The notes beneath the pieces are model-generated. The model was given only the letters and a program-made list of their open reading frames with translations. It did not search any database and was not told the DNA's origin. From positions 62,001 through 126,000 of the forward strand of contig JASEFH010000002.1 of the NCBI GenBank assembly GCA_030019205.1: a DNA stretch of 64,000 bases, written 5' to 3'. This DNA is from Methanomicrobiales archaeon. Lineage in GTDB: Archaea > Halobacteriota > Methanomicrobia > Methanomicrobiales > JACTUA01. A program made the position numbers and the translations under genes. The first letter of the stretch is position 1, and each line of letters starts with the position of its first letter. Shown one piece after another: positions 1-64,000 of the stretch.

Positions 1-2
1 AC

Positions 3-443
3 TTCACCATCCCCTACTGGACCGTGAACCAGGACGTTGTAGCCCTGAACACATCCTCCATCACACTCGAGGACGTGCTCGCCGGAAGAGCGAAGATCGG
101 CACGCAGCGGGGCTGTACGGCCGCCATGTGGATCGAGGAGAACCTGATCGAGAAGGGGCTGATGCCGGAGGACAACCTGAAGACCTACGATAATACGCCG
201 CTCGCCGTGAACGATCTCGAGGCGGGACGGATCGATGCGGTCATGTACGACGACCTGGTGCTCAAGGACATCGTCGCCGGCAAACCCGTCAAGACGATAG
301 GATTTGTCGAGACGAAGGAGCAGTTCGGGATCGCGGTGCGGAAGTCGGATGTGGAGCTCCTGAACACTCTGAACGAGGGTCTCGCGGAACTCCAGGCCGA
401 TCCCTACTGGCAGGAGCTCATCGAGAAGTACAACATGAAGTGA
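3..443 (+). CDS. Amino-acid ABC transporter substrate-binding protein, C-terminal part (cut by window edge)
   Basis: The reading frame is open from the first complete codon, so the gene starts outside the window; about 146 residues are seen. It aligns through its whole visible length with the complete binding protein at 4050-4844: both carry the hinge segment IPYW.VNQ, a QRG.T.AMW.EENLIEKGL block, and end in a DPYW.[ED]L..KY.M tail. Family knowledge: bacterial extracellular solute-binding family 3 (polar amino acids), a lipid-anchored protein outside the membrane delivering ligand to HisM/GlnP-type permeases. The adjacent 1790-4844 operon on the other strand provides permeases and an ATPase, so this is probably a second binding protein for the same or a sister transporter. 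Ligand cannot be told. Confidence 0.9.
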   Translation, partial: FTIPYWTVNQDVVALNTSSITLEDVLAGRAKIGTQRGCTAAMWIEENLIEKGLMPEDNLKTYDNTPLAVNDLEAGRIDAVMYDDLVLKDIVAGKPVKTIGFVETKEQFGIAVRKSDVELLNTLNEGLAELQADPYWQELIEKYNMK

Positions 444-445
444 GC

Positions 446-466
446 AGGTCTCTCTTCTCTTTTTCG
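446..466 (+). terminator. Possible T-rich terminator after the binding protein
   Basis: A pyrimidine run ending in five T (tctcttctcttttt) directly follows the stop codon. Archaeal termination needs little more than a T-rich stretch in the non-template strand, so this is plausible but untested. Confidence 0.4.
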
Positions 467-575
467 GCAGTTCCGGGGCGCTCCGTGGGGTGCAGCAGGG
501 CGATGGCCGGACGAAGCGGCGTGCGGGGATTCGCACCCTATATCACCCCGGAAGACGGATAGATACGGTATATCC

Positions 576-1664
576 ATGCCCTCCTGGTCGCGGAACCCGC
601 TGATCTTCGGCCTGATGACCGCCGCCCTCTTCGGCGTCGGCACGCCATTCTCCAAGCTGCTGCTCTCCGAGGTCCATCCGCTGACCCTCTCCGCCCTCCT
701 CTACATCGGGAGCGGAATCGGGACGCTCGGGCTCCTCCTGCTGGTCACGCGCGACGGAAACGGCAGGGCGCATCGGGAGGCGGCCCTGCAGCGCGGAGAC
801 CTGCCCTGGCTCTGCGGCGTGATCGTATTTGGCGGCTTCCTGGCCCCGATCGCCCTCATGAACGGGCTCGCGAACACCCCTGCGGAGACCGCCGCCCTCC
901 TGCTGAACTTCGAGGCGGTGGCGACGACGCTCATCGCCGCGTCTCTCTTCCGCGAGTCGATCGGGAGCAGGGTCTGGCTGGCGCTCGCGCTCGTCACGGC
1001 GTCCTGCATCATCCTCTCCTGGGACCCGCAGGCGATCGGGGGCATCTCGATCCCGGCGCTCGGAGTGATCCTCTCGACCGTCTTCTGGTCGCTCGACAAC
1101 AACGTCGCCCGCAACATCTCCGCCAAGGATCCGATCGTTATCGTCTCCCTGAAGGGGCTTCTCGGTGGATCGATGGCGTTTGCCGCCGCTCTCATGCTGG
1201 GGGCGGCCTGGCCGGACCTGAACACTACCGTTGCCGCGATGATCCTCGGGTTTACCAGTTTCGGCGGGCTCACGAGCATGCTCTTCATACACGCCCTGCG
1301 GGGGATCGGCACCGCCCGATCCGCATCGCTCCTCGCCGTCTCCCCCCTCTTCGGGGTGACGGTCTCCCTGCTGATCTTCGCGGAGATCCCCGACCTGCGG
1401 TTCTTCCTGGCCGCCCCGGTCATGGCGTGCGGTGTCTACCTGCTCGTCGCCGAACGGCACTCGCACGAGCACCGCCACGAGCCGCTGATCCACGAGCACC
1501 GCCACTGCCACGACGACCTCCACCACAACCACGAGCATTCGGCAGAGACGCCTCCCCCCGGGCCCGATGGCGAGCACTCCCACCTGCACCGCCACCCCGA
1601 GCGGGTGCACGACCATCCGCACCGCCCGGATATCCACCACCGCCACCTGCACCGCAGATCGTAG
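576..1664 (+). CDS. DMT-superfamily (EamA) exporter with histidine-rich C-terminal tail
   Basis: 362 residues. Residues 1-290 hold about ten hydrophobic segments in two EamA-type halves (first half opening with FGVGTPFSKLLL, second after residue about 150), the layout of drug/metabolite transporters. Residues 295-362 are hydrophilic with 23 histidines in 68 residues (HSHEHRHE, HDDLHHNHEH, HLHRHPERVHDHPH), a composition known from metal-handling transporters such as CDF and ZIP proteins but unusual for EamA proteins. By inference the tail binds Zn, Ni or Co, and the protein may export a metal, metal chelate or amino acid. The start ATG is the first in frame after the upstream terminator. It sits between two parts of an amino-acid uptake system and is transcribed away from the operon on the other strand. 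Confidence 0.88.
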   Translation: MPSWSRNPLIFGLMTAALFGVGTPFSKLLLSEVHPLTLSALLYIGSGIGTLGLLLLVTRDGNGRAHREAALQRGDLPWLCGVIVFGGFLAPIALMNGLANTPAETAALLLNFEAVATTLIAASLFRESIGSRVWLALALVTASCIILSWDPQAIGGISIPALGVILSTVFWSLDNNVARNISAKDPIVIVSLKGLLGGSMAFAAALMLGAAWPDLNTTVAAMILGFTSFGGLTSMLFIHALRGIGTARSASLLAVSPLFGVTVSLLIFAEIPDLRFFLAAPVMACGVYLLVAERHSHEHRHEPLIHEHRHCHDDLHHNHEHSAETPPPGPDGEHSHLHRHPERVHDHPHRPDIHHRHLHRRS

Positions 1665-1789
1665 GATGGGGCGGCGGGCAGCCTGCCGTGAACCCGCCCG
1701 GGGCCGCAACCGGTTGTCCGGGGGATGGGCCGGTCTGGCTGTCAGGCCAGCACGGGCGGGAAAAGGGATGGCAGTCCTGAAATTTCCGG

Positions 1790-2476
1790 TTACAGGGTTG
1801 CCCGGCTCTTCCCGTTGAGCATGCCGGGAATGGCGACCCTCTTCTCGAGGAGGTGGACGGCGAGCGTGGTGATGGAGACGAGCGCAAGGTATATCAGCCC
1901 GATCGCCAGGAACGTCTCGGTATAGGTGAAGTACTTCGTCGCCACCAGTTTCCCCGCCCCGCTCAGCTCGACGAGCGTGATCATGTAGGCAAGCGACGAG
2001 TACTTGATCAGATAGATGAACTCATTCGAGAGCCCGGGGATCGCCCTCCGCAATGCCTGGGGGAGCACGATCTCCCGCACGGACTGCATCCGGGTCATTC
2101 CCAGAGCCTGGGCGGCGGTGATCTGGCCTTCTTTTACCGATTTGATGCCGCCACGGATGTACTCCGAGTTGTACGCCGCGTTGCAGAGGACGAAGCCGAT
2201 CACCGAGGCGACGAAGGCGTTGAAGGTGATCCCGATCGAGGGCAGCCCGAAGTAGAGGATGAAGAGCAGGAGGAGGAGCGGGGTGCCCTTGATGAATACA
2301 ACGTAGGCCTTGCAGAGGCGGGAGAGGACCGGACCGCCGTACTGCCGACCGACCGCGATCCCCGTCCCGAGCAGGAGCCCGAACGGTGCAGTCCATGCGA
2401 TGAGCGCGAGCGTGGTCCAGAGACCCTTTACCAGCGCCGGCCCGAGAACCACGGAGAAGTAGGTCGCCGTGTCCAT
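1790..2476 (-). CDS. Polar amino-acid ABC transporter permease (HisM/GlnP type), second copy
   Basis: 228 residues with about five membrane helices and the conserved EAA-loop region (AAQALGMTRMQSVREIVLPQA, residues about 133-153) that docks on the ATPase. Last gene of the four-gene operon 4844-1790; its ATG follows directly on the stop codon of the ATPase gene, without spacing, so translational coupling is likely. Known role of the family: two related permeases form a heterodimer channel for polar amino acids. The sister permease is at 3244-3921. Confidence 0.92.
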   Translation of the reverse strand: MDTATYFSVVLGPALVKGLWTTLALIAWTAPFGLLLGTGIAVGRQYGGPVLSRLCKAYVVFIKGTPLLLLLFILYFGLPSIGITFNAFVASVIGFVLCNAAYNSEYIRGGIKSVKEGQITAAQALGMTRMQSVREIVLPQALRRAIPGLSNEFIYLIKYSSLAYMITLVELSGAGKLVATKYFTYTETFLAIGLIYLALVSITTLAVHLLEKRVAIPGMLNGKSRATL

Positions 2477-3238
2477 CTACGCCCTCCGCTCCAGGACGTC
2501 CGAGAACTGGTTCAGGTAGCCCTTCGCCCGTGTGAACCGCGGATCATAGAGGAGGTCGTTCGGCGACCCCTGCTCCACGATCCTGCCCTTCTCCATGAAG
2601 AGGATCTCGGTCGCAACCGAGCAGGCAAACCCCATCTCGTGGGTGACGACGAGCATGGTCATCCCCTGCCGCGCGAGCTTCTTCATCACCTCCAGCACCT
2701 CCCGCGTCAGCTCCGGGTCGAGCGCGGACGTCGGTTCGTCGAACATGATCACATCAGGATCCATGGCGAGCGCACGCGCGATGGAAACCCGCTGCGCCTG
2801 CCCGCCAGAGAGTTCGGCCGGGTAGTGGTCCGCCCACTCCTCCATTCCCACCTGGCGGAGTTCGAAGAGCGCCTTCTCACGGGCCGCCTTCGGATCCATC
2901 TTCTTCACCTTGAGAAGCGCGATCTCCACGTTCCGCAGTGCCGTCAGGTGATCGAAGAGGAAGAAGTTCTGGAAGACCATCCCGATCCGCTGGCGGTAGT
3001 GGTGGATACGGTGGCCGCAGTTCGTCACCTCCTCCCCGTGCAGCCAGACCCTGCCCCGATCGGGCGGGGTGAGCTGGTTGATGCAGCGAAGAAGCGTGCT
3101 CTTCCCCGTCCCCGACGGGCCGATGAAGACCTTGGTCTCTCCCTTGTGCACCTCGAAGGAGACACCCCGCAGGATCTCCTTGTCCCCAAACGACTTGTGG
3201 ATGTCCTCCACCCGCAGAATGCACCTGTCGTCTTCCAT
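2477..3238 (-). CDS. Polar amino-acid ABC transporter ATP-binding protein (GlnQ/HisP type)
   Basis: 253 residues. Walker A GPSGTGKST near residue 40, signature LSGGQAQRVSIARAL near 140, Walker B DVIMFDEPTSALDP near 160, and the switch histidine in VVTHEMGFA. Length and motifs match the GlnQ/HisP/ArtP group. It lies between the two permease genes and shares tight spacing with both, forming the energising subunit of the transporter. Confidence 0.95.
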   Translation of the reverse strand: MEDDRCILRVEDIHKSFGDKEILRGVSFEVHKGETKVFIGPSGTGKSTLLRCINQLTPPDRGRVWLHGEEVTNCGHRIHHYRQRIGMVFQNFFLFDHLTALRNVEIALLKVKKMDPKAAREKALFELRQVGMEEWADHYPAELSGGQAQRVSIARALAMDPDVIMFDEPTSALDPELTREVLEVMKKLARQGMTMLVVTHEMGFACSVATEILFMEKGRIVEQGSPNDLLYDPRFTRAKGYLNQFSDVLERRA

Positions 3239-3243
3239 TGGAT

Positions 3244-3921
3244 CTAGCCCTCCGTCGTCGCAAAGCCGGGAATGGCGATCCTACTCTCCGCGTAGGTGAT
3301 CACCCGCATACCGGCGTAGTTCAGCAGGATAAAGATGAACGCGCACACCAGGTAGATGGGAATGGTCACGTAGGTCTGCGCCACGATCTGGGACGTCCGC
3401 GTGAGGAGTTCGGCCACGCCGATCGCATAGCAGACGGCGGAGTCGGTCAGGATCTCAGGGTACTCGTTGGACCAGCCGGGCAGCGCGATGCGGACCGCCT
3501 GCGGCAGGATGATGGAGCGGATCGCGGTGCCGCGGGGCATCCCGAGAGACATGGCGGCGATCATCTGCCCCTCCCCAATGGACTGAATCGCCCCGCGGAA
3601 TATCTGGGACTGGTAGGCAGCCCCGCGAAGCCCGAGCACCACCGCTCCCACCACGAAGGCCGAGAGATCCTGAAGGCCTATGCTGGGGAAGATCCCGAAG
3701 TAGAAGAGGAAGAGCAGCACCAGGATGGGCAGACCGCGGAAGAACCATACGTAGGCGGCGGTCGCGGCCCGGATCGGCCACCCGCCGTACACCTGCGCCA
3801 GAGCCATGGGCAGCCCGAGAGTCACCCCGATGAAGAGCGCAATACCCACCAGCCCGAGGGTGACGCCGATGCCCGTCAGCAGATACGGCGTCCAGATGGA
3901 AAGGATCTCAAAAACATCCAT
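3244..3921 (-). CDS. Polar amino-acid ABC transporter permease, first copy
   Basis: 225 residues, about five membrane helices, EAA-loop GQMIAAMSLGMPRGTAIRSI at residues about 124-144. It is only moderately similar to the permease at 1790-2476, as expected for the two halves of a heterodimeric channel. Follows the binding-protein gene (gap about 130 bp holding a possible T-rich region) and precedes the ATPase by 5 bp. Confidence 0.92.
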   Translation of the reverse strand: MDVFEILSIWTPYLLTGIGVTLGLVGIALFIGVTLGLPMALAQVYGGWPIRAATAAYVWFFRGLPILVLLFLFYFGIFPSIGLQDLSAFVVGAVVLGLRGAAYQSQIFRGAIQSIGEGQMIAAMSLGMPRGTAIRSIILPQAVRIALPGWSNEYPEILTDSAVCYAIGVAELLTRTSQIVAQTYVTIPIYLVCAFIFILLNYAGMRVITYAESRIAIPGFATTEG

Positions 3922-4049
3922 GCATTCGTCACCCGGAAATCGCCCCGCCCGGTGTGCCAGCGGATGGAACGGGGGAATCGATAGTAATAGTGTTGTGGGG
4001 ATGGAAAATATGTCTTGTTATTTTATCCTCAAAAACAGGAGATGGGCGT

Positions 4050-4844
4050 TCAATCCATCTCGTACTTCTGCTTCAGATCCTCCCAGTAGGGATCCGCCAT
4101 CAGCTCGGTGAGCCCCTCGTTGATGGTCGCCAGGAGCTCGGGATCGGTCTTGCGGACGGCGACCCCGTAGAGCTCTCCCGTGTCGATCTCGCCGATGATG
4201 TGCAGGGGCTTACCGGCAATCGCATCGAGCATCGGCGGGGTGTCGTAGATGATCGCATCCACGCGCTTGTTCTGCAGGTCGGTGGCAGCGAGCGGGAAGC
4301 TGTCGTAGAGGACCAACCTGTTCTCCGCCATCAGGCCCTTCTCGATCAGGTTCTCCTCGACCCACATCGCTCCCGTCGTGCCCCGCTGGGCGCCTACTTT
4401 CAGGGTGCCGCCCAGGAAGTCGTCCATGGTGAAGTCCGTGTCGTCGTGGATGGAGACGGACTGGTTCACCTGCCAGTAGGGGATGCTGAAGTTCACCTGC
4501 TGGGCGCGCTCCTCGGTGATCGTCATACCGGAGTAGATCAGGTCGATCTTGCCCGCAATGAGCGAGGGGATGATTCCGTCCCAGGCAGTCGGCTGGAACG
4601 TGACCTTGAGCCCCTTCTTCTCGGCGATCCAGCGCATCGAGTCCACGTCGAACCCCGCGACGCTGCCGTCCGGGTTGACGTAGCTGTAGGGGGGATACTC
4701 TCCGTCGATGCCGACGATCAGCGTCTTCTGCTGGGGCCCCGTCGTCTGGGATGGGGTCTCTGTCTGCGTGCTGGCACAGCCCGCGACGAGGGCTGCCACT
4801 ACTGCCATGAGCACCAGAACCGGAAAAAGGACTTTCCTGTTCAT
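4050..4844 (-). CDS. Polar amino-acid binding lipoprotein of the ABC transporter
   Basis: 264 residues. N-terminal signal with lipobox LVAGC (Cys near residue 23) followed by a Thr/Gln-rich linker, then family 3 solute-binding domain starting TLIVGIDGEYPPYSY. First gene of the operon; the promoter is an AT-rich stretch (tttaataaatgctaaatag on the minus strand, near 4868-4888) about 25-40 bp before the start. Closely related to the partial gene at the left edge, so one duplication produced two binding proteins, now on opposite strands around the exporter gene. Confidence 0.95.
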   Translation of the reverse strand: MNRKVLFPVLVLMAVVAALVAGCASTQTETPSQTTGPQQKTLIVGIDGEYPPYSYVNPDGSVAGFDVDSMRWIAEKKGLKVTFQPTAWDGIIPSLIAGKIDLIYSGMTITEERAQQVNFSIPYWQVNQSVSIHDDTDFTMDDFLGGTLKVGAQRGTTGAMWVEENLIEKGLMAENRLVLYDSFPLAATDLQNKRVDAIIYDTPPMLDAIAGKPLHIIGEIDTGELYGVAVRKTDPELLATINEGLTELMADPYWEDLKQKYEMD

Positions 4845-5225
4845 GATCGAACAGTACGGAGCCCACGCTATTTAGCATTTATTAAACTGATGGCTGTGTC
4901 GCACGATTGAAAATCGCCCTGTCCGTGGGTTGAAGGCGGTTCTGCTCGGGTTGCACGTCTGCCGGAGGGGTGCGGATCAGCCGTGAGATCCCGCGGTCAG
5001 GGCATCGCACACGGTTGGCATAGATTCAGGTTCGGGAGAGTGTACCGCGCTCTTCTCGGCCGCCTCCCCGGCAGTGGGCGGAACACTGGGAGAGCGGGGC
5101 TTCTGCACAGCGCCCGGTATGCCACAGCCAGCAGCACGGTTCGCCGCGAGCGGTGCAAAGCCGCCCCGAATCGTATACGGTTAAATGCCGGATCGGAGAA
5201 CCTACACCCGGCAGGGATACGCGAG
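4845..5225. other. Intergenic region between divergent genes
   Basis: Holds the minus-strand promoter of the binding-protein operon (AT-rich box near 4868-4888) and, close to the right end, a tatacggttaaat stretch (about 5174-5186) that could serve the ADP-ribosyltransferase-like gene. An open frame runs through its right part in phase with the downstream gene, but it reads as low-complexity Arg/Gly-rich protein and I do not consider it coding. Confidence 0.5.
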
Positions 5226-5849
5226 ATGGTGTTCTGGGCAGAAAGAAGAGACCTCTCGAACAGGGAGATGGACGCGATCCGGGAGTGGATCCGGTCCGGC
5301 CACGGGGTCAATGTCTACCTGCGGGACCCGGGGCAGCTGCCCCCGGAGTACCGTACCGGGATGCGGGCGTACGTGCGTGCGCTGGATTCGGCCATCTACC
5401 GGTCGAGGCTGGACAGGGAGTCGGTCGATAGGATCCGGGCGGTGCAGGGCGGAAGGGCTCCGCAGGTGTTCAGGGGCATGGCCGGCCCGGACGCCGGGGC
5501 GGTGCTGGAGCGCGTGCGGACCGGCGTAGAGCGGTTCAGGGATGCCGGCTACCAGCCCTTCACGGCGAGGAGGGACGTCGTGACGGAGTGCATCTGGAGC
5601 GCTGCAGAGCCCCGGGTGGTGTTCGCGGTGCCCTGCACCGTGGGGGAGACCGCGCTGTACATCGGCGGGAGCGATCACGAGGTGATCTTCCCCCGGAACA
5701 CCGCCTGGCGGGTCCGCAGCACCGAAGAGATCGTCCTGGCGGACGGGGTTGCCACCCTCGTGCGGATGGGGCGGGAGCCTGCAGAAGGGCAGGGCGGAGA
5801 GCGAAGAACGGCCGGAGGGGGTGTCCGATGGGCCGGAGTGAAAGGCTGA
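5226..5849 (+). CDS. ADP-ribosyltransferase-fold protein (ART exoenzyme type)
   Basis: 207 residues from the chosen ATG. The order of motifs follows the ADP-ribosyltransferase exoenzyme family: an N-terminal helical part (AIREWIRSGHGVNVYLRD, about 17-33; YVRALDSAIYRSRL, 49-62), then the NAD-binding arginine strand VFRGM (Arg83), a Y..F.[TS] strand at 109-115 (usually YxxFxSTS, here YQPFTAR), and the last strand HEVIFPRNTAWRV with the presumed catalytic Glu152 (151-163). The upstream residue of the ExE/QxE motif is Asp150, so the usual ExE reads DHE. No signal peptide or membrane segment, so it acts in the cytosol or needs another route out. An earlier in-frame start at 4983 exists, but that extension looks non-coding. 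Overlaps the next gene by 22 bp. Whether it is active, and its target, are unknown. Confidence 0.75.
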   Translation: MVFWAERRDLSNREMDAIREWIRSGHGVNVYLRDPGQLPPEYRTGMRAYVRALDSAIYRSRLDRESVDRIRAVQGGRAPQVFRGMAGPDAGAVLERVRTGVERFRDAGYQPFTARRDVVTECIWSAAEPRVVFAVPCTVGETALYIGGSDHEVIFPRNTAWRVRSTEEIVLADGVATLVRMGREPAEGQGGERRTAGGGVRWAGVKG

Positions 5850-6049
5850 TCGATACCGTGAGGGCGGTGGACGCGATCCTGGAAGCAGCCGGGATCGGCC
5901 GTCAGGAGCACCGACAGCGGTTCGTCTGGGAGAGCGGCGATCTGCAGGTGACGGGGACAGAAAATCCGGCTGAGCTGCGGAAGACGGAGCGCAAAGAGGC
6001 CCGGCGGCCGGAAGAGAGAAAGCCGGAGAGAGGGCGGCACGGATCCTGA
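5828..6049 (+). CDS. Small charged protein overlapping the ART-like gene
   Basis: 73 residues, start ATG inside the end of the upstream gene with a strong purine-rich site (ggaggggg) about 5 bp before it. The N-terminal half (SERLIDTVRAVDAILEAAGI) looks helical; the C-terminal third is very rich in Arg, Lys and Glu. I recognise no family. The overlap and the good ribosome site argue for co-translation with the ADP-ribosyltransferase-like protein, so it could be its partner, inhibitor or regulator; that is inference only. Confidence 0.55.
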   Translation: MGRSERLIDTVRAVDAILEAAGIGRQEHRQRFVWESGDLQVTGTENPAELRKTERKEARRPEERKPERGRHGS

Positions 6050-6472
6050 TTTCGATTCCATGCGGGCGGCAGCGTCCAAGTGGCAGTGCCAGCACCAACG
6101 CCGGTATCGGGGAGCAGGAACCCCATCCCCAGGGCTCCGCCCCCTCACGCGGATACGGCAAGCCCGCTTCTCGGGAGCACTCCCCGGGGAGTTCGGACAG
6201 GATGGCCGCCGGCTTCCGTTCCTGTACCGGGGAACAGTTCTATGAAGCAGGCCGCATCACAGGCACTCTCCCCTCGGGGCTGCCGCATCGCGGAGGTGGG
6301 CGCACCCTCTCTTCCCATTGACCGCCGGGGCGGTGCGATCAGACCTTGCGAGATCCTCCCAGGCAGAATTCGAACATTCACTCTTTTTTTGCGTCCGCCC
6401 TGCTCCGCGGTGCAGCAGGGCGGAAAGAGGAGAGGGACCGCTCGCAACGATCGGGGAGATGGGGTTGCCCCA
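6050..6472. other. Convergent intergenic region with a long hairpin
   Basis: No gene I can support. It contains the inverted repeat listed at 6381-6429. The reading frames crossing it are shadows of the gene on the minus strand or Arg/Pro-rich random frames. Confidence 0.5.
6381..6429. repeat. Two-part inverted repeat (10 bp plus 6 bp stems)
   Basis: CCGCCCTGCT (6395-6404) pairs perfectly with AGCAGGGCGG (6414-6423) around a 9-base loop, and the outer CTCTTT (6381-6386) pairs with AAAGAG (6424-6429). It lies about 45 bp beyond the stop of the rubredoxin/TPP gene and could end transcription from either side or protect a 3' end. Confidence 0.6.
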
Positions 6473-8254
6473 TCAGACTATCCTCCGCGGATCGGTCTCC
6501 ACGTCCACGATGACGGGTCTGTTCAGGCGGATAGCCTCCAGGACCGCCCCGCGGAGCTCGGCAGGCCTCTCCACGCGGATGCCCGCTCCCCCGCAGTTCT
6601 CCGCGTAGGCGGCAAAGTCGGGGTTCGTGAGTTCGGTGCCAAAGCCGGGGTAGTGCTCCAGCTTCTGCTCCACCTGGATCATCGCCAGCTCGTGGTTGTT
6701 CAGGACGACGATGACCATCGGGAGGTCGTACTTCACCGCCGTCACGAAGTCCGCCATCGCCATGGAGAACCCGCCGTCGCCGCAGATGCAGAAGACGGTC
6801 TTCTCTGGATAGGCGAGTTTGGCGGCGATCGCCGCGGGAAACCCGTATCCCATGGTGGCCAGGTAGCCGGACATGGTGAACCGCTGCCGCTTCATCCGGA
6901 AGTTCCGTCCGAACCACCAGTGGTTCTCTCCCACGTCCACGGTGATCACCGCGTCGGGGGGAACCGTCTCGGAGAGGACCTTCATGATGTAGGGCGGGCG
7001 GATGGGAACGGCATCCGGATCGGCCTCCCGCTCCAGCAGGTCCGCCCAGGCACGCTTCATCCGGTCGATGCGGGAAAGAACGTCCTTTTCTGGCCGTGGA
7101 GCCACCCCGGCCGTCAGCCGGGGGATGACCAGGCGGCAGTTGCCCCAGAGCGGCACTCCCTTCGATCCCTTGCCCAGCCTGACCGGATTGATATCCACCT
7201 GGACGAGCGGCTTGTCCGTGGGGACGGCGGTGAGCTTCGAGAACCCGACGCCGAGCGTGATCAGGAGATCGGCCCCGTTAGCGAGTTCCCGCGCCTGCGG
7301 GGACCCGACCGAGCCCAGGATCCCGACGACCCACTCGTTGTCCTCGGGGAGAATACCCTTGGCGCGGTAGGTGGTCAGGATCGGGGCCTGGATCCGTCGC
7401 GCGAGGTCGAGCACCAGTTCTCCGTCGTTGTAGGCGCCAAATCCTGCGATGATGAGGGGATCCTCCGCCGCATCGATCGCTTCGATCGCCCTCTGCAGCT
7501 GCGCGGCGTCGGGCACGATGTGGAAGTCGGTGATGCAGGTCTCGCGGCGGCAGAATCGCACATCCAGACGCTGCTTCTGGATGTCGTTCGGGACCGAGAG
7601 CTGGGCCACACCCCGCTCCATGATTGCCGTCTTCAGCGCCCGGGTGAGCAGGAGCACCGCGACGCTCCGCTCGTAGACGGTGTTGTTGAAGACCGTGATC
7701 GGGCGGAAGAACGCGTCCTGGTCGATCTCCTGGATGTTGTAGGGTCCGGTATACTGCTTCTCCACCTGTCCGTTCAGGGAGAGGACCGCCGCCCCGTCCT
7801 CCCGGGCATCGTAGAGTCCGGTGGTCAGGTTAGTGGCCCCGGGACCGGCGATGGTGAGGCAGACGGCAATCTTTCCCGTGAGCTTGTTGTAGGCGGACGC
7901 TGCCATCGCTGCGTTCTCCTCGTGGCGGACCTGGATGTAGCGGATTTTATCGCTCTTCCGTACTGCGTCCACCAGGCCCAGGGAGGAGGAGCCGGGGATG
8001 CCGAAGACAAACTCCACATCCCAGGCCTCCAGTTCGCGGACGAGAACCTCCGAGACGGTCGTCTCCGCCACCGCGTGCACCTCTTCCCCGGGGAGGCGCT
8101 CGAATGCGTCTTTCTCCGCACCGCAGACCGGGCACCGCCAGTCATCCGGCAGACTCTCGAACGGGGTGCCCGGCAGGGTATCCGTCACCGGTTCTCCCCG
8201 CTCCTCGTCGTAGACGTAGCCGCAGACCGTGCATCGCCATAGAGCCAACCACAT
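6473..8254 (-). CDS. Rubredoxin domain fused to an acetolactate-synthase-like TPP enzyme
   Basis: 593 residues from the chosen ATG. Residues 6-55 are a complete rubredoxin: CTVCGYVYD at 8-16 and CPVCG at 41-45, giving a Cys4 iron site. From about residue 60 the protein is a thiamine-diphosphate enzyme of the acetolactate synthase/pyruvate oxidase/IlvB group: N-terminal [17 protein letters not shown], catalytic Glu in [10 protein letters not shown], central FAD/linker-like domain, and C-terminal TPP motif [12 protein letters not shown] ... VVLNN. The start is ATG 8254, preceded by ggtggag, and a TATA element (tttatatag, about 8284-8293) fits a start of transcription near 8264; in-frame upstream ATGs at 8281 and 8275-8518 overlap or precede that TATA. 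Substrate not determinable; a redox reaction using rubredoxin as electron partner (pyruvate-oxidase-like) is a reasonable guess. Confidence 0.9.
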
Positions 8255-8614
8255 CTCCTCCGCTCCACCAGACAGGCGCATCATTCTATATAAATATCGG
8301 TGCGGCCGCATCCGGAGAGGACGGCGGAGTGAGGAAGGTCCGTCCTGCGGGCATCCGTTCGGGCTGCAGCCCGAATGCAGACCCCATCCTGCTCGTCGCC
8401 ACCGGCAGAGATGCCTTGCTCCTTCGGGGCGGAAGCGGACGGGAGGCCGCGATCCCGCCGCGCTCCCCGTACAGCCGCCGGGAATCGTCATTTTCCCTGT
8501 AGAACGCTGCATGGCCATTCAGTGGCCATGCAGGAGGACAAATTGGGTCAAAACGGCAAATGCAGAAGAGAAAGTATATGAATCGGCAGCGGATCAACTT
8601 TGAATGAGCCGTCT
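8255..8614. other. Divergent intergenic region
   Basis: Contains the minus-strand TATA element for the rubredoxin/TPP gene (8284-8293), the perfect palindrome at 8507-8533 and a tatatg element (about 8574-8579) suited to the gene at 8615. Nothing coding is evident. Confidence 0.5.
8507..8533. repeat. Perfect 11-bp inverted repeat upstream of 8615 gene
   Basis: CTGCATGGCCA (8507-8517), loop TTCAG, TGGCCATGCAG (8523-8533). It lies about 40 bp upstream of the putative TATA element of the next gene, a position where archaeal activators bind; alternatively a hairpin. Confidence 0.65.
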
Positions 8615-8980
8615 ATGCCTCTTTATCATGTTGAAGACGAGAAAGATAGACATATTGCTGCTATCATACGGCTCCTGAACGAAGTGGACGATCATGTGAA
8701 GCAGTTGAGGGACCTGCAGAACGTAAAGAACCGCCACCCTGCTTTTGTGATGCAGGATGCCGCAGAAATATTCGAGAAGTGTTTCTACAAGTGCCAGGTC
8801 GCCGAAGACCTGATCAAGCAGGGATATGGGCGGGCGTTCCTCAAGCGGCAGCAGAGAGACGATCTCAACCATCAGCTCGCGGAGGCGGTGCAGCGGATCA
8901 TCGGACAGTCGCGGGAATCGGAGCTCCTGATGCAGGTTCTCCGCGAGCGGTTCGGCGTGGATGCGAGCGGTCAATCGTAG
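8615..8980 (+). CDS. Hypothetical helical protein
   Basis: 121 residues, strongly helical with heptad-like stretches (AAIIRLLNEVDDHVKQLRDL, LNHQLAEAVQRIIG) and no membrane segment. Two cysteines close together (CFYKC near residue 49). I recognise no family. ATG 8615 chosen; a TTG at 8600 would add five residues. The frame on the opposite strand over the same span is its shadow. Confidence 0.65.
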   Translation: MPLYHVEDEKDRHIAAIIRLLNEVDDHVKQLRDLQNVKNRHPAFVMQDAAEIFEKCFYKCQVAEDLIKQGYGRAFLKRQQRDDLNHQLAEAVQRIIGQSRESELLMQVLRERFGVDASGQS

Positions 8981-9077
8981 GAAATGCGGTCTGCCTTCCA
9001 GACCGGGCGGTGCCGGGAAGCCGCTGAGGGGGCGCAGGCACGGTTACCCGCGGGCACCGTACGGCAGGAGGACGACA

Positions 9078-9569
9078 GTGGCGACAGACGTTTACCTGAA
9101 ATGGGATGGAAAGGATGAAGACGCCTTCCAGAGGAAGTGGCTGCAGAAGGGGGACTACAACGCCGGCGATATCGGATACCTCCACGCGCACGGGAACATG
9201 GTCAACGAGATCCGGATCCTCCACCGCCTCTTCCCCCCCGAGTACTGGGACGCGCTGGAACCCATCCCGTACGACTTCGAGGCGAACTGGAGCCGGCTGG
9301 AGACCTGGGCCCGTGTGTACCTGGCCGCGGCGCTCACCGGACGGGTGATCGATCCGCACCGGGAAGGAGTGCAGGATCTGCACGGGTTCTGCGTCCTTCT
9401 CTCGGAGTTCCTGCAGGGGCTCGAACAGGATGCAGGGATCGACACCGCCGCCACCCTCCCGGGAGATCTGAACTACTCCGTGATGTGGCTCAACTCTCTC
9501 TACAACTTCTTTCACCTGGGGTTCACGCTCCAGAAGAGCGGCAGGGATCCGAAGATCTTCATCTGCTGA
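9078..9569 (+). CDS. Hypothetical soluble protein
   Basis: 163 residues starting at GTG 9078, which has a clear ggcaggagga site 6 bp upstream; the open frame before it is Arg/Gly-rich and unlikely to be coding. Contains many aromatic residues (YLKWDG, FPPEYWDALEPIPYDFEANW, NYSVMWLNSLYNFFHLGF). No membrane helix or signal peptide is evident. Family not recognised. Located about 100 bp after the helical hypothetical gene, in the same direction. Confidence 0.7.
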   Translation: MATDVYLKWDGKDEDAFQRKWLQKGDYNAGDIGYLHAHGNMVNEIRILHRLFPPEYWDALEPIPYDFEANWSRLETWARVYLAAALTGRVIDPHREGVQDLHGFCVLLSEFLQGLEQDAGIDTAATLPGDLNYSVMWLNSLYNFFHLGFTLQKSGRDPKIFIC

Positions 9570-9783
9570 AAACCAGATGCGGAAATTTCGATCGTCCATA
9601 CGCTGGACGAGCCGGAAACATATTTTATATCTATTATTTAAATATATTCTTATTTCGAATAATTAATATTTCAATATATTATCATTTTTAATTAGATATT
9701 AAGACATATTTGAGAATACTTTATAAATATGAGAATTTATCTATTGCTTAAACTTTAATAGTTGAAAAAATACCTTCCCGTTA
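9570..9783 (+). promoter_or_regulatory. Strongly AT-rich leader and promoter region
   Basis: About 200 bp with a sharp drop in GC compared with the surroundings, full of tttata/taaata motifs (for example ctttataaatatg near 9720-9732, and tttaatag near 9754-9761). A TATA box here drives the gene starting at 9784. The low GC suggests either a strong curved promoter or recently acquired DNA. Confidence 0.55.
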
Positions 9784-10467
9784 ATGTCAGATCAATATTT
9801 CGATGCTCTCATTGACAGGGTTCAGTCAGCAAAGGCTGTACTGCTGCAGAACTGTGCGATTCCAGAGTCTGCCGGAGGCGGGGGGGGCTTCGGCGGAACC
9901 GCGCCGACGGTATACAATGCCGATTTGGAAGAGGCGCGTCGCTTCAAGAAAGCAGTCGATGAGGTCCGGTCATCGGACAGGTATGCCAGATCACCCTCGG
10001 AGGGGAAACACATGGGAATCAACGGTAAGATCCTGGAGAGTACGCTGGATGAACTGAACAACGCCATCGAGGATGGCAGGATCGCCTTCCGGAACCTCAT
10101 CATCCTCTCGAATGCCACGTTTGCCATCGGGCTCCTGCTCCTGCTCATAGCAGCGATATCAGGACTGATCCTTCAGAATGAGATTCTTGCCATCATATTC
10201 GGATTCTTTGGCATCTTCGCCGTCGTCACCATCTTTGTCATGAAACCCAATGTGGAGATCCAGCGGGCCCTCTCCAACCTGATGCAGGCTCAGGCTGTCT
10301 TTTTAGACTATTACAATCAGCTGCACTTCTGGGCGCCCAACGTGGAAGTGGCAGGCAGCATGGAGGACAAGCGCCAGGCAAGCCAGGCCCTGCACGACTC
10401 CACCACGTTTGCCTTGAAGGCCATTCAGGAGTATGTGGAACCGGTGAGATCGGATCGATTGCGCTGA
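9784..10467 (+). CDS. Two-helix membrane protein of unknown function
   Basis: 227 residues. N-terminal about 100 residues are soluble, with a glycine stretch (AGGGGGFGG, about 34-42) followed by a helical part; two membrane helices lie back to back at about 103-122 and 128-147 (LLLLLIAAISGLIL, ILAIIFGFFGIFAVVTIF); the last 75 residues are a soluble helical segment. This soluble / two-helix / soluble layout resembles the TRADD-N-associated two-helix membrane modules of bacterial signalling and conflict proteins, but that likeness is only architectural. Preceded by a strongly AT-rich promoter region. Confidence 0.7.
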   Translation: MSDQYFDALIDRVQSAKAVLLQNCAIPESAGGGGGFGGTAPTVYNADLEEARRFKKAVDEVRSSDRYARSPSEGKHMGINGKILESTLDELNNAIEDGRIAFRNLIILSNATFAIGLLLLLIAAISGLILQNEILAIIFGFFGIFAVVTIFVMKPNVEIQRALSNLMQAQAVFLDYYNQLHFWAPNVEVAGSMEDKRQASQALHDSTTFALKAIQEYVEPVRSDRLR

Positions 10468-10481
10468 TCCGGATACAGATC

Positions 10482-10500
10482 GGGGAACGATTGGTTCCCC
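10482..10500 (+). terminator. Short hairpin after the two-helix membrane protein gene
   Basis: GGGGAAC (10482-10488), loop GATTG, GTTCCCC (10494-10500), followed by aattt. Located 15 bp after the stop codon at 10467; a plausible terminator or 3' end structure. Confidence 0.45.
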
Positions 10501-11399
10501 AATTTCCTGATCCTCGGCCGGATCATATCCGCATTGAGCGAGGAACGGCAGGATTTGAGCGGATTCGCCATCTTCCTCCCCGAATGAGGAGATTCCGCCC
10601 GCAGGGTAATTTCGATAAATCCTTAATAATAGCAATAGCATTTTTACTAGACGGCGATGGTATAGATATTGGGTATAGAGATTCTGTTCATTTGACACCT
10701 TCCACCTTTCCACCCCCGGGGAGATGAGCCATCGTCGTCACAATACTTATTGTGGCACGGTGAAATTACTATTTCGCAAGGCAGCACTGCAGGCAAAAGC
10801 GCCGCGATGATGCAGGCCTGCTCAGCACATCCTCCGGCGGCAGATGCCACGCCCGCGCCCCGCCCCCTTCAGGGTCGTCGAAGGCCGGCGAGAGACACCC
10901 GTTTGCCGGGTGGCGTCCCCGGGAAGACTGCGGTTCCTGGTGCGCCGCGGCGACGATAGAATCGCTGTTTTGCCATGACAGCAGAGCGGATTCCCCTCAC
11001 TATGTTCCTCGCGGGTCACGCAGATGCGCTCCGTCTCTTCGAGGGGCGGAGGCTGCTCGTACCGGCGGCATAGAACACCTGCAGTGATTGCCGCCACTGC
11101 GCGTGCACCGGATCGAAGTGGGCAATCCGTATCCGCAACCTGGCCGGGATAGGCTTCCCGCTTCGCGGGACTGGAGACCTGCCGGTGGCGATAGAGCGGA
11201 GCGATCTCGATCGGCTCTGCGAGCTCGTCGCAGCCCGGAGAACAGCCGTCGATGCTCAGATTGGGATGGTGCAGGCGGTGCGGCAGGCCCTGAACCTCGA
11301 GGCGTCCGGGTGCAGATTCCGCCTCTCCGTGGTGTCAGCAGACGGTAGAATGGCGTGTACAGGGTCGCCATTCGAAAAATTCGACAGCGAAATCGGCGC
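10501..11399. other. Long stretch without a supportable gene
   Basis: A few AT-rich patches (about 10605-10660) look promoter-like, but no frame of convincing composition follows. Short frames from 10750 to 11350 are Arg/Pro/Gly-rich. The right end runs into the decayed dinB gene and may hold its destroyed 5' part. Confidence 0.45.
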
Positions 11400-12250
11400 G
11401 TTCTTGTCCCTGCCGTCCGTACGGCCGACCTCTGCCAGGGCGGTCGGAGCGCCGATGGCGCTCCACCCCGGTACGGAGTATGGGGATGTCGAGAGTCAGT
11501 ATCCCAGCGGGCGGACCGCTGCCGGGGATTCCTCGCTGGAGGGGCGGAACCTGCCCGGCTGCACTTTCGTCTCTGCGATCGAAACCGGGCCACGAACGGG
11601 CGCGGGAGTGCGCCCGCTCCATCCCGGAGGCGATCCGGCGGCAGGAGGGGATCACCGCCTCCCCGGGCATCGGCCCCTGCCAGGTGGTAGCCAAGATCGC
11701 CACTGACTTTAAGAAGCCAAACGGGCTCACCCCGGTGGAACCGGATGCGGTGCGGGAGTTTCTGGCACCGCTGCCCGTGCAGAAGATACCGGGCGTCGGA
11801 CCGAAGACCGCAGGGGAGTTGCAACGATCGGCGATCTCGCGCCGCCCGCGACGTCCAGCAGCTCATATCCCCCTTCGGGCGGTGGGGCCTCGTCATGCAT
11901 GACCTCTCGGCATCGACGATCGGGAGGTGGCGGGAGGATCGGGGTGCCGGTCGGTCAGCCGGGAGGTCACGTTCGAGCAGGATATCGCGGACCCTGGCGA
12001 CCTCTACCGCACGCTGGATCTGCTGGCGGAGGATCTCGCCGACACCCTGAGGGACGAGGGGCTGCGTTTCCGCACGCGGGCCTGCACGCTGGGGCACACG
12101 GCAGACGACATCGCCCTGATGCGGAAGGGCGCCCGCGAACTGCTCGCCAGCCTCCTGGACGGGCGGAAGATACGCCTCCTGGGCCTGCGTCTCTCCTCCC
12201 TCAGCGCGGTTTGCGCACGGCAGACGCGCCTCGAGGACTTTGTCCTCTGA
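11400..12250 (+). pseudogene. dinB: Decayed DNA polymerase IV (DinB / archaeal Y-family)
   Basis: Pieces of a Y-family polymerase occur in order but in different frames. Near 11475-11530 a YG.[VE]S.YPSGR-like segment matches the FGVRSGMPISRA region; 11660-11825 encodes PGIGPCQVVAKIATDFKKP and GLTPVEPDAVREFLAPLPVQ, then KIPGVGPKTAGEL, the finger/thumb helix-hairpin-helix region; 11927-12250 encodes the little finger and ends QTRLEDFVL, resembling a C-terminal PCNA-binding peptide. Several shifts and lost bases separate these parts, and the N-terminal palm with the catalytic aspartates is not recoverable. Clearly non-functional as it stands. Confidence 0.85.
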
Positions 12251-12368
12251 CCACAGAGCCGGTGGGAGGGCCACCGGTGCCACCCTGCCACAGCCAAAAC
12301 ATTAATCTGGCATCGCCCGGCATATGCAGCCCCGATGGGGGATAGACGAAGAAGGGGGAGAGACGGGC

Positions 12369-12773
12369 ATGGGCGGTCATGAACGGGGCGTCGGCGGCAC
12401 GGGCGAGATTCCAGCCTCCCGCGATCGGTCCATCGTACACCACCTGGTCGCCATCGAAGGCTTCCAGGATGAGGCCCGGCAACGGTTCCGGAGGGTAATC
12501 GACGATAACCGGTTGACCGGCACGGAGATGCGGGAGTGCCGGGAGCTGCTTCTCGAGATGCAGAAGGTCTTCTCCTGGTTCAACAGCCGCGTCGCTTACC
12601 ACCGTATCGCGATGATGCGGCTGATTCCTGAGTCGGAGGCCAAGCGGAAGGCCATCGCGGCACGGCAGGAGCAGAACCGTTCCCTGCGCCACGTCCACTG
12701 GTCCCGCAGACGCCCCCCGCACGATCGGGCGGAGAGGCGGGATTCTGCGGAGAAAGGTCTGAAGCCGGAGTAA
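12369..12773 (+). CDS. Hypothetical helical, basic protein
   Basis: 134 residues. ATG 12369 has a gggggag site 8 bp before it; an ATG at 12324 lacks one. The central part (about 25-110) is helical with paired hydrophobics (HHLVAIEGFQDEARQRF, CRELLLEMQKVFSWFNSRVAYHRI); the tail is Arg/His-rich. In length and helix content it recalls the 8615 protein, but I cannot claim homology. Confidence 0.5.
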   Translation: MGGHERGVGGTGEIPASRDRSIVHHLVAIEGFQDEARQRFRRVIDDNRLTGTEMRECRELLLEMQKVFSWFNSRVAYHRIAMMRLIPESEAKRKAIAARQEQNRSLRHVHWSRRRPPHDRAERRDSAEKGLKPE

Positions 12774-12987
12774 CTGCTGCCGTGAATGCGGATACCCTGC
12801 CGGCACATCGGACGGACCGATCCGTGCGATTCCGGCGGCCGAAGGGGCTGCTGCCGCCATCTTCGGCAATCCGGGAAGGAAACGGCCTTGCCCTCAGGAG
12901 AGCGGACCCCGGCGGTCAGCCTGAGACGCGAGATCGCGGCCACTCTCCAAAGGTATATGCCATAGCGGGTGGAAAAATCAATTCGGT

Positions 12988-13398
12988 ATGGACGGATTCA
13001 TCGCGCTCTCGCTCGTCATCATCGCCTGCATCGTCCTCCTCGCGATCGGGATCATCCTGCGGAAGCCCTGGGAGATGAACGAGGACGGTCCGGGTGAGTA
13101 CTGGATGGGCACGGGGATCGCCCTCGGGACCGCGAGCGGTCTGGCGGCGGGGCTCGCTGCGGGATACGCCCTGGAGAACATTCCCGTCGGCGTCTCCCTC
13201 GGCCCGGCGATGGGTGCAGGGATCGGTATCGTCCTCGGGACGCTGCTGAAGTCCAAGTATGCGTCCCTGCACCGCAGACTGACTCCAGCGGAGCAGAATC
13301 TGCGGATGTGGCTGATGATCGCGTCCCTGTTCCTGCTGCTGGGCGTCATCCTCGCCCTGGTGGGGCTCTTTGTCGGGCGGGTGCTGGGCGTATACTGA
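12988..13398 (+). CDS. Small integral membrane protein
   Basis: 136 residues with four hydrophobic segments: 5-24, about 41-62 and 67-88 (both very Gly/Ala-rich, GTGIALGTASGLAAGLAAGYAL), and 108-131. Between the third and fourth helix lies a basic loop (KSKYASLHRRLTPAEQ). No known family recognised. An AT-rich element (aggtatatgcc, about 12951-12961) suits as promoter, and a T-rich stop signal follows. Confidence 0.75.
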   Translation: MDGFIALSLVIIACIVLLAIGIILRKPWEMNEDGPGEYWMGTGIALGTASGLAAGLAAGYALENIPVGVSLGPAMGAGIGIVLGTLLKSKYASLHRRLTPAEQNLRMWLMIASLFLLLGVILALVGLFVGRVLGVY

Positions 13399-13408
13399 GT
13401 CGAGTCGC

Positions 13409-13425
13409 TCCTTTTTAATTTTGTA
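13409..13425 (+). terminator. T-rich terminator after the small membrane protein
   Basis: ctcctttttaattttg follows the stop codon by about 10 bp, the usual form of an archaeal intrinsic terminator. Confidence 0.5.
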
Positions 13426-14060
13426 AGATGACGGGCATCCAGAGGATCCTGCCGGAGAAGCATCCCGCATGCCCGACCGCCCCGGCCACGGCAGTGCCGC
13501 TCGGGCGTAGCGTTAAGGTAGCCTCCAGGCGCTTGCCCCTTTCCCCCGTCTCCCACTCGTGATGCGATAGGCTCGGTATCCGGATCTATCCAGGATCCGT
13601 TCTTCCGAGATAGATCGGGACCAGATCGTATTGGCATCCCAGACCCTATCGTAGAACGGGGGTGGGGGAAATTGGGGGGGGGCGCCCCCTCAGTGCGATA
13701 GGACCGAATCGTATTCCCGCCTAACACGAACCAGGACGACCGGTCAGCACAGGACTGAGCGTGTCCGCTCCTGCGATCCGAAGCAGACAAGGAAATGGTG
13801 GATTCACAGCGCCATCGCCTCGAAAGAGAGCCTTCCACATCCGCCCCGGGAGCGGGCGAACCTGCTGCCGGGGACAGGGGAACAGGAGCGTGAAAATCCC
13901 TGTCTCTGTACGAGGGCCTTCACCCGCCCCGGGCGAGGAGCGGGGGCATGGCAGGGAGAAGGGAGATTTCCACCGCCCGGGAGCATAAGTTCTGGGAATT
14001 TTCACAGACTGCTTCGGATGGACTTTTCCATCCCGGCCCACAGACGCCCTGAATCCGAAT
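13426..14060. other. Gene-free stretch
   Basis: No credible coding frame. It holds a perfect G/C palindrome (GGGGGCGCCCCC, 13678-13689) next to a G-run (13674-13682), and two rather similar words (tgcgatagg..cg) near 13563 and 13696. Right end leads into the palindrome at 14061. Confidence 0.45.
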
Positions 14061-14082
14061 AACTCCAAAAATTTTTGGAGTT
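14061..14082. promoter_or_regulatory. 22-bp perfect palindrome before the chagasin-repeat gene
   Basis: AACTCCAAAAA / TTTTTGGAGTT with no loop, 60 bp upstream of the start at 14143 and just before an AT-rich stretch (actaaaaccctaaatag) that is the likely core promoter. The symmetry and location suit a dimeric regulator site; a terminator for a lost upstream gene is the alternative. Confidence 0.6.
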
Positions 14083-14142
14083 TACTAAAACCCTAAATAG
14101 ATACAGGGCGATACCCATGGGTACGCGAAGGAGAAAGCACAC

Positions 14143-15279
14143 ATGAAAATACGCCATGCTGCGGCAGCGGGCCTTCTCGCCCTCTGCCTCGGATCGATCC
14201 TGCTTGCCGGATGCCTGGGAAGCGGAATCGGGAGTCCGGAGGGCAACACGACCCCGAAGGAGGCCCAGGTTGAGGGTGCGACCTATAGCTTCGACACCAC
14301 GAACGATGGCGAGGCCTACTACGTGGGTCTGAACGCAACGGTCAAGCTCCGGCTCCCCGAGAACCCGAGCACGGGATACGGGTGGCAGCTCAACACCACG
14401 CCCGGTCTGGTCGTCACCTCGGACGAGTACACCCCGAACCGGACTGCCGGGGAGATCGTGGGAGGGGGCGGATACCATACCTGGCACATGAAGGCGACGA
14501 CCGAGGGCATCGAGACGATCAGCGGCATCTACAAGCGTCCCTGGGAACCGACCTCCGGCAACGAGACGACGTTTGCGCTGCACCTCTGGGTGGTCTCCGG
14601 CGAGGCCGTACCCTACCTGCTCCTGACCATGGACGCGAACGGATCCGCCGTCCAGGTGGAGCCCAACCAGACGTTCCGGATCCTGCTGCCGGAGAACCCG
14701 TCCACGGGCTACCAGTGGCAGATGAGCATCCCGTCGGGGCTGCGCCTGGTGGAGCAGGGATTCGTCGAGCCCTCCGAACCGATGCCGGGTGCAGGCGGAT
14801 TCCACTACTGGGACGTCACCGCTAACGGGAGCGGCGAGCAGACGATCGCCGCGATCTACAAACGCCCCTTTGAGCCGACCTCCGGCAATGAGACCCGCTT
14901 CGAACTGACCATCCAGGTGGGGAACGCGTCGATCCCCGCCACGCCAACCGGCATGCCGGCGCGGTTCAGCGTGTTCACCGCGGAGGATGACGGGAAGACC
15001 GTAGAGGTGCCGCTTGAGGACGAGTTCAACCTGCGGCTGCCCGAGAACCCCTCCACCGGCTACTCCTGGAACCTCACCCTGACGCCGGGGCTTGCGGTCG
15101 TGGCAGACGAGTACATCCCGCCGTCCGACTCGGCCCCGATGCTGGGTGCGGGAGGCGTCCGCTCCTGGCATATCAAGGCGATCGGGGAGGGGGAGCATAA
15201 GGTCGCTGCCGTATACAAGCAACCCTTCGACCCGACCTCCGTCGAGGACACCTTCAGCATGAACGTCACCGTGACCTGA
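14143..15279 (+). CDS. Lipoprotein with three chagasin-type (peptidase inhibitor I42) domains
   Basis: 378 residues. Signal peptide with lipobox LLAGC (Cys near 24), short linker, then three tandem domains of about 105 residues (roughly 45-155, 160-265, 275-378). Each repeat carries the three loops used by chagasin to block papain-like cysteine proteases: ENPSTGY[GQS]W, a G[GA]GG..[TYS]W loop, and YK[RQ]P[WF][ED]PTS. All nine loop motifs are intact. Predicted to sit on the outside of the cell membrane and to inhibit extracellular or invading cysteine peptidases. Single-domain I42 proteins are usual; three in one lipoprotein is a notable amplification. Confidence 0.93.
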   Translation: MKIRHAAAAGLLALCLGSILLAGCLGSGIGSPEGNTTPKEAQVEGATYSFDTTNDGEAYYVGLNATVKLRLPENPSTGYGWQLNTTPGLVVTSDEYTPNRTAGEIVGGGGYHTWHMKATTEGIETISGIYKRPWEPTSGNETTFALHLWVVSGEAVPYLLLTMDANGSAVQVEPNQTFRILLPENPSTGYQWQMSIPSGLRLVEQGFVEPSEPMPGAGGFHYWDVTANGSGEQTIAAIYKRPFEPTSGNETRFELTIQVGNASIPATPTGMPARFSVFTAEDDGKTVEVPLEDEFNLRLPENPSTGYSWNLTLTPGLAVVADEYIPPSDSAPMLGAGGVRSWHIKAIGEGEHKVAAVYKQPFDPTSVEDTFSMNVTVT

Positions 15280-15292
15280 ATCGGGCACCCCC

Positions 15293-15307
15293 ATCCATTT
15301 TTCTAAA
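15293..15307 (+). terminator. T-rich stretch after the chagasin lipoprotein gene
   Basis: atccatttttctaaa about 15 bp after the stop codon; compatible with archaeal termination. Confidence 0.4.
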
Positions 15308-15409
15308 GGCTCGGGAACAGCAATGGCCGGAAGCCTCTCCGTGCGAGTGCCGACATTCCCGCAAAATTAATACCAGCAGAGTCCCTTTCGTGCACGGGAA
15401 AGGGCTGCG

Positions 15410-15898
15410 ATGAAAATTCTGATCGTCTACTACTCCTGGCAGGGCCACACCGAGAAGGTAGCGACCGCGCTTCGAGAGACGCTGGATGCCGATCTGGAGA
15501 GGATCGTTCCCCAGACGGAATCCGGTATGGGCTCCAAAGCGATGAAGGCAGCGCTCGGGCTGCGAGCGAAGATCCGCCCGGCCAGGACGGACCTGAGCGA
15601 TGTGGACTACCTGGTCGTCGCGACGCCGATCTGGGCGGGCAGAGTGCCGCCCTATATCAACGAGTATCTGGCGCAGGTCTCGGGAGCGTCGGGAAAACCC
15701 TTCTCCGTGCTCACGGAATCGCGATCCCCGGGCGTGGCAAAGGCGGTGGCTGCCGTGCGGGGACCTCTGGAGAGGAAGGGCATGCGGTTTGTCTCATCCG
15801 CCTCCACCCTGGAGGCGAACGTCGATGCCGATGCCATCGATACCGTCCTCGCGGAGTTTGCCGATACCATCCGCAAGGCCAGGCCTGCCCGGGTATAG
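15410..15898 (+). CDS. Flavodoxin-family protein
   Basis: 162 residues. The N-terminus MKILIVYYSWQGHTEKVA is the FMN phosphate-binding loop of flavodoxins; VDYLVVATPIWAGRVPPYI is the second flavin loop. Lacks any extra domain, so it is a single-domain electron carrier or NAD(P)H:quinone reductase-like protein of the cytosol. Own promoter likely (caaaattaatacc, about 15362-15374). A second flavodoxin-like gene is at 32872. Confidence 0.9.
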   Translation: MKILIVYYSWQGHTEKVATALRETLDADLERIVPQTESGMGSKAMKAALGLRAKIRPARTDLSDVDYLVVATPIWAGRVPPYINEYLAQVSGASGKPFSVLTESRSPGVAKAVAAVRGPLERKGMRFVSSASTLEANVDADAIDTVLAEFADTIRKARPARV

Positions 15899-16124
15899 CG
15901 CCTGCGTCGCAGGAACGCTCTCTGGCAGCCGCAGGCCCTGGGGGAGCGGCACCTTGAACCGGCTGCCATGGATTCGCCACGGCAGGATACGAGGAATTCT
16001 GGGCGCATAACCCGACAGTGCCATCGGCAGACTGACTGTATCCCGCCCGGGGAGTCACCACAACCTTTATGAATGCCGAGAGAATTACTGTTGCCCTTTT
16101 CAAAAGAAGGGAGGGAAATAGAGC

Positions 16125-16763
16125 ATGATCCGACGTATGGCACTCCTGTTCATACTCCTGATGTCCGGGGCGATCCTGATCAGCGGATGCACCACGGATA
16201 CGGGACCCACGACCCCGACACCGACGGCAACCACGCCTGCTGGAAACGTCACTCCCACGACGACCCCCGCCCCTGCGGGGCAGACCATCGCGGAGATGGT
16301 GGCCGAGGGAGAGCGGTTCGAGACCCTGGCTGCCGCCCTGGATGCGGCGAACCTGACAGAGATCCTGGACGGGCAGGGGCCGTTCACGCTCTTCGCCCCG
16401 ACGGACGATGCCTTTGAAGAGCTTCCCGATGGAACGGTGGAGGCGCTGCTTGCAGACCCCGAGGGAGACCTGAGGACTGTGCTCCTCTACCATCTCGTCC
16501 CGGGAGAGTACACGGCTGCGGAAGTGGCAAACCTGACAACCCTCGAGACGGTCGAGGGGAGCAACCTGACGATCAACGTCACGGGAGGACAGGTGACCGT
16601 AGACGGCGCTGTGGCGATCGTCCCCGACCTGCAGGCGGAGAATGGCATCATCCACGCGATCGATGCGGTGATGATGCCGCCCTCGGTCGACATCACGGTG
16701 AATCTCACTGCCCCCACCCCGACACCGACCACCGGGACCCCGGGGGGTGGAGGAGGCTACTGA
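16125..16763 (+). CDS. Lipoprotein with fasciclin (FAS1) domain
   Basis: 212 residues. Signal peptide and lipobox LISGC (Cys about 22), Thr/Pro-rich linker (to about 52), then one FAS1 domain of about 135 residues with the two typical motifs: FTLFAPTDDAFEELP (H1) and NGIIHAIDAVMMPP (H2). A Thr/Pro segment and GGGGGY end the protein. FAS1 domains are adhesion modules on the cell surface; in methanogens such proteins are common. Stands alone with its own leader. Confidence 0.93.
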   Translation: MIRRMALLFILLMSGAILISGCTTDTGPTTPTPTATTPAGNVTPTTTPAPAGQTIAEMVAEGERFETLAAALDAANLTEILDGQGPFTLFAPTDDAFEELPDGTVEALLADPEGDLRTVLLYHLVPGEYTAAEVANLTTLETVEGSNLTINVTGGQVTVDGAVAIVPDLQAENGIIHAIDAVMMPPSVDITVNLTAPTPTPTTGTPGGGGGY

Positions 16764-16829
16764 TCCTGCCACTCCACCTTCTTTCTTCGTTCCTGCCCCC
16801 GCACGGGGGAGTGTGAAAGGGTATTCGGG

Positions 16830-17381
16830 CTATGTACCCGGGAGGACCGTGAGGACCCCCATTGCGGTCAGGAGCGTTGCAGCGACGCTCGCGAGAAATC
16901 CAAGCATCATGAGCAGAATCGACTGCCGTCGGTTCCAGCCCAGGATCCAGATGAGCGGAGGACAGACATAGAGGCCAACCGTCATCACGCCGGGTACGAG
17001 GGCAATCAGACCGTACCGCCGGAGCATCCGCGAGCTGCCGTACTTCCGCTGAGCCCGCTCGATAAAGGCGGCTACCCGCGGCGATCGCTCTCCCAGCGCA
17101 TCCAGGACGCTGAAAGAGAACAGAATAACGGAAAAAGCGCTTGAGGCCATGACGATGAGCACATATCCTGGCGGAAGCCCGCTGGCGAGGCCGATAGCCG
17201 CCGCACCGTACTCGATCGTGAACGTGGATACAACGAGAGAGCAGGTGAGCGGGACGGAGATGCCACATATTTGAGACAGGATCAGGGGGAGACAGATTCC
17301 AAAGAAAATAGAGGCAGCGACGTTTAGCAGAGTTGCTCTCTCACTCCCGGAGCCTGCAAGTGCGTAGTCGAGTAAATCCAT
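16830..17381 (-). CDS. Membrane protein, possible small multidrug/export type
   Basis: 183 residues from ATG 17381 (a longer frame to 17531 would overlap the next upstream gene and looks non-coding). Four to five hydrophobic segments (about 20-45, 50-85, 115-140, 150-180) with a basic loop ERAQRKYGSSRMLRRYG in the middle. The region RYGLIALVPGVMTVGLYVCPPLIWILGWNRRQS resembles the small multi-drug export proteins of archaea (DUF2892/UPF-type), a loose match only. Confidence 0.65.
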   Translation of the reverse strand: MDLLDYALAGSGSERATLLNVAASIFFGICLPLILSQICGISVPLTCSLVVSTFTIEYGAAAIGLASGLPPGYVLIVMASSAFSVILFSFSVLDALGERSPRVAAFIERAQRKYGSSRMLRRYGLIALVPGVMTVGLYVCPPLIWILGWNRRQSILLMMLGFLASVAATLLTAMGVLTVLPGT

Positions 17382-17454
17382 GTTTCGCCCGGATAGTCCA
17401 GCCAGATCCTGCGGGGAGAACGTCCTATTCAGCCCCTCTCGCCTGCACCGGTGT

Positions 17455-17652
17455 TCACTTCCGCATCGCGATGGTGCGGGTGTCCGCGTCGATGAGATAG
17501 CCCTCCGGGTTGTTGAGAAGATCGAGGGCATTGATCTTCATATCGATCAGCTCGCGGTACTCCAGGAGTGTGTTCCTGGTTTCATTGCCCTCCAGCCAGT
17601 AGACGCGGATTCCATCCTCGCGCTGGACGCCCTGGATGATCACCTGCTGCAT
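17455..17652 (-). CDS. Small hypothetical protein
   Basis: 65 residues, mixed alpha/beta composition (MQQVIIQGVQREDGIRVYWL, then a helical LIDMKINALDLLNNP). TATA-like element cttaatatag (about 17680-17689) lies 30 bp upstream, supporting expression. Located between a membrane protein gene and the radical SAM gene on the same strand. Family not known to me. Confidence 0.65.
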   Translation of the reverse strand: MQQVIIQGVQREDGIRVYWLEGNETRNTLLEYRELIDMKINALDLLNNPEGYLIDADTRTIAMRK

Positions 17653-17674
17653 GGCGGATCGTGGTGCGGTGCTG

Positions 17675-19069
17675 CTATATTAAGGATCCGAAGCGGTCCG
17701 GGTCCGCCCCGTCACCCTCCCCGTGTGCATCGTGCATATCGATGCCCTCCGTCGCGTCAGCAGCCCTTCTGCGGCCGAACTTCTCCAGAGTATCCTCGAT
17801 CCGATTGCGAAGCCAGGCTTCGTCGAACTCCGAGGGATACAGGAATCGCACCTCATTGGCGTGGCTCCAGTCCGTCATGGGGGTGTCCCCCATCACGCGG
17901 GAGAAGAGTGGCGTCCCCGGAAGAGGGAGGGGCACGTTGAAGGAGATGGACGAGAGGGGGAGGGGGAGCGCGAGGCTGAACGTGCTCTCGATGGACTCGA
18001 CGCTCTCTCCGGGGTAGCCGACGATGAAGAATCCCGCCGTCTCGATCCCGGCTGCATGGAACAGCCGTGCGGCGGAGATGCCATCCGCGACCGTAGTGCG
18101 CTTCCCCATCAGCTGGAGCGTTTGGTCGCTCCCGGACTCCAGGCCCAGGTATACCCGGACGCAGCCGGCATCCCGCATCTGCTCCGCAAGCTGCCGGTTC
18201 AGCCGATCGACGCGGGACAGACAGGTCCAGGTGATCGGCAGACGCTCATCGATCATCCTTCGGCAGAAAGACAGAAGGAACTCCGTATCCAGGGTGAAGC
18301 AGTCGTCCGCGATCCACAGGCGGTCGTAGCCCAGGGCGAGGATCTGCCGGATCTCCTCGAAAACCCGGTCAAGTGAGGGTTTGCGAAAGAGGTCCCCCCA
18401 GACGGGGCGCGAACAAAAGTCGCAGGAGAAGGGGCAGCCCCGGGTGATCAGGATGCTGGTTGCCCTGCACCCTGCCTTCGTCTGCCAGTGGCGCTGATAC
18501 AGGCTGTGCGGCAGGTCGCTCCGGTCCGGCAGAGGGAGCGTGTCCAGGACAGACACCGGGTGGTGAATGGGCGGCAGGGAGAGAGTGCCGCTCCGGGTGT
18601 GCAGGTAAATCCCGGGGTAGCGCGAGAGCTCCAGGCCTTCCAGGCCCCCCTCCGGAAGGGCGAGGTAGTCCCGGCAGAACTGGGGGAAGGTCACATCCGC
18701 CTCGCCCCGGAAGACCGCATCGAAGCGATCGGCGAACGGCCCAGGATGTACGGTGGGAAGCGGGCCTCCCGCCAGAAAAAGGGCCTCCGGCAGCCGATTC
18801 GCAAGGGCCGACCGCAGCCGGAAGGCCGGTCCGCTCAGGGTGACCATCACAGATATCCCCACGATGGACGGCTTGAAAGCGGCGATGCGTTCCACTGCGT
18901 CCGAAAACGTCTCGAAGGTGCAGTCGAAGATCCGCGTGGGAATCCCGAACTCCCGCAGCTGGCTCGCCAAGGATGCGATGCCGAGCGGCGGGAAGAGCAG
19001 GTCCACGGGATCGTTCTCCCGAAAATAGGGGTAGATCAGGGCAACAGCAGGATCCGCCTTCCGTCTCAT
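17675..19069 (-). CDS. B12-binding-type radical SAM protein
   Basis: 464 residues. N-terminal Rossmann-like domain (about 8-140) of the cobalamin-binding type with LFPPLGIASLASQLR and LAGGPLPTVHP, then the radical SAM core with the cluster motif RGCPFSCDFC (Cys212, Cys216, Cys219). Further core motifs: LWIADDCFTLD, VYLGLESGSDQTLQLMGK, FFIVGYPGES. The classic DxHxxG cobalamin base motif is not apparent, so cobalamin may be held base-off or be missing. Likely a methyltransferase or ring-forming enzyme on an unknown substrate. Its start overlaps the end of the upstream gene by 4 bp, so the two are co-translated. Confidence 0.9.
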   Translation of the reverse strand: MRRKADPAVALIYPYFRENDPVDLLFPPLGIASLASQLREFGIPTRIFDCTFETFSDAVERIAAFKPSIVGISVMVTLSGPAFRLRSALANRLPEALFLAGGPLPTVHPGPFADRFDAVFRGEADVTFPQFCRDYLALPEGGLEGLELSRYPGIYLHTRSGTLSLPPIHHPVSVLDTLPLPDRSDLPHSLYQRHWQTKAGCRATSILITRGCPFSCDFCSRPVWGDLFRKPSLDRVFEEIRQILALGYDRLWIADDCFTLDTEFLLSFCRRMIDERLPITWTCLSRVDRLNRQLAEQMRDAGCVRVYLGLESGSDQTLQLMGKRTTVADGISAARLFHAAGIETAGFFIVGYPGESVESIESTFSLALPLPLSSISFNVPLPLPGTPLFSRVMGDTPMTDWSHANEVRFLYPSEFDEAWLRNRIEDTLEKFGRRRAADATEGIDMHDAHGEGDGADPDRFGSLI

Positions 19070-20058
19070 CCGCGGGATGCCTCCGCGATTTCAATCTCGT
19101 AGCGGATGGCGGGCGCATCCGTCGGAGACTTCCCATCACCGGTCAGCTCGAGGATAAATCCAGCCCACGAACGCTCGTCTGTTTTTTCCCGTCCCCGGAA
19201 GATACGGAACATGGTTCCAGGACCCGGTTGCGCCGCGGTGATCCGGAAGAGGAGCCGGTGTGCGGGATCGTACAGGGCGTCTGTGGGGAATACGCACGGG
19301 ATCCTCTCCCAGGGCGGCGGCGCCTGCAGGGGGCCGGCCCCCCAGGCGGCCGTGAAGTAATTCGCGCTGAGTTCGTTCATCAGGTAAACGGCTGGAGGGG
19401 GCTCCGTGAAGGCATCCACACCGCAGTTCACCACAATCGTCCCTCCCGAGACTCTGTACTCGAAACAGACCTCACCGACAGGACTCACGGGCTGTAAAGA
19501 GGGGTGAATGGAGAATAGGTTCCGGGTGGGAAGAATGCAGGGAAGCATATGGCGCTGGAAGGGTGTGAGCCGCATGTAGAGGTCGGCAGCCCTTTCCAGG
19601 CAGCGCGTGAGAGGATCCATGCATCTCCCGTGGATTCTCCATTCCAAGCAGGTGTCCAGGGTGTCCGTATGAATCCAGTGCTGCGAGTCGATCTGCCTCC
19701 TCCGGATCCGGCGGGAGAAGTAGGTTCTCTCCCCGGTTCGGAAGGAGGGTGCTCCAATCCCCATCCCTTCCCCGGTCAGGCTCGTCCCGTCCGCACTGAC
19801 GAGGAGACCTCGAGAGAGCCCTTCCGAGATGCCCTGTCCCCGGTAGTCCGGATCCGTATAGATCGAAAACGAATGCACTCCAGGTAGAGTATAGCTCAGT
19901 ACCATAAAAACCTGGATCTCCCTGCGCCAATCTGGCGTCGCCTTCCCAACAGAAGATCGTAGAAGGTGCCTGGAACCTGAATCCTGGGTACATGTCGCAA
20001 GGCAGGAAAGTTCCCGATTAAAAAAGATGCGTTTCTGCGGGGCACATGCAGAAAGCAT
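19066..20058 (-). CDS. Unknown protein paired with the radical SAM enzyme
   Basis: About 330 residues, soluble, no signal peptide. One stretch (YTDPDYRGQGISEGLSRGLL, about residues 68-87) is reminiscent of an acetyltransferase acetyl-CoA loop, but the rest does not look like GNAT. Central part is Arg/aromatic-rich; the C-terminal half is beta-rich (ILELTGDGKSPTD). Start uncertain: an ATG at 20088 is possible, but a TATA-like cttttatg (about 20088-20093, minus strand) puts transcription near 20064 and favours ATG 20058. Translationally coupled to the radical SAM gene, so probably its substrate protein, partner or next enzyme. Confidence 0.7.
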   Translation of the reverse strand: MLSACAPQKRIFFNRELSCLATCTQDSGSRHLLRSSVGKATPDWRREIQVFMVLSYTLPGVHSFSIYTDPDYRGQGISEGLSRGLLVSADGTSLTGEGMGIGAPSFRTGERTYFSRRIRRRQIDSQHWIHTDTLDTCLEWRIHGRCMDPLTRCLERAADLYMRLTPFQRHMLPCILPTRNLFSIHPSLQPVSPVGEVCFEYRVSGGTIVVNCGVDAFTEPPPAVYLMNELSANYFTAAWGAGPLQAPPPWERIPCVFPTDALYDPAHRLLFRITAAQPGPGTMFRIFRGREKTDERSWAGFILELTGDGKSPTDAPAIRYEIEIAEASRG

Positions 20059-20099
20059 ATCGGAAACATCTTGAAGGGAGGATTGCATAAAAGTTTGCG

Positions 20100-20483
20100 A
20101 TGCCCCTGTTGCTGGATCTCGAGGAAGCTGTAACTGACCGTATCGATGAAGAGGCGAAAGCAGAAAATATCAGCAGGGAACTCTGGATCCGCCTGGCCAT
20201 CAACCAGAAGCTCAGGACTTTGGGCATGCACGAGCTCCCCGAAAATTCCCCCGATGAACCGCACATGCAACCGGAAGAGATCCAGGTGCTTCGCGAGCAG
20301 GTGAAGAGGCTGCGCACGATCCTCCGGACAAAAGACGATGAAATCCTATGGCTCCGCTGGGAGCTGGAAAAACTCCCGGATCGTCTGGAAGAGCTGGCTC
20401 ATGAATCCTTCTGGGAATGCATCTCCCGATACTCGAGAAAAATTGCGCCTCCATCGGAGAGCGGACAGATCCATTCAGCGTGA
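20100..20483 (+). CDS. Possible ribbon-helix-helix/coiled-coil protein
   Basis: 127 residues. The first 40 residues (LLLDLEEAVTDRIDEEAKAE, then NISRELWIRLAINQKL) look like a ribbon-helix-helix DNA-binding unit of the CopG/Arc kind; residues about 58-105 form a coiled coil (QVLREQVKRLRTILRTKDDE). Transcribed away from the unknown/radical SAM pair with promoters that overlap, so it could regulate them. No firm family. Confidence 0.6.
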   Translation: MPLLLDLEEAVTDRIDEEAKAENISRELWIRLAINQKLRTLGMHELPENSPDEPHMQPEEIQVLREQVKRLRTILRTKDDEILWLRWELEKLPDRLEELAHESFWECISRYSRKIAPPSESGQIHSA

Positions 20484-20986
20484 TGCATGTTGCAGGGATC
20501 CGGCCATTGTTCGAAGGTACCTGGAGTTTGCCGTACGATTTCCGCCTCGGGCAGCTGCATGAGATCAGTATGACCGTTGCCGCCATCCGGTGCTGACCAC
20601 CCGACGGAGTCAGGCCCGATCGTGCAACAGCCGCAATCAGCCTCTGGCCCTCGACGGTTCGGTTGTGGCCTCACGGTGCTCTTGCGTGCAGGATGCACGC
20701 AAGGCGGGTATGGAGCGGAATCAGGCATCTTCAGCGATATCCTGCACATGCTCAACCGTCGGAGGAGGGATGGGCGCTCCGGACAGCGTTGAACGGCTCC
20801 GCCGTGATTCAATCGGAGAGACGGTGGCACGGCAGAAGAGACTCAATCGATCCTGCCGTGCATCCGACCGATGCTGCCCTTCCATCCCGACGGCGGGAGA
20901 AGGCGGGCAATGGAGCTGCTGGATTCCGAAAGGGTGCGATGGGATCGCGGGAGTGGCTGCATGGCTTCTCCGCAGCATACCCGAGG
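20484..20986. other. Gene-free region with a perfect hairpin
   Basis: No supportable gene. The tight hairpin listed at 20681-20703 lies in it. Frames crossing this stretch are Arg/Ser-rich. Confidence 0.45.
20681..20703. repeat. 10-bp inverted repeat with 3-base loop
   Basis: CTTGCGTGCA (20681-20690), GGA, TGCACGCAAG (20694-20703), perfect. Lies between convergent genes at 20483 and 20987, about 200 bp after the first. Confidence 0.65.
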
Positions 20987-21757
20987 TTACCGCCCCGGGT
21001 CCTCCGGCGGAGACCTCCGCACCTGCCCCGGACGGAGCAGGTACAGGCCGTAGAGGCTGAAGACTGCCCCCAAGATCGCGGTCTGGACGAGGGACGAGAG
21101 AGCCTGCGGCGGCACGGCAATGCTTCCCTGGACCAGCAGGCTGTTGAAGTTGATCAGGGCGTGCAGGAGGATGGGCGGCCAGAGACTCCCCGTCCGCACC
21201 ACGAATGCGGCAAAGGTGATGCCGATTCCCACTGCGGCCAGGCTGTCCACGAGGGTGAATACGGGATCCCACAGCCCGCTCAGGGCGTTGAGGAGATGGG
21301 GCAGCCCGAAGAGCAGGGCGGATAGGATGACGGCCAGGTAGAGGCCCACGGGACGGAGCGACCGAAGGATCAGCCCGCGGAAGAACGTCTCCTCGGCAAA
21401 TCCCACGAGGAGCATGAGCACTGCGTACGTGACGATGGTCCACGGATCCGTGACCTCGATGCCCTCCAGAAAGGGCAGGAACGCGGCGACCAGGGGGAGC
21501 AGGTAGATCGGGAGGTGGCGCAGACAGCCCAGGGTCAGGAGCCCGCACTCCTTCCACCATCCAAGGGCAGTGAGGAGGAGAATCGCCACGCCGGAGAGGA
21601 TGAGGTCGGCGGCGAGGAGCTGCCCGAGCGTGGGGAGGCGGAGCAGGATCTGCATGACGCCGGCGAAGACGAGAGTTGTCAGAAAGATAAGCCACAGGAG
21701 GAGCGCCAGTCCGATCGGATTTTCGTTCGCCATCCGATCCAGCCCGAACCACGCCAT
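20987..21757 (-). CDS. CPBP-family intramembrane metalloprotease (CAAX/Abi type)
   Basis: 256 residues from ATG 21757, which follows a ggggagtgag site; longer frames up to 22006 look non-coding. About eight membrane helices. The three catalytic motifs of the family are present: EETFFRG (EExxxR), FGLPHLLN, and HALINFNS near residue 200. These proteins cleave prenylated or membrane peptides; in prokaryotes some give bacteriocin self-immunity. No peptide substrate gene is seen nearby. Confidence 0.92.
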   Translation of the reverse strand: MAWFGLDRMANENPIGLALLLWLIFLTTLVFAGVMQILLRLPTLGQLLAADLILSGVAILLLTALGWWKECGLLTLGCLRHLPIYLLPLVAAFLPFLEGIEVTDPWTIVTYAVLMLLVGFAEETFFRGLILRSLRPVGLYLAVILSALLFGLPHLLNALSGLWDPVFTLVDSLAAVGIGITFAAFVVRTGSLWPPILLHALINFNSLLVQGSIAVPPQALSSLVQTAILGAVFSLYGLYLLRPGQVRRSPPEDPGR

Positions 21758-22233
21758 ACCGACGCTCACTCCCCGTGAACAGTCCTTCTGCCTGCACGCG
21801 GGCATGGGTCTGTTCGCTCTCTCCCCGCGGTGCATCCATGCCGCACGAACCCCGGAGCGGATCGACCCCGAACCCGCTGGAGATTCGCATCTGCCCGTAT
21901 GCGTGCGGACCATAGATAGTTTTGCCATGCGGGCCCGGGAAATTTCTGGATGGTTTGTGCCAGTATGCCTTCCAGATGGTTCCATAAAAAGCCTTTCCGC
22001 CCGCACAGCGCAGGCGGGGCTGAGGTAGGGGCGTGGCCGCGCATCTCCCCAGCCACGGAATGCAGAGGGTCCGGCGGCGGTTCGTGGATCGCCTGCGTGC
22101 CCGGCATTCCCGCTCCCGCTGCGCTCTCGCGGAGGCGGATGTGTCGTCCCCGCCCCTGCGCCTCGATGCGGATTGCGCCGGCGTCGGGTTCAGGAATCCC
22201 GTCCCGCCCGGTCGATCGCTGCATCGGTTGGTA
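21758..22233. other. Gene-free divergent intergenic region
   Basis: Nothing coding that I can support. The open frames here continue from neighbours and read as Arg/Pro-rich peptides. Confidence 0.4.
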
Positions 22234-22248
22234 ATACTTTATTAACCC
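22234..22248 (+). promoter_or_regulatory. TATA box of a leaderless mRNA
   Basis: ctttatta (22237-22244) has its centre 26 bp before the ATG at 22267, the distance from TATA to transcription start in archaea, so the mRNA should begin at or next to the start codon. Confidence 0.65.
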
Positions 22249-22266
22249 CGGTGGCAAGTGGAAATT

Positions 22267-22440
22267 ATGGCAGGGCGAAGACGACGCAGGATCTGCACCC
22301 AGTGCGGCAGTACCACAGACACGGTCTACTCGGATGAAGAGTGGAAAAATATGGGGCAGATGTGTGAAGAATGCTATATCCTTGAGTTCCCCAAGGGGGA
22401 GTATGAGGAGGACGATCTGAGCGGTAACGCGGAGGATTGA
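22267..22440 (+). CDS. Small zinc-ribbon protein
   Basis: 57 residues: basic start (MAGRRRRRI), then CTQCG and CEECY 21-22 residues apart, a typical two-knuckle zinc site, and an acidic tail (GEYEEDD). Probably an RNA- or protein-binding adaptor. Leaderless start supported by TATA spacing; an in-frame GTG at 22258 is less likely. Confidence 0.75.
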   Translation: MAGRRRRRICTQCGSTTDTVYSDEEWKNMGQMCEECYILEFPKGEYEEDDLSGNAED

Positions 22441-22572
22441 GCGGAAGCCGTCTCTGTTCACGAATCCCTCGGCAGCCCGTGGGGGCGGTGCGTGAAAATC
22501 CCGATATGGCTGCTGCCCTGCTCCAATACTCCAATCCTTCTCGAAAAAAAGGTTCTGCCGATCCCCGAACCC

Positions 22573-23154
22573 TCACGCGATCTGCGACGATACTGCCGTT
22601 ATGATGAATGCCGCAAAGAGTATGGCAGCGACGATCGCGATGGCGATGAGAATGAGGATCGGCGCGAGAACGGCAAGGACTGCCCGGGTCGTCGACATCT
22701 CCTGGAGTTCACGGATGCCAAAGACGAAGAGCACCAGGGTATAGAGTGCTGCCAGGAAGTTGACGATGGGTATCCAGCCGAGGATCAGCGAAGGCGTGTA
22801 GCCGTACGCGACTGCCTTGAGGGTCTCGGTGATGCCTCTTCTGCCTCCGAAGAGGTAGACGAAGATGTGAAGGATGACGCCCAGGATGAACAGCCCGATG
22901 ATACCCCCGATGATGGAGGCGATGAAAGCACCAATCAGAAACACACCCGAGCCGAAGGGCATGCCCCCGGGAAATCCCGGTATGGCCGGTTGCGGCATGA
23001 CGGCGGCAACGATGGTGGAGAGAACTGCATAAACGACGAGCAGAATGAGATAGTAGATGAATGCATCCTGGAACGTATCCCCTTTCGCCTTCTGAAAGCT
23101 CTCTACGGGACTCAGGAGGAATCCTTTGATTTTACCGATGATATCGTCCATCAT
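22573..23154 (-). CDS. Yip1-domain membrane protein
   Basis: 193 residues. Begins with the typical Yip1 lead (KIKGFLLSPVESFQKAKGDT) and has about five helices: 30-53, 70-95, 97-118, 130-150 and 160-190. The Yip1/YIPF family is found in many archaea as a small integral membrane protein without known function. Start could be ATG 23154 or the next codon, also ATG. Confidence 0.85.
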   Translation of the reverse strand: MMDDIIGKIKGFLLSPVESFQKAKGDTFQDAFIYYLILLVVYAVLSTIVAAVMPQPAIPGFPGGMPFGSGVFLIGAFIASIIGGIIGLFILGVILHIFVYLFGGRRGITETLKAVAYGYTPSLILGWIPIVNFLAALYTLVLFVFGIRELQEMSTTRAVLAVLAPILILIAIAIVAAILFAAFIITAVSSQIA

Positions 23155-23352
23155 GCGGGATATGTCAGGCGATCAGGATAAATGCTTTTCCATAGCCCCT
23201 TTGCAGGCACTGGTCTAACTGAGCTGCGCTAGGAGGCATTCGACGCAATATAATCGAGATCCAGGGAGTCGCAAAACATGCAGGCATGCAGCACCGAAAA
23301 AATCTTTCACGATACGGTCCCTTGTGCCAGGAATGCCGGGCCGGATCAGGGC

Positions 23353-23369
23353 GGTTCTGGCTCAGAACC
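23353..23369. repeat. 7-bp inverted repeat with 3-base loop
   Basis: GGTTCTG / CAGAACC around GCT (one further C-G pair outside). Lies 65 bp past the stop of the ferritin-like gene on the minus strand, so may be its 3' end structure. Confidence 0.5.
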
Positions 23370-23434
23370 GGCTCCAGCATGCCGCACTGGGATTGGTTCT
23401 GCCGGACAGCAGCCCGGCAGGAGTATCTGCGCCT

Positions 23435-23890
23435 TTACCAGACCTCGGGATAGGCCATGTCGGTGTAGATGTCCTCGAGATGGTTCTTGTGGCCGCGCTC
23501 CATCTTCACCAGCTCCTGGAACATCCGCTTCTGCTCCGGATCGGAGCTCGCGCTGGCGAGCTGGGTGTACATCTGCATCGCGTCCAGTTCTTTTTTCATG
23601 GCGAGCACGAGCCCGTCCAGGGGCTTCATGTCGGGCGAGAGCCTGGGTTCGCCTACCGTCTCTACGACTTTATAGTCTTTCGTCTCCAGAAATGCCAGCT
23701 GGCGAGGCTCCTTTGCTAGAAGCCCCTGGAGGAACTCGCGGTGTTTCGTCTCTTCGCCGGCGAGCTCGTTGAAGAGCTTCTTCAGGTTCTGGTCCTTCAC
23801 CCTTTCAGATACAGTGCGGTAGAAGGAGTAGGACTCTACCTCGCGGTCAATCGCTTTCGAGAGAATATTCCTGTACTCTTCTGCTTTCAT
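23435..23890 (-). CDS. Rubrerythrin-like ferritin-fold protein
   Basis: 151 residues of the four-helix ferritin-like family. Iron ligands visible: E in REVESYSFY, EETKHREF (ExxH), E in ELDAMQMY and ERGHKNHL (ExxH). No rubredoxin tail, so a diiron protein of the erythrin type for peroxide defence or iron handling. A strong ggaggt site is 7 bp before the start, and this site lies in the hairpin at 23898-23914. TATA-like cttatataga (about 23931-23940) is 45 bp upstream. Confidence 0.92.
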   Translation of the reverse strand: MKAEEYRNILSKAIDREVESYSFYRTVSERVKDQNLKKLFNELAGEETKHREFLQGLLAKEPRQLAFLETKDYKVVETVGEPRLSPDMKPLDGLVLAMKKELDAMQMYTQLASASSDPEQKRMFQELVKMERGHKNHLEDIYTDMAYPEVW

Positions 23891-23897
23891 GTGACAT

Positions 23898-23914
23898 ACC
23901 TCCTGTCAGGAGGT
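23898..23914 (-). promoter_or_regulatory. Hairpin covering the ribosome site of the ferritin-like gene
   Basis: acctcct-gtc-aggaggt: read on the minus strand the 3' arm is the ribosome binding site ggaggt itself. A 7-bp stem in the mRNA leader could mask the site, or the sequence may be an operator just after the transcription start. Which of these holds cannot be told by reading. Confidence 0.55.
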
Positions 23915-24295
23915 CTAAAGGCTCAGGATCTATATAAGCGAATCGTGATTCTGAATGGCATGGTGGGTCGGCTATCGTATCCGACCTCGTCGCTTTGAAC
24001 CTGCTCGCGTTGATTGTCGTTATAGAGGGAGGACACCGTTTTCAGATGCCAACGAGATCATCCCGGCGCCGTGTTGACCCGGACCGCCGGATACCGCCCC
24101 GTTTCCCCTGATTAAAGGGCCCGGCCCTATCAGCCTCCAGGTCGGTTATAATAGCAGAGATCGGGGGGATCTGAAACGAGCATTGCAGCAGCGGCACTGT
24201 CGCAGGTAAAGGAACGCCGGCTCCAGGGGGAGGCCGTGGAACCACGAGGAAAATAGTTAGATATTTATAACAATGTGTTGTAAATTTCTAACACA
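23915..24295. other. Divergent intergenic region with two promoters and an operator-like repeat
   Basis: Left part: TATA of the ferritin-like gene (about 23931-23940). Right part: TATA-like agatatttataaca (24260-24271) and inverted repeat 24274-24295 in front of the ABC export operon. Nothing coding in between. Confidence 0.5.
24274..24295. promoter_or_regulatory. Operator-like inverted repeat before the ABC export operon
   Basis: TGTGTT (24274-24279) and AACACA (24290-24295) separated by 10 bp, embedded in two copies of acaatgtg. It lies immediately after the TATA element and just before the ATG at 24296, so a bound protein would block initiation. The XRE regulator at the end of the operon is the obvious candidate. 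Confidence 0.6.
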
Positions 24296-24721
24296 ATGTG
24301 GCATGGATCTAACATCGGGCCTGGCACAATGGAACGGCGATACGCCCTCTGGTTCATCTGGGGGCTGGGGCTGCTCGCCATCGGCATTCTGGGAACGCTG
24401 ATCTTTCCCCGCGGTCTCGGCGAAGGGAGCACTGCCATCCTGATCACCTCCGGCATCGTCGTACTGGTCGCTACGTCCGCCAAGCTGCTGCGGTGCGGTG
24501 AGGGGCCGCAGCAGGACGAGCGGACGCGGAGAATCGGGGCCTGGGGGCTCTCCTACTCCTGGTTCACCACGTTTCTGCTCCTGTTCGTCCTCTTCTGGAT
24601 CGATTACCTGGAGCTGATCCGCCTGGAAACCCAGGCGGTGCTGCTCGTGCTGGTGTTGACGATGGCGCTCTCCGCACGCCTATTCCAGTGGCACTTCTTC
24701 CGCCGGGGGGACGTGGAATGA
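24296..24721 (+). CDS. Small membrane protein (DUF2178-like), first of a duplicated pair
   Basis: 141 residues, four hydrophobic segments (two near 19-38 and 45-63, two near 90-112 and 115-135) with a charged loop DERTRRIG between the pairs, ending LFQWHFFRRGDVE. The protein at 24718-25128 has the same plan, the loop DEWTRKI and nearly the same ending. A similar layout is known in DUF2178 proteins, found beside ABC exporters and XRE regulators in archaea. The start could also be the ATG 33 bp further on. Overlaps the next gene by 4 bp. Confidence 0.75.
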   Translation: MWHGSNIGPGTMERRYALWFIWGLGLLAIGILGTLIFPRGLGEGSTAILITSGIVVLVATSAKLLRCGEGPQQDERTRRIGAWGLSYSWFTTFLLLFVLFWIDYLELIRLETQAVLLVLVLTMALSARLFQWHFFRRGDVE

Positions 24722-25128
24722 GCGCGGGAATGGTCAGCGTTGGGAACCGGTATGCGGTACAGACGCTCATCGGTCTCGCGGTTCTCCTCACCGGCGTCGT
24801 CACCCCTCTCCTCTGGCCTACGGCATCTCCCTGGATATCGCTCTTCCTGATGCTCGCCGGTATTGGCTTTTGCCTCACGGGTCTCGTGATGCTCTGGAAA
24901 CCGCCAAAGGAGCCTGTACATGACGAGTGGACACGGAAAATACGTGCATACGCGTTCTCGTATGCCTGGATGGTCACCTTCTTCATGATAATCGGTCTGT
25001 ATGTGGTCCAAAAAATCCAACTCGTCCTCCTCACGGCTGAAGAGACGCTTGTCGTGCTCTTCTTCGCCACGACGCTGAGTGGAGGGGTGCTCCAGTGGCA
25101 CTTCGTTCGCCGGGGGGACGTGGAATGA
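24718..25128 (+). CDS. Small membrane protein (DUF2178-like), second of the pair
   Basis: 136 residues, four hydrophobic segments, central loop DEWTRKIRAYAFSYAW matching DERTRRIGAWGLSYSW of the upstream copy, and the same GDVE end. Start ATG overlaps the stop of the upstream gene (ATGA) and its own stop overlaps the next start in the same way, so the five genes form one tightly coupled unit. Function of the family is unknown; a sensor or subunit of the exporter is possible. Confidence 0.75.
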   Translation: MSAGMVSVGNRYAVQTLIGLAVLLTGVVTPLLWPTASPWISLFLMLAGIGFCLTGLVMLWKPPKEPVHDEWTRKIRAYAFSYAWMVTFFMIIGLYVVQKIQLVLLTAEETLVVLFFATTLSGGVLQWHFVRRGDVE

Positions 25129-26057
25129 GCGTGATCGAGGTGCAGGACCTGACGAAGGCCTTTGGAGGCAAACGGGTCCTGAACGGTCTCCGCTTCAGCG
25201 TCGAGAGGGGCGATGTATTCGGCTTCCTGGGCCCCAACGGCGCCGGAAAGACCACCACGATGCGCATCCTGCTCGGGCTCCTCTCGCCGACCGCAGGCGT
25301 TGCCCGCGTCCTGGGCGCCCGGCTCGCGGATAACGGCGAGCTCCGGAAGCGAGTGGGCGTGCTTCTCGAGAACAACGGGTTGTACGACCGCCTCTCCGCG
25401 TACGAGAACCTGGAGTACTACGCCGGGCTCTACGGCGTGGACAGACCCGGGAGGCGGATCGAGGAGATGCTGGAGTTCACCGCCCTTTCCGATCGCAGCA
25501 CCGACATGGTGGGCACGTTCTCCGCTGGGATGAAGCGGAAACTGGGGCTCGCCCGGGCGATCATCCACGAGCCCGAGATCCTCTTTCTGGACGAACCCAC
25601 CTCCGGGCTCGATCCCGAGGCGCAGATCCTGGTGCGGGAACTCATCCTCCGCCTCTCGAAGCAGGAGAATATGACCGTGTTCATGAGCTCCCACAACCTC
25701 GACGAGGTCCAGCGGGTCTGCTCCCGGGTCGCGATCCTCCAGGGCGGAACCATCCAGGCGTTCGACACGATGGACAACCTGCAGGCCCGTTCGGGACTCC
25801 CGCAGTTCGAGATCCGGCTCGCCGATCCCGCACAGCTCCCGCAGGCCCTGCAGCTCCTGGAACGGATGCCGCAGGTGGAGAAGATCTGGAGTGCGGACGG
25901 GCGTGTGCTGCTGGCGCTCGCCCCCGGCGCGGCCTCGGCGCCACTGCTTGCGGCCCTGATCGGGCAGGGGATCGGTGTGGAGGAGGCGCGAAGGGTCGCC
26001 CGCACGCTCGAAGAGATCTACCTCGGCGTGGTGCAGCAGGGCGAGGTGTCCCCATGA
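25125..26057 (+). CDS. ABC exporter ATP-binding protein
   Basis: 310 residues of the ABC-2 exporter ATPase type (CcmA/drug or bacteriocin export). Walker A GPNGAGKTTT near residue 40, signature FSAGMKRKLGLARAI about 131-145, Walker B EILFLDEPTSGLDP about 148-161, switch histidine in SSHNLDEV. The extra C-terminal 80 residues are typical of this group. Start ATG overlaps the upstream stop by 4 bp. Confidence 0.95.
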   Translation: MSVIEVQDLTKAFGGKRVLNGLRFSVERGDVFGFLGPNGAGKTTTMRILLGLLSPTAGVARVLGARLADNGELRKRVGVLLENNGLYDRLSAYENLEYYAGLYGVDRPGRRIEEMLEFTALSDRSTDMVGTFSAGMKRKLGLARAIIHEPEILFLDEPTSGLDPEAQILVRELILRLSKQENMTVFMSSHNLDEVQRVCSRVAILQGGTIQAFDTMDNLQARSGLPQFEIRLADPAQLPQALQLLERMPQVEKIWSADGRVLLALAPGAASAPLLAALIGQGIGVEEARRVARTLEEIYLGVVQQGEVSP

Positions 26058-26752
26058 ATGGCATTTTAATCGTTGCCCGAAAGGAGATCCGGCAGATCTT
26101 GAAGAGCCGCAACGTGCTCGCCACCGCGATTTTGTTCGTGATCATCTTCGGGGGGATGTCGGCATCCTCAGCTATCGGCCGCGAGGGGACGGGGCAGCTC
26201 CTGGATCAGCTCGGGTTCTCCCTGGTTCTCGTGCTCGGGATCCTCATGGGCTACATCTTCTCGGGCCAGGCGTTCCTGCGGGAGAAGCAGGGCGGGGTGA
26301 TCGAGACGCTCCTCTGCAGCCCCCTCACCCTCGAAGAGATCTGGCTCGGGAAGGTGCTCGGGGTGACGGTTCCGGCCTACGGGATCACGCTCCTTGCGGC
26401 CGCCCTGATCGTCGGGATGGCAAATCTCCTCTCGACGGCGACCCTGATACCCTCCGTGCCCGTGCTCGTGCATATCGCTACAGTCGTCCCGGCCTTCATT
26501 GCGGCGGCGGTTGGTCTGCTCGGGTTCGGGCAGCTCCTCCTCGGACTGCGCGAGAACCAGTTCCTCAACTTCGCCATCATCTTCGCGCTGGTCTTTTCAA
26601 TCAGCATCACGCAGGGTGTTCTCGGGCCGGACTTCATCGTCTCCTGGAGCGTGGTGGGCGGGACGCTCGCTCTCGCGGTATTCCTGCTCCTCCTCACCCG
26701 CTGGCTGACGCGGTTTCTCGACCGGGAGCGGATCGTCCTCACGATCCCCTGA
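26054..26752 (+). CDS. ABC-2 type exporter permease
   Basis: 232 residues with about six membrane helices; N-terminal amphipathic ILIVARKEIRQILKSRNVL and the loop FLREKQGGVIETLLCSPLTLEEIWLGK typical of ABC-2 permeases. Start overlaps the ATPase stop (ATGA). Works with the ATPase as an exporter; substrate not known. Confidence 0.92.
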   Translation: MNGILIVARKEIRQILKSRNVLATAILFVIIFGGMSASSAIGREGTGQLLDQLGFSLVLVLGILMGYIFSGQAFLREKQGGVIETLLCSPLTLEEIWLGKVLGVTVPAYGITLLAAALIVGMANLLSTATLIPSVPVLVHIATVVPAFIAAAVGLLGFGQLLLGLRENQFLNFAIIFALVFSISITQGVLGPDFIVSWSVVGGTLALAVFLLLLTRWLTRFLDRERIVLTIP

Positions 26753-26764
26753 GGGGGGGCAGCC

Positions 26765-26959
26765 ATGAAGACACGCATTCGGGAACTGCGGGCGCGGCAC
26801 GACCTGACGCAGGAGGAGCTGGCGAGGAGGGTGGGGGTTCGGCGGGAGACGATCGTCTTCCTGGAGAAGGGGACCTACAACCCCTCCTTAAAGCTCGCCC
26901 ATGCGGTCGCCCGGGCGCTGGACACCACGATCGAGGACCTGTTCATCTTCGAGGACTGA
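26765..26959 (+). CDS. XRE-family transcriptional regulator (short, YozG-like)
   Basis: 64 residues, a single helix-turn-helix domain: [22 protein letters not shown] (helices 2-3), then [21 protein letters not shown]. Last gene of the exporter operon, 12 bp after the permease. Small XRE proteins of this kind often autoregulate the operon; a suited inverted repeat lies at 24274-24295. Confidence 0.93.
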
Positions 26960-27595
26960 AAAAGAGGCAGAAATCGTGTTCTCTGGGAGACCGTCCGAAT
27001 CCTGTTTGCCCCCGTAAATTTTCCACCGCGGTACTCGACCCTTTGCGAGGGCCGGAACCCGATCTTCTCCCTTGCTATCCGCCCGGGTGGACGGTGAGAC
27101 GTAAGGAATTTGAACCGTTGACGGGGGGCTTGGGCAATGTGAACATTACTTCCGTCGAATGGGGGGAGTGGTTCTTGAAGGGGGAGGGGGCGCGCCTCCT
27201 CCCCCTTTGCCCCTACCCCCGCGGTTCGATACCCTTCAAGGAAGGTGAATCAGGGGCGATACTTCCCCATGCCACTAACCCGCCAATCGTATGCCATCGA
27301 AGGGATGATAGATCCTGACCTTAACCTCTTCCTGTGCCCCATTCCACCTGCGATAGCCCATTCTCCGTGATACAAAAGGATATGGTCAGATCGCTTCTCA
27401 TCGGAAAGGACGCGGCTGCGGTGCGAAGCCTCTCATCCCCGGGTTTCTCCAAAGAGCCTGAATATCCCACGCCGGATCCTGTAGCACCAAGGGGGAAGAA
27501 GATCCCGGGGGAGAGGACTCTGGTCGATCCCTGCACCCCATTCTGGGGACGCAGTGACGAGTGGGGGACGAAATACCTGTGACCGCACGTTCATG
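26960..27595. other. Gene-free region downstream of the export operon
   Basis: No believable gene. Contains the G-rich hairpin listed separately at 27178-27207. Several short words (for instance gcgatag) also occur in the gene-free stretch at 13.5-13.7 kb. Confidence 0.4.
27178..27207. repeat. 10-bp perfect G/C-rich hairpin
   Basis: AAGGGGGAGG (27178-27187) and CCTCCCCCTT (27198-27207), loop of 10 bases, next to a short T-run. Could be a transcription end for the operon above, though it lies about 220 bp beyond its last stop. Confidence 0.6.
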
Positions 27596-27653
27596 CATCC
27601 GGGATGATGCCGAAGACTCATCCCGGATGAACTCCTCCATTTCCATCCGGGAT
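27596..27653. repeat. Three copies of CATCCGGGAT, two inverted and one direct
   Basis: CATCCGGGATGA (27596-27607), its exact complement TCATCCCGGATG (27618-27629), and a third copy CATCCGGGAT (27644-27653). Spacing of about 24 bp between unit starts places the copies on the same DNA face roughly every two turns, as in multi-site operators. Lies about 100 bp upstream of the decayed ABC genes. Confidence 0.65.
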
Positions 27654-27749
27654 AGTGATAGCGGGGCTGTGCCGCCTTTTATCTGTCATCAGGTTATTGA
27701 ACTGTGCGAACAGCGGTTTCATGGTCCTTCCGCAGTCAATATGAGGCAG

Positions 27750-28172
27750 TATTGTGGCGGTAGCAATCGCTGGAGAGAATCGCACCGGAACGTTCGGGGC
27801 GGTTACGGCGGTGGGCGAGATCCCGTTCAGCGTCGAAGACGGCGAGGTCTTCGGCGTCCCCGAGGGCGGGGTGCGGGATCGCGTCGAACGATCCCTGCAG
27901 GCCATCGGGCTCCGGGAGAGCGGGGACGATCGTGTGGGGGATTCTCCACGGGAATGAAGCAGCGGCTCGCCGCCGCCAGCGGTCGCCAGGCGCTCGCGGG
28001 GAAGGACGGTATATCATGGTTCTCTCTCGGGAAGATGCGCGGATCAGCCTGCAGGTCGATAGGAGAGACGATACCGGAGGTGATCGCCTCGATCGTGAGG
28101 AACGGCAGCGCGATCCTTCACGCGAAGTTCCGCGAATACTCCCTTGAGGAGATCTGCTTCGAGATCCGGTAG
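27750..28172 (+). pseudogene. Decayed ABC exporter ATPase
   Basis: Fragments of an ABC ATPase in several frames: FSVEDGEVFGVPEGG near 27825-27870 corresponds to the strand before Walker A with the P-loop deleted; RVERSLQAIGL near 27885-27915 is the helical domain; GFSTGMKQRLAAA near 27938-27975 is the signature motif; LEEICFEIR at 28145-28172 is the usual C-terminus. Walker B and the D-loop are gone. Not functional. Confidence 0.75.
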
Positions 28173-28179
28173 AGGGGGA

Positions 28180-28797
28180 GGGGCGGAGGAACCGGCGCAG
28201 TATCCGGGCCCTCGCCGCCAGGGATCTGGGGGGTGCGCAGAAACCGTATTGCCATAGCCGGGGCAGCGGTGCTCTTCGTCGTCTTGCCGTCGTCGCTCCC
28301 CTCATCTTCAGCGGACTGCTCACCGGGCCCTCTGCGGCAGAGGACGCATCCGCCGAAGAGTTCACCGGCCTCGTGCCGCCGCAGCAGCTGTCCATGACGG
28401 AGAATCCGACGCCGTCCCAGCCGCACATCGTGCTCTTCCTCGGGTACCTGTTCGCACCGCTCCTCCCGGTGAACCCCCTGATGGTCGCCCGCGTCGTTGC
28501 CGCTGAGACGTTCGTCGGGAAGAAGTGCTCCTCCTCACACCGACGGTTGCGCTCGTCGGCGTCTCCGTCGCGGTTCCCCTATCGGCGAAGGTGAGCACGG
28601 TCATGGAGGCCTGCCAGGCATCGAGTACGCTTGTCCTCGTTCTGGTCCTCCTGCTCTTCGGGCGGCTCGCCGGCATCCTCTTCCTCTCGCCGGCGGTGCA
28701 GGCGGTCATCGGTGAGGGGATCCTTCTCCAGGATCTGCTCCTGATCCGCATCGGCACACGGATCTTCTCCCGCAGCGAGCTGATCGCCCGCGTGTAG
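28180..28797 (+). pseudogene. Decayed ABC-2 exporter permease
   Basis: Directly follows the ATPase remnant. One frame gives a large external-loop part ending in NPLMVARVVAAETFVGKK (about 28475-28527); another continues with LLLTPTVALVGVSVAVPL, SAKVSTVMEACQASSTLV and two helices up to 28797, ending in a typical F.R.ELIAR tail. The middle portion between the two (the EKERGTLE-type loop and a helix) is missing and the frame changes. With the ATPase remnant this is a dead copy of an exporter. Confidence 0.75.
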
Positions 28798-28853
28798 GGG
28801 ACGACCGCGGGATGCCGCATGCTGGCCTGGAGGGAGTGTGAGACCTCCCTGCC

Positions 28854-29180
28854 TCAAATCTCCAGGATATCCTCCCTATCGGCGGACGCTCCCCGCTGCT
28901 GCGGCGCCACGCTCTCGACGCGGGAGATGAGGGCTTCGACCCTCCCGTCGTTGAAGAGCGCCTGGAATCCCAGATACTCGCGGCGGTTCAGGATCAGCAC
29001 GCCTTTCCGCTTCATGGGACGTCCATCCTCCCCCGTCGGGTTGATCTCGACTGCCAGGGACGCGGAGCGGCTCTTCGTGGGGGGCAGCCGCAGTATCGAC
29101 ACCCCCGGGACCGAGCTCTTCTTCCGCTCCCAGTCGCTCCCGCCCTCCAGGAAACCCCTCAGAATCTCCGTCGTGTTCAT
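28854..29180 (-). CDS. Hypothetical protein, leaderless mRNA
   Basis: 108 residues, soluble, mixed alpha/beta. Segments MNTTEILRGFLEGGSDWERK, SASLAVEINP and RKGVLILNRREYLGFQALF suggest a small folded domain. ATG 29180 lies 26 bp from the centre of a clear TATA element (cttatatgcc), so the start is well supported although no ribosome site precedes it. A much longer frame on the same strand reaching to 30683 is an artefact over the kinase gene. Confidence 0.75.
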   Translation of the reverse strand: MNTTEILRGFLEGGSDWERKKSSVPGVSILRLPPTKSRSASLAVEINPTGEDGRPMKRKGVLILNRREYLGFQALFNDGRVEALISRVESVAPQQRGASADREDILEI

Positions 29181-29202
29181 GGGGGAGGCTTCGCAGTTCC
29201 GG

Positions 29203-29210
29203 CATATAAG
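29203..29210 (-). promoter_or_regulatory. TATA box for the 29180 gene
   Basis: cttatatg on the minus strand, centre 26 bp upstream of the start codon; fits a leaderless transcript. Confidence 0.7.
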
Positions 29211-29486
29211 CTGCCTGCGGGCAGCGTGAAAGAGAACCGCTGCACACGCGGTTCCGCAGACCCGCACTCTTCCTACGCTGCACCGTCGGCCTTGCCTGTC
29301 GCCCGCGAAACCGCTGCCGCGATGGTGAAGGGGCCATCGAAGACCCCTACTATTATCACTGGCAAGAGCAATCACTCTGTGTGACCAAGAGCGCAGGAGA
29401 CCCCGAATGCGGTTCGGGGCAGTGTGAGGAAAACACGGGAGGCGGCGCTGCGATGGCGGCAGATACCTCCCGCGGAGGAGGGGACG

Positions 29487-30830
29487 ATGCCGGGTAGATG
29501 GCGGGAATCGGCATTCCAGGAGGAATGGTCCTGGGTCCTGGCGATTGCTGCCTCTACTCTTGCCGCCTTCGCCCTGAACGTCTACGGGCTGCTGTACGGC
29601 ATCACCATCGTCCTGCCCCACCTCATCTACCTGCCGATCGTGATCGCCGCCTACCGGTTCCCGCGGCGGGGTGTTCCCTTCGCCGTTCTGCTCGGGGCGG
29701 CGTACCTGGGCATCGTCTACGCGCTCGGGGATGCAGGTGCAGCCGTATTCGCATCGGCTGCGAGCCGGGCCGTCGTCTTTATCGCCATCGGTGCCGTGGT
29801 CGCCTACCTCTCCCTTCACCTGAAGGAGGAGGAGGAGCGATACCGCGGGCTGTTCGAGTACTCCGAGGCGGGATCGTTCCTGGTGCGGCTCGAGGGAGAG
29901 GATGGGCGGATCGAGGAGGCAAACCAGCGGGGGGCAGCGCTTCTGGGTTATCCGGCGGATCGGCTGGCCGGGAGACCGATATCCGAGTTCTGGTGCGACA
30001 GAGACGCCGCGAAACGGTTCTTCGAGCGGATGGCACGCGAGAAGCAGGTGTCCGGCCAGGAGGTTGCACTGAAGCGGGCGGACGGGAAGCCCGTGCAGGC
30101 TCTCTTCTCCGCCGGCACCCTCTCCGGCGGGCGGCTGATCCTCACCCTTGTGGATATTACGGAGCGGAAGAATACCGAGGATGCCCTCCGTGCGGCAAAC
30201 GAGAAACTCAACCTGCTGGGAGGCCTGACCCGGAGCGACCTCCTGGCCTCGGTCGACCGCATCTCGCGGACGCTGGAGGGGGGCGAGCGGCAGTTCTCGG
30301 ATACTGCGATGCTGCACTTCATCCACACCCTCCAGGACCTCGCCCGCTCGCTGAGGAGGCGGATCGAGCTCACGCGGGACTACCAGGATCTGGGGAGAGA
30401 GCCTCCTGCGTGGCAATACGTCCAGGGGCTGATCCGAAAGGAGGCGGAGAGTCTGGACCTGAAAGGGATCTCCCTCCGCCCCTGGGTGGAGCGTCTGGAG
30501 GTCTACGCCGACGGTATGCTGGGGAAAGTGTTCCACAACCTCCTCGACGACTCCGTGCAGCACGGCAGGACCGTCTCGGAGATCGTCATCACGTACCGCC
30601 GCACTGACAACGGTCTCGATCTCTACTACGAGGATGACGGGATCGGCATCCCGGATGCCAGCAAGAAGGCGATCTTCGAGCACCGATCGGATAGGCCTTC
30701 TGGATTCGGGCTATTCCTGAGCCGCGAGATCCTGGGAATCACCGGCATGCAGATCGAGGAGTGCGGAGAGTACGGCAAAGGGGCGCGATTTGTGATCCAT
30801 ATTCCTGCAGAGAGGTACCGAATCGTGTGA
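29487..30830 (+). CDS. Degenerate sensor histidine kinase with PAS domain
   Basis: 447 residues from ATG 29487 (site ggaggagggg just before it). Four membrane helices in the first about 110 residues, a PAS domain (about 115-230, ending LVDITERKNTEDALR), then a kinase-like module. The family motif normally reads TRHDI.N, where His is phosphorylated; here it reads LTRSDLLAS (about 247-255), so the phospho-acceptor is replaced by Ser. The N-box is NLLDDSVQHG instead of NL.dNA..HG, while the G1/G2 boxes (YYEDDGIGIPD, SGFGLFLSREILGI) are well kept. Probably binds ATP or signals without classical phosphotransfer. The next gene starts 11 bp later, so the two are co-expressed. Confidence 0.85.
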   Translation: MPGRWRESAFQEEWSWVLAIAASTLAAFALNVYGLLYGITIVLPHLIYLPIVIAAYRFPRRGVPFAVLLGAAYLGIVYALGDAGAAVFASAASRAVVFIAIGAVVAYLSLHLKEEEERYRGLFEYSEAGSFLVRLEGEDGRIEEANQRGAALLGYPADRLAGRPISEFWCDRDAAKRFFERMAREKQVSGQEVALKRADGKPVQALFSAGTLSGGRLILTLVDITERKNTEDALRAANEKLNLLGGLTRSDLLASVDRISRTLEGGERQFSDTAMLHFIHTLQDLARSLRRRIELTRDYQDLGREPPAWQYVQGLIRKEAESLDLKGISLRPWVERLEVYADGMLGKVFHNLLDDSVQHGRTVSEIVITYRRTDNGLDLYYEDDGIGIPDASKKAIFEHRSDRPSGFGLFLSREILGITGMQIEECGEYGKGARFVIHIPAERYRIV

Positions 30831-30841
30831 GGGGAGAGATC

Positions 30842-32140
30842 GTGCACTACAGAAAGGTCCTGGTTCCAACGGACTTCTCGGAGTCCGCAAGGAAGATCGT
30901 GGAGTCCATCCACGAGGTCCCCGGCGTGGAGGAGGTGATTCTGGCGCACATCCTCGCCGCCACACCCTATGCATCCCGATCCTGGACGGAGGGGGGCGGT
31001 TCTCCGCTGGAGACAGTCTATGCCGAGCTCCGTCCCCTGGAGCAGCACCTCGAAGGGCAGGGGATTCGGGTGACCACGATCGTGGAGACGATCGGGGATG
31101 CCGATGTGCAGGGGGCGATCGTCTCCCTGGCGGAGCGGGAGCACGTAGACCTGATCGTGATGGCGCCCCGCGGACAGGAGTACAGCGGCGGCTTTCTCAT
31201 GGGATCCGTATCCGGGAACGTATTCCGGAACGCCAGAAAGGACATCCTGATCGTCCCGCCTGCATCCCTCCTCGGGGACGGTAGGCGGGCCCTCCTCTCG
31301 ACCGTGCTCGTACCGACCGACTTCTCGGAACCATCCCTCGCGGTGCTCCGGAGGCTGGAGAAGGAGCAGGGTATCGGGTCGGTCGTCCTGCTGCATGTGG
31401 TGAGCGACGAGGAGCGGACCGATCTCCAGAAGCTGCGTGCACAGGGGGCCGAAAAGAGACTGGGGCTCCTCGTGGCGGATCTGGAGAAAGCCGGGATCCG
31501 GGCTGCTTCCGTCGTCCGAAGCGGCAAAGCGGCACCCGTCATCCTGGGGGTCGCCGCAGAGGAGGACGTCACCCTGATCCTGATGTCCCGCGTGGGGCGG
31601 ATGGACTCCATCCGCAACCTCCCCCTCGGATCCGTGACCGCGGATGTGGCGAGGGATGCGCGGAGACCGATGCTGGTCCCCTTTGTAGCCGTGGAGGTGA
31701 AAGTCGCCACGCGGGAACTCCGGCGGGAGGAGTTCCCCCTGGCGGAGGAGATATGGCTGGACTACCACCAGACCAAGGCGGATCCCGAGAACGACCGCAT
31801 CTTCGGGGTGTTCGTAGACACCACGCTGGTCTCGGTCGCGCGGTGCAAACGGCACCCGGACGGATACGAGGTCGACGCCATCTTTACCCCGCCGCAGTAC
31901 CGGGGCCACGGATACGCAAACAGGGCGGTGGGAGCGCTCGTGGAGGCCTGCCACCACGATACGCTCTACATGCACTCGGTGCTGAACCTGGTCGACTTCT
32001 ACAGGAAGTTCGGGTTCGAGCCGATCGACGAGAACGAACTCCCGCCGACGATCAAGGCGCGGTTCGGGTTCGCCATGGGGGCGCTCGAGGGGTCGAACGT
32101 CCGTCCGATGCGGCGGCTGCCCCGCCACCCGTACTGTTAA
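30842..32140 (+). CDS. Fusion of two universal-stress domains and an acetyltransferase
   Basis: 432 residues from GTG 30842, preceded by ggggaga. Domain 1 (about 1-145): KVLVPTDFSESARKIV ... LIVMAPRGQEYSGGFLMGSVSGNVFRNA, the ATP-binding G-2x-G-9x-G(S) region. Domain 2 (about 155-285): TVLVPTDFSEPSLAVL ... VGRMDSIRNLPLGSVTADVARDA. Residues about 290-432 are a GNAT acetyltransferase with PPQYRGHGYANRAVGALV as acetyl-CoA loop. USP domains bind ATP or AMP, so the acetyltransferase may be switched by adenine nucleotides. Lies behind the degenerate kinase gene, probably in one transcript. Confidence 0.92.
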   Translation: MHYRKVLVPTDFSESARKIVESIHEVPGVEEVILAHILAATPYASRSWTEGGGSPLETVYAELRPLEQHLEGQGIRVTTIVETIGDADVQGAIVSLAEREHVDLIVMAPRGQEYSGGFLMGSVSGNVFRNARKDILIVPPASLLGDGRRALLSTVLVPTDFSEPSLAVLRRLEKEQGIGSVVLLHVVSDEERTDLQKLRAQGAEKRLGLLVADLEKAGIRAASVVRSGKAAPVILGVAAEEDVTLILMSRVGRMDSIRNLPLGSVTADVARDARRPMLVPFVAVEVKVATRELRREEFPLAEEIWLDYHQTKADPENDRIFGVFVDTTLVSVARCKRHPDGYEVDAIFTPPQYRGHGYANRAVGALVEACHHDTLYMHSVLNLVDFYRKFGFEPIDENELPPTIKARFGFAMGALEGSNVRPMRRLPRHPYC

Positions 32141-32159
32141 GGTCCTGCCGAGGAGGACC

Positions 32160-32773
32160 GTGCCAATCCTGGAAAAAACCTCCCCCTCCACGCATCCCGA
32201 AGAATTGAGAAGGGTCGCGACGATCTGCGACCGCCTCCGGGGAGCCCGGACGCAGGGGGAACTCGGGATGCAGATTGCCCAGGCGGTGACGGATTGCTCT
32301 CTCCACGATCTCCAGCGGATTGGCGGAAGGCTGAAGCGGGAGATCGATCGCCTTCCCTCCCCCTATCGCGAAGCGGTCCGCCCCTATCTGACAGAGCAGC
32401 TCTTCGGCAGTCACCACACGCTCCTGACCCTGTCCCGTGCAGGAGCCTTCCACAGGATGGGATCCCCCTGGCAGACGGAGACGCTGCCACGGCCTACTGG
32501 AGAATGGTTCCGGCCGGCTGTCTCTCCTGGGATCGTGCCGAGAGAGACCCGGATCTGCGGAGTCCGCGGCTCCGTTTTTTCTACTATCTGGTCTGCGGGT
32601 TTCTGATGTTTGTCAGGGACAGCCCGGGGCATCCGGTGGGAACGCCCTTTCCCGGAGGATTCCACGTAGAGGAGCGGAACCGCTCGTACTACTGTCCTAT
32701 CCGCAACAAGGAGAAGGATGTGGAGTTCTCCATCTGTACCTTCTGCTCCACGAGGCAGAGCGATGTGCCCTGA
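32160..32773 (+). pseudogene. DUF2115-like protein gene interrupted by one frameshift
   Basis: The first frame (GTG 32160, site gaggagga) codes about 100 residues up to SRAGAFHRMG; the sequence then continues sensibly in the -1 frame as IPLADGDAATAYWRM, followed by RFFYYLVCGFLMFVRDSPGH, PVGTPFPGGFHVE and the Cys motif YYCPIRNKEKDVEFSICTFC, ending at 32773. Adding one G in the ATGGG run at 32457-32461 would give one frame of about 204 residues. The second half has the conserved features I associate with DUF2115, a methanogen family of unknown function. Either a young pseudogene or a base missing in the sequence. Confidence 0.75.
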
Positions 32774-32871
32774 AAGATGGGGGTGCGATCGCAACGGCAA
32801 CGAAATCTCAAGAGCTCTGGAGCCCAGATGGATCCAAACATTTTTTTGAGGCGGTTCAAGAGTACTGGCAG

Positions 32872-33369
32872 ATGAAGATTCTGGTCGCTTACGCAACGCG
32901 GGCCGGATCCACCGCCGAGATCGCCGGGGTCATCGGGAAGGCGCTGGAGGATGCGGCAATGGAAGCGGACGTGCGGAATATCGCAGAGATCGTCGATCTC
33001 GGATCCTGCGACGCTGCGGTGATAGGATCGCCGCTGTACATGGGCAAGGTGCTCCGCGAGGTCGCCCCGTTCATCCAGCAGCACAGCCAGGAGCTGGCGG
33101 AAATCCCCTTGGCCGCCTTCGTCGTCGGCACCAGCATGGTCGGCCGTGAGGAGAAGTTCCGCGAGCAGGCAAGGACGATCATGGCCGGGGCGATGCTCCC
33201 GATCCGCCCCCGCGAGATCGGCGTCTTTGCGGGCGCCCTCGATCCCGACAGGATATCTGTCGGGGAGAGGGCCGTCATCAAACTCGTCAAAGCCCCCTAC
33301 GGAGATTTCCGCGACTGGGATGCCATTCGAGCCTGGGCCGGACATCTTCCCGCGATCCTGCGGGACTGA
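32872..33369 (+). CDS. Flavodoxin-domain protein (HemG/FldA-like)
   Basis: 165 residues. MKILVAYATRAGSTAEIAGVIG is the FMN phosphate loop; DAAVIGSPLYMGKVL is the second flavin loop. This combination and length are those of the HemG-type flavodoxin domain proteins seen in methanogens, often annotated as protoporphyrinogen oxidase-like, although haem synthesis by this enzyme is not established in methanogens. The start ATG is the only one that gives a complete N-terminal strand; an open frame upstream is not coding. Confidence 0.9.
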   Translation: MKILVAYATRAGSTAEIAGVIGKALEDAAMEADVRNIAEIVDLGSCDAAVIGSPLYMGKVLREVAPFIQQHSQELAEIPLAAFVVGTSMVGREEKFREQARTIMAGAMLPIRPREIGVFAGALDPDRISVGERAVIKLVKAPYGDFRDWDAIRAWAGHLPAILRD

Positions 33370-33865
33370 CAGGGACGCCGCACCTTTCTCCCCCCGATCG
33401 GGCACACGAGTCCGCCGAAGGTGAGAATCGAAGATCCTTCCCGCGGACCGCCCGCGGCAGCGGGAAGGATCCTCGGGATCGAACGCGGAATCCCGCAGAA
33501 GGCCAAATCGGGATAGATGCACCGTACGCAGGGGACTATTCCCGGAAGAAAACACGCGCAACCCGTTTTCCCTGAGACGGTGCTGGAGATCGAGGACCGA
33601 TTGCAGGGACGATGCCCTCGTTCCCGCACCCCGCATGGGCCCTATCGGAGGAGGGGTGCACCCTTCCCCGGAATCCCCGCACGCGGTACGCGATTACTCC
33701 CGACCAGAATCCTGCCTCTTTCGCCCTCCTGCGATTGATCCCCCGCTTAGGGATTCGCGATACTCCTGCAGATTCTTCGAACGGATCCCGACTGTTCGAA
33801 AGATGGAGGGAATTGAATGAACAGACGCTCACACGTACGAATCGCACGCCAGACCATTCTTGCTT
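33370..33865. other. Convergent gene-free region
   Basis: No supportable gene. Contains the long hairpin listed at 33433-33471 near the end of the flavodoxin gene. Confidence 0.45.
33433..33471. repeat. 12-bp perfect inverted repeat
   Basis: GATCCTTCCCGC (33433-33444) and GCGGGAAGGATC (33460-33471) around a 15-base loop that itself contains GCGGACCGCCCGC-like self-complementarity. Lies 64 bp after the flavodoxin stop; possible 3' end structure. Confidence 0.65.
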
Positions 33866-34540
33866 CTACCGGAACGGCACCACCGCACATGAGGGAGGCT
33901 GCTCCAGGTACAGGGCGGCTCTCGAGAGGCTGGCCAGAAACTCCCGCGGTGTCTGGAACGGCTCCACCTCCACGTAGTTCTTGAAGAGCTCGATCGGGGT
34001 ATGGGCATCGGAGCCCGCGGAGATGGGTTTTTTCATCCGCCGGGCGTACGTCACGGCCTTGTGGTTGTCCCCGGGGAAGCGGTTCCGTCCGTTGTAGCCC
34101 TCGATGATATCGATCCGCCCGATGACAGCGTCCAGCACGTCCCGCCTCAGCACCGACGTCCGCCGCCGTGAGAAAGGATGCGGGACCAGAGCCAGCCCGT
34201 CCTGCCCGGCGATGATATCGAGCGTCTCCTCCGCGGAGAGGCCGCCCTTCACCTCTTCCGTCAGAAACAGACCCACGATCTCGCCGCTCTCCGTCTTGAT
34301 CTCCTCGGCGAGGATCCGGGGTACGGAGGGATCGGCGGCGCGGATTGCCTGCATCACCCTTCGGGATCCCTCGATACTGTCGTGGTCGCAGACCATGGGC
34401 ACGATCCCGCGCTGTCTCCAGGCCTGCACCAGAATACGCGGCGGCATGGCCGAATCCCTGGAATGCTCCGAGTGTACGTGCATGTCTATCTTCAGGGTCC
34501 CGGACGGGGAATGCAACTCTGCCAGACCTCTCCTATCCAT
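33866..34540 (-). CDS. PHP-domain phosphoesterase
   Basis: 224 residues from ATG 34540 with a ggaggag site 6 bp before it. Metal ligands of the PHP fold are visible: DMHVHSEHSRD (HxH), CDHDSIEG, LVPHPFSR and the C-terminal GSDAHTP. Such stand-alone PHP proteins act as phosphoesterases on nucleotides or sugar phosphates. It follows an unknown gene (34598-35107) by 57 bp on the same strand. A related PHP gene is at 37727. Confidence 0.92.
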   Translation of the reverse strand: MDRRGLAELHSPSGTLKIDMHVHSEHSRDSAMPPRILVQAWRQRGIVPMVCDHDSIEGSRRVMQAIRAADPSVPRILAEEIKTESGEIVGLFLTEEVKGGLSAEETLDIIAGQDGLALVPHPFSRRRTSVLRRDVLDAVIGRIDIIEGYNGRNRFPGDNHKAVTYARRMKKPISAGSDAHTPIELFKNYVEVEPFQTPREFLASLSRAALYLEQPPSCAVVPFR

Positions 34541-34597
34541 GGGGGTCTCCTCCTGCACGGAACCCGGTGCCCGGGAGTTCCGGTGGTGCCTCTCCGC

Positions 34598-35107
34598 TCA
34601 CGCCGGCGGAGGCGGGGGGACGATGGCGCAGACCGGGAGCACCGTGTTCTTGAGGTTCTTCTCCCGCGCAAAGGAGTAGAGCGCTACCACCTTCTCGCTC
34701 CCGTTGCAGACGAAGATCTCTCCATCCCTCTCCAGCACCGCAACATCGAGCTTCAATTCCGCACGGTTCAGCTCCTGCCTGTGGGCACGGATAGCGGCGA
34801 GGATGTGAAGACGCTCGCAGTACTCCTCCATGTCGATGGGCGGCTCTGACAGGGCCTGCTCGACCTCCCGCACACGGAACCGCCGGGTCAGGCCTGTTCC
34901 GAGAGTTGCGGCCCGGATCGTGCCCAGATGCTTCCAGCGGGTGTACAGATCCCCGATCTCCTCGAGCCCCCGGATCTCCCCCGAGTACACACGCGCACCT
35001 TTCAGCACCTGCTCCAGCGCCCAGCGCTCCTGGGCGGCACACAGCCTCGAGGCGATGCCGTGCACCTCCTCCCAACGGCATTCCTGCCGGTTCCTCACGG
35101 TTGCCAT
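34598..35107 (-). CDS. Hypothetical protein, operon partner of the PHP gene
   Basis: 169 residues, soluble, mostly helical (GIASRLCAAQERWALEQVLK, IDMEEYCERLHILAAIRAHR) with a beta part near the end (ELKLDVAVLERDGEIFVCNG) and a run of prolines at the C-terminus. TATA-like ctatttatat (about 35166-35175) lies about 60 bp upstream on the minus strand. I do not recognise the family. Confidence 0.75.
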   Translation of the reverse strand: MATVRNRQECRWEEVHGIASRLCAAQERWALEQVLKGARVYSGEIRGLEEIGDLYTRWKHLGTIRAATLGTGLTRRFRVREVEQALSEPPIDMEEYCERLHILAAIRAHRQELNRAELKLDVAVLERDGEIFVCNGSEKVVALYSFAREKNLKNTVLPVCAIVPPPPPA

Positions 35108-35293
35108 GCTGCCAGCCTCGAACAGCAGAACGTGTCAGCAGGAACAGCTCTGTGTCCGCGATTCGATATAAATAGCTACGACCCTGCGAATCCTGCAGGC
35201 TTTCCGTCCATCGCATCCATCCATCGACCATCCCTTCCCGGCAGACCAAGGCAGCAGAGTAGTTATGCGATCCGACCGGAAGATTCCGGGGAC

Positions 35294-35854
35294 ATGGATC
35301 TCGTCACGCCGTTTCTCATTGGCATCGGCCTCGCGATGGACTGCTTTGCCGTGTCGCTCGCCATCGGAGCCGGAAAACCTGCAAACAGGGCTGCAGCCGC
35401 TCTCGTTGCCGGCCTGTTCTTCGGGGGATTCCAGGCGGGGATGACTCTCCTCGGGTGGGGGGCGGGAGAGGCGCTGCTGATCCTGCTCGAGCAGGTCGGT
35501 CCTGTCGTCGCTGCCGCACTCCTCCTCTTCATCGGCGCGCGGATGATCCGGGAGGGCCTGGAAGAGGGATCTCCGGCGGAAAGCACGGATCCGCTCTCGC
35601 TGGCGCCGCTGACCGTCCTCGCTCTGGCGACGAGCATCGACGCCCTCGCCATCGGGTTCGGCATCGCCGCCGTCAACCTCCCGGTCCTCTCTTCCAGCCT
35701 GATAATCGGCGGGATATCCCTGCTCTTCTCCGTCGCCGGGGTGCTGCTGGGCGTTCAGCTCGCCGCGATCCTGGGAAAGAGGGTCGAGATCCTGGGCGGG
35801 ATCGTGCTGATCGGCATCGGGATCCGGATCCTGCTGGAGGCATTCCAGCCGTGA
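35294..35854 (+). CDS. mntP: Manganese efflux pump MntP
   Basis: 186 residues, six membrane helices. The two family hallmarks are visible: MDCFAVSLAIGAG in helix 1 and TSIDALAIGFG in helix 4, each with the conserved Asp that binds Mn2+. FFGGFQAGMTLLGWGAG connects helices 2 and 3. Exports excess Mn(II). No yybP-ykoY type riboswitch could be recognised upstream. Start ATG 35294 is nine codons before the first Asp motif's helix, typical for the family. Confidence 0.95.
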   Translation: MDLVTPFLIGIGLAMDCFAVSLAIGAGKPANRAAAALVAGLFFGGFQAGMTLLGWGAGEALLILLEQVGPVVAAALLLFIGARMIREGLEEGSPAESTDPLSLAPLTVLALATSIDALAIGFGIAAVNLPVLSSSLIIGGISLLFSVAGVLLGVQLAAILGKRVEILGGIVLIGIGIRILLEAFQP

Positions 35855-36270
35855 AGTGGCGAAGATGGCGCCGCCAGGATTCCGCACCAGGATGCCGATG
35901 GGAGCCGGGCGACCGATGTCCACGGCCTGCGGCGGCACGATGTGCGCATGGACGGATGTGCGATGACCGCATGAGGGGGTCGACGAGACCGCCACTCTGC
36001 ACGCGGTGCACCGGGCTGCCTGCCTGCCGATAAAAAGGCCGTTGCGTCCACGGGGATGCCTGTGCAGCCCGCCCCACGATACTCGCCCCGCCTGACGACA
36101 GGCCGGATCCATTCTATTCCGCCGTGGGCGGATCCGATAGGGGACCGGCATAAACTGCGGGAGGAGGCTCCCGCCGGCCTCTGCATCGCCTCCCAGACCC
36201 CGACCCCGCACTGCTGCATGCTCCCGACCCGCTCCCCTCACCGCAATCGCAACCCCTGTAAGGATCGTGG
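35855..36270. other. Convergent gene-free region
   Basis: Nothing coding or structured that I can support; frames here are Arg/Pro-rich continuations of other genes' shadows. Confidence 0.45.
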
Positions 36271-37683
36271 TCAGAACGGCCCGTCCTGCTCGAAGCTCCT
36301 CCCGAAGCGGATCGCCAGCTCCGCTTTGTAGAGCTCCTTTCCCAGGTAGGCCGCATGGTCGAGTCGGGATAGGCTGCCCTCCGTCAGCAGCGTGTAGAAG
36401 ACGTCCTCCCAGTGCCGCCCCCGAACGGCACGGCATCCGTGCACCGCCACGATCCACTCCCCCTCGATGCCGATGCGGATGTTGCCCCGCGGGTCGTAGA
36501 CGATCTCCTCCGGCATGGGCGCCGCCCGCATATCGGCGGTGTAGGAGAGGGGGGGCTCGCGTCTCCGCCGCTTCTCCTTCAGGACCAGGAGGTCGAGGCC
36601 GAGATCCTTGGGGTAGGGGCGGTCCCGCGCCAGCAGCATCATCTCGGTCGCCCGCCGCATCTCCGCGATCGAACCGCGGGTCTTGTCGGAGTGCTCGCTG
36701 ATGAAGATGACCGCCGCCCCGAGTTCGTGGGCGATGCCGGCAAGTACGGCGTTGGCGCCGATGGAGTCGGCATCCAGCAGCTCGACGACGTTTCCCGCAC
36801 CGAAGAAGAGCGGCCTCTCGATCCCCTCGAACCGGGCGAGGGATGCCGTCAGGCCGGATCCCACGGGCATGAGCAGGGGATCGGCGACGATGCGGCGAAT
36901 CCCCATCTGCTCCGCGGTCCGCAGATTCTCCGCAAGCGTCCGCTCCCCGGGGACGATCACGGCGGCAACATCCCGATCGGCCACCTGCGCCCCGACGACG
37001 GGGAGGTTGCCCTCGTGCAGGCTGAGCACCAGATCGGCGCGGGAGAGGGCGGCTTCGATGAGCACGGGATCCTGCGTATCCACGGCGAGCGGCCCGGGAG
37101 TACCATCGAGCATCGAAAAACAGCGTTCCACATCCTCGGGCGTAGCGTCGAACCCGAACCCGAGATCCACGATATCAGCCCCCCGCTCGAAACAGCGTGC
37201 GACCTCGGCAACGATGTCCCCCCGCCGGTGGGCGTCCATGATCTCCGCCAATACCTTCATCCTCGATCCCCCGCCGATCTTCACGCCACGGAGCGTGAAC
37301 ACGCAATCCGCCTCCTCTTCCGCCCGCGCGATCCTTCGGATCGCCTGCTCCCGCCGGATCCCGGCCAGGAACTCGTCGGCGGGGACGGTGCGGGAGAGCT
37401 CCACGCTCCCCAGGAGAGCGAGCACGCTGGCGAGGTCCGCCGCGTGACGGGGTCCGCGGTAGACCGGGACGCCCATCTCCCGCTCCACGTCGAGGAAGGA
37501 CGCCGTGCACATGCCGGAGACGATCGCCATGTCGTACCGCTCCTCCTCAAGCAGGGTGCGCAGCTGGCGGGGGGTGAGGAAGGATGCGATCTCTCCGGTG
37601 ACCACGACCTTCGCATCGAGCCCTCGGGCGGCATCCTCGACGATCGAGGCTGTGGCAGCCCCTGTGGGGAGCAATATGCGCAT
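36271..37683 (-). CDS. Dihydropteroate-synthase-like protein
   Basis: 470 residues from ATG 37683. A TATA element (ataaaa on the plus strand, 37707-37712) is centred 27 bp upstream, so the mRNA starts at the ATG. N-terminal 140 residues are a separate domain (MRILLPTGAATASIVEDAA), followed by a TIM-barrel part of the dihydropteroate synthase/MJ0107 type: VKIGGGSRMKVLAEIMDA, GADIVDLGFGFD, LAVDTQDPVLIEAAL, and ADPLLMPVGSGLTASLARF. The C-terminal 60 residues are extra. Methanogens use related proteins for tetrahydromethanopterin precursors, but the exact reaction of this family is not established. A divergent PHP gene shares the promoter region. Confidence 0.85.
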   Translation of the reverse strand: MRILLPTGAATASIVEDAARGLDAKVVVTGEIASFLTPRQLRTLLEEERYDMAIVSGMCTASFLDVEREMGVPVYRGPRHAADLASVLALLGSVELSRTVPADEFLAGIRREQAIRRIARAEEEADCVFTLRGVKIGGGSRMKVLAEIMDAHRRGDIVAEVARCFERGADIVDLGFGFDATPEDVERCFSMLDGTPGPLAVDTQDPVLIEAALSRADLVLSLHEGNLPVVGAQVADRDVAAVIVPGERTLAENLRTAEQMGIRRIVADPLLMPVGSGLTASLARFEGIERPLFFGAGNVVELLDADSIGANAVLAGIAHELGAAVIFISEHSDKTRGSIAEMRRATEMMLLARDRPYPKDLGLDLLVLKEKRRRREPPLSYTADMRAAPMPEEIVYDPRGNIRIGIEGEWIVAVHGCRAVRGRHWEDVFYTLLTEGSLSRLDHAAYLGKELYKAELAIRFGRSFEQDGPF

Positions 37684-37690
37684 ACGCACC

Positions 37691-37714
37691 CTTAATATGC
37701 GGGAGGATAAAAAC
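37691..37714. promoter_or_regulatory. Back-to-back TATA boxes of divergent genes
   Basis: cttaatatg (37691-37699) is 32 bp from the PHP start at 37727 on the plus strand, and ataaaa (37707-37712) lies 27 bp from the DHPS-like start at 37683 on the minus strand. The two core promoters cross over, so the genes are likely to compete or share control. Confidence 0.6.
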
Positions 37715-37726
37715 GGATCTGATCCG

Positions 37727-38392
37727 ATGCTCAAGTGCGACCTCCACATTCACTCCAATTTTTCGCGGGACGGGGAGAGCAGCGTGGAAGAGATCCTGGA
37801 TCGGGCAGAGAAGATCGGGCTGGACGCCATTGCCATCACAGACCACGACCAGACGGGCGGTGCCCGCTTCGCCCTGGAATGCGAATCGCCCGTCTTGGTG
37901 ATCCCCGGGATCGAAGTCTCGACCCGCCAGGGGCACCTGCTGGTGCTGGGCACGGTCACGCCGCTGCCGGCGAAGCGCGATATCCTGGAGACCGTGGCGC
38001 TCGCCCGCTCCCGCGGGGCCCTCACAATCCTTCCCCACCCCTACCACATGTGGCGGCATGGGGCTGCCCTGAAGATGCGGGCCAGCGTGGAGGCGGTGGA
38101 CGCGATCGAGGTTTTCAACAGCCGATTCCTGGTCGGCACCGCCAACCAGAAGGCTGCTCGGATCGCCCGCCGCTACGGTAAACCGGTCGTGGGCGGGAGC
38201 GACGCCCACCATGCCAGGTTCGTCGGATTCGGGCTCACGTACATACGGGCAGAAAAGAACGCGACGGCCATCTTCCAGGCGATCCGCCAGGGAAACACCA
38301 TCGCCGGCGGACGGATGACCCCGCTCAGGACCTACACCCGCCAGTCGATCAAGAGCGCATGGAAGCGCGTGGAGCGCCGAGTGCGGCGATGA
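37727..38392 (+). CDS. PHP-domain phosphoesterase (second)
   Basis: 221 residues. HxH motif in CDLHIHSNFSRDG, DHDQTGG, HPYHMWRHG and VGGSDAHHARFVG supply the metal ligands. The upstream in-frame extension is the antisense of the DHPS-like gene and is not counted. Its stop overlaps the truA start by 4 bp, so the two are translated together. Confidence 0.92.
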   Translation: MLKCDLHIHSNFSRDGESSVEEILDRAEKIGLDAIAITDHDQTGGARFALECESPVLVIPGIEVSTRQGHLLVLGTVTPLPAKRDILETVALARSRGALTILPHPYHMWRHGAALKMRASVEAVDAIEVFNSRFLVGTANQKAARIARRYGKPVVGGSDAHHARFVGFGLTYIRAEKNATAIFQAIRQGNTIAGGRMTPLRTYTRQSIKSAWKRVERRVRR

Positions 38393-39180
38393 GACTGGCA
38401 TTCCGTGTCTCCTACCTCGGAGGGGGGTTCGCCGGCTCCCAGGTGCAGCCCGGCTGCCGCACCGTGGAAGGGGAGTTCGTCGCCGCCTGCCGCAGACTGC
38501 AGCTCTTCGCCGATCGTCGTGAGGCACGGTTCTCCTTCTCCGGGCGCACCGACAGGGGCGTGCACGCACGGGGGCAGGTCTGTGCATTCGACACGGACGA
38601 ACCCGAGCGTGCCTTATCGGGCCTCAACCCCCAGCTCCCGCGGGACTGCTGGTGCACGGGGTACGCCGAGGTGGATGCGGCGTTCCACCCGCGCCACGAT
38701 GCCCGATCCCGTACGTACCGCTACTACATACCCGAAAATGGCCTCGATATCTCCGCGATGGACCAGGCGAGCCGGCTCTTCCTGGGGCGGCACGACTTCT
38801 CGTGCCTGGCCCGGATGGAGGCGGGGCAGAACCCGGAGCGGACCGTTCTCGCCGCAGGCGTCACCCGCGAGGAGGGCTTCGCCGTTTTCGAGGTGACCGC
38901 GGAGAGCTTTCTCTGGAACATGGTGCGGTGCATGGCAACCGTCCTCACCTGGACGGGGTGCGGCATCTCCGACCCGGTCCTCGTGACGGATCTGCTGGAA
39001 GGGAGGTGCCGCGAGCGCCCCCCGGCTGCTCCGGCGGAGGGTCTCGTTCTCTGGGACGTAGACTGCGGCATCCCGTTCCTGCCGCTGCCGCGGGACCGCA
39101 GGAGCGTCGCACATCTGGAGACGGTCCGCCGCCACCACGCGGTGATGGAGAAGGTCTGCCGGGGGCTCATCCCGCCGTAA
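38389..39180 (+). CDS. truA: tRNA pseudouridine synthase A
   Basis: 263 residues. Begins MRLAFRVSYLGGGFAGSQVQ; the catalytic Asp is in GRTDRGVHARGQVCAFD (about residue 53). Also RYYIPENG and GRHDFSCLARMEAG, conserved in the archaeal members. Modifies U38-40 of the tRNA anticodon arm. ATGA overlap with the PHP gene. Confidence 0.95.
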   Translation: MRLAFRVSYLGGGFAGSQVQPGCRTVEGEFVAACRRLQLFADRREARFSFSGRTDRGVHARGQVCAFDTDEPERALSGLNPQLPRDCWCTGYAEVDAAFHPRHDARSRTYRYYIPENGLDISAMDQASRLFLGRHDFSCLARMEAGQNPERTVLAAGVTREEGFAVFEVTAESFLWNMVRCMATVLTWTGCGISDPVLVTDLLEGRCRERPPAAPAEGLVLWDVDCGIPFLPLPRDRRSVAHLETVRRHHAVMEKVCRGLIPP

Positions 39181-39193
39181 GATGCCGTATGCG

Positions 39194-39201
39194 TTTATAT
39201 A
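39194..39201 (+). promoter_or_regulatory. TATA box of the Clp1-like kinase gene
   Basis: tttatata, centre about 40 bp before the ATG at 39238; leaves a leader of about 15 bases with a ggtgagg site. Confidence 0.6.
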
Positions 39202-39237
39202 GCTGGACCCCCACCCCTGCGGGCAGGTGAGGCTGCA

Positions 39238-40095
39238 ATGACCGTGGTCGAACCGGAGTGGCAGGCGCTCTGCAGGCAGATCCGGGGATCGGCAGGACGG
39301 GATGTGGTCTACGTTCTGGGCGGAAGCGACCGGGGGAAGACCACGCTCGCCCGCCACCTCGCCGCCGCCCTCGCCCTGCACCATCCGACCGCATTCATCG
39401 ACTGCGACATGGGGCAGTCGGGGATCGGGCCCCCTGCCACGGTGGGCATGCGGGTGCACCCCGGCGGCGAGCATCTCCGCTTCGTGGGGTCGACAAGCCC
39501 GAGCGGGCACCTGCTCCAGACGCTCGCCGCCGAAAAACGGCTGCTGGAGAGGGCGCTGGCGCTCGGCGCAGCGAAGGTGATCGTCGACTCGTCGGGGTTC
39601 GTCTTCGGATCGGTGCCCGAGGAGTTCCAGTTCCAGACGATCGATCTCCTCCAGCCCGACCACCTGGTGGCGATCCAGCGGGGAGAGGAGCTCGAGGACC
39701 TCCTGGACAACTTCCGGCGGCACCCGGCGATGAGGATCCACCGCCTCGCCCCTTCCTTTGCCGTTGTCGAGAGGGGGAGGGAGCAGCGGAGGGCATACCG
39801 TGAGCGGCTCTTTCGAGAGTATTTCCGGGACGCCCGAATTCAGGAGATCCCGCTTGCTGCCCTCGGCGTGCACGGAAGAGTGCCGGTGGGCGGTGCAGCA
39901 GACACCGAAAGAGGCCTGCTCGTCGGGCTGAACGACGCCGAGAACTTCCTCCTCGCCCTGGGAATCCTGGAGGACTGGAAGCCCGAAGAACGGACTCTCA
40001 CGGTCTTCGCCCCGCCCTACGAGAGGGACTCACTGGCAACGATCCAGTTCGGCTCCCTGCGGCTGGACCGCAGGAGCCTGGAGCGGCAGGGGTGA
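39238..40095 (+). CDS. Clp1-like polynucleotide 5'-hydroxyl kinase
   Basis: 285 residues. Walker A in VYVLGGSDRGKTTLARHL (about 25-42), IDCDMGQSGIGPPATVGM as the DxGQ motif of the Clp1/Nol9/Grc3 family, and FVGSTSPSGHL. Archaeal members phosphorylate 5'-hydroxyl ends of RNA or DNA. C-terminal beta domain is also present. Gene has its own promoter in a short intergenic gap after truA, and the two RNA-processing genes may be functionally related. Confidence 0.9.
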   Translation: MTVVEPEWQALCRQIRGSAGRDVVYVLGGSDRGKTTLARHLAAALALHHPTAFIDCDMGQSGIGPPATVGMRVHPGGEHLRFVGSTSPSGHLLQTLAAEKRLLERALALGAAKVIVDSSGFVFGSVPEEFQFQTIDLLQPDHLVAIQRGEELEDLLDNFRRHPAMRIHRLAPSFAVVERGREQRRAYRERLFREYFRDARIQEIPLAALGVHGRVPVGGAADTERGLLVGLNDAENFLLALGILEDWKPEERTLTVFAPPYERDSLATIQFGSLRLDRRSLERQG

Positions 40096-40150
40096 TAAGA
40101 GGGCTGCGGATACGATAGGTTCATCAGCGGGGAGGGCGAGTGGACCCTGC

Positions 40151-40597
40151 ATGCCGTCAGTGACATGGTTCGAGATCCCTGCCCGGGATCCCGAGCGGGC
40201 GCGAAGGTTCTACGCAGAGATCTTCGGCTGGCAGATCCGCCCGTTTCCCGCCCCGAATCGGCGCTGGCTGATCCGCACCGCCGGTCCTGGCGCCAGCGCC
40301 GGGGCTTTGACGAGGCGCGAGGCGGCTGATCAGCCCATCACCCTGTTCATCAACGTCCCCTTCCTGGACGAATACATGCGGAAGGTGAAGGAGCGCGGCG
40401 GCGAGATCCTCTCCGATGTCGAGGAGGTCCCGGACTGGGGCTGCTTTGTCACCTGCAGGGATCCCGAGGGGAACCGCTTTGGACTCTGGGAGTCGGTGCA
40501 GGGCAGAATGCCGCAGGCGGGGCTGCCCGCAACTCCGCCGGTCGAGACGGAGTTCCTGTCTCCCGAGCCGGAGCTGGAGCCCCGTCCCCAGGAGTGA
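40151..40597 (+). CDS. VOC-superfamily (glyoxalase/dioxygenase-like) protein
   Basis: 148 residues. MPSVTWFEIPARDPERARRF and FYAEIFGWQI are the N-terminal signature of the YdcE/CatE-like VOC group, and GCFVTCRDPEGNRFGLWES the C-terminal one. A single domain with a Pro/Glu-rich tail. Substrate unknown. Confidence 0.9.
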   Translation: MPSVTWFEIPARDPERARRFYAEIFGWQIRPFPAPNRRWLIRTAGPGASAGALTRREAADQPITLFINVPFLDEYMRKVKERGGEILSDVEEVPDWGCFVTCRDPEGNRFGLWESVQGRMPQAGLPATPPVETEFLSPEPELEPRPQE

Positions 40598-40700
40598 GGG
40601 CGGGACTGCTGCAGCCCCCTCGGAATCGGGAGCGCCGCCTGCCGTCGGGCGGGCAGATCCCCCCGCCGCTTCGCCGTACGGAACCGCAGAGAGCGGTTCG

Positions 40701-40913
40701 TCAGATTCTCTCCTCGAAGTACTTGACAGCCTCCGGCGTCCACTCCTCGACGCGGGTGTAGAAGTAGCGCACGAGATCCGGCGGGGACTCGTTGATGGAC
40801 TCCCTCACCTCCCCGATCATGGCGGGCGGGAGGTCGTCCTGTTCGGAGAGCGTCTCCTTGATCTTGTGCACTGCCTCGTCCACGTCTTCGCGGGTCTGCC
40901 AGACATCAACCAT
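40701..40913 (-). CDS. Small acidic hypothetical protein
   Basis: 70 residues, two to three helices (DVDEAVHKIKETLSEQDDL, EVRESINESPPDLVRYFYTR). Reading frame and Glu-rich composition look real. Preceded by an AT-rich stretch (cttataaaaaag on the plus strand, about 40951-40962) likely to be the minus-strand promoter. Confidence 0.7.
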   Translation of the reverse strand: MVDVWQTREDVDEAVHKIKETLSEQDDLPPAMIGEVRESINESPPDLVRYFYTRVEEWTPEAVKYFEERI

Positions 40914-41113
40914 GCTTCTGTCTCTCCTGCGGGAATCTGCTACTGCTTTTTCTTATAAAAAAGTATCCCCAATCCCATCGGTTCGATTCCGCGGGAGGGA
41001 TCCCTTCCGGAGCGTCCTGCGGGTCCGGAAGACTCCTGGCGTTGCTGCGGGCGCCCCCGCTGCATCTTCAGCCGGACCGGTATGCCTTTAGCGTGAGCGA
41101 TCTACGTACTGCC

Positions 41114-41320
41114 ATGCCAGAGAAGCTCTGTCCCATCGACAAGCAGCCCTGCATGGGCGGGCGATGTGCCATCTACAACGAGGAACTCCGTCTCTGCTCC
41201 TGGGCGGCCCTCGGGGGCGTGCGTGCGTCCCGCGACGAGGATCGAACTGCGGAATACGAAGCGGCGAAAAAGGCCCGCGACGAGAGGTCGAAGCGCTACC
41301 GCGTCCACCTCTTCGACTGA
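41114..41320 (+). CDS. Small cysteine-containing protein
   Basis: 68 residues from ATG 41114. Five-cysteine pattern MPEKLCPIDKQPCMGGRCAI plus LC.W fits a small metal-binding knuckle, followed by a helical charged tail (EYEAAKKARDERSKRY). A GTG at 41093 would add seven residues; TATA-like cctttagc about 25 bp upstream favours 41114. Confidence 0.65.
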   Translation: MPEKLCPIDKQPCMGGRCAIYNEELRLCSWAALGGVRASRDEDRTAEYEAAKKARDERSKRYRVHLFD

Positions 41321-41326
41321 GCGTGA

Positions 41327-41980
41327 TCAGGCCGGGCGGGCCTGAATGTTCGACGGGAGGAGCCGGCCGACGATGAACTCCGGCATCTGGTCCGACGTCT
41401 TCACGGAGAGGTAAAACCGTGCATCCGTCCCCACCATACCGCGGTACTCCGCGAGCACCTTGAAGTCGAACTTCAGGACCGGGATCCCGAGGACAGCTAT
41501 GATCGCCCGGCGGGCCGAGATCTCCTTGACCTCGTTCAGGGCGATATCCTCCCTCTGCTTGTTGACTGACAGGGTTACGCTCTCCGCGCTGGGAATGGCC
41601 AGGATCTCCACGTTCCCGAGCTGCACCTTCTCGCTGTTGGGAAATATGACATCGTAGGTGGTCGTATAGGGATATGCCGCGGCTCCCGGAGAGTCGGCGA
41701 ACGTTACCCCCATGGTGAAGAAGGCCGCGAGAACGAGCACCAGCACCGCGCCGGCGGCGATCAGGATCCGTTGCGTCCGACGGGACAGGTTCTGTCTCCG
41801 TTCCCGTATGACCGGGCGAACTTCCCGATGGACTTCGGGGGGCTCGGCGCAACTCTCCACAGCAGGCCTCTCTGCCCGGACTGCGGGAGCTGGCGCTGCC
41901 GGCGGTGAAGTCCCCGTGACGGCTCCTTCCGGGATGACATCGATATCTTTCGGATCTTCAGCCATTTCTCCCACTTCCAT
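41327..41980 (-). CDS. Single-pass membrane protein with external domain
   Basis: 217 residues. About 70 residues of Pro/Glu-rich cytosolic part ending in RRQNLSRRTQR, one membrane helix (about 72-95, ILIAAGAVLVLVLAAFFTMG), and an outside domain of about 120 residues rich in beta strands (VQLGNVEILAIPSAESVTLSV). ATG 41980 is 24 bp from the centre of TATA element 42001-42008, so leaderless; ATG 41965 with a gggag site is the alternative. No family recognised; divergent from the por operon. Confidence 0.75.
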   Translation of the reverse strand: MEVGEMAEDPKDIDVIPEGAVTGTSPPAAPAPAVRAERPAVESCAEPPEVHREVRPVIRERRQNLSRRTQRILIAAGAVLVLVLAAFFTMGVTFADSPGAAAYPYTTTYDVIFPNSEKVQLGNVEILAIPSAESVTLSVNKQREDIALNEVKEISARRAIIAVLGIPVLKFDFKVLAEYRGMVGTDARFYLSVKTSDQMPEFIVGRLLPSNIQARPA

Positions 41981-42000
41981 GGAAAAGGGGGATTTTGAAC

Positions 42001-42008
42001 TATATAAG
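42001..42008 (-). promoter_or_regulatory. TATA box for the single-pass membrane protein
   Basis: tatataag on the plus strand reads cttatata on the minus strand, centre 24 bp before ATG 41980. Confidence 0.65.
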
Positions 42009-42104
42009 AATGGTGTTTGTATTGGCTCTGCTCCCCGATCGATGGCAGCGAAGGCTCAAAAATATCATAATTGTTCGCGACAGACTGTACTGGCGAGGAA
42101 CTGA

Positions 42105-42989
42105 ATGGCTGAAATCCCGAAAGAGGAGTATATTTTTAAGTGCACGTCAGCCTGTGCTGGCTGCAGTTCAACCCTCTGCCTGCGGTACGTTCTCAAGGCC
42201 GCAGGTCCCGATACCGTTCTCATCGTGCCGGCCTGCTGTACGAGCGTGATCCAGGGGATCTACCCCCGCACGGCCATGAACATACCGGTCTACAACATCG
42301 CGTTCGCCGCAGCAGCCGCCTGCGCATCCGGCATGAGCTCGGCCTATCGCGCGGCAGGGAAGAAGACCAACGTGATCGTCTACGCCGGTGATGGAGGGAC
42401 GGTGGATATCGGGCTGCAGGCACTCTCCGGAGCGTTCGAGCGCGAGACAGATTTTCTGTACATATGCTACGACAACGAGGCCTACGGAAACACCGGCATG
42501 CAGCGATCCGGCTCGACACCGCTCGGTGCGCTGACGACGACCACGCCGGGCGGCAAGATCCACAAGAAGAAGGATATCGACGGGATCGTTGCGGCGCATT
42601 CTCCACCCTACATGGCAACCGCCTGCAGCGCCTACCCCCTCGACCTCTACAAGAAGGTGCAAAAGGCGCTCTCCATCCGGGGCCCGACCTTCATCCACAT
42701 CCTCGCTCCCTGTCCGCCGGGCTGGCGGTTCCCCGCGGATAAGACCATCGAGATGGGAAAACTCGCGGTCAAAAGCGGCATGTGGATCCTCTGGGAGCGC
42801 GAGCACGGCAGGCTCACCGTCAGCGGGCCCTCGCGGGCGGCGATGAAGAATCCAGCGCCTCTGGAGTCGTATCTCAAGGCGCAGGGTCGGTTCCGGGGTC
42901 TGGATGCGGCAACGGCGGATGCCCTGCAGCAGCAGGTGCAGGAGAATATCCGGCGCATCCGGTGCGAGGTGGAGGAGCCATGCGCATGA
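42105..42989 (+). CDS. porB: 2-oxoacid (pyruvate) ferredoxin oxidoreductase, beta subunit
   Basis: 294 residues. N-terminal cysteines CTSACAGCSSTLC that bind a [4Fe-4S] cluster, TPP motif YAGDGGTVDIGLQALSG and CYDNEAYGNTGMQRSGSTP. Matches PorB type rather than the KorB type. First gene of porBAGD; PorA starts 10 bp before its stop codon. The order beta-alpha-gamma-delta is a permutation of the gamma-delta-alpha-beta order seen in many methanogens. Confidence 0.92.
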   Translation: MAEIPKEEYIFKCTSACAGCSSTLCLRYVLKAAGPDTVLIVPACCTSVIQGIYPRTAMNIPVYNIAFAAAAACASGMSSAYRAAGKKTNVIVYAGDGGTVDIGLQALSGAFERETDFLYICYDNEAYGNTGMQRSGSTPLGALTTTTPGGKIHKKKDIDGIVAAHSPPYMATACSAYPLDLYKKVQKALSIRGPTFIHILAPCPPGWRFPADKTIEMGKLAVKSGMWILWEREHGRLTVSGPSRAAMKNPAPLESYLKAQGRFRGLDAATADALQQQVQENIRRIRCEVEEPCA

Positions 42990-44092
42990 TGGCGACGGGA
43001 AACAAGGCGGTTGCGGAGGCGGTGCGGCAGGCAAAACCCGCCGTCGTGGCCGCCTACCCCATCACCCCCCAGACCGAGATCGTGGAGACCATCGCCAGCT
43101 TTGTCTCCGAGGGGAGCATGGAGAGCCAGTACATTCCGGTCGAGAGCGAGCACTCCGCCATGGCCGCCTGCATCGGCGCCAGCGTGACCGGCGTGCGGAC
43201 GTTCACGGCCACCAGCTCCCACGGGCTGCTCTACATGCACGAGATGCTGCACTGGGCGGCCGGCGCCCGGCTCCCCGTTGTCATGGCGAACGTGAACCGG
43301 GCGCTCGGTCCCGGCTGGAACATCTGGGCGGAGCACACCGACGCCTTCTCCCAGCGGGACACGGGCTGGCTGCAGGTCTACGTCAGCACCGTGCAGGAGG
43401 CCTATGATGCCACGCTGATGGCGTTCCGGATCGCGGAGCACGGGGACGTCCTCCTTCCGGTTATGGTCAACCTGGACGGCTTCTCCCTCTCCCACATCAA
43501 TCAGCCCTTCGAAAAGGTGGAGCTCGGCGATTTCATCCCCGATATGCGGCTTCCGCACGCGATCGATACGGCGAACCCCCGCGGCTACGGGCCCCTCACC
43601 GGACCGGAGGAGTTCTACAGGTTCCGCTGGGATATCGAGCGGTCGATGCGGAACGCACGGGCGGTGATCGAGGAGACGGAGCGGGAGTTTGCGGAGCGGT
43701 TCGGCCGCTCCTACGGCTGGACCGAGGAATATCGCGTCGAGGATGCGGACGTGGTGATCGTGGCGATGGGAACGCTCGGAAAGGAGGCGGAGGTCGCCGT
43801 CGATCGCCTCCGCGAGGAGGGGGTGAAAGCCGGCTCCATACGGATCCGCTGGTTCCGCCCCTTCGCCCCGCTCGACCTCGGCGGGCGGGACGCGGTGGTG
43901 ATCGACCGTGACTACTCCTTCGGATTCGGGGGAGTGCTCGCCCGCTCAATCCGCTCCACAACGGGAACCGCGCCGTACTCCGTGATCGCGGGGCTCGGCG
44001 GCCAGGAGGTCACCTACGAGGATATGGCCGGGTTCGTGCGGGAACGGCGGCCCGGGGAGGAACTCTGGTTCGGGGTGAACAGCCATGTATGA
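42980..44092 (+). CDS. porA: 2-oxoacid (pyruvate) ferredoxin oxidoreductase, alpha subunit
   Basis: 370 residues, ATG inside the end of porB with ggaggag site. AAYPITPQTEIVETIASF is the domain I signature, and EHSAMAACIGASVTGVRTFT ASSHG the alpha-subunit core. WFRPFAPLDLGGRDAVVIDRDY is the domain II ending. Acts with porB, porG and porD to interconvert pyruvate and acetyl-CoA with ferredoxin, central to carbon assimilation in methanogens. Substrate not proven from sequence; 2-oxoisovalerate is an alternative. Confidence 0.92.
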   Translation: MRMMATGNKAVAEAVRQAKPAVVAAYPITPQTEIVETIASFVSEGSMESQYIPVESEHSAMAACIGASVTGVRTFTATSSHGLLYMHEMLHWAAGARLPVVMANVNRALGPGWNIWAEHTDAFSQRDTGWLQVYVSTVQEAYDATLMAFRIAEHGDVLLPVMVNLDGFSLSHINQPFEKVELGDFIPDMRLPHAIDTANPRGYGPLTGPEEFYRFRWDIERSMRNARAVIEETEREFAERFGRSYGWTEEYRVEDADVVIVAMGTLGKEAEVAVDRLREEGVKAGSIRIRWFRPFAPLDLGGRDAVVIDRDYSFGFGGVLARSIRSTTGTAPYSVIAGLGGQEVTYEDMAGFVRERRPGEELWFGVNSHV

Positions 44093-44612
44093 AGTGCGGG
44101 TCCACTCCCGGGGCGGCCAGGGCGGGGTGACGGCAGCCAAACTCCTCGCCGAGGCGGCGGTCCTCGACGGGCGCTACGCCACCGCCTGCCCCTTCTACGG
44201 GGCGGAGCGGCGGGGTGCGCCGGTCGTCAGCTTCGTGCGGATCGACGACCGCCCCATCCGCATCTACAGCCAGATCAAGCGGCCGGACCTGGTCGTGGTG
44301 CTGGACGCCAGCATCATGGATACGGTGGACGTGCTGCAAGGCCTCAAGGAAGGTGGGACGGTGCTCCTGAACAGTTCGAAAGACCTGCAGCTCGACGGCT
44401 ACCGCACTCTCGAAGTGGATCTCACGGGCATCGCCCTCGCCCTCGACCTGGTGGTCGCAGGGAGCCCTATCCTGAACACGCCGGTTCTCGGGGCGCTCGC
44501 AAAGCTCGGAATCGTCAGCCTGGACTCGGCAAAGCAGGCGATCCGGGGGACGTTCAAGGACGAACGGAACGTGCAGGCCGCTGAAGCGGCGTATGCGGAG
44601 ATGGTGGTATGA
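44085..44612 (+). CDS. porG: 2-oxoacid (pyruvate) ferredoxin oxidoreductase, gamma subunit
   Basis: 175 residues. Start motif YEVRVHSRGGQGGVTAAKLL and CPFYGAERRGAPVVSFVRID are diagnostic for the gamma subunit. Overlaps porA by 8 bp and porD by 4 bp. Confidence 0.93.
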   Translation: MYEVRVHSRGGQGGVTAAKLLAEAAVLDGRYATACPFYGAERRGAPVVSFVRIDDRPIRIYSQIKRPDLVVVLDASIMDTVDVLQGLKEGGTVLLNSSKDLQLDGYRTLEVDLTGIALALDLVVAGSPILNTPVLGALAKLGIVSLDSAKQAIRGTFKDERNVQAAEAAYAEMVV

Positions 44613-44854
44613 GCGAGCGTCTGGCGATGAGCCGCCCCGTCGAAGGGGCCTGCGGCAGGACCGGGGCGTGGAGGACCTTTCGCCCCGTGGTGGACAGAGA
44701 GAAATGCAACGCCTGCGGGCTCTGCGCCCTCTACTGCCCCGAGGCGGCGATCGACGAGAATCTCGACGTCGATCTCGACTTCTGCAAGGGCTGCGGGATC
44801 TGCGCCAACGAGTGCCCGAAAAAAGCGATCGCGATGGAGCGGGAGGAGCGGTAG
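44609..44854 (+). CDS. porD: 2-oxoacid (pyruvate) ferredoxin oxidoreductase, delta subunit
   Basis: 81 residues with two [4Fe-4S] motifs: CNACGLCALYCP (about 34-45) and CKGCGICANECP (about 62-73). Transfers electrons from the TPP centre to ferredoxin. Last gene of the operon. Confidence 0.95.
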   Translation: MSERLAMSRPVEGACGRTGAWRTFRPVVDREKCNACGLCALYCPEAAIDENLDVDLDFCKGCGICANECPKKAIAMEREER

Positions 44855-46107
44855 AGGAAAAGCCTCTCCCCTCCCGAAGAGAGGGGAACGATCGCCACTC
44901 GTACAGGGCCCTTATCACTCCCCTGCACGGCAGAGAAGATCGAACCCGGGCCAGCATCCCCGATCCTCCCTCTGCCTCCGACTACCCGGGCTCATGCTGC
45001 ACTGCAGTTCCATGCAATCGCGCCGGAATGCAGAAGAGCGGTGTGCGCAGTCAGCCTTCATGGAGGTCATCCCAAAACCACATTCAGCATCATTATTGCG
45101 AGGGACATGCAGGGCAATCGATCAGCTGCTTGACTCTGCAGAAAATGGCGACCTTATGATTTCGAACAAGAGAGGTAGTTCGCATGGTTCAGTTGACACC
45201 GGTACTCCCTGGCGATCGACGGCGGGGATGGTTCCAATCGCCTCGAAGATCTCCTTTCCTTCAAGCGGGGCAGCATGGGAGGAGAATCTGCCGCTCCACC
45301 TCCCCACCTCAATTTCCCGCAGCCCTGCAACCGGGACTCACGCGGGGAAGGTTTGTCTGCAGGTTTTTTTCTTTCACCCATCCCCCGGTTCACGCAGGAA
45401 ATCCCGCCGCCGTGCAGCTGTTGCACACATTTGGTATCTCTTTGAAAATTCTTAATAATAATATAAATAATATTAATAAGTGTTACTAATAAGAAAAAAT
45501 TTATTACCAATAACGCCTATCCTTCCATGAGGAGTGTGGAGCCTGTGCAGGGCAACAATCGCCTCAACCGACTGCACGTCCCATGATACCGATAAAGGAA
45601 TTCGGGCTGCAATACTCCTCTCCTTCTCCATCTTTCTACCGGGTTTCTCGCTGCCCGCTCGCAGCGTCTCCTGCGTAAGACACGACTCTCGTACTCCGCG
45701 TTCGTTCTCCCCATGGCGAGCGGAATGCCATATTCTGTAACATTTCCCGCTGTCTCTTCCTGGGTGCGCCCCATTCCCGAAAACCGCCTGAAAGTGCCAT
45801 GCTGCCGGGGCCGCCGTACTGCCATCGCGATTGTTCACGGCCTCTCCACGAAGAGGATGAAATTGCAGCAGGATGGACCTCGCGCGCTGTCCGCTTGAGG
45901 TGCCATATCCTCCAATCGGTCGGTAACCTTCTCTTTCGTACAGCGCGCGGGACCGGGATGGGGTCCTCCTGCCGGGGTTGCGGGAATGGTCCGGGGCGTG
46001 CATCGCCGTCTGAACGAAGACGGGAGGAACGTTCAGGCGCGCAGGGGTTGCCTTGCTCTCCGAACGGGACTGCGGGAGCCGCAGTGGGCACCGGCCGGCG
46101 GGACGAC
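44855..46107. other. Large gene-free region after porD
   Basis: Longest stretch without a convincing gene (1.25 kb). It holds an AT-rich island of about 65 bp (45445-45510) with several TAATAATAT-like boxes. On the minus strand, a frame near 45870-45990 encodes ALYEREGYRPIGGYGTSSG, like the end of a GNAT acetyltransferase, with no recognisable upstream part; it may be a relic of an acetyltransferase gene. Otherwise nothing seen. Confidence 0.45.
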
Positions 46108-46473
46108 TCACTCCGCCTCGATCGGGCACTGGGCGATGTACTCCAGGTTGAACTTGTAGAAGTGGATGAAGTCGCAGTTGCGGCAGTGGACCGTGAACTG
46201 ATCGCAGCCGATGGTCAGGTCGTGGGGCCCCTCCGCGCGGCAGTGGGGGCAGACCGCTGTGGCGACCAGGCTCCAGACATCGTAGCAGCCGATCTTCGTA
46301 TAGAGCCCCTTCCGCCCCACCTCCTCGATCCGGGGGATGAAGATCCGCGTGGCCCCGCAGTTCGGGCAGACCACCTGGGCCTGGCTGCGCACCGCTTTTA
46401 TCACCTGATCCACTTCCTTTCCGCAGTTATAGCAGGAGCAGCGGTGCTTGGTGAAGATGAAGCGTTCGCTCAT
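46108..46473 (-). CDS. Zinc-ribbon protein with four CxxC knuckles
   Basis: 121 residues from ATG 46473. Cysteine pairs CYNCG (about 15-18), CPNCG (36-40), CPHC (about 75-78) and CRNC (about 96-99) can form two zinc ribbons. The rest is hydrophobic beta strands, no membrane segment. A frame extending upstream to 46635 looks non-coding. Function unknown; similar to small RNA-polymerase- or ribosome-associated zinc ribbons in general shape only. Confidence 0.8.
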   Translation of the reverse strand: MSERFIFTKHRCSCYNCGKEVDQVIKAVRSQAQVVCPNCGATRIFIPRIEEVGRKGLYTKIGCYDVWSLVATAVCPHCRAEGPHDLTIGCDQFTVHCRNCDFIHFYKFNLEYIAQCPIEAE

Positions 46474-46839
46474 GGATGTACCTGACGGTGCAGACATTAA
46501 AAGGTATGGTGAATGAAGCCGGTGGGATGCAGCGCTCCGAATCAAACCCGCTATCAAGGGCCGCATATTCACCGGGCGAGCGGGGACAGGAAGAGCGCAT
46601 CGTGCACGCCTCCCTGCCGCTCGCTTCCCGGCCACCCTTATTTCAGACTCCAGGCCCGGAGGACGGCTTTACCCGATCAGATTCCCCAATCCGGTGCAGG
46701 ATCCGGATCTCACACCGGGAAGTTGCGTTATTCCCACGGGAAGAAGGACATTCACCATGCTCTCCTGCCCGCATCCGTGGATCGTTGGTAAAATACGATT
46801 TCTGGTTGAGGGGGAAAAAAGATGAGGCGTATCCGGGAC
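46474..46839. other. Intergenic region after the thermosome gene
   Basis: Contains the likely promoter of the zinc-ribbon gene (aat/ttaaaa near 46491-46500, minus strand) and the end of the thermosome transcript. No gene that I can support. Confidence 0.4.
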
Positions 46840-48492
46840 CTAGAACTCGCCGCCCATACCGCCCATGCCACCCATGCCGCCCGCTTCTCCCGGAGGCATG
46901 CCACCTTCCGGCGGTGCGGGGGTCTTGGATGAGGCGATGACGTCGTCGATGCGCAGGATCATCATGGCGGCTTCGGTCGCGCTCGAGATCGCCTGGGTCT
47001 TGACCCGCAGGGGCTCGACGACACCCTTCTTGGTCATGTCGACGGCCTTGCCCTCGTACACGTCCAGACCGATGTTCTTCTTCCCCTTCTCGTGCGCTGC
47101 CCGGAGCTCGACGAGCATGTCGATTGGGTCGAGGCCTGCGTTCTCGGCGAGGGTGCGGGGGATGATCTCCATGGAGTCGGCAAAGGCGTTGATCGCCAGC
47201 TGGGCGCGCCCGCCGACCGATGCGGCATAATCCCGCAGCCGCAGGGAGAGCTCGGTCTCGGGGGCGCCCCCGCCCGCGATGTACTTCTTGTCCTCGATAA
47301 CGACGGAGACCACGTTGATCGCATCGTCGATAGCCCGCTGGAGTTCGTCGACGACGTGTTCGGTTCCACCGCGGACGATCAGGGATACGGCCTTCGGATT
47401 CTTGCACTTCTCGACGAAGATCATCTCTTCGCCGCTCACCTTGCGCTCCTCGACGAGACCGGCGTAGCCGAGCTCCTCGGCGCTGATCGCGTCGATACTG
47501 GAGACCACACTGGCGCCCGTCGCGCGGGCGAGCTTCTCCATGTCGCTCTTCTTGACCCGGCGGATGGCGAGCACCTTGGCCTTCGCAAGGTAGTGCTGGG
47601 CGATGTCATCGATGCCCTTCTGGCAGAAGACGACGTTGGCACCGCTCTGGACGACCTTGTCCACGATGTTCCGGATCATCCGCTCCTCTTCGTCCAGGAA
47701 TGCCTGGAGCTGGTCGGGGCTGGTAATGTTGATCTCGGCGTCGACTTCCGTCTTCTTGAACTCGATGGGGGCGTTCAGGAGCAGAATCCTGGCGTCCTCC
47801 ACTTTCCGCGGCATCTGGGGGTGGACACGCTCCTTGTCGATGATCATGCCCTCGATGATCTCGGAGTCCTCGATGGAGCCGCCCACCCTTTTCTCGATCT
47901 TGACGTTCTCGGGATCGACGGTGCCATCCTCGTCGGCGACCATGGTGACCGCCTTGACGACGAGCTGGGTCAGGGCCTCCTTCGCCGCCTCCGCACCCTT
48001 GCCGGTCATCGCCGTGCTGGCGATGTTGACGAGCACATCGGTGTCCTTCGGAGTCACGCCGAGCGCGATCTCGTTCAGGATCTCTTCGGCCTTCTCGGCT
48101 GCGAGGCGGTAACCGTGGGCGATCACGGTCGGGTGAACCTCCTGGTCGAGAAGGTCCTCCGCACGCTTGAGGAGTTCCCCGGCGATGACCACGGCGGTGG
48201 TCGTGCCGTCCCCAACCTCATCGTCCTGGGTCTTGGCCACCTCGACCATCATCTTGGCGGCGGGATGCTCGATGTCCATCTCCTTCAGGATTGTGACGCC
48301 ATCGTTCGTGATCACCACGTCACCGATGGTATCCACGAGCATCTTGTCCATCCCCCGCGGTCCGAGGGTCGTTCGCACGGCATTGGCCACCGCCTTGGCG
48401 GCCGCAATGTTGGCACCCTGGGCATCGCGTCCGCGGGTGCGGCTGCTGCCCTCCTTGAGGATTAAAATCGGCTGTCCTGCGAGTTGTGACAT
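46840..48492 (-). CDS. ths: Thermosome subunit (group II chaperonin)
   Basis: 550 residues, full length. N-terminal [40 protein letters not shown] (ATP hydrolysis), [29 protein letters not shown], and the typical Gly/Met tail ([13 protein letters not shown]). ATP-dependent protein folding in the cytosol. The promoter (tttatatag, 48537-48544 minus) and a leader hairpin at 48500-48515 precede it. An XRE-type regulator gene lies directly upstream on the same strand. Confidence 0.97.
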
Positions 48493-48499
48493 GGAACAT

Positions 48500-48515
48500 C
48501 ACCGTTTTTGCGGTG
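48500..48515 (-). promoter_or_regulatory. Leader hairpin covering the thermosome ribosome binding site
   Basis: In the mRNA, CACCG (48515-48511) pairs with CGGTG (48504-48500) around a 6-base A-rich loop. The 3' arm plus the next bases GGTGATG are the best ribosome binding sequence, 7 bp before the ATG. TATA spacing puts the RNA start near 48514, so the hairpin would be the very 5' end. Five pairs of this kind open at raised temperature, which suits a chaperonin gene. Confidence 0.55.
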
Positions 48516-48536
48516 AAATAGTTGGTTTGTAGTTCT

Positions 48537-48544
48537 ATATAAAA
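48537..48544 (-). promoter_or_regulatory. TATA box of the thermosome gene
   Basis: tctatata on the plus strand (tttatata/tatatag on the minus), about 48 bp before ATG 48492; a leader of about 20 bases is expected. The box overlaps the last few bases before the stop codon of the upstream regulator gene at 48547. Confidence 0.6.
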
Positions 48545-48546
48545 TT

Positions 48547-49458
48547 TTATTCTTTGATCAGCTCGATGAGTTCCGATCCATCCTCGAGAGACCGCAGGCG
48601 TTTCTCGCCGAGGACGAGGGTCTTGCCGATCTTCTTCTGCTTATCGTAGTTCGCGACGATGCAGAGCGCGTGCACCCGTGCTACCTGGGAGATGCTCCCG
48701 ATCAGGGGGGCACGCTTCTCCACCCGCTCCGCCGACCCGTAGCCGGTCAGGATCGTGTCCTTCTTGAAGAGGGCGAGGACCTCGAAGGGTGCACGGCGGG
48801 TGGCGTGGAGCTCCATGCCGATGCGCTCCAGGTCGGACGGTACGTCCTGCGTCGTCTGCTCGGGGATGTGGGGAGGGCTCGAGGGGGCATGGAGGAGATC
48901 GATGGGGATGGAGATGGCAGTGTCGAAGATCTCCTCGATTCTGGCGGCGATATCCACGGTCGTCCCCATGCCGCTCTCGTACTTGCTGATGGTCCGGCGG
49001 GAGACGCCGAGCATGTGCGCCAGATCGCCGAGGGAGAGGTTGTGCCGCTCCCGGAGGCTCCGGAGCAGCACGCTGTCGATGCTCACGTACAGCCCTCCCG
49101 GCGAGGCGTAGATCAGCGGGGGGATATTGTCGACGAAGTAGTCGTACAGGGTCGCCGCGTTGATGGCGAAGATGCCGTGGCGGATGTAGGCGGCGCCCCG
49201 TTCAAGCACCGCGTCGCGGGCCCGCTCCCCCACGATCAGCGGAGACGCCAGGAGGTGGCGGGCGATGAGACCCAGATCGAATGCGATGTCCTCGCTGACG
49301 CTGTCGATCTGGGCGACCACCTTGATGATCACCAGAAACCGCTGGTTGCCGCAGATGAGGTCGAAACTGCGGGGGCGGATGGTGCAGGGCTGGGAGACCT
49401 GGTAACCCGCCATCCGCATGATGCTGGTGACCATCTGGAGGAGCTCTTCCAGGGGCAT
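48547..49458 (-). CDS. HTH (XRE-like) transcriptional regulatory protein
   Basis: 303 residues of the archaeal putative HTH regulator family (similar to those annotated near thermosome or tiaS genes). The first 120 residues form an unknown domain (PLEELLQMVTSIMRMAGYQV, RSFDLICGNQRFLVIIKVVAQ); the helix-turn-helix is LRERHNLSLGDLAHMLGVSRRTISKYESG (about 129-157); the C-terminal 100 residues are a further domain. Directly upstream of the thermosome gene, with own promoter facing the divergent tiaS gene. Confidence 0.85.
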   Translation of the reverse strand: MPLEELLQMVTSIMRMAGYQVSQPCTIRPRSFDLICGNQRFLVIIKVVAQIDSVSEDIAFDLGLIARHLLASPLIVGERARDAVLERGAAYIRHGIFAINAATLYDYFVDNIPPLIYASPGGLYVSIDSVLLRSLRERHNLSLGDLAHMLGVSRRTISKYESGMGTTVDIAARIEEIFDTAISIPIDLLHAPSSPPHIPEQTTQDVPSDLERIGMELHATRRAPFEVLALFKKDTILTGYGSAERVEKRAPLIGSISQVARVHALCIVANYDKQKKIGKTLVLGEKRLRSLEDGSELIELIKE

Positions 49459-49505
49459 ACTCTTTAAGAACCGATATAGTGTATGTTGGTAATAAATATA
49501 GGGTT

Positions 49506-50783
49506 ATGCGCATCGGGATCGACGACACGGACTCGCCGGCCGGCATGTGCACGAGCTACATCGGGGCAGTGCTGCGGCAACGCCTGGAAGAGCGGAAGTT
49601 CTGCGTCTCCGGAGCCTGCCTCCTCCGCCTCAACCCCAATGTCGTCTGGAAGACGCGGGGGAATGCGGCGATCTGCATCGAGGCGGAGGGGGATCCGGAC
49701 CGGGCGTTCTCGATCGCCTGCGCGTGCGTGGAGGAATTTGCAGATTTTTCCGCGGAGAACACCAACCCGGGCGTCGTCGTCACCGAGGAGAGGATCCCCT
49801 CCGGTTTCTATTACCGCGCAGTCCAGGGGTTCTGCGAGATCTCGGAGGCCATCCGCCTGCTGGAGACGTCCGGTGCGCGGTACCGGGGCTACAAGAACCG
49901 GCGGGGGCTTGTGGGAGCCACGGCGGCCGTCGCGAGCGAGCTTCCCGACCGCACCTACGAGTTCCTCGCCTACCGCAAACCCGAGCGCTGGGGGACGCCT
50001 CGGTACGTGGAGAGGGAGACCCTCTTCCTCGCGGATGCAAAGACCTACCCGCACACCTGGGACACTGTGGACCGTAGGAACGATGCGGTGGTCTGCGTCC
50101 CGCACACGCCCGATCCGGTCCTCTACGGCATCCGGGGGGAGAGCCCCGCCTGGGTGTCGTATGCCGCCCATTTTATCCGCTCCGAAGAGCCGGAGATCGA
50201 GCAGATTTACGCCACCAACCAGGGGACCGACGTGCACCTGATACCCGGAGTCATCGGTGCGCTCGAGGAGGGGAGGTCCTACCGGGTGGAGGGGACGGTC
50301 GCTTCCCTCCCGGAGACCCGCGCCGGGGGGCACGTCTCCGTCCTCCTCGGAAGGGACGGAAGCACGCTGCGCTGCATGGCCTACGAGCCCACGAAGGAGT
50401 TCCGGGACGTCGTACGGGCTCTCCTCCCCGGCGACCGCCTGATCGCGGCGGGAAGCTACAAGGGCGGCAGCCTCAATCTGGAGAAGATGTGCGTCCGTTC
50501 CCTGGCGGCGGCGGTGGAGAAGCGCCCCCCCCTCTGCCCGGCCTGCGGGCGGAGGATGACCAGCGCGGGGAGGGGGAAGGGCTTCAAGTGCAGGTTCTGT
50601 CCGGGTCGTGCGCAGGCTCCGGAGCTCCGATCCGTCGGGAGGGCGATCCGCTGCGGCTGGTACGAGGTGCCGCCGATCGCACGCCGCCACCTGGCAAAAC
50701 CGCTGGTACGGTTCACCCCCGCGGAGCGGGAGTGCGGGGACCGCCCCTGCATCGCGAGTGCCGTTTCGCTTCCGGGGAAATGA
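49506..50783 (+). CDS. tiaS: tRNA(Ile2) 2-agmatinylcytidine synthetase
   Basis: 425 residues. MRIGIDDTDSPAGMCTSYIG starts the kinase domain; CLLRLNPNVVWKTRGNAA, ENTNPGVVVTEERIP and GYKNRRGLVGA are TiaS hallmarks; OB-fold near 285-345 (YRVEGTVASLPETRAGGHVS) and a zinc ribbon CPACGRRM...CRFCPG (about 350-370). Adds agmatine to C34 of tRNA(Ile2) so it reads AUA codons. Essential in most archaea. TATA-like gatatag about 30 bp upstream supports ATG 49506. Confidence 0.95.
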   Translation: MRIGIDDTDSPAGMCTSYIGAVLRQRLEERKFCVSGACLLRLNPNVVWKTRGNAAICIEAEGDPDRAFSIACACVEEFADFSAENTNPGVVVTEERIPSGFYYRAVQGFCEISEAIRLLETSGARYRGYKNRRGLVGATAAVASELPDRTYEFLAYRKPERWGTPRYVERETLFLADAKTYPHTWDTVDRRNDAVVCVPHTPDPVLYGIRGESPAWVSYAAHFIRSEEPEIEQIYATNQGTDVHLIPGVIGALEEGRSYRVEGTVASLPETRAGGHVSVLLGRDGSTLRCMAYEPTKEFRDVVRALLPGDRLIAAGSYKGGSLNLEKMCVRSLAAAVEKRPPLCPACGRRMTSAGRGKGFKCRFCPGRAQAPELRSVGRAIRCGWYEVPPIARRHLAKPLVRFTPAERECGDRPCIASAVSLPGK

Positions 50784-50864
50784 AGCGGGCGTGCACCACG
50801 GCGGGATGCTGAAATTCCTTTATGGTCTGGTACACGCATATACTAGTGGGGGAACGGGAGGGAA

Positions 50865-51788
50865 ATGGACGAACCAGTACAGCAGGTGCGGATTCTGCCC
50901 GGCATGAGCGTCGCCGATCTGGTGGAGCAGATGGGGAGTGCCGGAGCGTTCAATGCGGGCGCTCTCTATCGCGCCTCGCAGATCTACGAGGACATGCTGC
51001 GGGACGCATCCGCCACGCGGTTCTTCGGGCTTGCCGGGGCGATGGTGCCGGCAGGCATGGGCGGGATCGTCGCGGACCTGATCGAGCGCGGCCACATCGA
51101 CGTGCTCGTCTCGACCGGCGCGAACATGGTCCACGACATCATCGAGGCGATCGGCTGCCGCCACCTCCACGGCACTGCCAGCGGCTCGGACACGGAGCTC
51201 CGCCACCGGGAGATCAACCGCATCTACGACGTCTTCCTCCCGAATGATGCATTCTGCAGGTTCGAGGAGTTCGTCCAGGGCGTATTCGCCGGGCTCGAAG
51301 AAGGTTCGGCGCACTCCATCAGCGGACTGCTCCGGCGGATCGGGGAGAACCTGGATAGCGGCATCCTGGCTGCCGCGGCACGGCAGAACGTCCCCGTCTT
51401 CTGCCCGGCGATCCAGGACTCCATGATCGGGCTCCAGTACTGGCTCTTTCGAGAGACGCGGAAGGTGCCGGTCGATGCCTTCCTGGACATGAAGGAGATC
51501 ATCGACCGCTGCTTCGCTGCGGAGCGGGCGGGGGTGCTGATCCTGGGCGGCGGCGTGCCCAAGAACTACATCCTCCAGTCCATGCTCCTCGCTCCGAAGG
51601 GGTTCGACTACGCGGTCCAGCTCACCGGCGACCGTCCCGACCTCGGGGGTCTCTCGGGGGCAACGCTGGACGAAGCCCGCTCCTGGGGAAAACTCCAGGA
51701 GGAGGCGGTATCCGCGACCGTCTACGGGGATGCGACCATCACCTTCCCCCTGCTGGTGGCCGCCGTCCTGGAGAGGCTGCAAAGATGA
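50865..51788 (+). CDS. dys: Deoxyhypusine synthase-like protein
   Basis: 307 residues. VSTGANMVHDIIEAIGCRHLHG and LGGGVPKNYILQSMLL are NAD- and spermidine-binding segments; the catalytic lysine region reads EARSWGKLQEEA (Lys near 285). It modifies aIF5A lysine to deoxyhypusine using a polyamine. The pyrF ATG overlaps its stop by 4 bp. Confidence 0.94.
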   Translation: MDEPVQQVRILPGMSVADLVEQMGSAGAFNAGALYRASQIYEDMLRDASATRFFGLAGAMVPAGMGGIVADLIERGHIDVLVSTGANMVHDIIEAIGCRHLHGTASGSDTELRHREINRIYDVFLPNDAFCRFEEFVQGVFAGLEEGSAHSISGLLRRIGENLDSGILAAAARQNVPVFCPAIQDSMIGLQYWLFRETRKVPVDAFLDMKEIIDRCFAAERAGVLILGGGVPKNYILQSMLLAPKGFDYAVQLTGDRPDLGGLSGATLDEARSWGKLQEEAVSATVYGDATITFPLLVAAVLERLQR

Positions 51789-52420
51789 CGGACCTGATCC
51801 TCGCCCTGGACGTGCGCGACCCGGCGCAGGCGGTCGCGGTCGCGACCGCCTGCGCGCCCTTCATCGATGCCGTCAAGATCGGCTATCCTCTGGTGCTCGC
51901 CAGCGGCCTGCGCATCGTCGGCGAGCTGGGCGGACTCGGACTCCCCGTCATCGCCGACTTCAAGGTGGCGGACATCCCGAACACCAACCGCCTCATCTGC
52001 GAGACCGTCTTCTCCGCCGGATGCGACGCCGTGATCGCCCACGCATTCGGCGGTTCGGACGCGCTCTCCGCCTGCGTGGAGGTGGCCCACCGCCACGGAG
52101 GAGCCTGCTACGCCGTGGCGGAGATGAGTCACCCCGGGGCGACCGAGTTCTTCTGCCCCGAGACGGCCGACCGGCTGGCGGCGCTGGCGGTCGCGGTCGG
52201 TGCGGACGGGATCATCGCGCCCGCGACCCGCCCGGAGCGTGTGCTCCGCCTCCGCGACGTCGTGGGAGGGCTGAAGATCTACTCCCCGGGCGTGGGGGCC
52301 CAGGGAGGGGATATCCATGCGATCGCACCCATGGTGGACGGGGTGATCGTGGGCAGAACCCTGTACGAGGCTCCCGATCCAGCGGCTGCGGCAGAGGAGC
52401 TCGGCTGGATCCGCCGATGA
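51785..52420 (+). CDS. pyrF: Orotidine 5'-phosphate decarboxylase
   Basis: 211 residues, archaeal short OMPDC. LILALDVRDPAQA begins the barrel; the catalytic Asp-Lys-Asp set is in VIADFKVADIPNTNR (about 56-70). SPGVGAQGGD and VDGVIVGRTLYEA form the phosphate site. Last step of UMP synthesis. Translationally coupled to dys. Confidence 0.96.
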   Translation: MTDLILALDVRDPAQAVAVATACAPFIDAVKIGYPLVLASGLRIVGELGGLGLPVIADFKVADIPNTNRLICETVFSAGCDAVIAHAFGGSDALSACVEVAHRHGGACYAVAEMSHPGATEFFCPETADRLAALAVAVGADGIIAPATRPERVLRLRDVVGGLKIYSPGVGAQGGDIHAIAPMVDGVIVGRTLYEAPDPAAAAEELGWIRR

Positions 52421-52554
52421 TGAGAGAAGGGAGAACGGCCCCCGTTCTCCGCACGGAAGGGCGGATGCGCATCTGCCCGAATGACGAGCCCTATGAGTCG
52501 GTTGAGGCGGATCCTCTGGCTTTTTGTGCGTCATTTGCGCGGTTCGGGGTGATA

Positions 52555-52564
52555 ATTTTAATAA
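52555..52564 (+). promoter_or_regulatory. TATA box for the NrdD-like/cbiZ pair
   Basis: attttaataa; centre 26 bp from ATG 52586, so a leaderless mRNA. Confidence 0.7.
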
Positions 52565-52585
52565 TCCGCTGATCTATGTAGTAGT

Positions 52586-52948
52586 ATGGACTGGACACCC
52601 GAACAGCGCGCACTCGCGGAGAAGTACAGGGGTCTCAAGGAGATTCCGGTCGAGGAGCGCAGGTACAAGTGCTATTCCTGCCACCACGTGGTGGACCGTA
52701 TACCCTGCCCGGAGTGCGGGGAGGTGAGCCTCGAGATCATGTGCCCCCTCGATCACTGCGAGTGCTCCCACGACATTGTCACCGGCATCGAGTACTGTCC
52801 TCTCTGCGGCGCAGCCGTTTGCCCGTCCTGCGGGTCCCACGACGTAGTGCAGATCAGCCGGGTGACGGGCTACATGCAGGACGTCTCCGGGTGGAATGCC
52901 GGTAAACAGCAGGAACTGAAAGATCGGGTCCGTTACACGGTGGCATGA
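52586..52948 (+). CDS. Stand-alone NrdD-type zinc/glycyl-radical C-terminal domain
   Basis: 120 residues. N-terminal helix, then cysteine pairs YKCYSCHH (29-32), CPECG (41-44), CPLDHCEC (53-60), CPLCG (71-74) and CPSCG (80-83 region), followed by ISRVTGYMQDVSGWNAGKQQ (about 90-109) and ELKDRVRY. The last 50 residues line up with the C-terminus of class III ribonucleotide reductases (zinc knuckles, then RV.GY..... FNAGKQ.E...R), where the Gly of RVxGY is the radical site; the corresponding Gly here is about residue 95. No catalytic barrel is present in this gene. It may be a spare radical domain, an activase partner, or a regulator. Confidence 0.8.
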   Translation: MDWTPEQRALAEKYRGLKEIPVEERRYKCYSCHHVVDRIPCPECGEVSLEIMCPLDHCECSHDIVTGIEYCPLCGAAVCPSCGSHDVVQISRVTGYMQDVSGWNAGKQQELKDRVRYTVA

Positions 52949-53835
52949 GGTATTTCATCCGGGAGGCGACCCTCTTTCTCCGGGGCGACTTTGTCGGCGC
53001 GAGTACCGCCGTCCATGGCGGTATCGGACGCGTCTCCACGATCTTCAACCACAGCGTTCCTGAAGACTGGGACGGGTCTGATCCCCGTGCCTATATCCAG
53101 CGCCTGGCCCGGCGGGAAGGGTTCGGCGAAGATGCGTTCGGTCTCCTGACGGCTGTTGCGTTGAGCAACCTCTGCATCCTCCAGTACGACATGCTCACGG
53201 TGTTCGTCACCGCAGGGGTGAGAGAATCTGCTCCGGCGCTGCCCGGCACCATCAACCTGATCATCTACAGCCGCGAGGGGCTATCGCCCTCCGCTCTCCT
53301 GGAGACGATCATCGTCGCCACCGAGGCGAAGACCCGGGGGCTGCAGGCGGCGGGCTATTCCTGTACCGGAACTCCGACAGACGCCGTCGTGGTTGCCAGC
53401 GAGGGGGAGGAGAAGCACGTCTACGCCGGGGTTCTCACCGAGGTGGGGAGACGGGTGTATGCCGCCGTCCAGTTCGGCGTGGAGCAGGCGCTGAAGAGGC
53501 ATGCCGGAACAATCCGGAGGGACGCACCCTCCTTCTTCGTATACAGCCGATACGGCGGGGATCACTGGGTGGAATGGAGGGCGGAGGGGTGCCCCTACTA
53601 TCCCTGCCACTTCCCGGGGCAGGTCTGCGACTTCTGCTACTGTCCGTTCTATCCCTGCGGGGATCCGGCTCTTGGCGAACTCGTGGAGAGTTCCACCAGT
53701 GGAGAGATCTGGAGCTGCAGCCGCTGCCATCTTCTCCACCTGCCGGCGGTGGCAGAGTACCTGAAAAGAAACCCGGAGGCAACTCTCCGGGAACTGAAGC
53801 GCTATCGGGACCGCCTGGAAAAGAAGATAAGTTAG
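52945..53835 (+). CDS. cbiZ: Adenosylcobinamide amidohydrolase with cysteine-rich C-terminal domain
   Basis: 296 residues. Residues about 1-195 are CbiZ (typical strands STAVHGGIGRVSTIFNH, GLLTAVALSNLCILQYD and VFVTAGVRESAPAL). Residues about 210-270 are a Cys-rich small domain (CPYYPCHFPGQVCDFCYCPF, CSRCHLLH) known as a partner of CbiZ in methanogens. Salvages cobinamide by cutting off the aminopropanol side chain. Start overlaps the stop of the NrdD-like gene (ATGA), so the pair is co-translated. Confidence 0.92.
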   Translation: MRYFIREATLFLRGDFVGASTAVHGGIGRVSTIFNHSVPEDWDGSDPRAYIQRLARREGFGEDAFGLLTAVALSNLCILQYDMLTVFVTAGVRESAPALPGTINLIIYSREGLSPSALLETIIVATEAKTRGLQAAGYSCTGTPTDAVVVASEGEEKHVYAGVLTEVGRRVYAAVQFGVEQALKRHAGTIRRDAPSFFVYSRYGGDHWVEWRAEGCPYYPCHFPGQVCDFCYCPFYPCGDPALGELVESSTSGEIWSCSRCHLLHLPAVAEYLKRNPEATLRELKRYRDRLEKKIS

Positions 53836-54026
53836 CTCTCGGCGACGCCCAAGGCGTCCAGCAGCTCTTTCAGGGGAATCCCGTGAACTTCTGCTGCCTC
53901 GCGGATCGTCTCCCCGCGGGCGACCGAACACCCGAGGCACCCCATACCGAACCGGAATAAAACCTGGGCGGATTCGGGTTTTTCCCGAAGCAGCTCCATT
54001 ATTGTACTGTCTGCCGTTACCGTCAT
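53832..54026 (-). CDS. DUF1858 (hybrid-cluster-associated disulfide) protein
   Basis: 64 residues. TIMELLREKPESAQVLFRFGMG, then CLGC and EAAEVHGIPLKELLDAL. The CxxC pair and length match DUF1858, small redox-type proteins. Converges on cbiZ with 4 bp of overlap. The start ATG 54026 is the first with correct family length; the longer frame upstream crosses the divergent promoter. Confidence 0.9.
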   Translation of the reverse strand: MTVTADSTIMELLREKPESAQVLFRFGMGCLGCSVARGETIREAAEVHGIPLKELLDALGVAES

Positions 54027-54141
54027 GCTCAGTTTATCTGCGCTACCGGTACTTAAGTGTTCTTTCCGCCTGCAGTTTCGCACCGTGGACCTATGCTTAT
54101 AAGGTTTGAAGAACGCCAGATATAAGCTGGAGATGTAATAT

Positions 54142-55365
54142 ATGGAAGTATCCACCATTGTCGAAAGAATCTCCCAGAAAATCGAACAGAAAGGCGTTCA
54201 GGCCGACAGGAAAAAGATCGAGTCCAAGATACGGCGCCTGATCGAAGAGTTCGGAGTGAACCCCGCCGAAGCCGAGCGGACGGTGATGAACGAGGTCGCC
54301 CGCGAGCACTCGATCACGCCCTCGGGCGGCAGCCGGTCGACCGACCTCCTCGAGATCGGAACTCTTGTCCCCGGCGAGTGGGTGTCAGTGCAGGGAAAGG
54401 TCGTCTCTCTGTCCAATCCCCCATCCCCCAGCATCGCCCAGAGCGGCATCATCGCCGATTCCAGCGGTGCGATCCGGTTTGTGGTCTGGTCCAGCGCCAA
54501 CGCACCCCGCATGGAGCAGGGCAAGTGGTACCGTCTGGAGTCCGCCGTGGTCGATTCCTACAAGGGCATGCCGAACCTGAAGATGCACTCGGGCACGACG
54601 ATCGTCGGCGTGGACTCGGACGCCATTCTGCTTCCCAGTATATCCCCCATCGCCGATCTGAAGCCCGGCGTGGGCAGCATCCGTGCGAAGATGGTGCAGG
54701 AGTGGGAGCCCTCCCACGAGCGAATGCTCCAGACGGGGCTCCTCGGCGACGAGTCGGGCACGATCAAGTTCACCATCTGGAAGGACGAACCTGAGAAGGA
54801 GAAACTCGCGCCGGACACGGTCTACAACATCTACTACGGCCAGGTGGACGAGTTCAACGGCCGCCTCTCCCTGAACCTGAACACCGCGGTCTACATCGCC
54901 GACGAGGGCGACATCGAGGTGGGTGCCGGCGATGTCGCGAAAGGCGTGATCGTCCACATCGCGCCCGGCTCCGGGCTGATCAAACGGTGCCCCGTGGAAG
55001 GCTGCAACCGCACCCTCTCCCGCCAGAACTACTGCCCGATCCACGAGATCCAGCAGAAGTTCCGATACGACCTCCGCCTGAAAGCCGTCCTCGACGACGG
55101 GACCAGGAGCCGGAACATCCTGTTGCAGCGGGATCTCGTGGAGCAGCTTTCCGGCATCACCCTGGACGAGGCGATCGAACTGGCGGAGAACAACCCGCTG
55201 GGAATGGACGAGGTCTTCTACCGCCTCCGGGATGCGACGATGGGGCGGTATATTGCATGCCGCGGCAGCGAGATGGACGGCAGGATCCTGGCCCGGCAGT
55301 GCGAGAAGCTGACGTTCGATCCTGCGAAGCTCGCGGATCTCCTGAACCGCGCGGGAGGTGCCTGA
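54142..55365 (+). CDS. rpa: Replication protein A (single-stranded DNA binding)
   Basis: 407 residues. N-terminal helical domain (VERISQKIEQKGVQADRKKI), then two OB folds (about 70-165, with DLLEIGTLVPGEWVSVQGKV, and 170-270), a zinc finger CPVEGCNRTLSRQNYCPIH (about 287-305), and a third OB-like domain. Coats single-stranded DNA in replication and repair. First gene of a two-gene operon. Confidence 0.94.
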   Translation: MEVSTIVERISQKIEQKGVQADRKKIESKIRRLIEEFGVNPAEAERTVMNEVAREHSITPSGGSRSTDLLEIGTLVPGEWVSVQGKVVSLSNPPSPSIAQSGIIADSSGAIRFVVWSSANAPRMEQGKWYRLESAVVDSYKGMPNLKMHSGTTIVGVDSDAILLPSISPIADLKPGVGSIRAKMVQEWEPSHERMLQTGLLGDESGTIKFTIWKDEPEKEKLAPDTVYNIYYGQVDEFNGRLSLNLNTAVYIADEGDIEVGAGDVAKGVIVHIAPGSGLIKRCPVEGCNRTLSRQNYCPIHEIQQKFRYDLRLKAVLDDGTRSRNILLQRDLVEQLSGITLDEAIELAENNPLGMDEVFYRLRDATMGRYIACRGSEMDGRILARQCEKLTFDPAKLADLLNRAGGA

Positions 55366-55366
55366 T

Positions 55367-55957
55367 ATGGCCGAGAGGAAGGGAGCCGGACCGCGCCACC
55401 GCGAGGGGTTCGAGCGCGAACCGGCGCGCCGGGTTTTCGCCGCCGAGCTCCGCGAGGTGAACCTGCAGTTCAAGGACGGGGAGGACGAGAAAAGCCCCAG
55501 CTATATCCTGCTCCCCACCGGTATCCGGGCCAACCGCATTTTCTTCATCGGGACGCTCACCGAGAAGGAGCGCCGCGGGGACCAGAACATCTTCTACCAC
55601 GCGCGGATCTCGGATCCGACCGGCACGTTCTTCGTCATCGCGGGCAGCTACCAGCCGGAGGCGATGCAGCAGCTGGCGAAGATCGAACCCCCTGCCTTCG
55701 TTGCCGTTGTCGGAAAACCCAACGTCTACCAGTCCCCGAGCGGTGCCGTGCTGGTATCCATCCGTGCAGAGTCCATCGTGACCGTGGATGCCGACACCCG
55801 CAACTGCTGGGTGATGGACACCGCGAAGAGCACGCTGGACCGCCTGGACCAGTTCGGTTCGACCGAAGACTCCGAGAAGGCGAAGGCGCATTACAACACC
55901 GATCCTGAAGTCTACAGGAAGATGGCGTACGATGCGCTCACCCAGCTGAAAATATAA
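55367..55957 (+). CDS. RPA-associated protein
   Basis: 196 residues, one OB fold (IFFIGTLTEKERRGDQNIFYHA, DPTGTFFVIAGSYQP) after a charged N-terminus. Known in haloarchaea and methanogens as the partner encoded next to RPA. The ATG at 55367 has a gggaggtg site 6 bp before it and is 2 bp beyond the rpa stop. Probably forms a complex with RPA. Confidence 0.92.
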   Translation: MAERKGAGPRHREGFEREPARRVFAAELREVNLQFKDGEDEKSPSYILLPTGIRANRIFFIGTLTEKERRGDQNIFYHARISDPTGTFFVIAGSYQPEAMQQLAKIEPPAFVAVVGKPNVYQSPSGAVLVSIRAESIVTVDADTRNCWVMDTAKSTLDRLDQFGSTEDSEKAKAHYNTDPEVYRKMAYDALTQLKI

Positions 55958-55980
55958 CCTTTTTTCGACCGTCAGGGCCC

Positions 55981-56328
55981 TTACGGCAGATACCAGTAGA
56001 GGAACAGTGCGGACCAGCCTATCATGTACGTGAAGAGGTACCCGGCAATGGTCCGCGGCACGATCTGCTGCAGCCGGCGGGATCCGGAGGAGTACAGCCC
56101 CTTCAGCCTCTCGTGGTTGCGCAGGTACTCCTTGAACCGTGTCACTCCGGGGATCCGGGAGATCAGGCTGTCCAGGGGGTGAACGATGATCTCCGGCAGG
56201 AGGAGCCCGATGATGACCGAAACCAGGAGCTGCAGGCCCCAATCGGGCACGAACGGGTTGGAGAAGAGGAGCCAGATCGTAAAGAGCACGGTCTTCCCGC
56301 TCACCAGCCCGATCATATGCATCACCAT
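55981..56328 (-). CDS. Small membrane protein, leaderless
   Basis: 115 residues with three hydrophobic segments (about 1-22, 30-52, 90-113) and a basic soluble part between the second and third (RFKEYLRNHERLKGLYSSG). TATA element 56351-56358 is centred 26 bp before ATG 56328. Family not known to me. Converges on the RPA-associated gene; a T-run (about 55959-55965) could end both transcripts. Confidence 0.75.
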   Translation of the reverse strand: MVMHMIGLVSGKTVLFTIWLLFSNPFVPDWGLQLLVSVIIGLLLPEIIVHPLDSLISRIPGVTRFKEYLRNHERLKGLYSSGSRRLQQIVPRTIAGYLFTYMIGWSALFLYWYLP

Positions 56329-56859
56329 ACAATTTTATCCCCTGCATGAGATAAAATCTTGGAAATTGGCCTGCGGAGAGACTCATCCGCACCGGATCTC
56401 CATCACCTGACGCAGATGGCCCGCCGTTCTGCCGTGGATACGGATAGCGCTGGTATGCCCTGCCGCATCCCCGGGCGCAGCGGGACCGCTCCGGAGCAGG
56501 GAGGTGCGCCTTCATCTCCCGGTTATGGCCGGTTCTCCTGCCCGTCCTCCCGCCATGCGCGAATCCGTCTCCCTGCCCGGGATACCGTCCAGACCGAACC
56601 TCTTCCCGTGAACCGGTGTCCGGATCTCGTGTGCTCACGACGGCAGTCCTCCCGCCCCAGCACCGGGGTCAGCCGCACGAAGATGGGAGGGCGTCCCCCC
56701 TTGCGGCCATCTTTCGGGATCCCCTCCTCCCGCTCCGAACGGATCAGAAGCCCGAACCTTCCCCGACAGAACCCGATGGGCTGAAGCGGTCAGACCGCCC
56801 GCGGGAAGAAACAGTATGTTTTTATCCCCCTTTTCATCTAACACCTCCCCGTGAGCAGT
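56329..56859. other. Gene-poor region between divergent genes
   Basis: Contains the TATA of the small membrane protein (56351-56358) and, near the right end, a tttttatcc promoter-like box (56818-56826) for the SAP-like gene. The 141-codon plus-strand frame here is Pro/Arg/Ser-rich and not believable. Confidence 0.5.
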
Positions 56860-57021
56860 ATGGATGACAAGGAGTTAACGGATCTCCTCAAGCGGATCAA
56901 GACGAAGGATCTCAAGGACGCCGCCCGGCAGAGGAACATCCCCCTGGGGCGGTGCCCGACGAAGGTCGATATCGCGCGGAAACTTCCCGATGACGTGCTG
57001 AAGGAACTGGCAAAAGAGTGA
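56860..57021 (+). CDS. Tiny SAP-like protein
   Basis: 53 residues: MDDKELTDLLKRIKTKDLKD and so on to LPDDVLKELAKE. The second half (LKDAARQRNIPLGRCPTKVD, IARKL) follows the pattern of SAP/LEM-like helix-extended-helix units that bind DNA or RNA. Promoter-like box 56818-56826 is 36 bp upstream. Too short to be found by length filters; codon use and charge pattern look real. Confidence 0.7.
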   Translation: MDDKELTDLLKRIKTKDLKDAARQRNIPLGRCPTKVDIARKLPDDVLKELAKE

Positions 57022-57045
57022 TGGGTGCGGGAACGGGGCCGCCCA

Positions 57046-57678
57046 TCACGGGGCGCTGGTCTTGTTCCCCTTCCACTCGCCTTTCAGATCCGGGTAGTCG
57101 GCCAGGATCTTGCTGACCGTGCTGCGGCTCACGTTGAACATCTTGCAGATCTGGCCGATGCTGGTTCCGGCCCTCCGCACCGTGAGAAGCGCTTCCATCT
57201 GGCCCGGATCCAGAGCCTTTGGTCTTCCGATGGATTTCCCCGTCTTTCTGTTCTGCTTCGGGCGTGCCGGAGCGCTCTTTTTTGCCGCGGTCTGGTAGAG
57301 CTCCATGAACGAGACGAACTCCAGAATTGCCTCTCTCCTCTTCTGCGGCTCGTCCATGTGCCCGATGAAGTTTTGATCGGCAAAATAGACGACATGGCCG
57401 GCGTGCGTGAGTTTCTTGATCTCCTCGAGGGCGAGATCGAGGTTTCTGGAGAACTCGGGGATGCTGTGCAGGATGACGGACTCGACGTTGGTGTCAGCCG
57501 CATACTTCAGCATCTCACGATAGAGCTCCCGTTCCGACGGCGCCGATTTCGAGCGGTGATCGTGAAAGATTTTATGGATATTGAACCGGTAGCGGGCATA
57601 CTTCTGGACTGCAGCCAGTTGCTCCTCGTATTCGCCCCGTTTTCGTGTATTCAGATATACAATCGCGTCTTTTTTCAT
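57046..57678 (-). CDS. Serine-recombinase homologue with lost catalytic residues
   Basis: 210 residues. Residues 1-125 fold like resolvase catalytic domains; about 150-200 are the resolvase-type HTH (GRPKALDPGQMEALLTVRR, SIGQICKMFNVSRSTVSKIL). The usual N-terminal active site Y.RVS reads YLNTR, so the Ser and first Arg are lost; the LDRLSRN motif reads IPEFSRN, keeping only the second Arg. It may act as a regulator rather than a recombinase. Preceded by an AT-rich patch of about 80 bp. No insertion sequence or inverted repeat accompanies it. Confidence 0.8.
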   Translation of the reverse strand: MKKDAIVYLNTRKRGEYEEQLAAVQKYARYRFNIHKIFHDHRSKSAPSERELYREMLKYAADTNVESVILHSIPEFSRNLDLALEEIKKLTHAGHVVYFADQNFIGHMDEPQKRREAILEFVSFMELYQTAAKKSAPARPKQNRKTGKSIGRPKALDPGQMEALLTVRRAGTSIGQICKMFNVSRSTVSKILADYPDLKGEWKGNKTSAP

Positions 57679-57791
57679 CTGAAAGGTACTGCTGTATATA
57701 GATATTTATTTTTAACGAAAATTTTTGACTTTTCAAACATGCAATTTGATAAAAAAATGAAGATAACACGGGATGCATGCAGATGGCAAGG

Positions 57792-58499
57792 TTATCGGAT
57801 CTGATGATTGCCGGGTCTCCACCGATCCAGGACCTCCCGCCCCTCGACGAAGACCAGCCCGTGCCTCCGTGCATACCGCATTGCATCCTCCTTAGAGAGG
57901 GCAAGACCGCTCTCGTCGTCCAGCATCTCGCAGATCGCCACCGCCGGTGTAATGCCTGCAAAGGCGGCGAGTGCGACTGAGAGTTCCGTCTGGCCGCAAC
58001 GGCGATCCAGGAGACCCTCTGCCGCCCGCAGCAGCGCCACGTGACCGGGTGTGCGGAACAGCCGGTTGAACTCCGCTCCCCCGCCATTGAGGGACTTTTT
58101 TACCTGGTTGGCGATCTCGTTGATCGTCAACGCCCGGTCGTTGTCCGTGATCCCCGTGAACGTCCGGCGGTGGTTCACCCAGAGGGAGAAAGACGACCGG
58201 TTCTTCGGATCGTAGGGGATCTCCCCGAGCCTCTCGGTGACTCCCTGGATGGAGGGCGAGACGCCCGTCAGGCACTGGCTGAAGATCTCGCTCGCGAATG
58301 GCAGACCGAGACGGGCAGCCGCAAGCGGATGCACTGCCGTGCAGATGAGCCCCCCACCGTCTTTGCGCATCTGGCGGATGTGCCGTGGCGTGACGGCATC
58401 CGCCCGTATGGCGAAGTCTGTCTCTCTCTCTCGATCGTCGAAGTCGTAGAGCAGGATGAACTCTCCTGCCCGCAGTGCGTTCAGCGCATCCTCAATCAT
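57792..58499 (-). CDS. ribB: 3,4-dihydroxy-2-butanone 4-phosphate synthase
   Basis: 235 residues. ILLYDFDDRERETDFAIRAD contains the acidic metal-binding motif, and VNHRRTFTGITDNDRALTI the active-site loop (His/Thr). Also TPGHVALLRAAEGLLDRRCG. Provides the four-carbon unit of riboflavin. Its ATG lies in the end of ribK, so the two are translated together. Confidence 0.95.
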   Translation of the reverse strand: MIEDALNALRAGEFILLYDFDDRERETDFAIRADAVTPRHIRQMRKDGGGLICTAVHPLAAARLGLPFASEIFSQCLTGVSPSIQGVTERLGEIPYDPKNRSSFSLWVNHRRTFTGITDNDRALTINEIANQVKKSLNGGGAEFNRLFRTPGHVALLRAAEGLLDRRCGQTELSVALAAFAGITPAVAICEMLDDESGLALSKEDAMRYARRHGLVFVEGREVLDRWRPGNHQIR

Positions 58500-59160
58500 A
58501 GGTTATCTCCAGGTTCACTCGATCGCTGTCCGAGAGGTTCAGTGCCGTTCGGAGCTCCACAGGCGCGATGACCTCGATGATATCGTCCGGATAGTGGGTC
58601 CGTCCCGGAACGATCATTGCGCACGGGATGCTGTCGATTCTGCAGATCCGCGCTCGGGCGTCCCCGAATGTGCGGTTCTCCTTCTCGAATCCCCGGATCA
58701 CCTCCCAGTCCAGGGCGTCGATCTTCCTGCGGATCTGCATGCTCGCCGGATCCAGCTTGATATTCAGTGTGCCGGGGAACGGTTCGAATCCCAGGCGTTC
58801 CAGGAACTGCCGGCGGTACTCCGGAAGGCTCATATAGTAACGCCCCTCCCCGACACCGCTGATCACCGTGCCCGAGAGGACGTAGTGTCGCTTCTCCCGT
58901 CCGAAGATGCGGGCATACTCGGAGTACTCCCGCTGCAGCTCCCGCTCGCCGTTCTCCGTGATTGTGACGTACTGTCCGTCGGCACGGACGGACCGTTCGA
59001 TGAGCATCTGGGTCTCCAGGGACTTGAGACGGCGGGAGACGGTCTGGGGGCTGAGGGATAGCGTCCGGGAGAGAACCTGGGACGACACCCAGATCGGTCC
59101 TTTGTGGCCCCCCATGAGGGCCAGAGCCTTTAAAAACCGCAGATCCTCCGCCTCGACCAT
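58492..59160 (-). CDS. ribK: CTP-dependent riboflavin kinase with N-terminal HTH
   Basis: 222 residues. N-terminal winged helix (about 1-85, SSQVLSRTLSLSPQTVSRRL) and C-terminal RibK domain (about 95-220): GVGEGRYYMSLPEYRRQFLE, GFEPFPGTLNIKLD, and ARICRIDSIPCAMIVPGRTHY. Converts riboflavin to FMN using CTP. The HTH suggests feedback control of its own operon. TATA 59185-59191 fits a start at 59160; an ATG at 59169 is the alternative. Gene overlaps ribB by 8 bp. Confidence 0.93.
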   Translation of the reverse strand: MVEAEDLRFLKALALMGGHKGPIWVSSQVLSRTLSLSPQTVSRRLKSLETQMLIERSVRADGQYVTITENGERELQREYSEYARIFGREKRHYVLSGTVISGVGEGRYYMSLPEYRRQFLERLGFEPFPGTLNIKLDPASMQIRRKIDALDWEVIRGFEKENRTFGDARARICRIDSIPCAMIVPGRTHYPDDIIEVIAPVELRTALNLSDSDRVNLEITYD

Positions 59161-59184
59161 GCGTATCATTATTGGGATGCATCC

Positions 59185-59191
59185 TATATAT
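59185..59191 (-). promoter_or_regulatory. TATA box of the ribK-ribB operon
   Basis: tatatat (minus strand), centre about 27 bp from ATG 59160. Confidence 0.6.
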
Positions 59192-59282
59192 GGATTGCGG
59201 GGCGCCGCTCTCCGGGAAGTTCGGGAAATGTCGAAATGCTATTCGTTAGTTATTTAACACTCTCCGGTGTACCTGATCTGCT

Positions 59283-59993
59283 ATGAAATCCGGATTGCGT
59301 CATCAGCTTGCCGAGAAAATGGCAGGAGAGATTACGCTTTCGGATATGCCCGGCCAGGCATTGAAGAAATGGCGAATGAGCTTCAACATTCCGCAGGGCG
59401 TTCTCGCAGAGCGGCTGGGAGTCTCCCCCTCGGTGATCAGCGATTACGAAGGAGGGCGGCGGAAGAGCCCGGGAACGGCAGTCGTGGGTAAGATCGTGGA
59501 CACGATCCTCTCCATCGACGAGGAGAACGGCGGCAAGTACATCAAGAAATTCGCCCGGATCCTCTACTCCGATATCGAGGACGATGTCATCTACGACATC
59601 CACGACTATGCCTCCCCGATCCCGCTGAAGGACTTCGCCGAGTGCATCGGCGCCGTGCCCCTCTGCGGCTCCCTGGAGCAGACGATCTACGGCTACACGA
59701 TCATCAACAGCATCGCGGCTATCATGAACCTCTCCGCCAACGAGTTCAACCGCATCTACGGCTGGAGCACGGAGCGGGCCCTGATCTTTGCGGAACTGAC
59801 CGTCGGGAAGTCGCCCATGGTCGCGATCCGTGTCACGCCCTTCAAGCCCCGCTGCGTGGTGCTGCAGGGCGTCCGCCCCGAACAGGCGGATCCACTGGTT
59901 CCGCGGCTGGCGGAAAAGGACAGAATCACCGTACTGTGCACCGACATGTCGGTGGAGAACATCATCAGCGCATTGAGGGAGAAAGCATGGTAG
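59283..59993 (+). CDS. XRE-family regulator leading the HMG-CoA synthase operon
   Basis: 236 residues. HTH domain about 25-55: [20 protein letters not shown] and [18 protein letters not shown]. The remainder, about 100-236, is an unknown ligand-like domain ([30 protein letters not shown]). Gene starts about 35 bp from a TATA-like gttatttaac (about 59245-59254). It overlaps the HMG-CoA synthase ATG by 7 bp, so it may tune isoprenoid synthesis in response to a metabolite. Confidence 0.9.
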
Positions 59994-61042
59994 GCATCAT
60001 GACCTACGGGGTGTATATCCCGAGGTTCCGGATAAAAATCGAGGAGATCACCCGGGTCTGGGGGGCGAACGCCGAGGACGTCAGCAGCGGACTCGGGGTG
60101 TACGAGAAGTCGCTTCCCGACGTGGACGAGGATACGGCGACGATTGCCGTCGAGGCGGCTCGATCGGCGCTGGATCGGCGCGCCATCCCCCCGTCGGAGA
60201 TCGGCGCGATCTATGTCGGGAGCGAGTCGCACCCTTACGCGGTGAAACCCACGGCGTGCACCGTCGGTCAGGCGATCGGCGCGACCCCCTGCATGACCGC
60301 CGCAGACTACGAGTTCGCCTGCAAGGCCGGAACGGCCGGCATCCAGACCTGCATGGGCTTGGTGCGGAGCGGAATGGTGCGGTACGGAATGGCGATCGGG
60401 GCGGACGTGGCCCAGGGAGCACCCGGCGATGCCCTGGAGTATACAGCGGCGGCCGGCGGGGCTGCCTTTGTGATCGGGAACGACGACCCCATCGCCCGCA
60501 TCCACAGAACCTGCTCCTACACGACGGATACACCGGACTTCTGGAGGCGCGAGGGGCAGGACTATCCGCGGCACGGCGGGCGGTTCACGGGCGAGCCCGG
60601 ATACTTCAAGCATATCCAGGGCGCCTCCGCGATGCTCCTGGAGCAGGTGCATAAGACGGCAAAAGACTACACGTATGCCGTATTCCACCAGCCGAACGCC
60701 AAGTTCCCCCGCAGGGTGGCGCAGCTGCTCGGCTTCTCCTCCGATCAGATTCGTCCGGGACTGGTGGTTCCCCGGCTGGGGAACACCTACAGCGGATCCT
60801 CCATGATCGGGCTTGCCGCCACGCTGGATGTTGCAAAGAGCGGCGACACCATCTTTGTGGCCTCGTTCGGCTCGGGGGCCGGGAGCGACGCGTTCGATAT
60901 CGAGGTGACCGACGCGATCGAGTCCCCCGATCTCTTCGACCGGGATGCCGCCCCGTCCGTCGTCCGCCTGCTGGAGAATCCCATCTACGTCGGATATGCA
61001 CAGTACGCCAGACACAAGGGAAAGATCGTGATGCAGCGATGA
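59987..61042 (+). CDS. Hydroxymethylglutaryl-CoA synthase (archaeal type)
   Basis: 351 residues. Catalytic Cys in [17 protein letters not shown] (about 104-120), then [17 protein letters not shown] and [17 protein letters not shown] with the active-site His (about 232). [18 protein letters not shown] contributes the substrate site. Condenses acetyl-CoA and acetoacetyl-CoA to HMG-CoA, first committed step to archaeal isoprenoid lipids. ATG 59987 has gggag 7 bp before it. Overlaps the thiolase gene by 4 bp. Confidence 0.96.
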
Positions 61043-62199
61043 GAGACGTGGCCGTGATCGGGGTGGGGTGCACCGCCTTCGGGGAGCACTGGGGCAGTTC
61101 GTTCCGGGATCTCTTCGTCGAGGCGGGGACCCTCGCCCTCGAGGACGCCGGCATTGCCGGCGAGCAGATCGACGCCCTGTACGTGGGAAATATGAGCGCA
61201 GGGCGATTCGTCCAGCAGGAGCACATCGGGGCCCTGATCGCCGACTATGCCGGCCTCGCCTCGTTCCACATACCCTCCACGCGCGTGGAGGCGGCGTGTG
61301 CGTCCGGAGGCCTGGCCTTCCGGCAGGCGGTGATTGCAGTCGCCAGCGGTATGGAGGAGATCGTGGTCGCCGCGGGCGTGGAGAAGATGACGGACGTCGG
61401 GACCGGGGTTTCCGTCGATACTCTCGCCGGTGCTGCCGATCGCGAGTGGGAGGGATTCATCGGCGCGACCTTCCCCGGCCTGTACGCGATGATGGCGAAC
61501 GACTACATACACCGCTATGGCCTGACCCGCGAGCAACTGGCGCAGGTGGCGGTGAAGAACCACTACAACGGGGCGAGAAACCCCATTGCCCAGTTTCAGC
61601 AGGAGATCTCGATCGATACCGTGATCAACTCGTCCCTGGTCGCCGATCCCCTGCGGCTCTTCGACTGCTCTCCCATCACGGACGGGGCGGCTGCGGTCGT
61701 GGTCGCACCCCTCGAGCGGGCGCGAGAGTTCACCGACACTCCGGTGCGGGTGCTCGCCAGCGTCCAGGCGAGCGATACGATCGCCCTGCACGACCGCCGG
61801 GATTTGAGCACGCTGGATGCCACCGTGCACGCAGCGCGGCGGGCGTTCGGGCAGGCGCGGCTGCAGCATCGGGACATCGACATGGTCGAGGTGCACGACT
61901 GCTTCACGATCGCCGAGATCTGCGCCATCGAGGACCTAGGATTCTGCGCAAAGGGCGAAGGCGGGCGCCTCACCGAGGAGGGCGTGACCGCTCTCGACGG
62001 CGATCTCCCCGTGAACCCGAGCGGCGGCCTGAAGGCCTGCGGGCACCCGGTGGGAGCCACCGGCATCAAGCAGATCTGCGAGATCGTCCGCCAGCTGCGC
62101 GGCGAGGGGGGCGGACGCCAGGTGGATGGCGAGATCGGGATGACGCACAACGTGGGTGGAACCGGAGCCACCGTTGTCGTCCATATCCTGGGGGTGTGA
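61039..62199 (+). CDS. Acetyl-CoA C-acetyltransferase (thiolase)
   Basis: 386 residues. [17 protein letters not shown] holds the nucleophilic Cys (about 87), [20 protein letters not shown] and [20 protein letters not shown] the catalytic His and CoA site. Makes acetoacetyl-CoA for the next enzyme. In archaea the thiolase, the HMG-CoA synthase and the small DUF35 protein form one complex with a shared CoA site (published for Methanothermococcus); this operon has the same composition. Confidence 0.96.
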
Positions 62200-62201
62200 G
62201 G

Positions 62202-62600
62202 ATGTCGGTCGCAGGATTCTGGAGAAAGATACCCCACCGCTACAACCTGCTCGGCACCCGCTGCGAGACCTGCGGGCGGCACTTCTTCCCGCCCAGAACG
62301 TTCTGCCCTGAATGCCGGCGCGACGGGAGGATCGTGGAGCACCTCTTCAAGGGGACGGGGACCGTCGTCACCTACACGGTGATCCGCACGGCGAGCGACC
62401 AGTTCGACCGCTCAACGCCCTACGTGCTGGCGATCGTGCAGCTGGACGAAGGGCCCCGGCTCACGGCCCAGATCGCGGTCCGCCCGGAGGACGTGCGGAT
62501 CGGGATGCCGGTCCGCCGTGTCTTCCGCCGCATCGCCGCGGACGGCGACAGCGGGATCATCCACTACGGGACCAAGTTCGTCCCCGTGGAGCAGCCGTAA
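62202..62600 (+). CDS. DUF35 OB-fold protein of the thiolase/HMG-CoA synthase complex
   Basis: 132 residues. N-terminal zinc ribbon TRCETCGRHFFPPRTFCPEC (about 19-38), then an OB fold (GTVVTYTVIRTASDQF, DEGPRLTAQIAVRP). Bridges thiolase and HMG-CoA synthase. Starts 2 bp after the thiolase stop codon, with a ggtgtgag site. Confidence 0.93.
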   Translation: MSVAGFWRKIPHRYNLLGTRCETCGRHFFPPRTFCPECRRDGRIVEHLFKGTGTVVTYTVIRTASDQFDRSTPYVLAIVQLDEGPRLTAQIAVRPEDVRIGMPVRRVFRRIAADGDSGIIHYGTKFVPVEQP

Positions 62601-62603
62601 AAA

Positions 62604-63530
62604 TCACTCTTTTCGCACGCGGACGTCGTAGACCGCGTGCCAGCGGGAGGGGGAGTAGGAACGGACCATCCGCTCCGTCTCCACCACCCCCCCGTGCTCC
62701 TCGATGAGCGCGCGATACGCCCCCTCCTCCGACTGGAGCGCGTAGAAGTGGATGGTCCCCCCCCGCCGGCAGAGACGGAATGCCGTGTCGAGAAAGCGGA
62801 ATGCGGCGAGCGGCAGGTTCATGACGACCCGGTCGAAGGCGCGGTCGAAGATGCTGTCCAGGCGGGCGGCATCCGCGAGCACGGGCAGGACGTTCGTGCG
62901 GCGGTTCAGGCGGATGTTCCCGATCATGAGGTGGACCGCGGCCGGGTTGATATCGACTGCCGCCACATGGTCCGCCCTTGTCGAGAGGACGATCGAGAAC
63001 GGTCCCACGCCGGCGAACATGTCCAGGATCCGCTCGCCGGGGGCGATCTGCGCGAGGACGCGCTGGCGCTCGCTGGAGAGCCGGGCGGAGAAGTAGGCGA
63101 GGGCGAGATCGATCTCGAAGCGGTGGCCGTACTCGGTATAGCGCGTGCGGGTGGTGGGAGTGCCAGCCAGCACCTCGAAACGGCGGGTGCGGTACTCCCC
63201 CTCCACGTCGGAGAGCGGGAGGAGGACGGTGTGCAGGGAGGGGCGCAGCTCCAGGAGCTGCCGCGCACCTTCGCGATCCGCCTCTTCCATCAGAGCGATC
63301 CCCCCCACCTGCTCGTGGTGCGGGAGTTCGGGCTGCTCCGGTAGCGCTTCGAACACCTCGCGCGCCGCCCCCTCCACGGGCTCGGTGACGGGAAGGACGA
63401 GCGTATCCCTCTCCGTGCGCGGGCGGAGGCGGCGGTCGAGATGCCCGCTCTCGATCAGCGAGCGGCGCACCTCCTCGCCCCGGGCCTTCGGCACCCGCAC
63501 GCCCCACTGCTCAACACGCACGGCAATCAC
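62604..63530 (-). CDS. trm5: tRNA (guanine-37-N1)-methyltransferase, Trm5 family
   Basis: 308 residues. SAM motif ERILDMFAGVGPFSIVLS (about 168-185), acidic loop VAAVDINPAAVHLM, and motif VVMNLPLAAFRFLDTA (about 240-255). Domain order (N-terminal D1/D2 domains, then Rossmann) is the archaeal Trm5 type. Makes m1G37, which prevents frameshifting. Start is GTG 63530; no ATG is available near. Converges with the DUF35 gene with 3 bp between stop codons. Confidence 0.93.
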   Translation of the reverse strand: MIAVRVEQWGVRVPKARGEEVRRSLIESGHLDRRLRPRTERDTLVLPVTEPVEGAAREVFEALPEQPELPHHEQVGGIALMEEADREGARQLLELRPSLHTVLLPLSDVEGEYRTRRFEVLAGTPTTRTRYTEYGHRFEIDLALAYFSARLSSERQRVLAQIAPGERILDMFAGVGPFSIVLSTRADHVAAVDINPAAVHLMIGNIRLNRRTNVLPVLADAARLDSIFDRAFDRVVMNLPLAAFRFLDTAFRLCRRGGTIHFYALQSEEGAYRALIEEHGGVVETERMVRSYSPSRWHAVYDVRVRKE

Positions 63531-63565
63531 CGCCCATCTAATATCTGTAGAACGTAAAACTATTC

Positions 63566-64000
63566 ATGGATGCTTATTTTGAGAGGCTGAAATCCGGTGC
63601 CCTCAAACTCTACGCCTTGGAGCGCGAGCTGCCGCCGCACGAGGCTGTGCGGGTGCGGCGGGAGTTCGTCGAGCGGGAGAGGGGTGTGCAGCTCCCGAAA
63701 CTCGGGGCATACGCGATCGGAATCGAGCGGGTGGTGAAGAGGAACATCGAGAACATGATCGGGGCGGTCCAGGTGCCTGTCGGCGTGGCCGGTCCCCTGG
63801 CGGTGCGGGGGGAGTACGCGAACGGGGAGTTCTACCTGCCGCTCGCCACCACGGAGGGCGCGCTCGTCGCTTCCGTGAACCGGGGCTGCGGCGCGATCAC
63901 GCGATCCGGCGGGGCCGACGTGCGCATCCTGCGGGACGGGATGACCCGGGCGCCGGTCTTTGCCGCACGGGACGTCGTGCATGCCCGCGATGTCGTGGCC
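63566..64000 (+). CDS. hmgA: Hydroxymethylglutaryl-CoA reductase, N-terminal part (cut by window edge)
   Basis: 145 residues are seen and the gene runs out of the window. ENMIGAVQVPVGVAGPLAVR, FYLPLATTEGALVASVNRGC and ITRSGGADVRILRDGMTRAP are class I HMG-CoA reductase signatures, including the catalytic Glu in ATTEGAL. Follows the divergent trm5 gene; close to the HMG-CoA synthase operon, so the mevalonate genes are grouped. An AT-rich box (gtaaaactatt, about 63554-63564) lies near the start. Confidence 0.95.
   Translation, partial: MDAYFERLKSGALKLYALERELPPHEAVRVRREFVERERGVQLPKLGAYAIGIERVVKRNIENMIGAVQVPVGVAGPLAVRGEYANGEFYLPLATTEGALVASVNRGCGAITRSGGADVRILRDGMTRAPVFAARDVVHARDVVA

What the first reader, a model, noticed from the sequence alone, without database searches (positions are those of the whole stretch)
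52586..53835. Stand-alone class III ribonucleotide reductase C-terminal domain co-translated with cobinamide salvage
The 120-residue protein keeps the zinc knuckles and the RV.GY...WNAGKQ element of NrdD, with the presumed radical Gly near residue 95, but has no catalytic barrel. Its stop overlaps cbiZ, linking glycyl-radical chemistry with B12 recovery. It could be a spare radical domain (as YfiD is for pyruvate formate-lyase), or a B12/radical switch.
Basis: partly seen in the sequence, partly recalled or inferred. Interest (0 to 1): 0.66.

Follow-up and report, generated by a model that had tools for sequence, protein, structure and literature searches.

The report
Two-gene anaerobic ribonucleotide reductase
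In a whole order of methane-producing archaea the anaerobic enzyme that makes DNA building blocks comes as two separate genes, and the small protein in this window is the half that should carry the essential glycyl radical, not a spare part and not a vitamin B12 switch.

Summary
In detail: window 52586-52948 encodes a 120-aa stand-alone copy of the zinc/glycyl-radical domain of class III ribonucleotide reductase (NrdD), ending ATGA onto cbiZ. The interpretation changes. The genome's only other NrdD (738 aa, another contig) has the ATP-cone and the barrel with its active-site cysteines but stops where the radical domain should begin. Of 108 near-complete genomes of the order (Methanomicrobiales), 95 carry both pieces and 12, all of one genus, carry neither. 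That genus also lacks the NrdG2 activase but keeps class II RNR. At least nine near-complete genomes, one a complete chromosome, lack class II, so the two-gene enzyme is their only detectable RNR. Gly95 and the four zinc cysteines of its domain were invariant in every intact homologue of the order read. The split enzymes form one clade. A virus contig places a small radical-domain gene 211 nt upstream of a radical-domain-less nrdD. Best explanation: an obligate two-subunit class III RNR whose glycyl radical works in trans. The only split RNR I found reported in a non-viral organism is class II NrdJab. Related stand-alone domains accompany intact NrdD in two other families (possible true spare parts). 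cbiZ adjacency is conserved but unexplained. No biochemistry was possible.

The parts
52586..52948 (+). Stand-alone glycyl-radical subunit of class III RNR (120 aa)
   Evidence: PF13597 positions 506-562 only; intact homologues throughout the order
52868..52870 (+). Codon of the presumed radical glycine, Gly95 (SRVTGY)
   Evidence: Sequence; invariant in 50 and in 48 aligned homologues; TGY in 80/80 named loci
52796..52831 (+). C71xxC74....C79xxC82, the canonical NrdD zinc site, supplied here in trans
   Evidence: Invariant; aligned with the zinc site of fused NrdDs
52670..52771 (+). N-terminal extension absent from fused NrdD: C29xxC32/C41xxC44 and C53/C60/H62, a candidate docking module
   Evidence: C29, C32, C41, C44, C53, C60, H62 nearly or fully invariant; not part of the PF13597 match
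52945..53835 (+). cbiZ (adenosylcobinamide amidohydrolase plus Cys-rich zf-like domain), start overlaps the stop of the radical-subunit gene (ATGA)
   Evidence: adjacency in 50/50 loci and 77/77 named loci, 61 of them with the ATGA overlap
51785..52420 (+). pyrF (orotidine-5'-phosphate decarboxylase), upstream neighbour
   Evidence: upstream in all 20 loci
50865..51788 (+). Deoxyhypusine synthase, part of the conserved block

Best explanation
The gene encodes the glycyl-radical subunit of an obligate two-gene class III (NrdD3-type) ribonucleotide reductase. The partner, on another contig, supplies the ATP-cone, the ten-stranded barrel, the beta-A cysteine (C195) and the finger-loop QCCA cysteines (C424/C425), but ends about 25 residues after GYFAFTRDLTV. 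Proposed cycle: (1) the small zinc protein docks, through its extra N-terminal zinc modules, where the C-terminal domain sits in ordinary NrdD; (2) the radical-SAM activase NrdG2 makes the radical on Gly95; (3) the glycyl radical generates the finger-loop thiyl radical across the subunit interface; (4) the NTP is reduced, and the glutaredoxin-like protein encoded upstream of the catalytic chain (or a ferredoxin-disulfide-reductase system) regenerates the cysteines. Shown here: the two-gene architecture, its conservation, co-loss with the activase, single origin of the split, sole-RNR status in several genomes, and linkage of both halves in a virus contig. Inferred: docking, radical formation on Gly95, catalysis in trans.
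For: Own genome has exactly two NRDD matches, profile 1-516 and 506-562. All 50 catalytic-chain ORFs read from the order (48 after removing duplicates) end before the radical domain, and the first zinc cysteine has mostly become Ser (39 Ser, 6 Cys among 50), while all 30 fused NrdDs keep it. Of 108 near-complete genomes, 95 have both pieces, 12 neither, 1 the large piece only. The 25 sampled genomes of genus g18 lack the large piece and show at most weak hits in much larger (879-1,177-aa) reading frames for the small one; NrdG2 is found in 122 of 150 genomes, and the counts imply none of these is in g18. Class II RNR is absent by two models in G047, G059, G076, G086, G096, G112, G120, G124, G148, all with both pieces; G112 matches the complete chromosome CP121470. 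Split chains form one clade with support 100. Virus contig L264: small radical-domain gene at 1493-1789, radical-domain-less nrdD at 2001-4016, FeThRed_B-like and dCMP-deaminase-like genes downstream. QCCA finger loop = NrdD3 motif (PMC9669993). No PFL-type glycyl-radical enzyme in 13 of 15 genomes including this one.
Against: No direct evidence of complex formation, radical or activity. The two genes are not linked in the archaea (different contigs here; more than 0.8 Mb apart in G112). G085 (93% complete) has the large piece without a detected small one. Most genomes also carry class II RNR, so essentiality is not general. AlphaFold on the small chain alone gives low confidence for residues 102-120; this would fit a domain needing its partner but proves nothing. 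The complex itself could not be modelled here.
Confidence: 0.88

Rival explanations
1. It is a YfiD/GrcA-like spare part that replaces the radical domain of oxygen-cleaved NrdD.
For: Similar size and build (long N-terminal extension plus radical domain); relatives coexist with an intact NrdD in families f8 and f24; spare parts for glycyl-radical enzymes other than PFL have been suggested (PMC8683613).
Against: No NrdD with its own radical domain in this genome or in the catalytic chains read across the order; one extra complete NrdD was seen, in G001 only. So there is nothing to spare; no PFL-type enzyme in this genome.
Confidence: 0.05
2. The radical domain has been repurposed (for example as a zinc regulator coupled to cbiZ/B12 metabolism) and the truncated NrdD is inactive or does something else.
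For: Conserved adjacency to cbiZ; extra zinc-binding groups; most genomes also have class II RNR.
Against: Gly95, the zinc cysteines, and the catalytic C195/C424/C425 are invariant; both chains vanish together, and with NrdG2, in g18; nine near-complete genomes have no other RNR found; cbiZ adjacency persists without class II RNR.
Confidence: 0.05
3. The two products are joined into one chain by trans protein splicing or RNA trans-splicing.
For: ORF lengths of about 1,000-2,000 aa and broken profile matches suggest inteins in the catalytic gene of several relatives, so splicing elements are around.
Against: The catalytic chain ends in a variable tail of about 25 aa and the small chain starts with conserved zinc modules; no intein-like half was seen at either end. 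Breaks in the profile fall near positions 53 and 260, not at the split site.
Confidence: 0.02

Closest known systems
Class III ribonucleotide reductase NrdD, subclass NrdD3
   Same: ATP-cone, barrel, beta-A Cys, QCC(R/A) finger loop without Met, four-Cys zinc site, RVTGY radical glycine, NrdG2-type activase, redoxin gene beside the catalytic chain
   Different: In the class III enzymes I found described the radical domain is the C-terminus of the same chain; here it is a separate, unlinked gene with an extra N-terminal zinc extension
YfiD/GrcA and T4 Y06I, autonomous glycyl-radical spare parts of pyruvate formate-lyase
   Same: Small stand-alone glycyl-radical domain with an N-terminal extension
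   Different: Those repair an enzyme that has its own radical domain and belong with PFL; this one is NRDD-type, and the partner in this order lacks the domain
Split class II RNR NrdJa/NrdJb of Pseudomonas (PMC4520616, reported as the only split RNR of a non-viral organism)
   Same: Catalytic chain plus a small C-terminal chain encoded separately
   Different: Class II, B12-dependent, bacterial, both genes in one operon; NrdJb mediates thiol exchange and carries no radical
Fragmented phage nrdA/nrdD genes (PMC3653736)
   Same: RNR genes interrupted into pieces, nrdD most often
   Different: Interruptions in single phages, many associated with introns, inteins or homing endonucleases; here one ancient split maintained across an order

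Membership tests
Class III RNR (NrdD), as a two-chain enzyme | ATP-cone and NrdD barrel with beta-A Cys and finger-loop Cys | tested here: met
   PF03477 and PF13597 1-516 on P0002; C195, C424, C425 in 50/50
Class III RNR (NrdD), as a two-chain enzyme | Radical glycine and four-Cys zinc site | tested here: met
   Present, but on the separate small chain
Class III RNR (NrdD), as a two-chain enzyme | Radical domain in cis at the C-terminus of the catalytic chain | tested here: not met
   Absent in this genome and in 50 of 50 catalytic-chain ORFs of the order
Class III RNR (NrdD), as a two-chain enzyme | Radical-SAM activase NrdG in the genome | tested here: met
   One TIGR02495 match over cut-off; co-distribution
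Class III RNR (NrdD), as a two-chain enzyme | Glycyl radical and NTP reduction | not testable with these tools
   Needs EPR and enzyme assay
NrdD3 subclass | QCC(R/A) finger loop without Met | tested here: met
   against PMC9669993
NrdD3 subclass | No active-site glutamate | not tested
   Position not mapped
YfiD/GrcA spare part | Partner glycyl-radical enzyme has its own radical domain | tested here: not met
   own genome; order
YfiD/GrcA spare part | PFL-type Gly_radical domain (PF01228) with a PFL-type partner | tested here: not met
   Matches PF13597; no PF01228 match in the own genome
Split class II RNR NrdJab | Class II barrel and AdoCbl cofactor | tested here: not met
   Both pieces match the class III family; the genome's class II RNR is a separate gene

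The most novel reading that the evidence does not exclude
The radical subunit is a mobile, exchangeable part: it can be charged by NrdG2 away from the catalytic chain and dock reversibly, so that class III RNR here works like a two-component enzyme (as class I does with NrdB). Viruses of these archaea would take over host dNTP synthesis by bringing only their own radical subunit, and the cis domain was lost after a spare-part stage still seen in two other families.
Probability: 0.25. Interest if true: 0.9.

Novelty: new variant of a known kind. Interest (0 to 1): 0.74.

Why it matters
Glycyl-radical enzymes normally keep radical and active site on one chain. A naturally separated, essential pair would let radical installation, docking and transfer to the thiyl be studied and titrated apart, would be the first split class III RNR in a cellular lineage as far as the papers held here show, and would give a concrete case of how a detachable radical subunit can arise (spare part to obligate part, or gene fission with virus-borne spread). 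It also means that NrdD surveys requiring a full-length chain misjudge an entire methanogen order.

Tried and rejected
Structure: AlphaFold of the small chain (mean pLDDT 72, residues 102-120 below 50) and Foldseek against PDB (no match below E=0.001) did not help. A first three-sequence alignment (A1) took the wrong strand of L036 and was discarded. Weak similarity of residues 20-81 to zinc modules of archaeal DNA polymerase D subunit DP2 (E=0.0015) probably accounts for the weak g18 hits (879-1,177-aa reading frames) and was not taken as homology of function. Papers: nine searches found no report of a split NrdD in a cellular organism; subscription journals are not held, so prior mention cannot be excluded. 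Considered and dropped: assembly truncation of nrdD (order-wide pattern), trans-splicing, PFL spare part.

Full report
What is there. ORF 52586-52948 (+) encodes 120 aa. Only residues 66-117 match class III RNR, and only the final 57 positions of the NRDD profile. It keeps the four zinc cysteines (C71, C74, C79, C82) and the radical-glycine motif SRVTGY (Gly95) followed by GWNAGKQQELKDR. Ahead of that are about 65 residues with further Cys/His groups that fused NrdDs do not have. The stop overlaps cbiZ by ATGA. The local order is deoxyhypusine synthase, pyrF, small gene, cbiZ, then DUF1858 on the other strand and an RPA-like gene.

The partner. A search of the whole genome (2.73 Mb, 99.6% complete) with the NRDD profile gives two matches: this gene and a 738-aa chain on another contig that covers profile 1-516 and stops. 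That chain has an ATP-cone and the barrel, C195 on beta-A and a QCCA finger loop, which is the motif described for the NrdD3 subclass (PMC9669993). A glutaredoxin-like gene lies directly upstream, a DUF1786 gene overlaps its end. The genome also has a class II RNR and one NrdG2-type activase. So there is no intact NrdD that this domain could be a spare for.

The order. In 150 genomes of the order the same two-piece pattern recurs. Of 108 near-complete genomes, 95 have both pieces, 12 (all genus g18) have neither, and one (G085) has only the large one. Named records with the small gene are Methanomicrobiales where named more precisely than 'Euryarchaeota archaeon'. All 50 catalytic-chain ORFs read end about 25 residues after GYFAFTRDLTV, and the first cysteine of the old zinc site is mostly Ser. 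In the rest of the phylum the domain is in cis. The split chains form one clade with support 100. In contrast to the variable tail, the small chain is strongly conserved: Gly95 and the radical-domain zinc cysteines are invariant in two sets of about 50, and median pairwise dN/dS is about 0.16.

Functional linkage. Genus g18 (25 sampled genomes) lacks the large piece; its only small-piece hits are weak and lie in much larger reading frames, 879-1,177 aa. NrdG2 is found in 122 of 150 genomes; the counts leave 28 genomes without it, three named from other genera plus 25, which equals the g18 total (eight of the absent genomes are not listed by name). Class II RNR is kept in all but one (G140) of the g18 genomes. 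Conversely nine genomes at least 91% complete (G047, G059, G076, G086, G096, G112, G120, G124, G148) have both pieces and no class II match by either of two models; G018 has only a fragment-like class II hit. G112 is the complete chromosome CP121470, Methanoregula sp. SKADARSKE-2, by identical length and position. In these genomes the two-gene enzyme is the only RNR found.

Viruses. IMG/VR contig L264 (135 kb) carries a 98-aa radical-domain gene 211 nt upstream of a radical-domain-less nrdD, then FeThRed_B-like and dCMP-deaminase-like genes: the two halves as neighbours in a nucleotide-metabolism cassette. Other contigs carry only the small gene within the stretch read: L226 and L257 near a terminase-like ORF (Pfam-confirmed for L226, by inspection for L257), L227 near a baseplate J gene, plus L253 and L254. 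For L226 and L227 no other NRDD match was found on the record, though records may be fragments. Still other virus contigs have fused NrdD (L261, L262).

Origin. Stand-alone domains of the order, of viruses, and of two other families (f8, f24) are separated from all fused domains by a branch with support 100/99, but on only 84 columns. The f8 and f24 genomes checked also keep an intact NrdD, so their stand-alone domain could be a real spare part; in G203 it looks degenerate and sits next to a class II RNR gene. Either a spare part came first and the order lost the cis domain, or the gene split in the order and spread, perhaps with viruses. The data do not decide.

cbiZ. cbiZ follows the small gene in 50 of 50 and in 77 of 77 loci with enough sequence, 61 of the latter with the ATGA overlap. 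The adjacency also holds in four genomes without class II RNR (L108, L110, L111, L112), so a simple switch between B12-dependent and B12-free RNR does not explain it. I leave the coupling unexplained.

Known context. [quoted passage not shown] PMC8683613 states that spare parts are validated only for PFL. PMC3653736 lists fragmented nrdD in phages. No held paper describes a split NrdD in cells; subscription papers could.

Verdict. The architecture, its conservation and its linkage are shown by sequence; catalysis in trans is inferred. I judge an obligate two-gene class III RNR to be about 0.88 likely.

Noticed in passing
L232, L233, L234, L235, L236, L237 (family f8); L238, L239 (family f24): Stand-alone radical-domain proteins with a different N-terminus in genomes that also keep an intact NrdD: candidate true spare parts for class III RNR.
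   Followed up: partly
L240: 2819-3160 and 3403-5799: Degenerate stand-alone radical domain (ends GYLSTVAGWLERVKKAGIEG) directly upstream of a class II RNR gene in G203.
   Followed up: partly
L264: 1493-5337: Virus contig with radical-domain gene, radical-domain-less nrdD, FeThRed_B-like and dCMP-deaminase-like genes in a row.
   Followed up: yes
L228, L229, L230, L258: Small virus-contig ORFs with SR(V/I)xGYxRPxxxWNAGKQ and no NrdD-type zinc cysteine pairs: another kind of mini radical domain.
   Followed up: no
catalytic nrdD homologues, e.g. G004, G040, G087: Catalytic nrdD ORFs of about 1,000-2,000 aa with profile matches broken near positions 53 and 260, as expected for inteins.
   Followed up: no
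L128 (G001): An additional complete, only distantly related NrdD of 569 aa with its own radical domain beside the split pair.
   Followed up: no
window 52643-52828: Residues 20-81 resemble zinc modules of archaeal DNA polymerase D large subunit DP2 (E=0.0015), possibly only Cys-rich composition.
   Followed up: partly
L001: 3297-4337: DUF1786 gene (Pfam: putative pyruvate formate-lyase activating enzyme) overlaps the end of the catalytic nrdD; present near it in many but not all relatives.
   Followed up: partly
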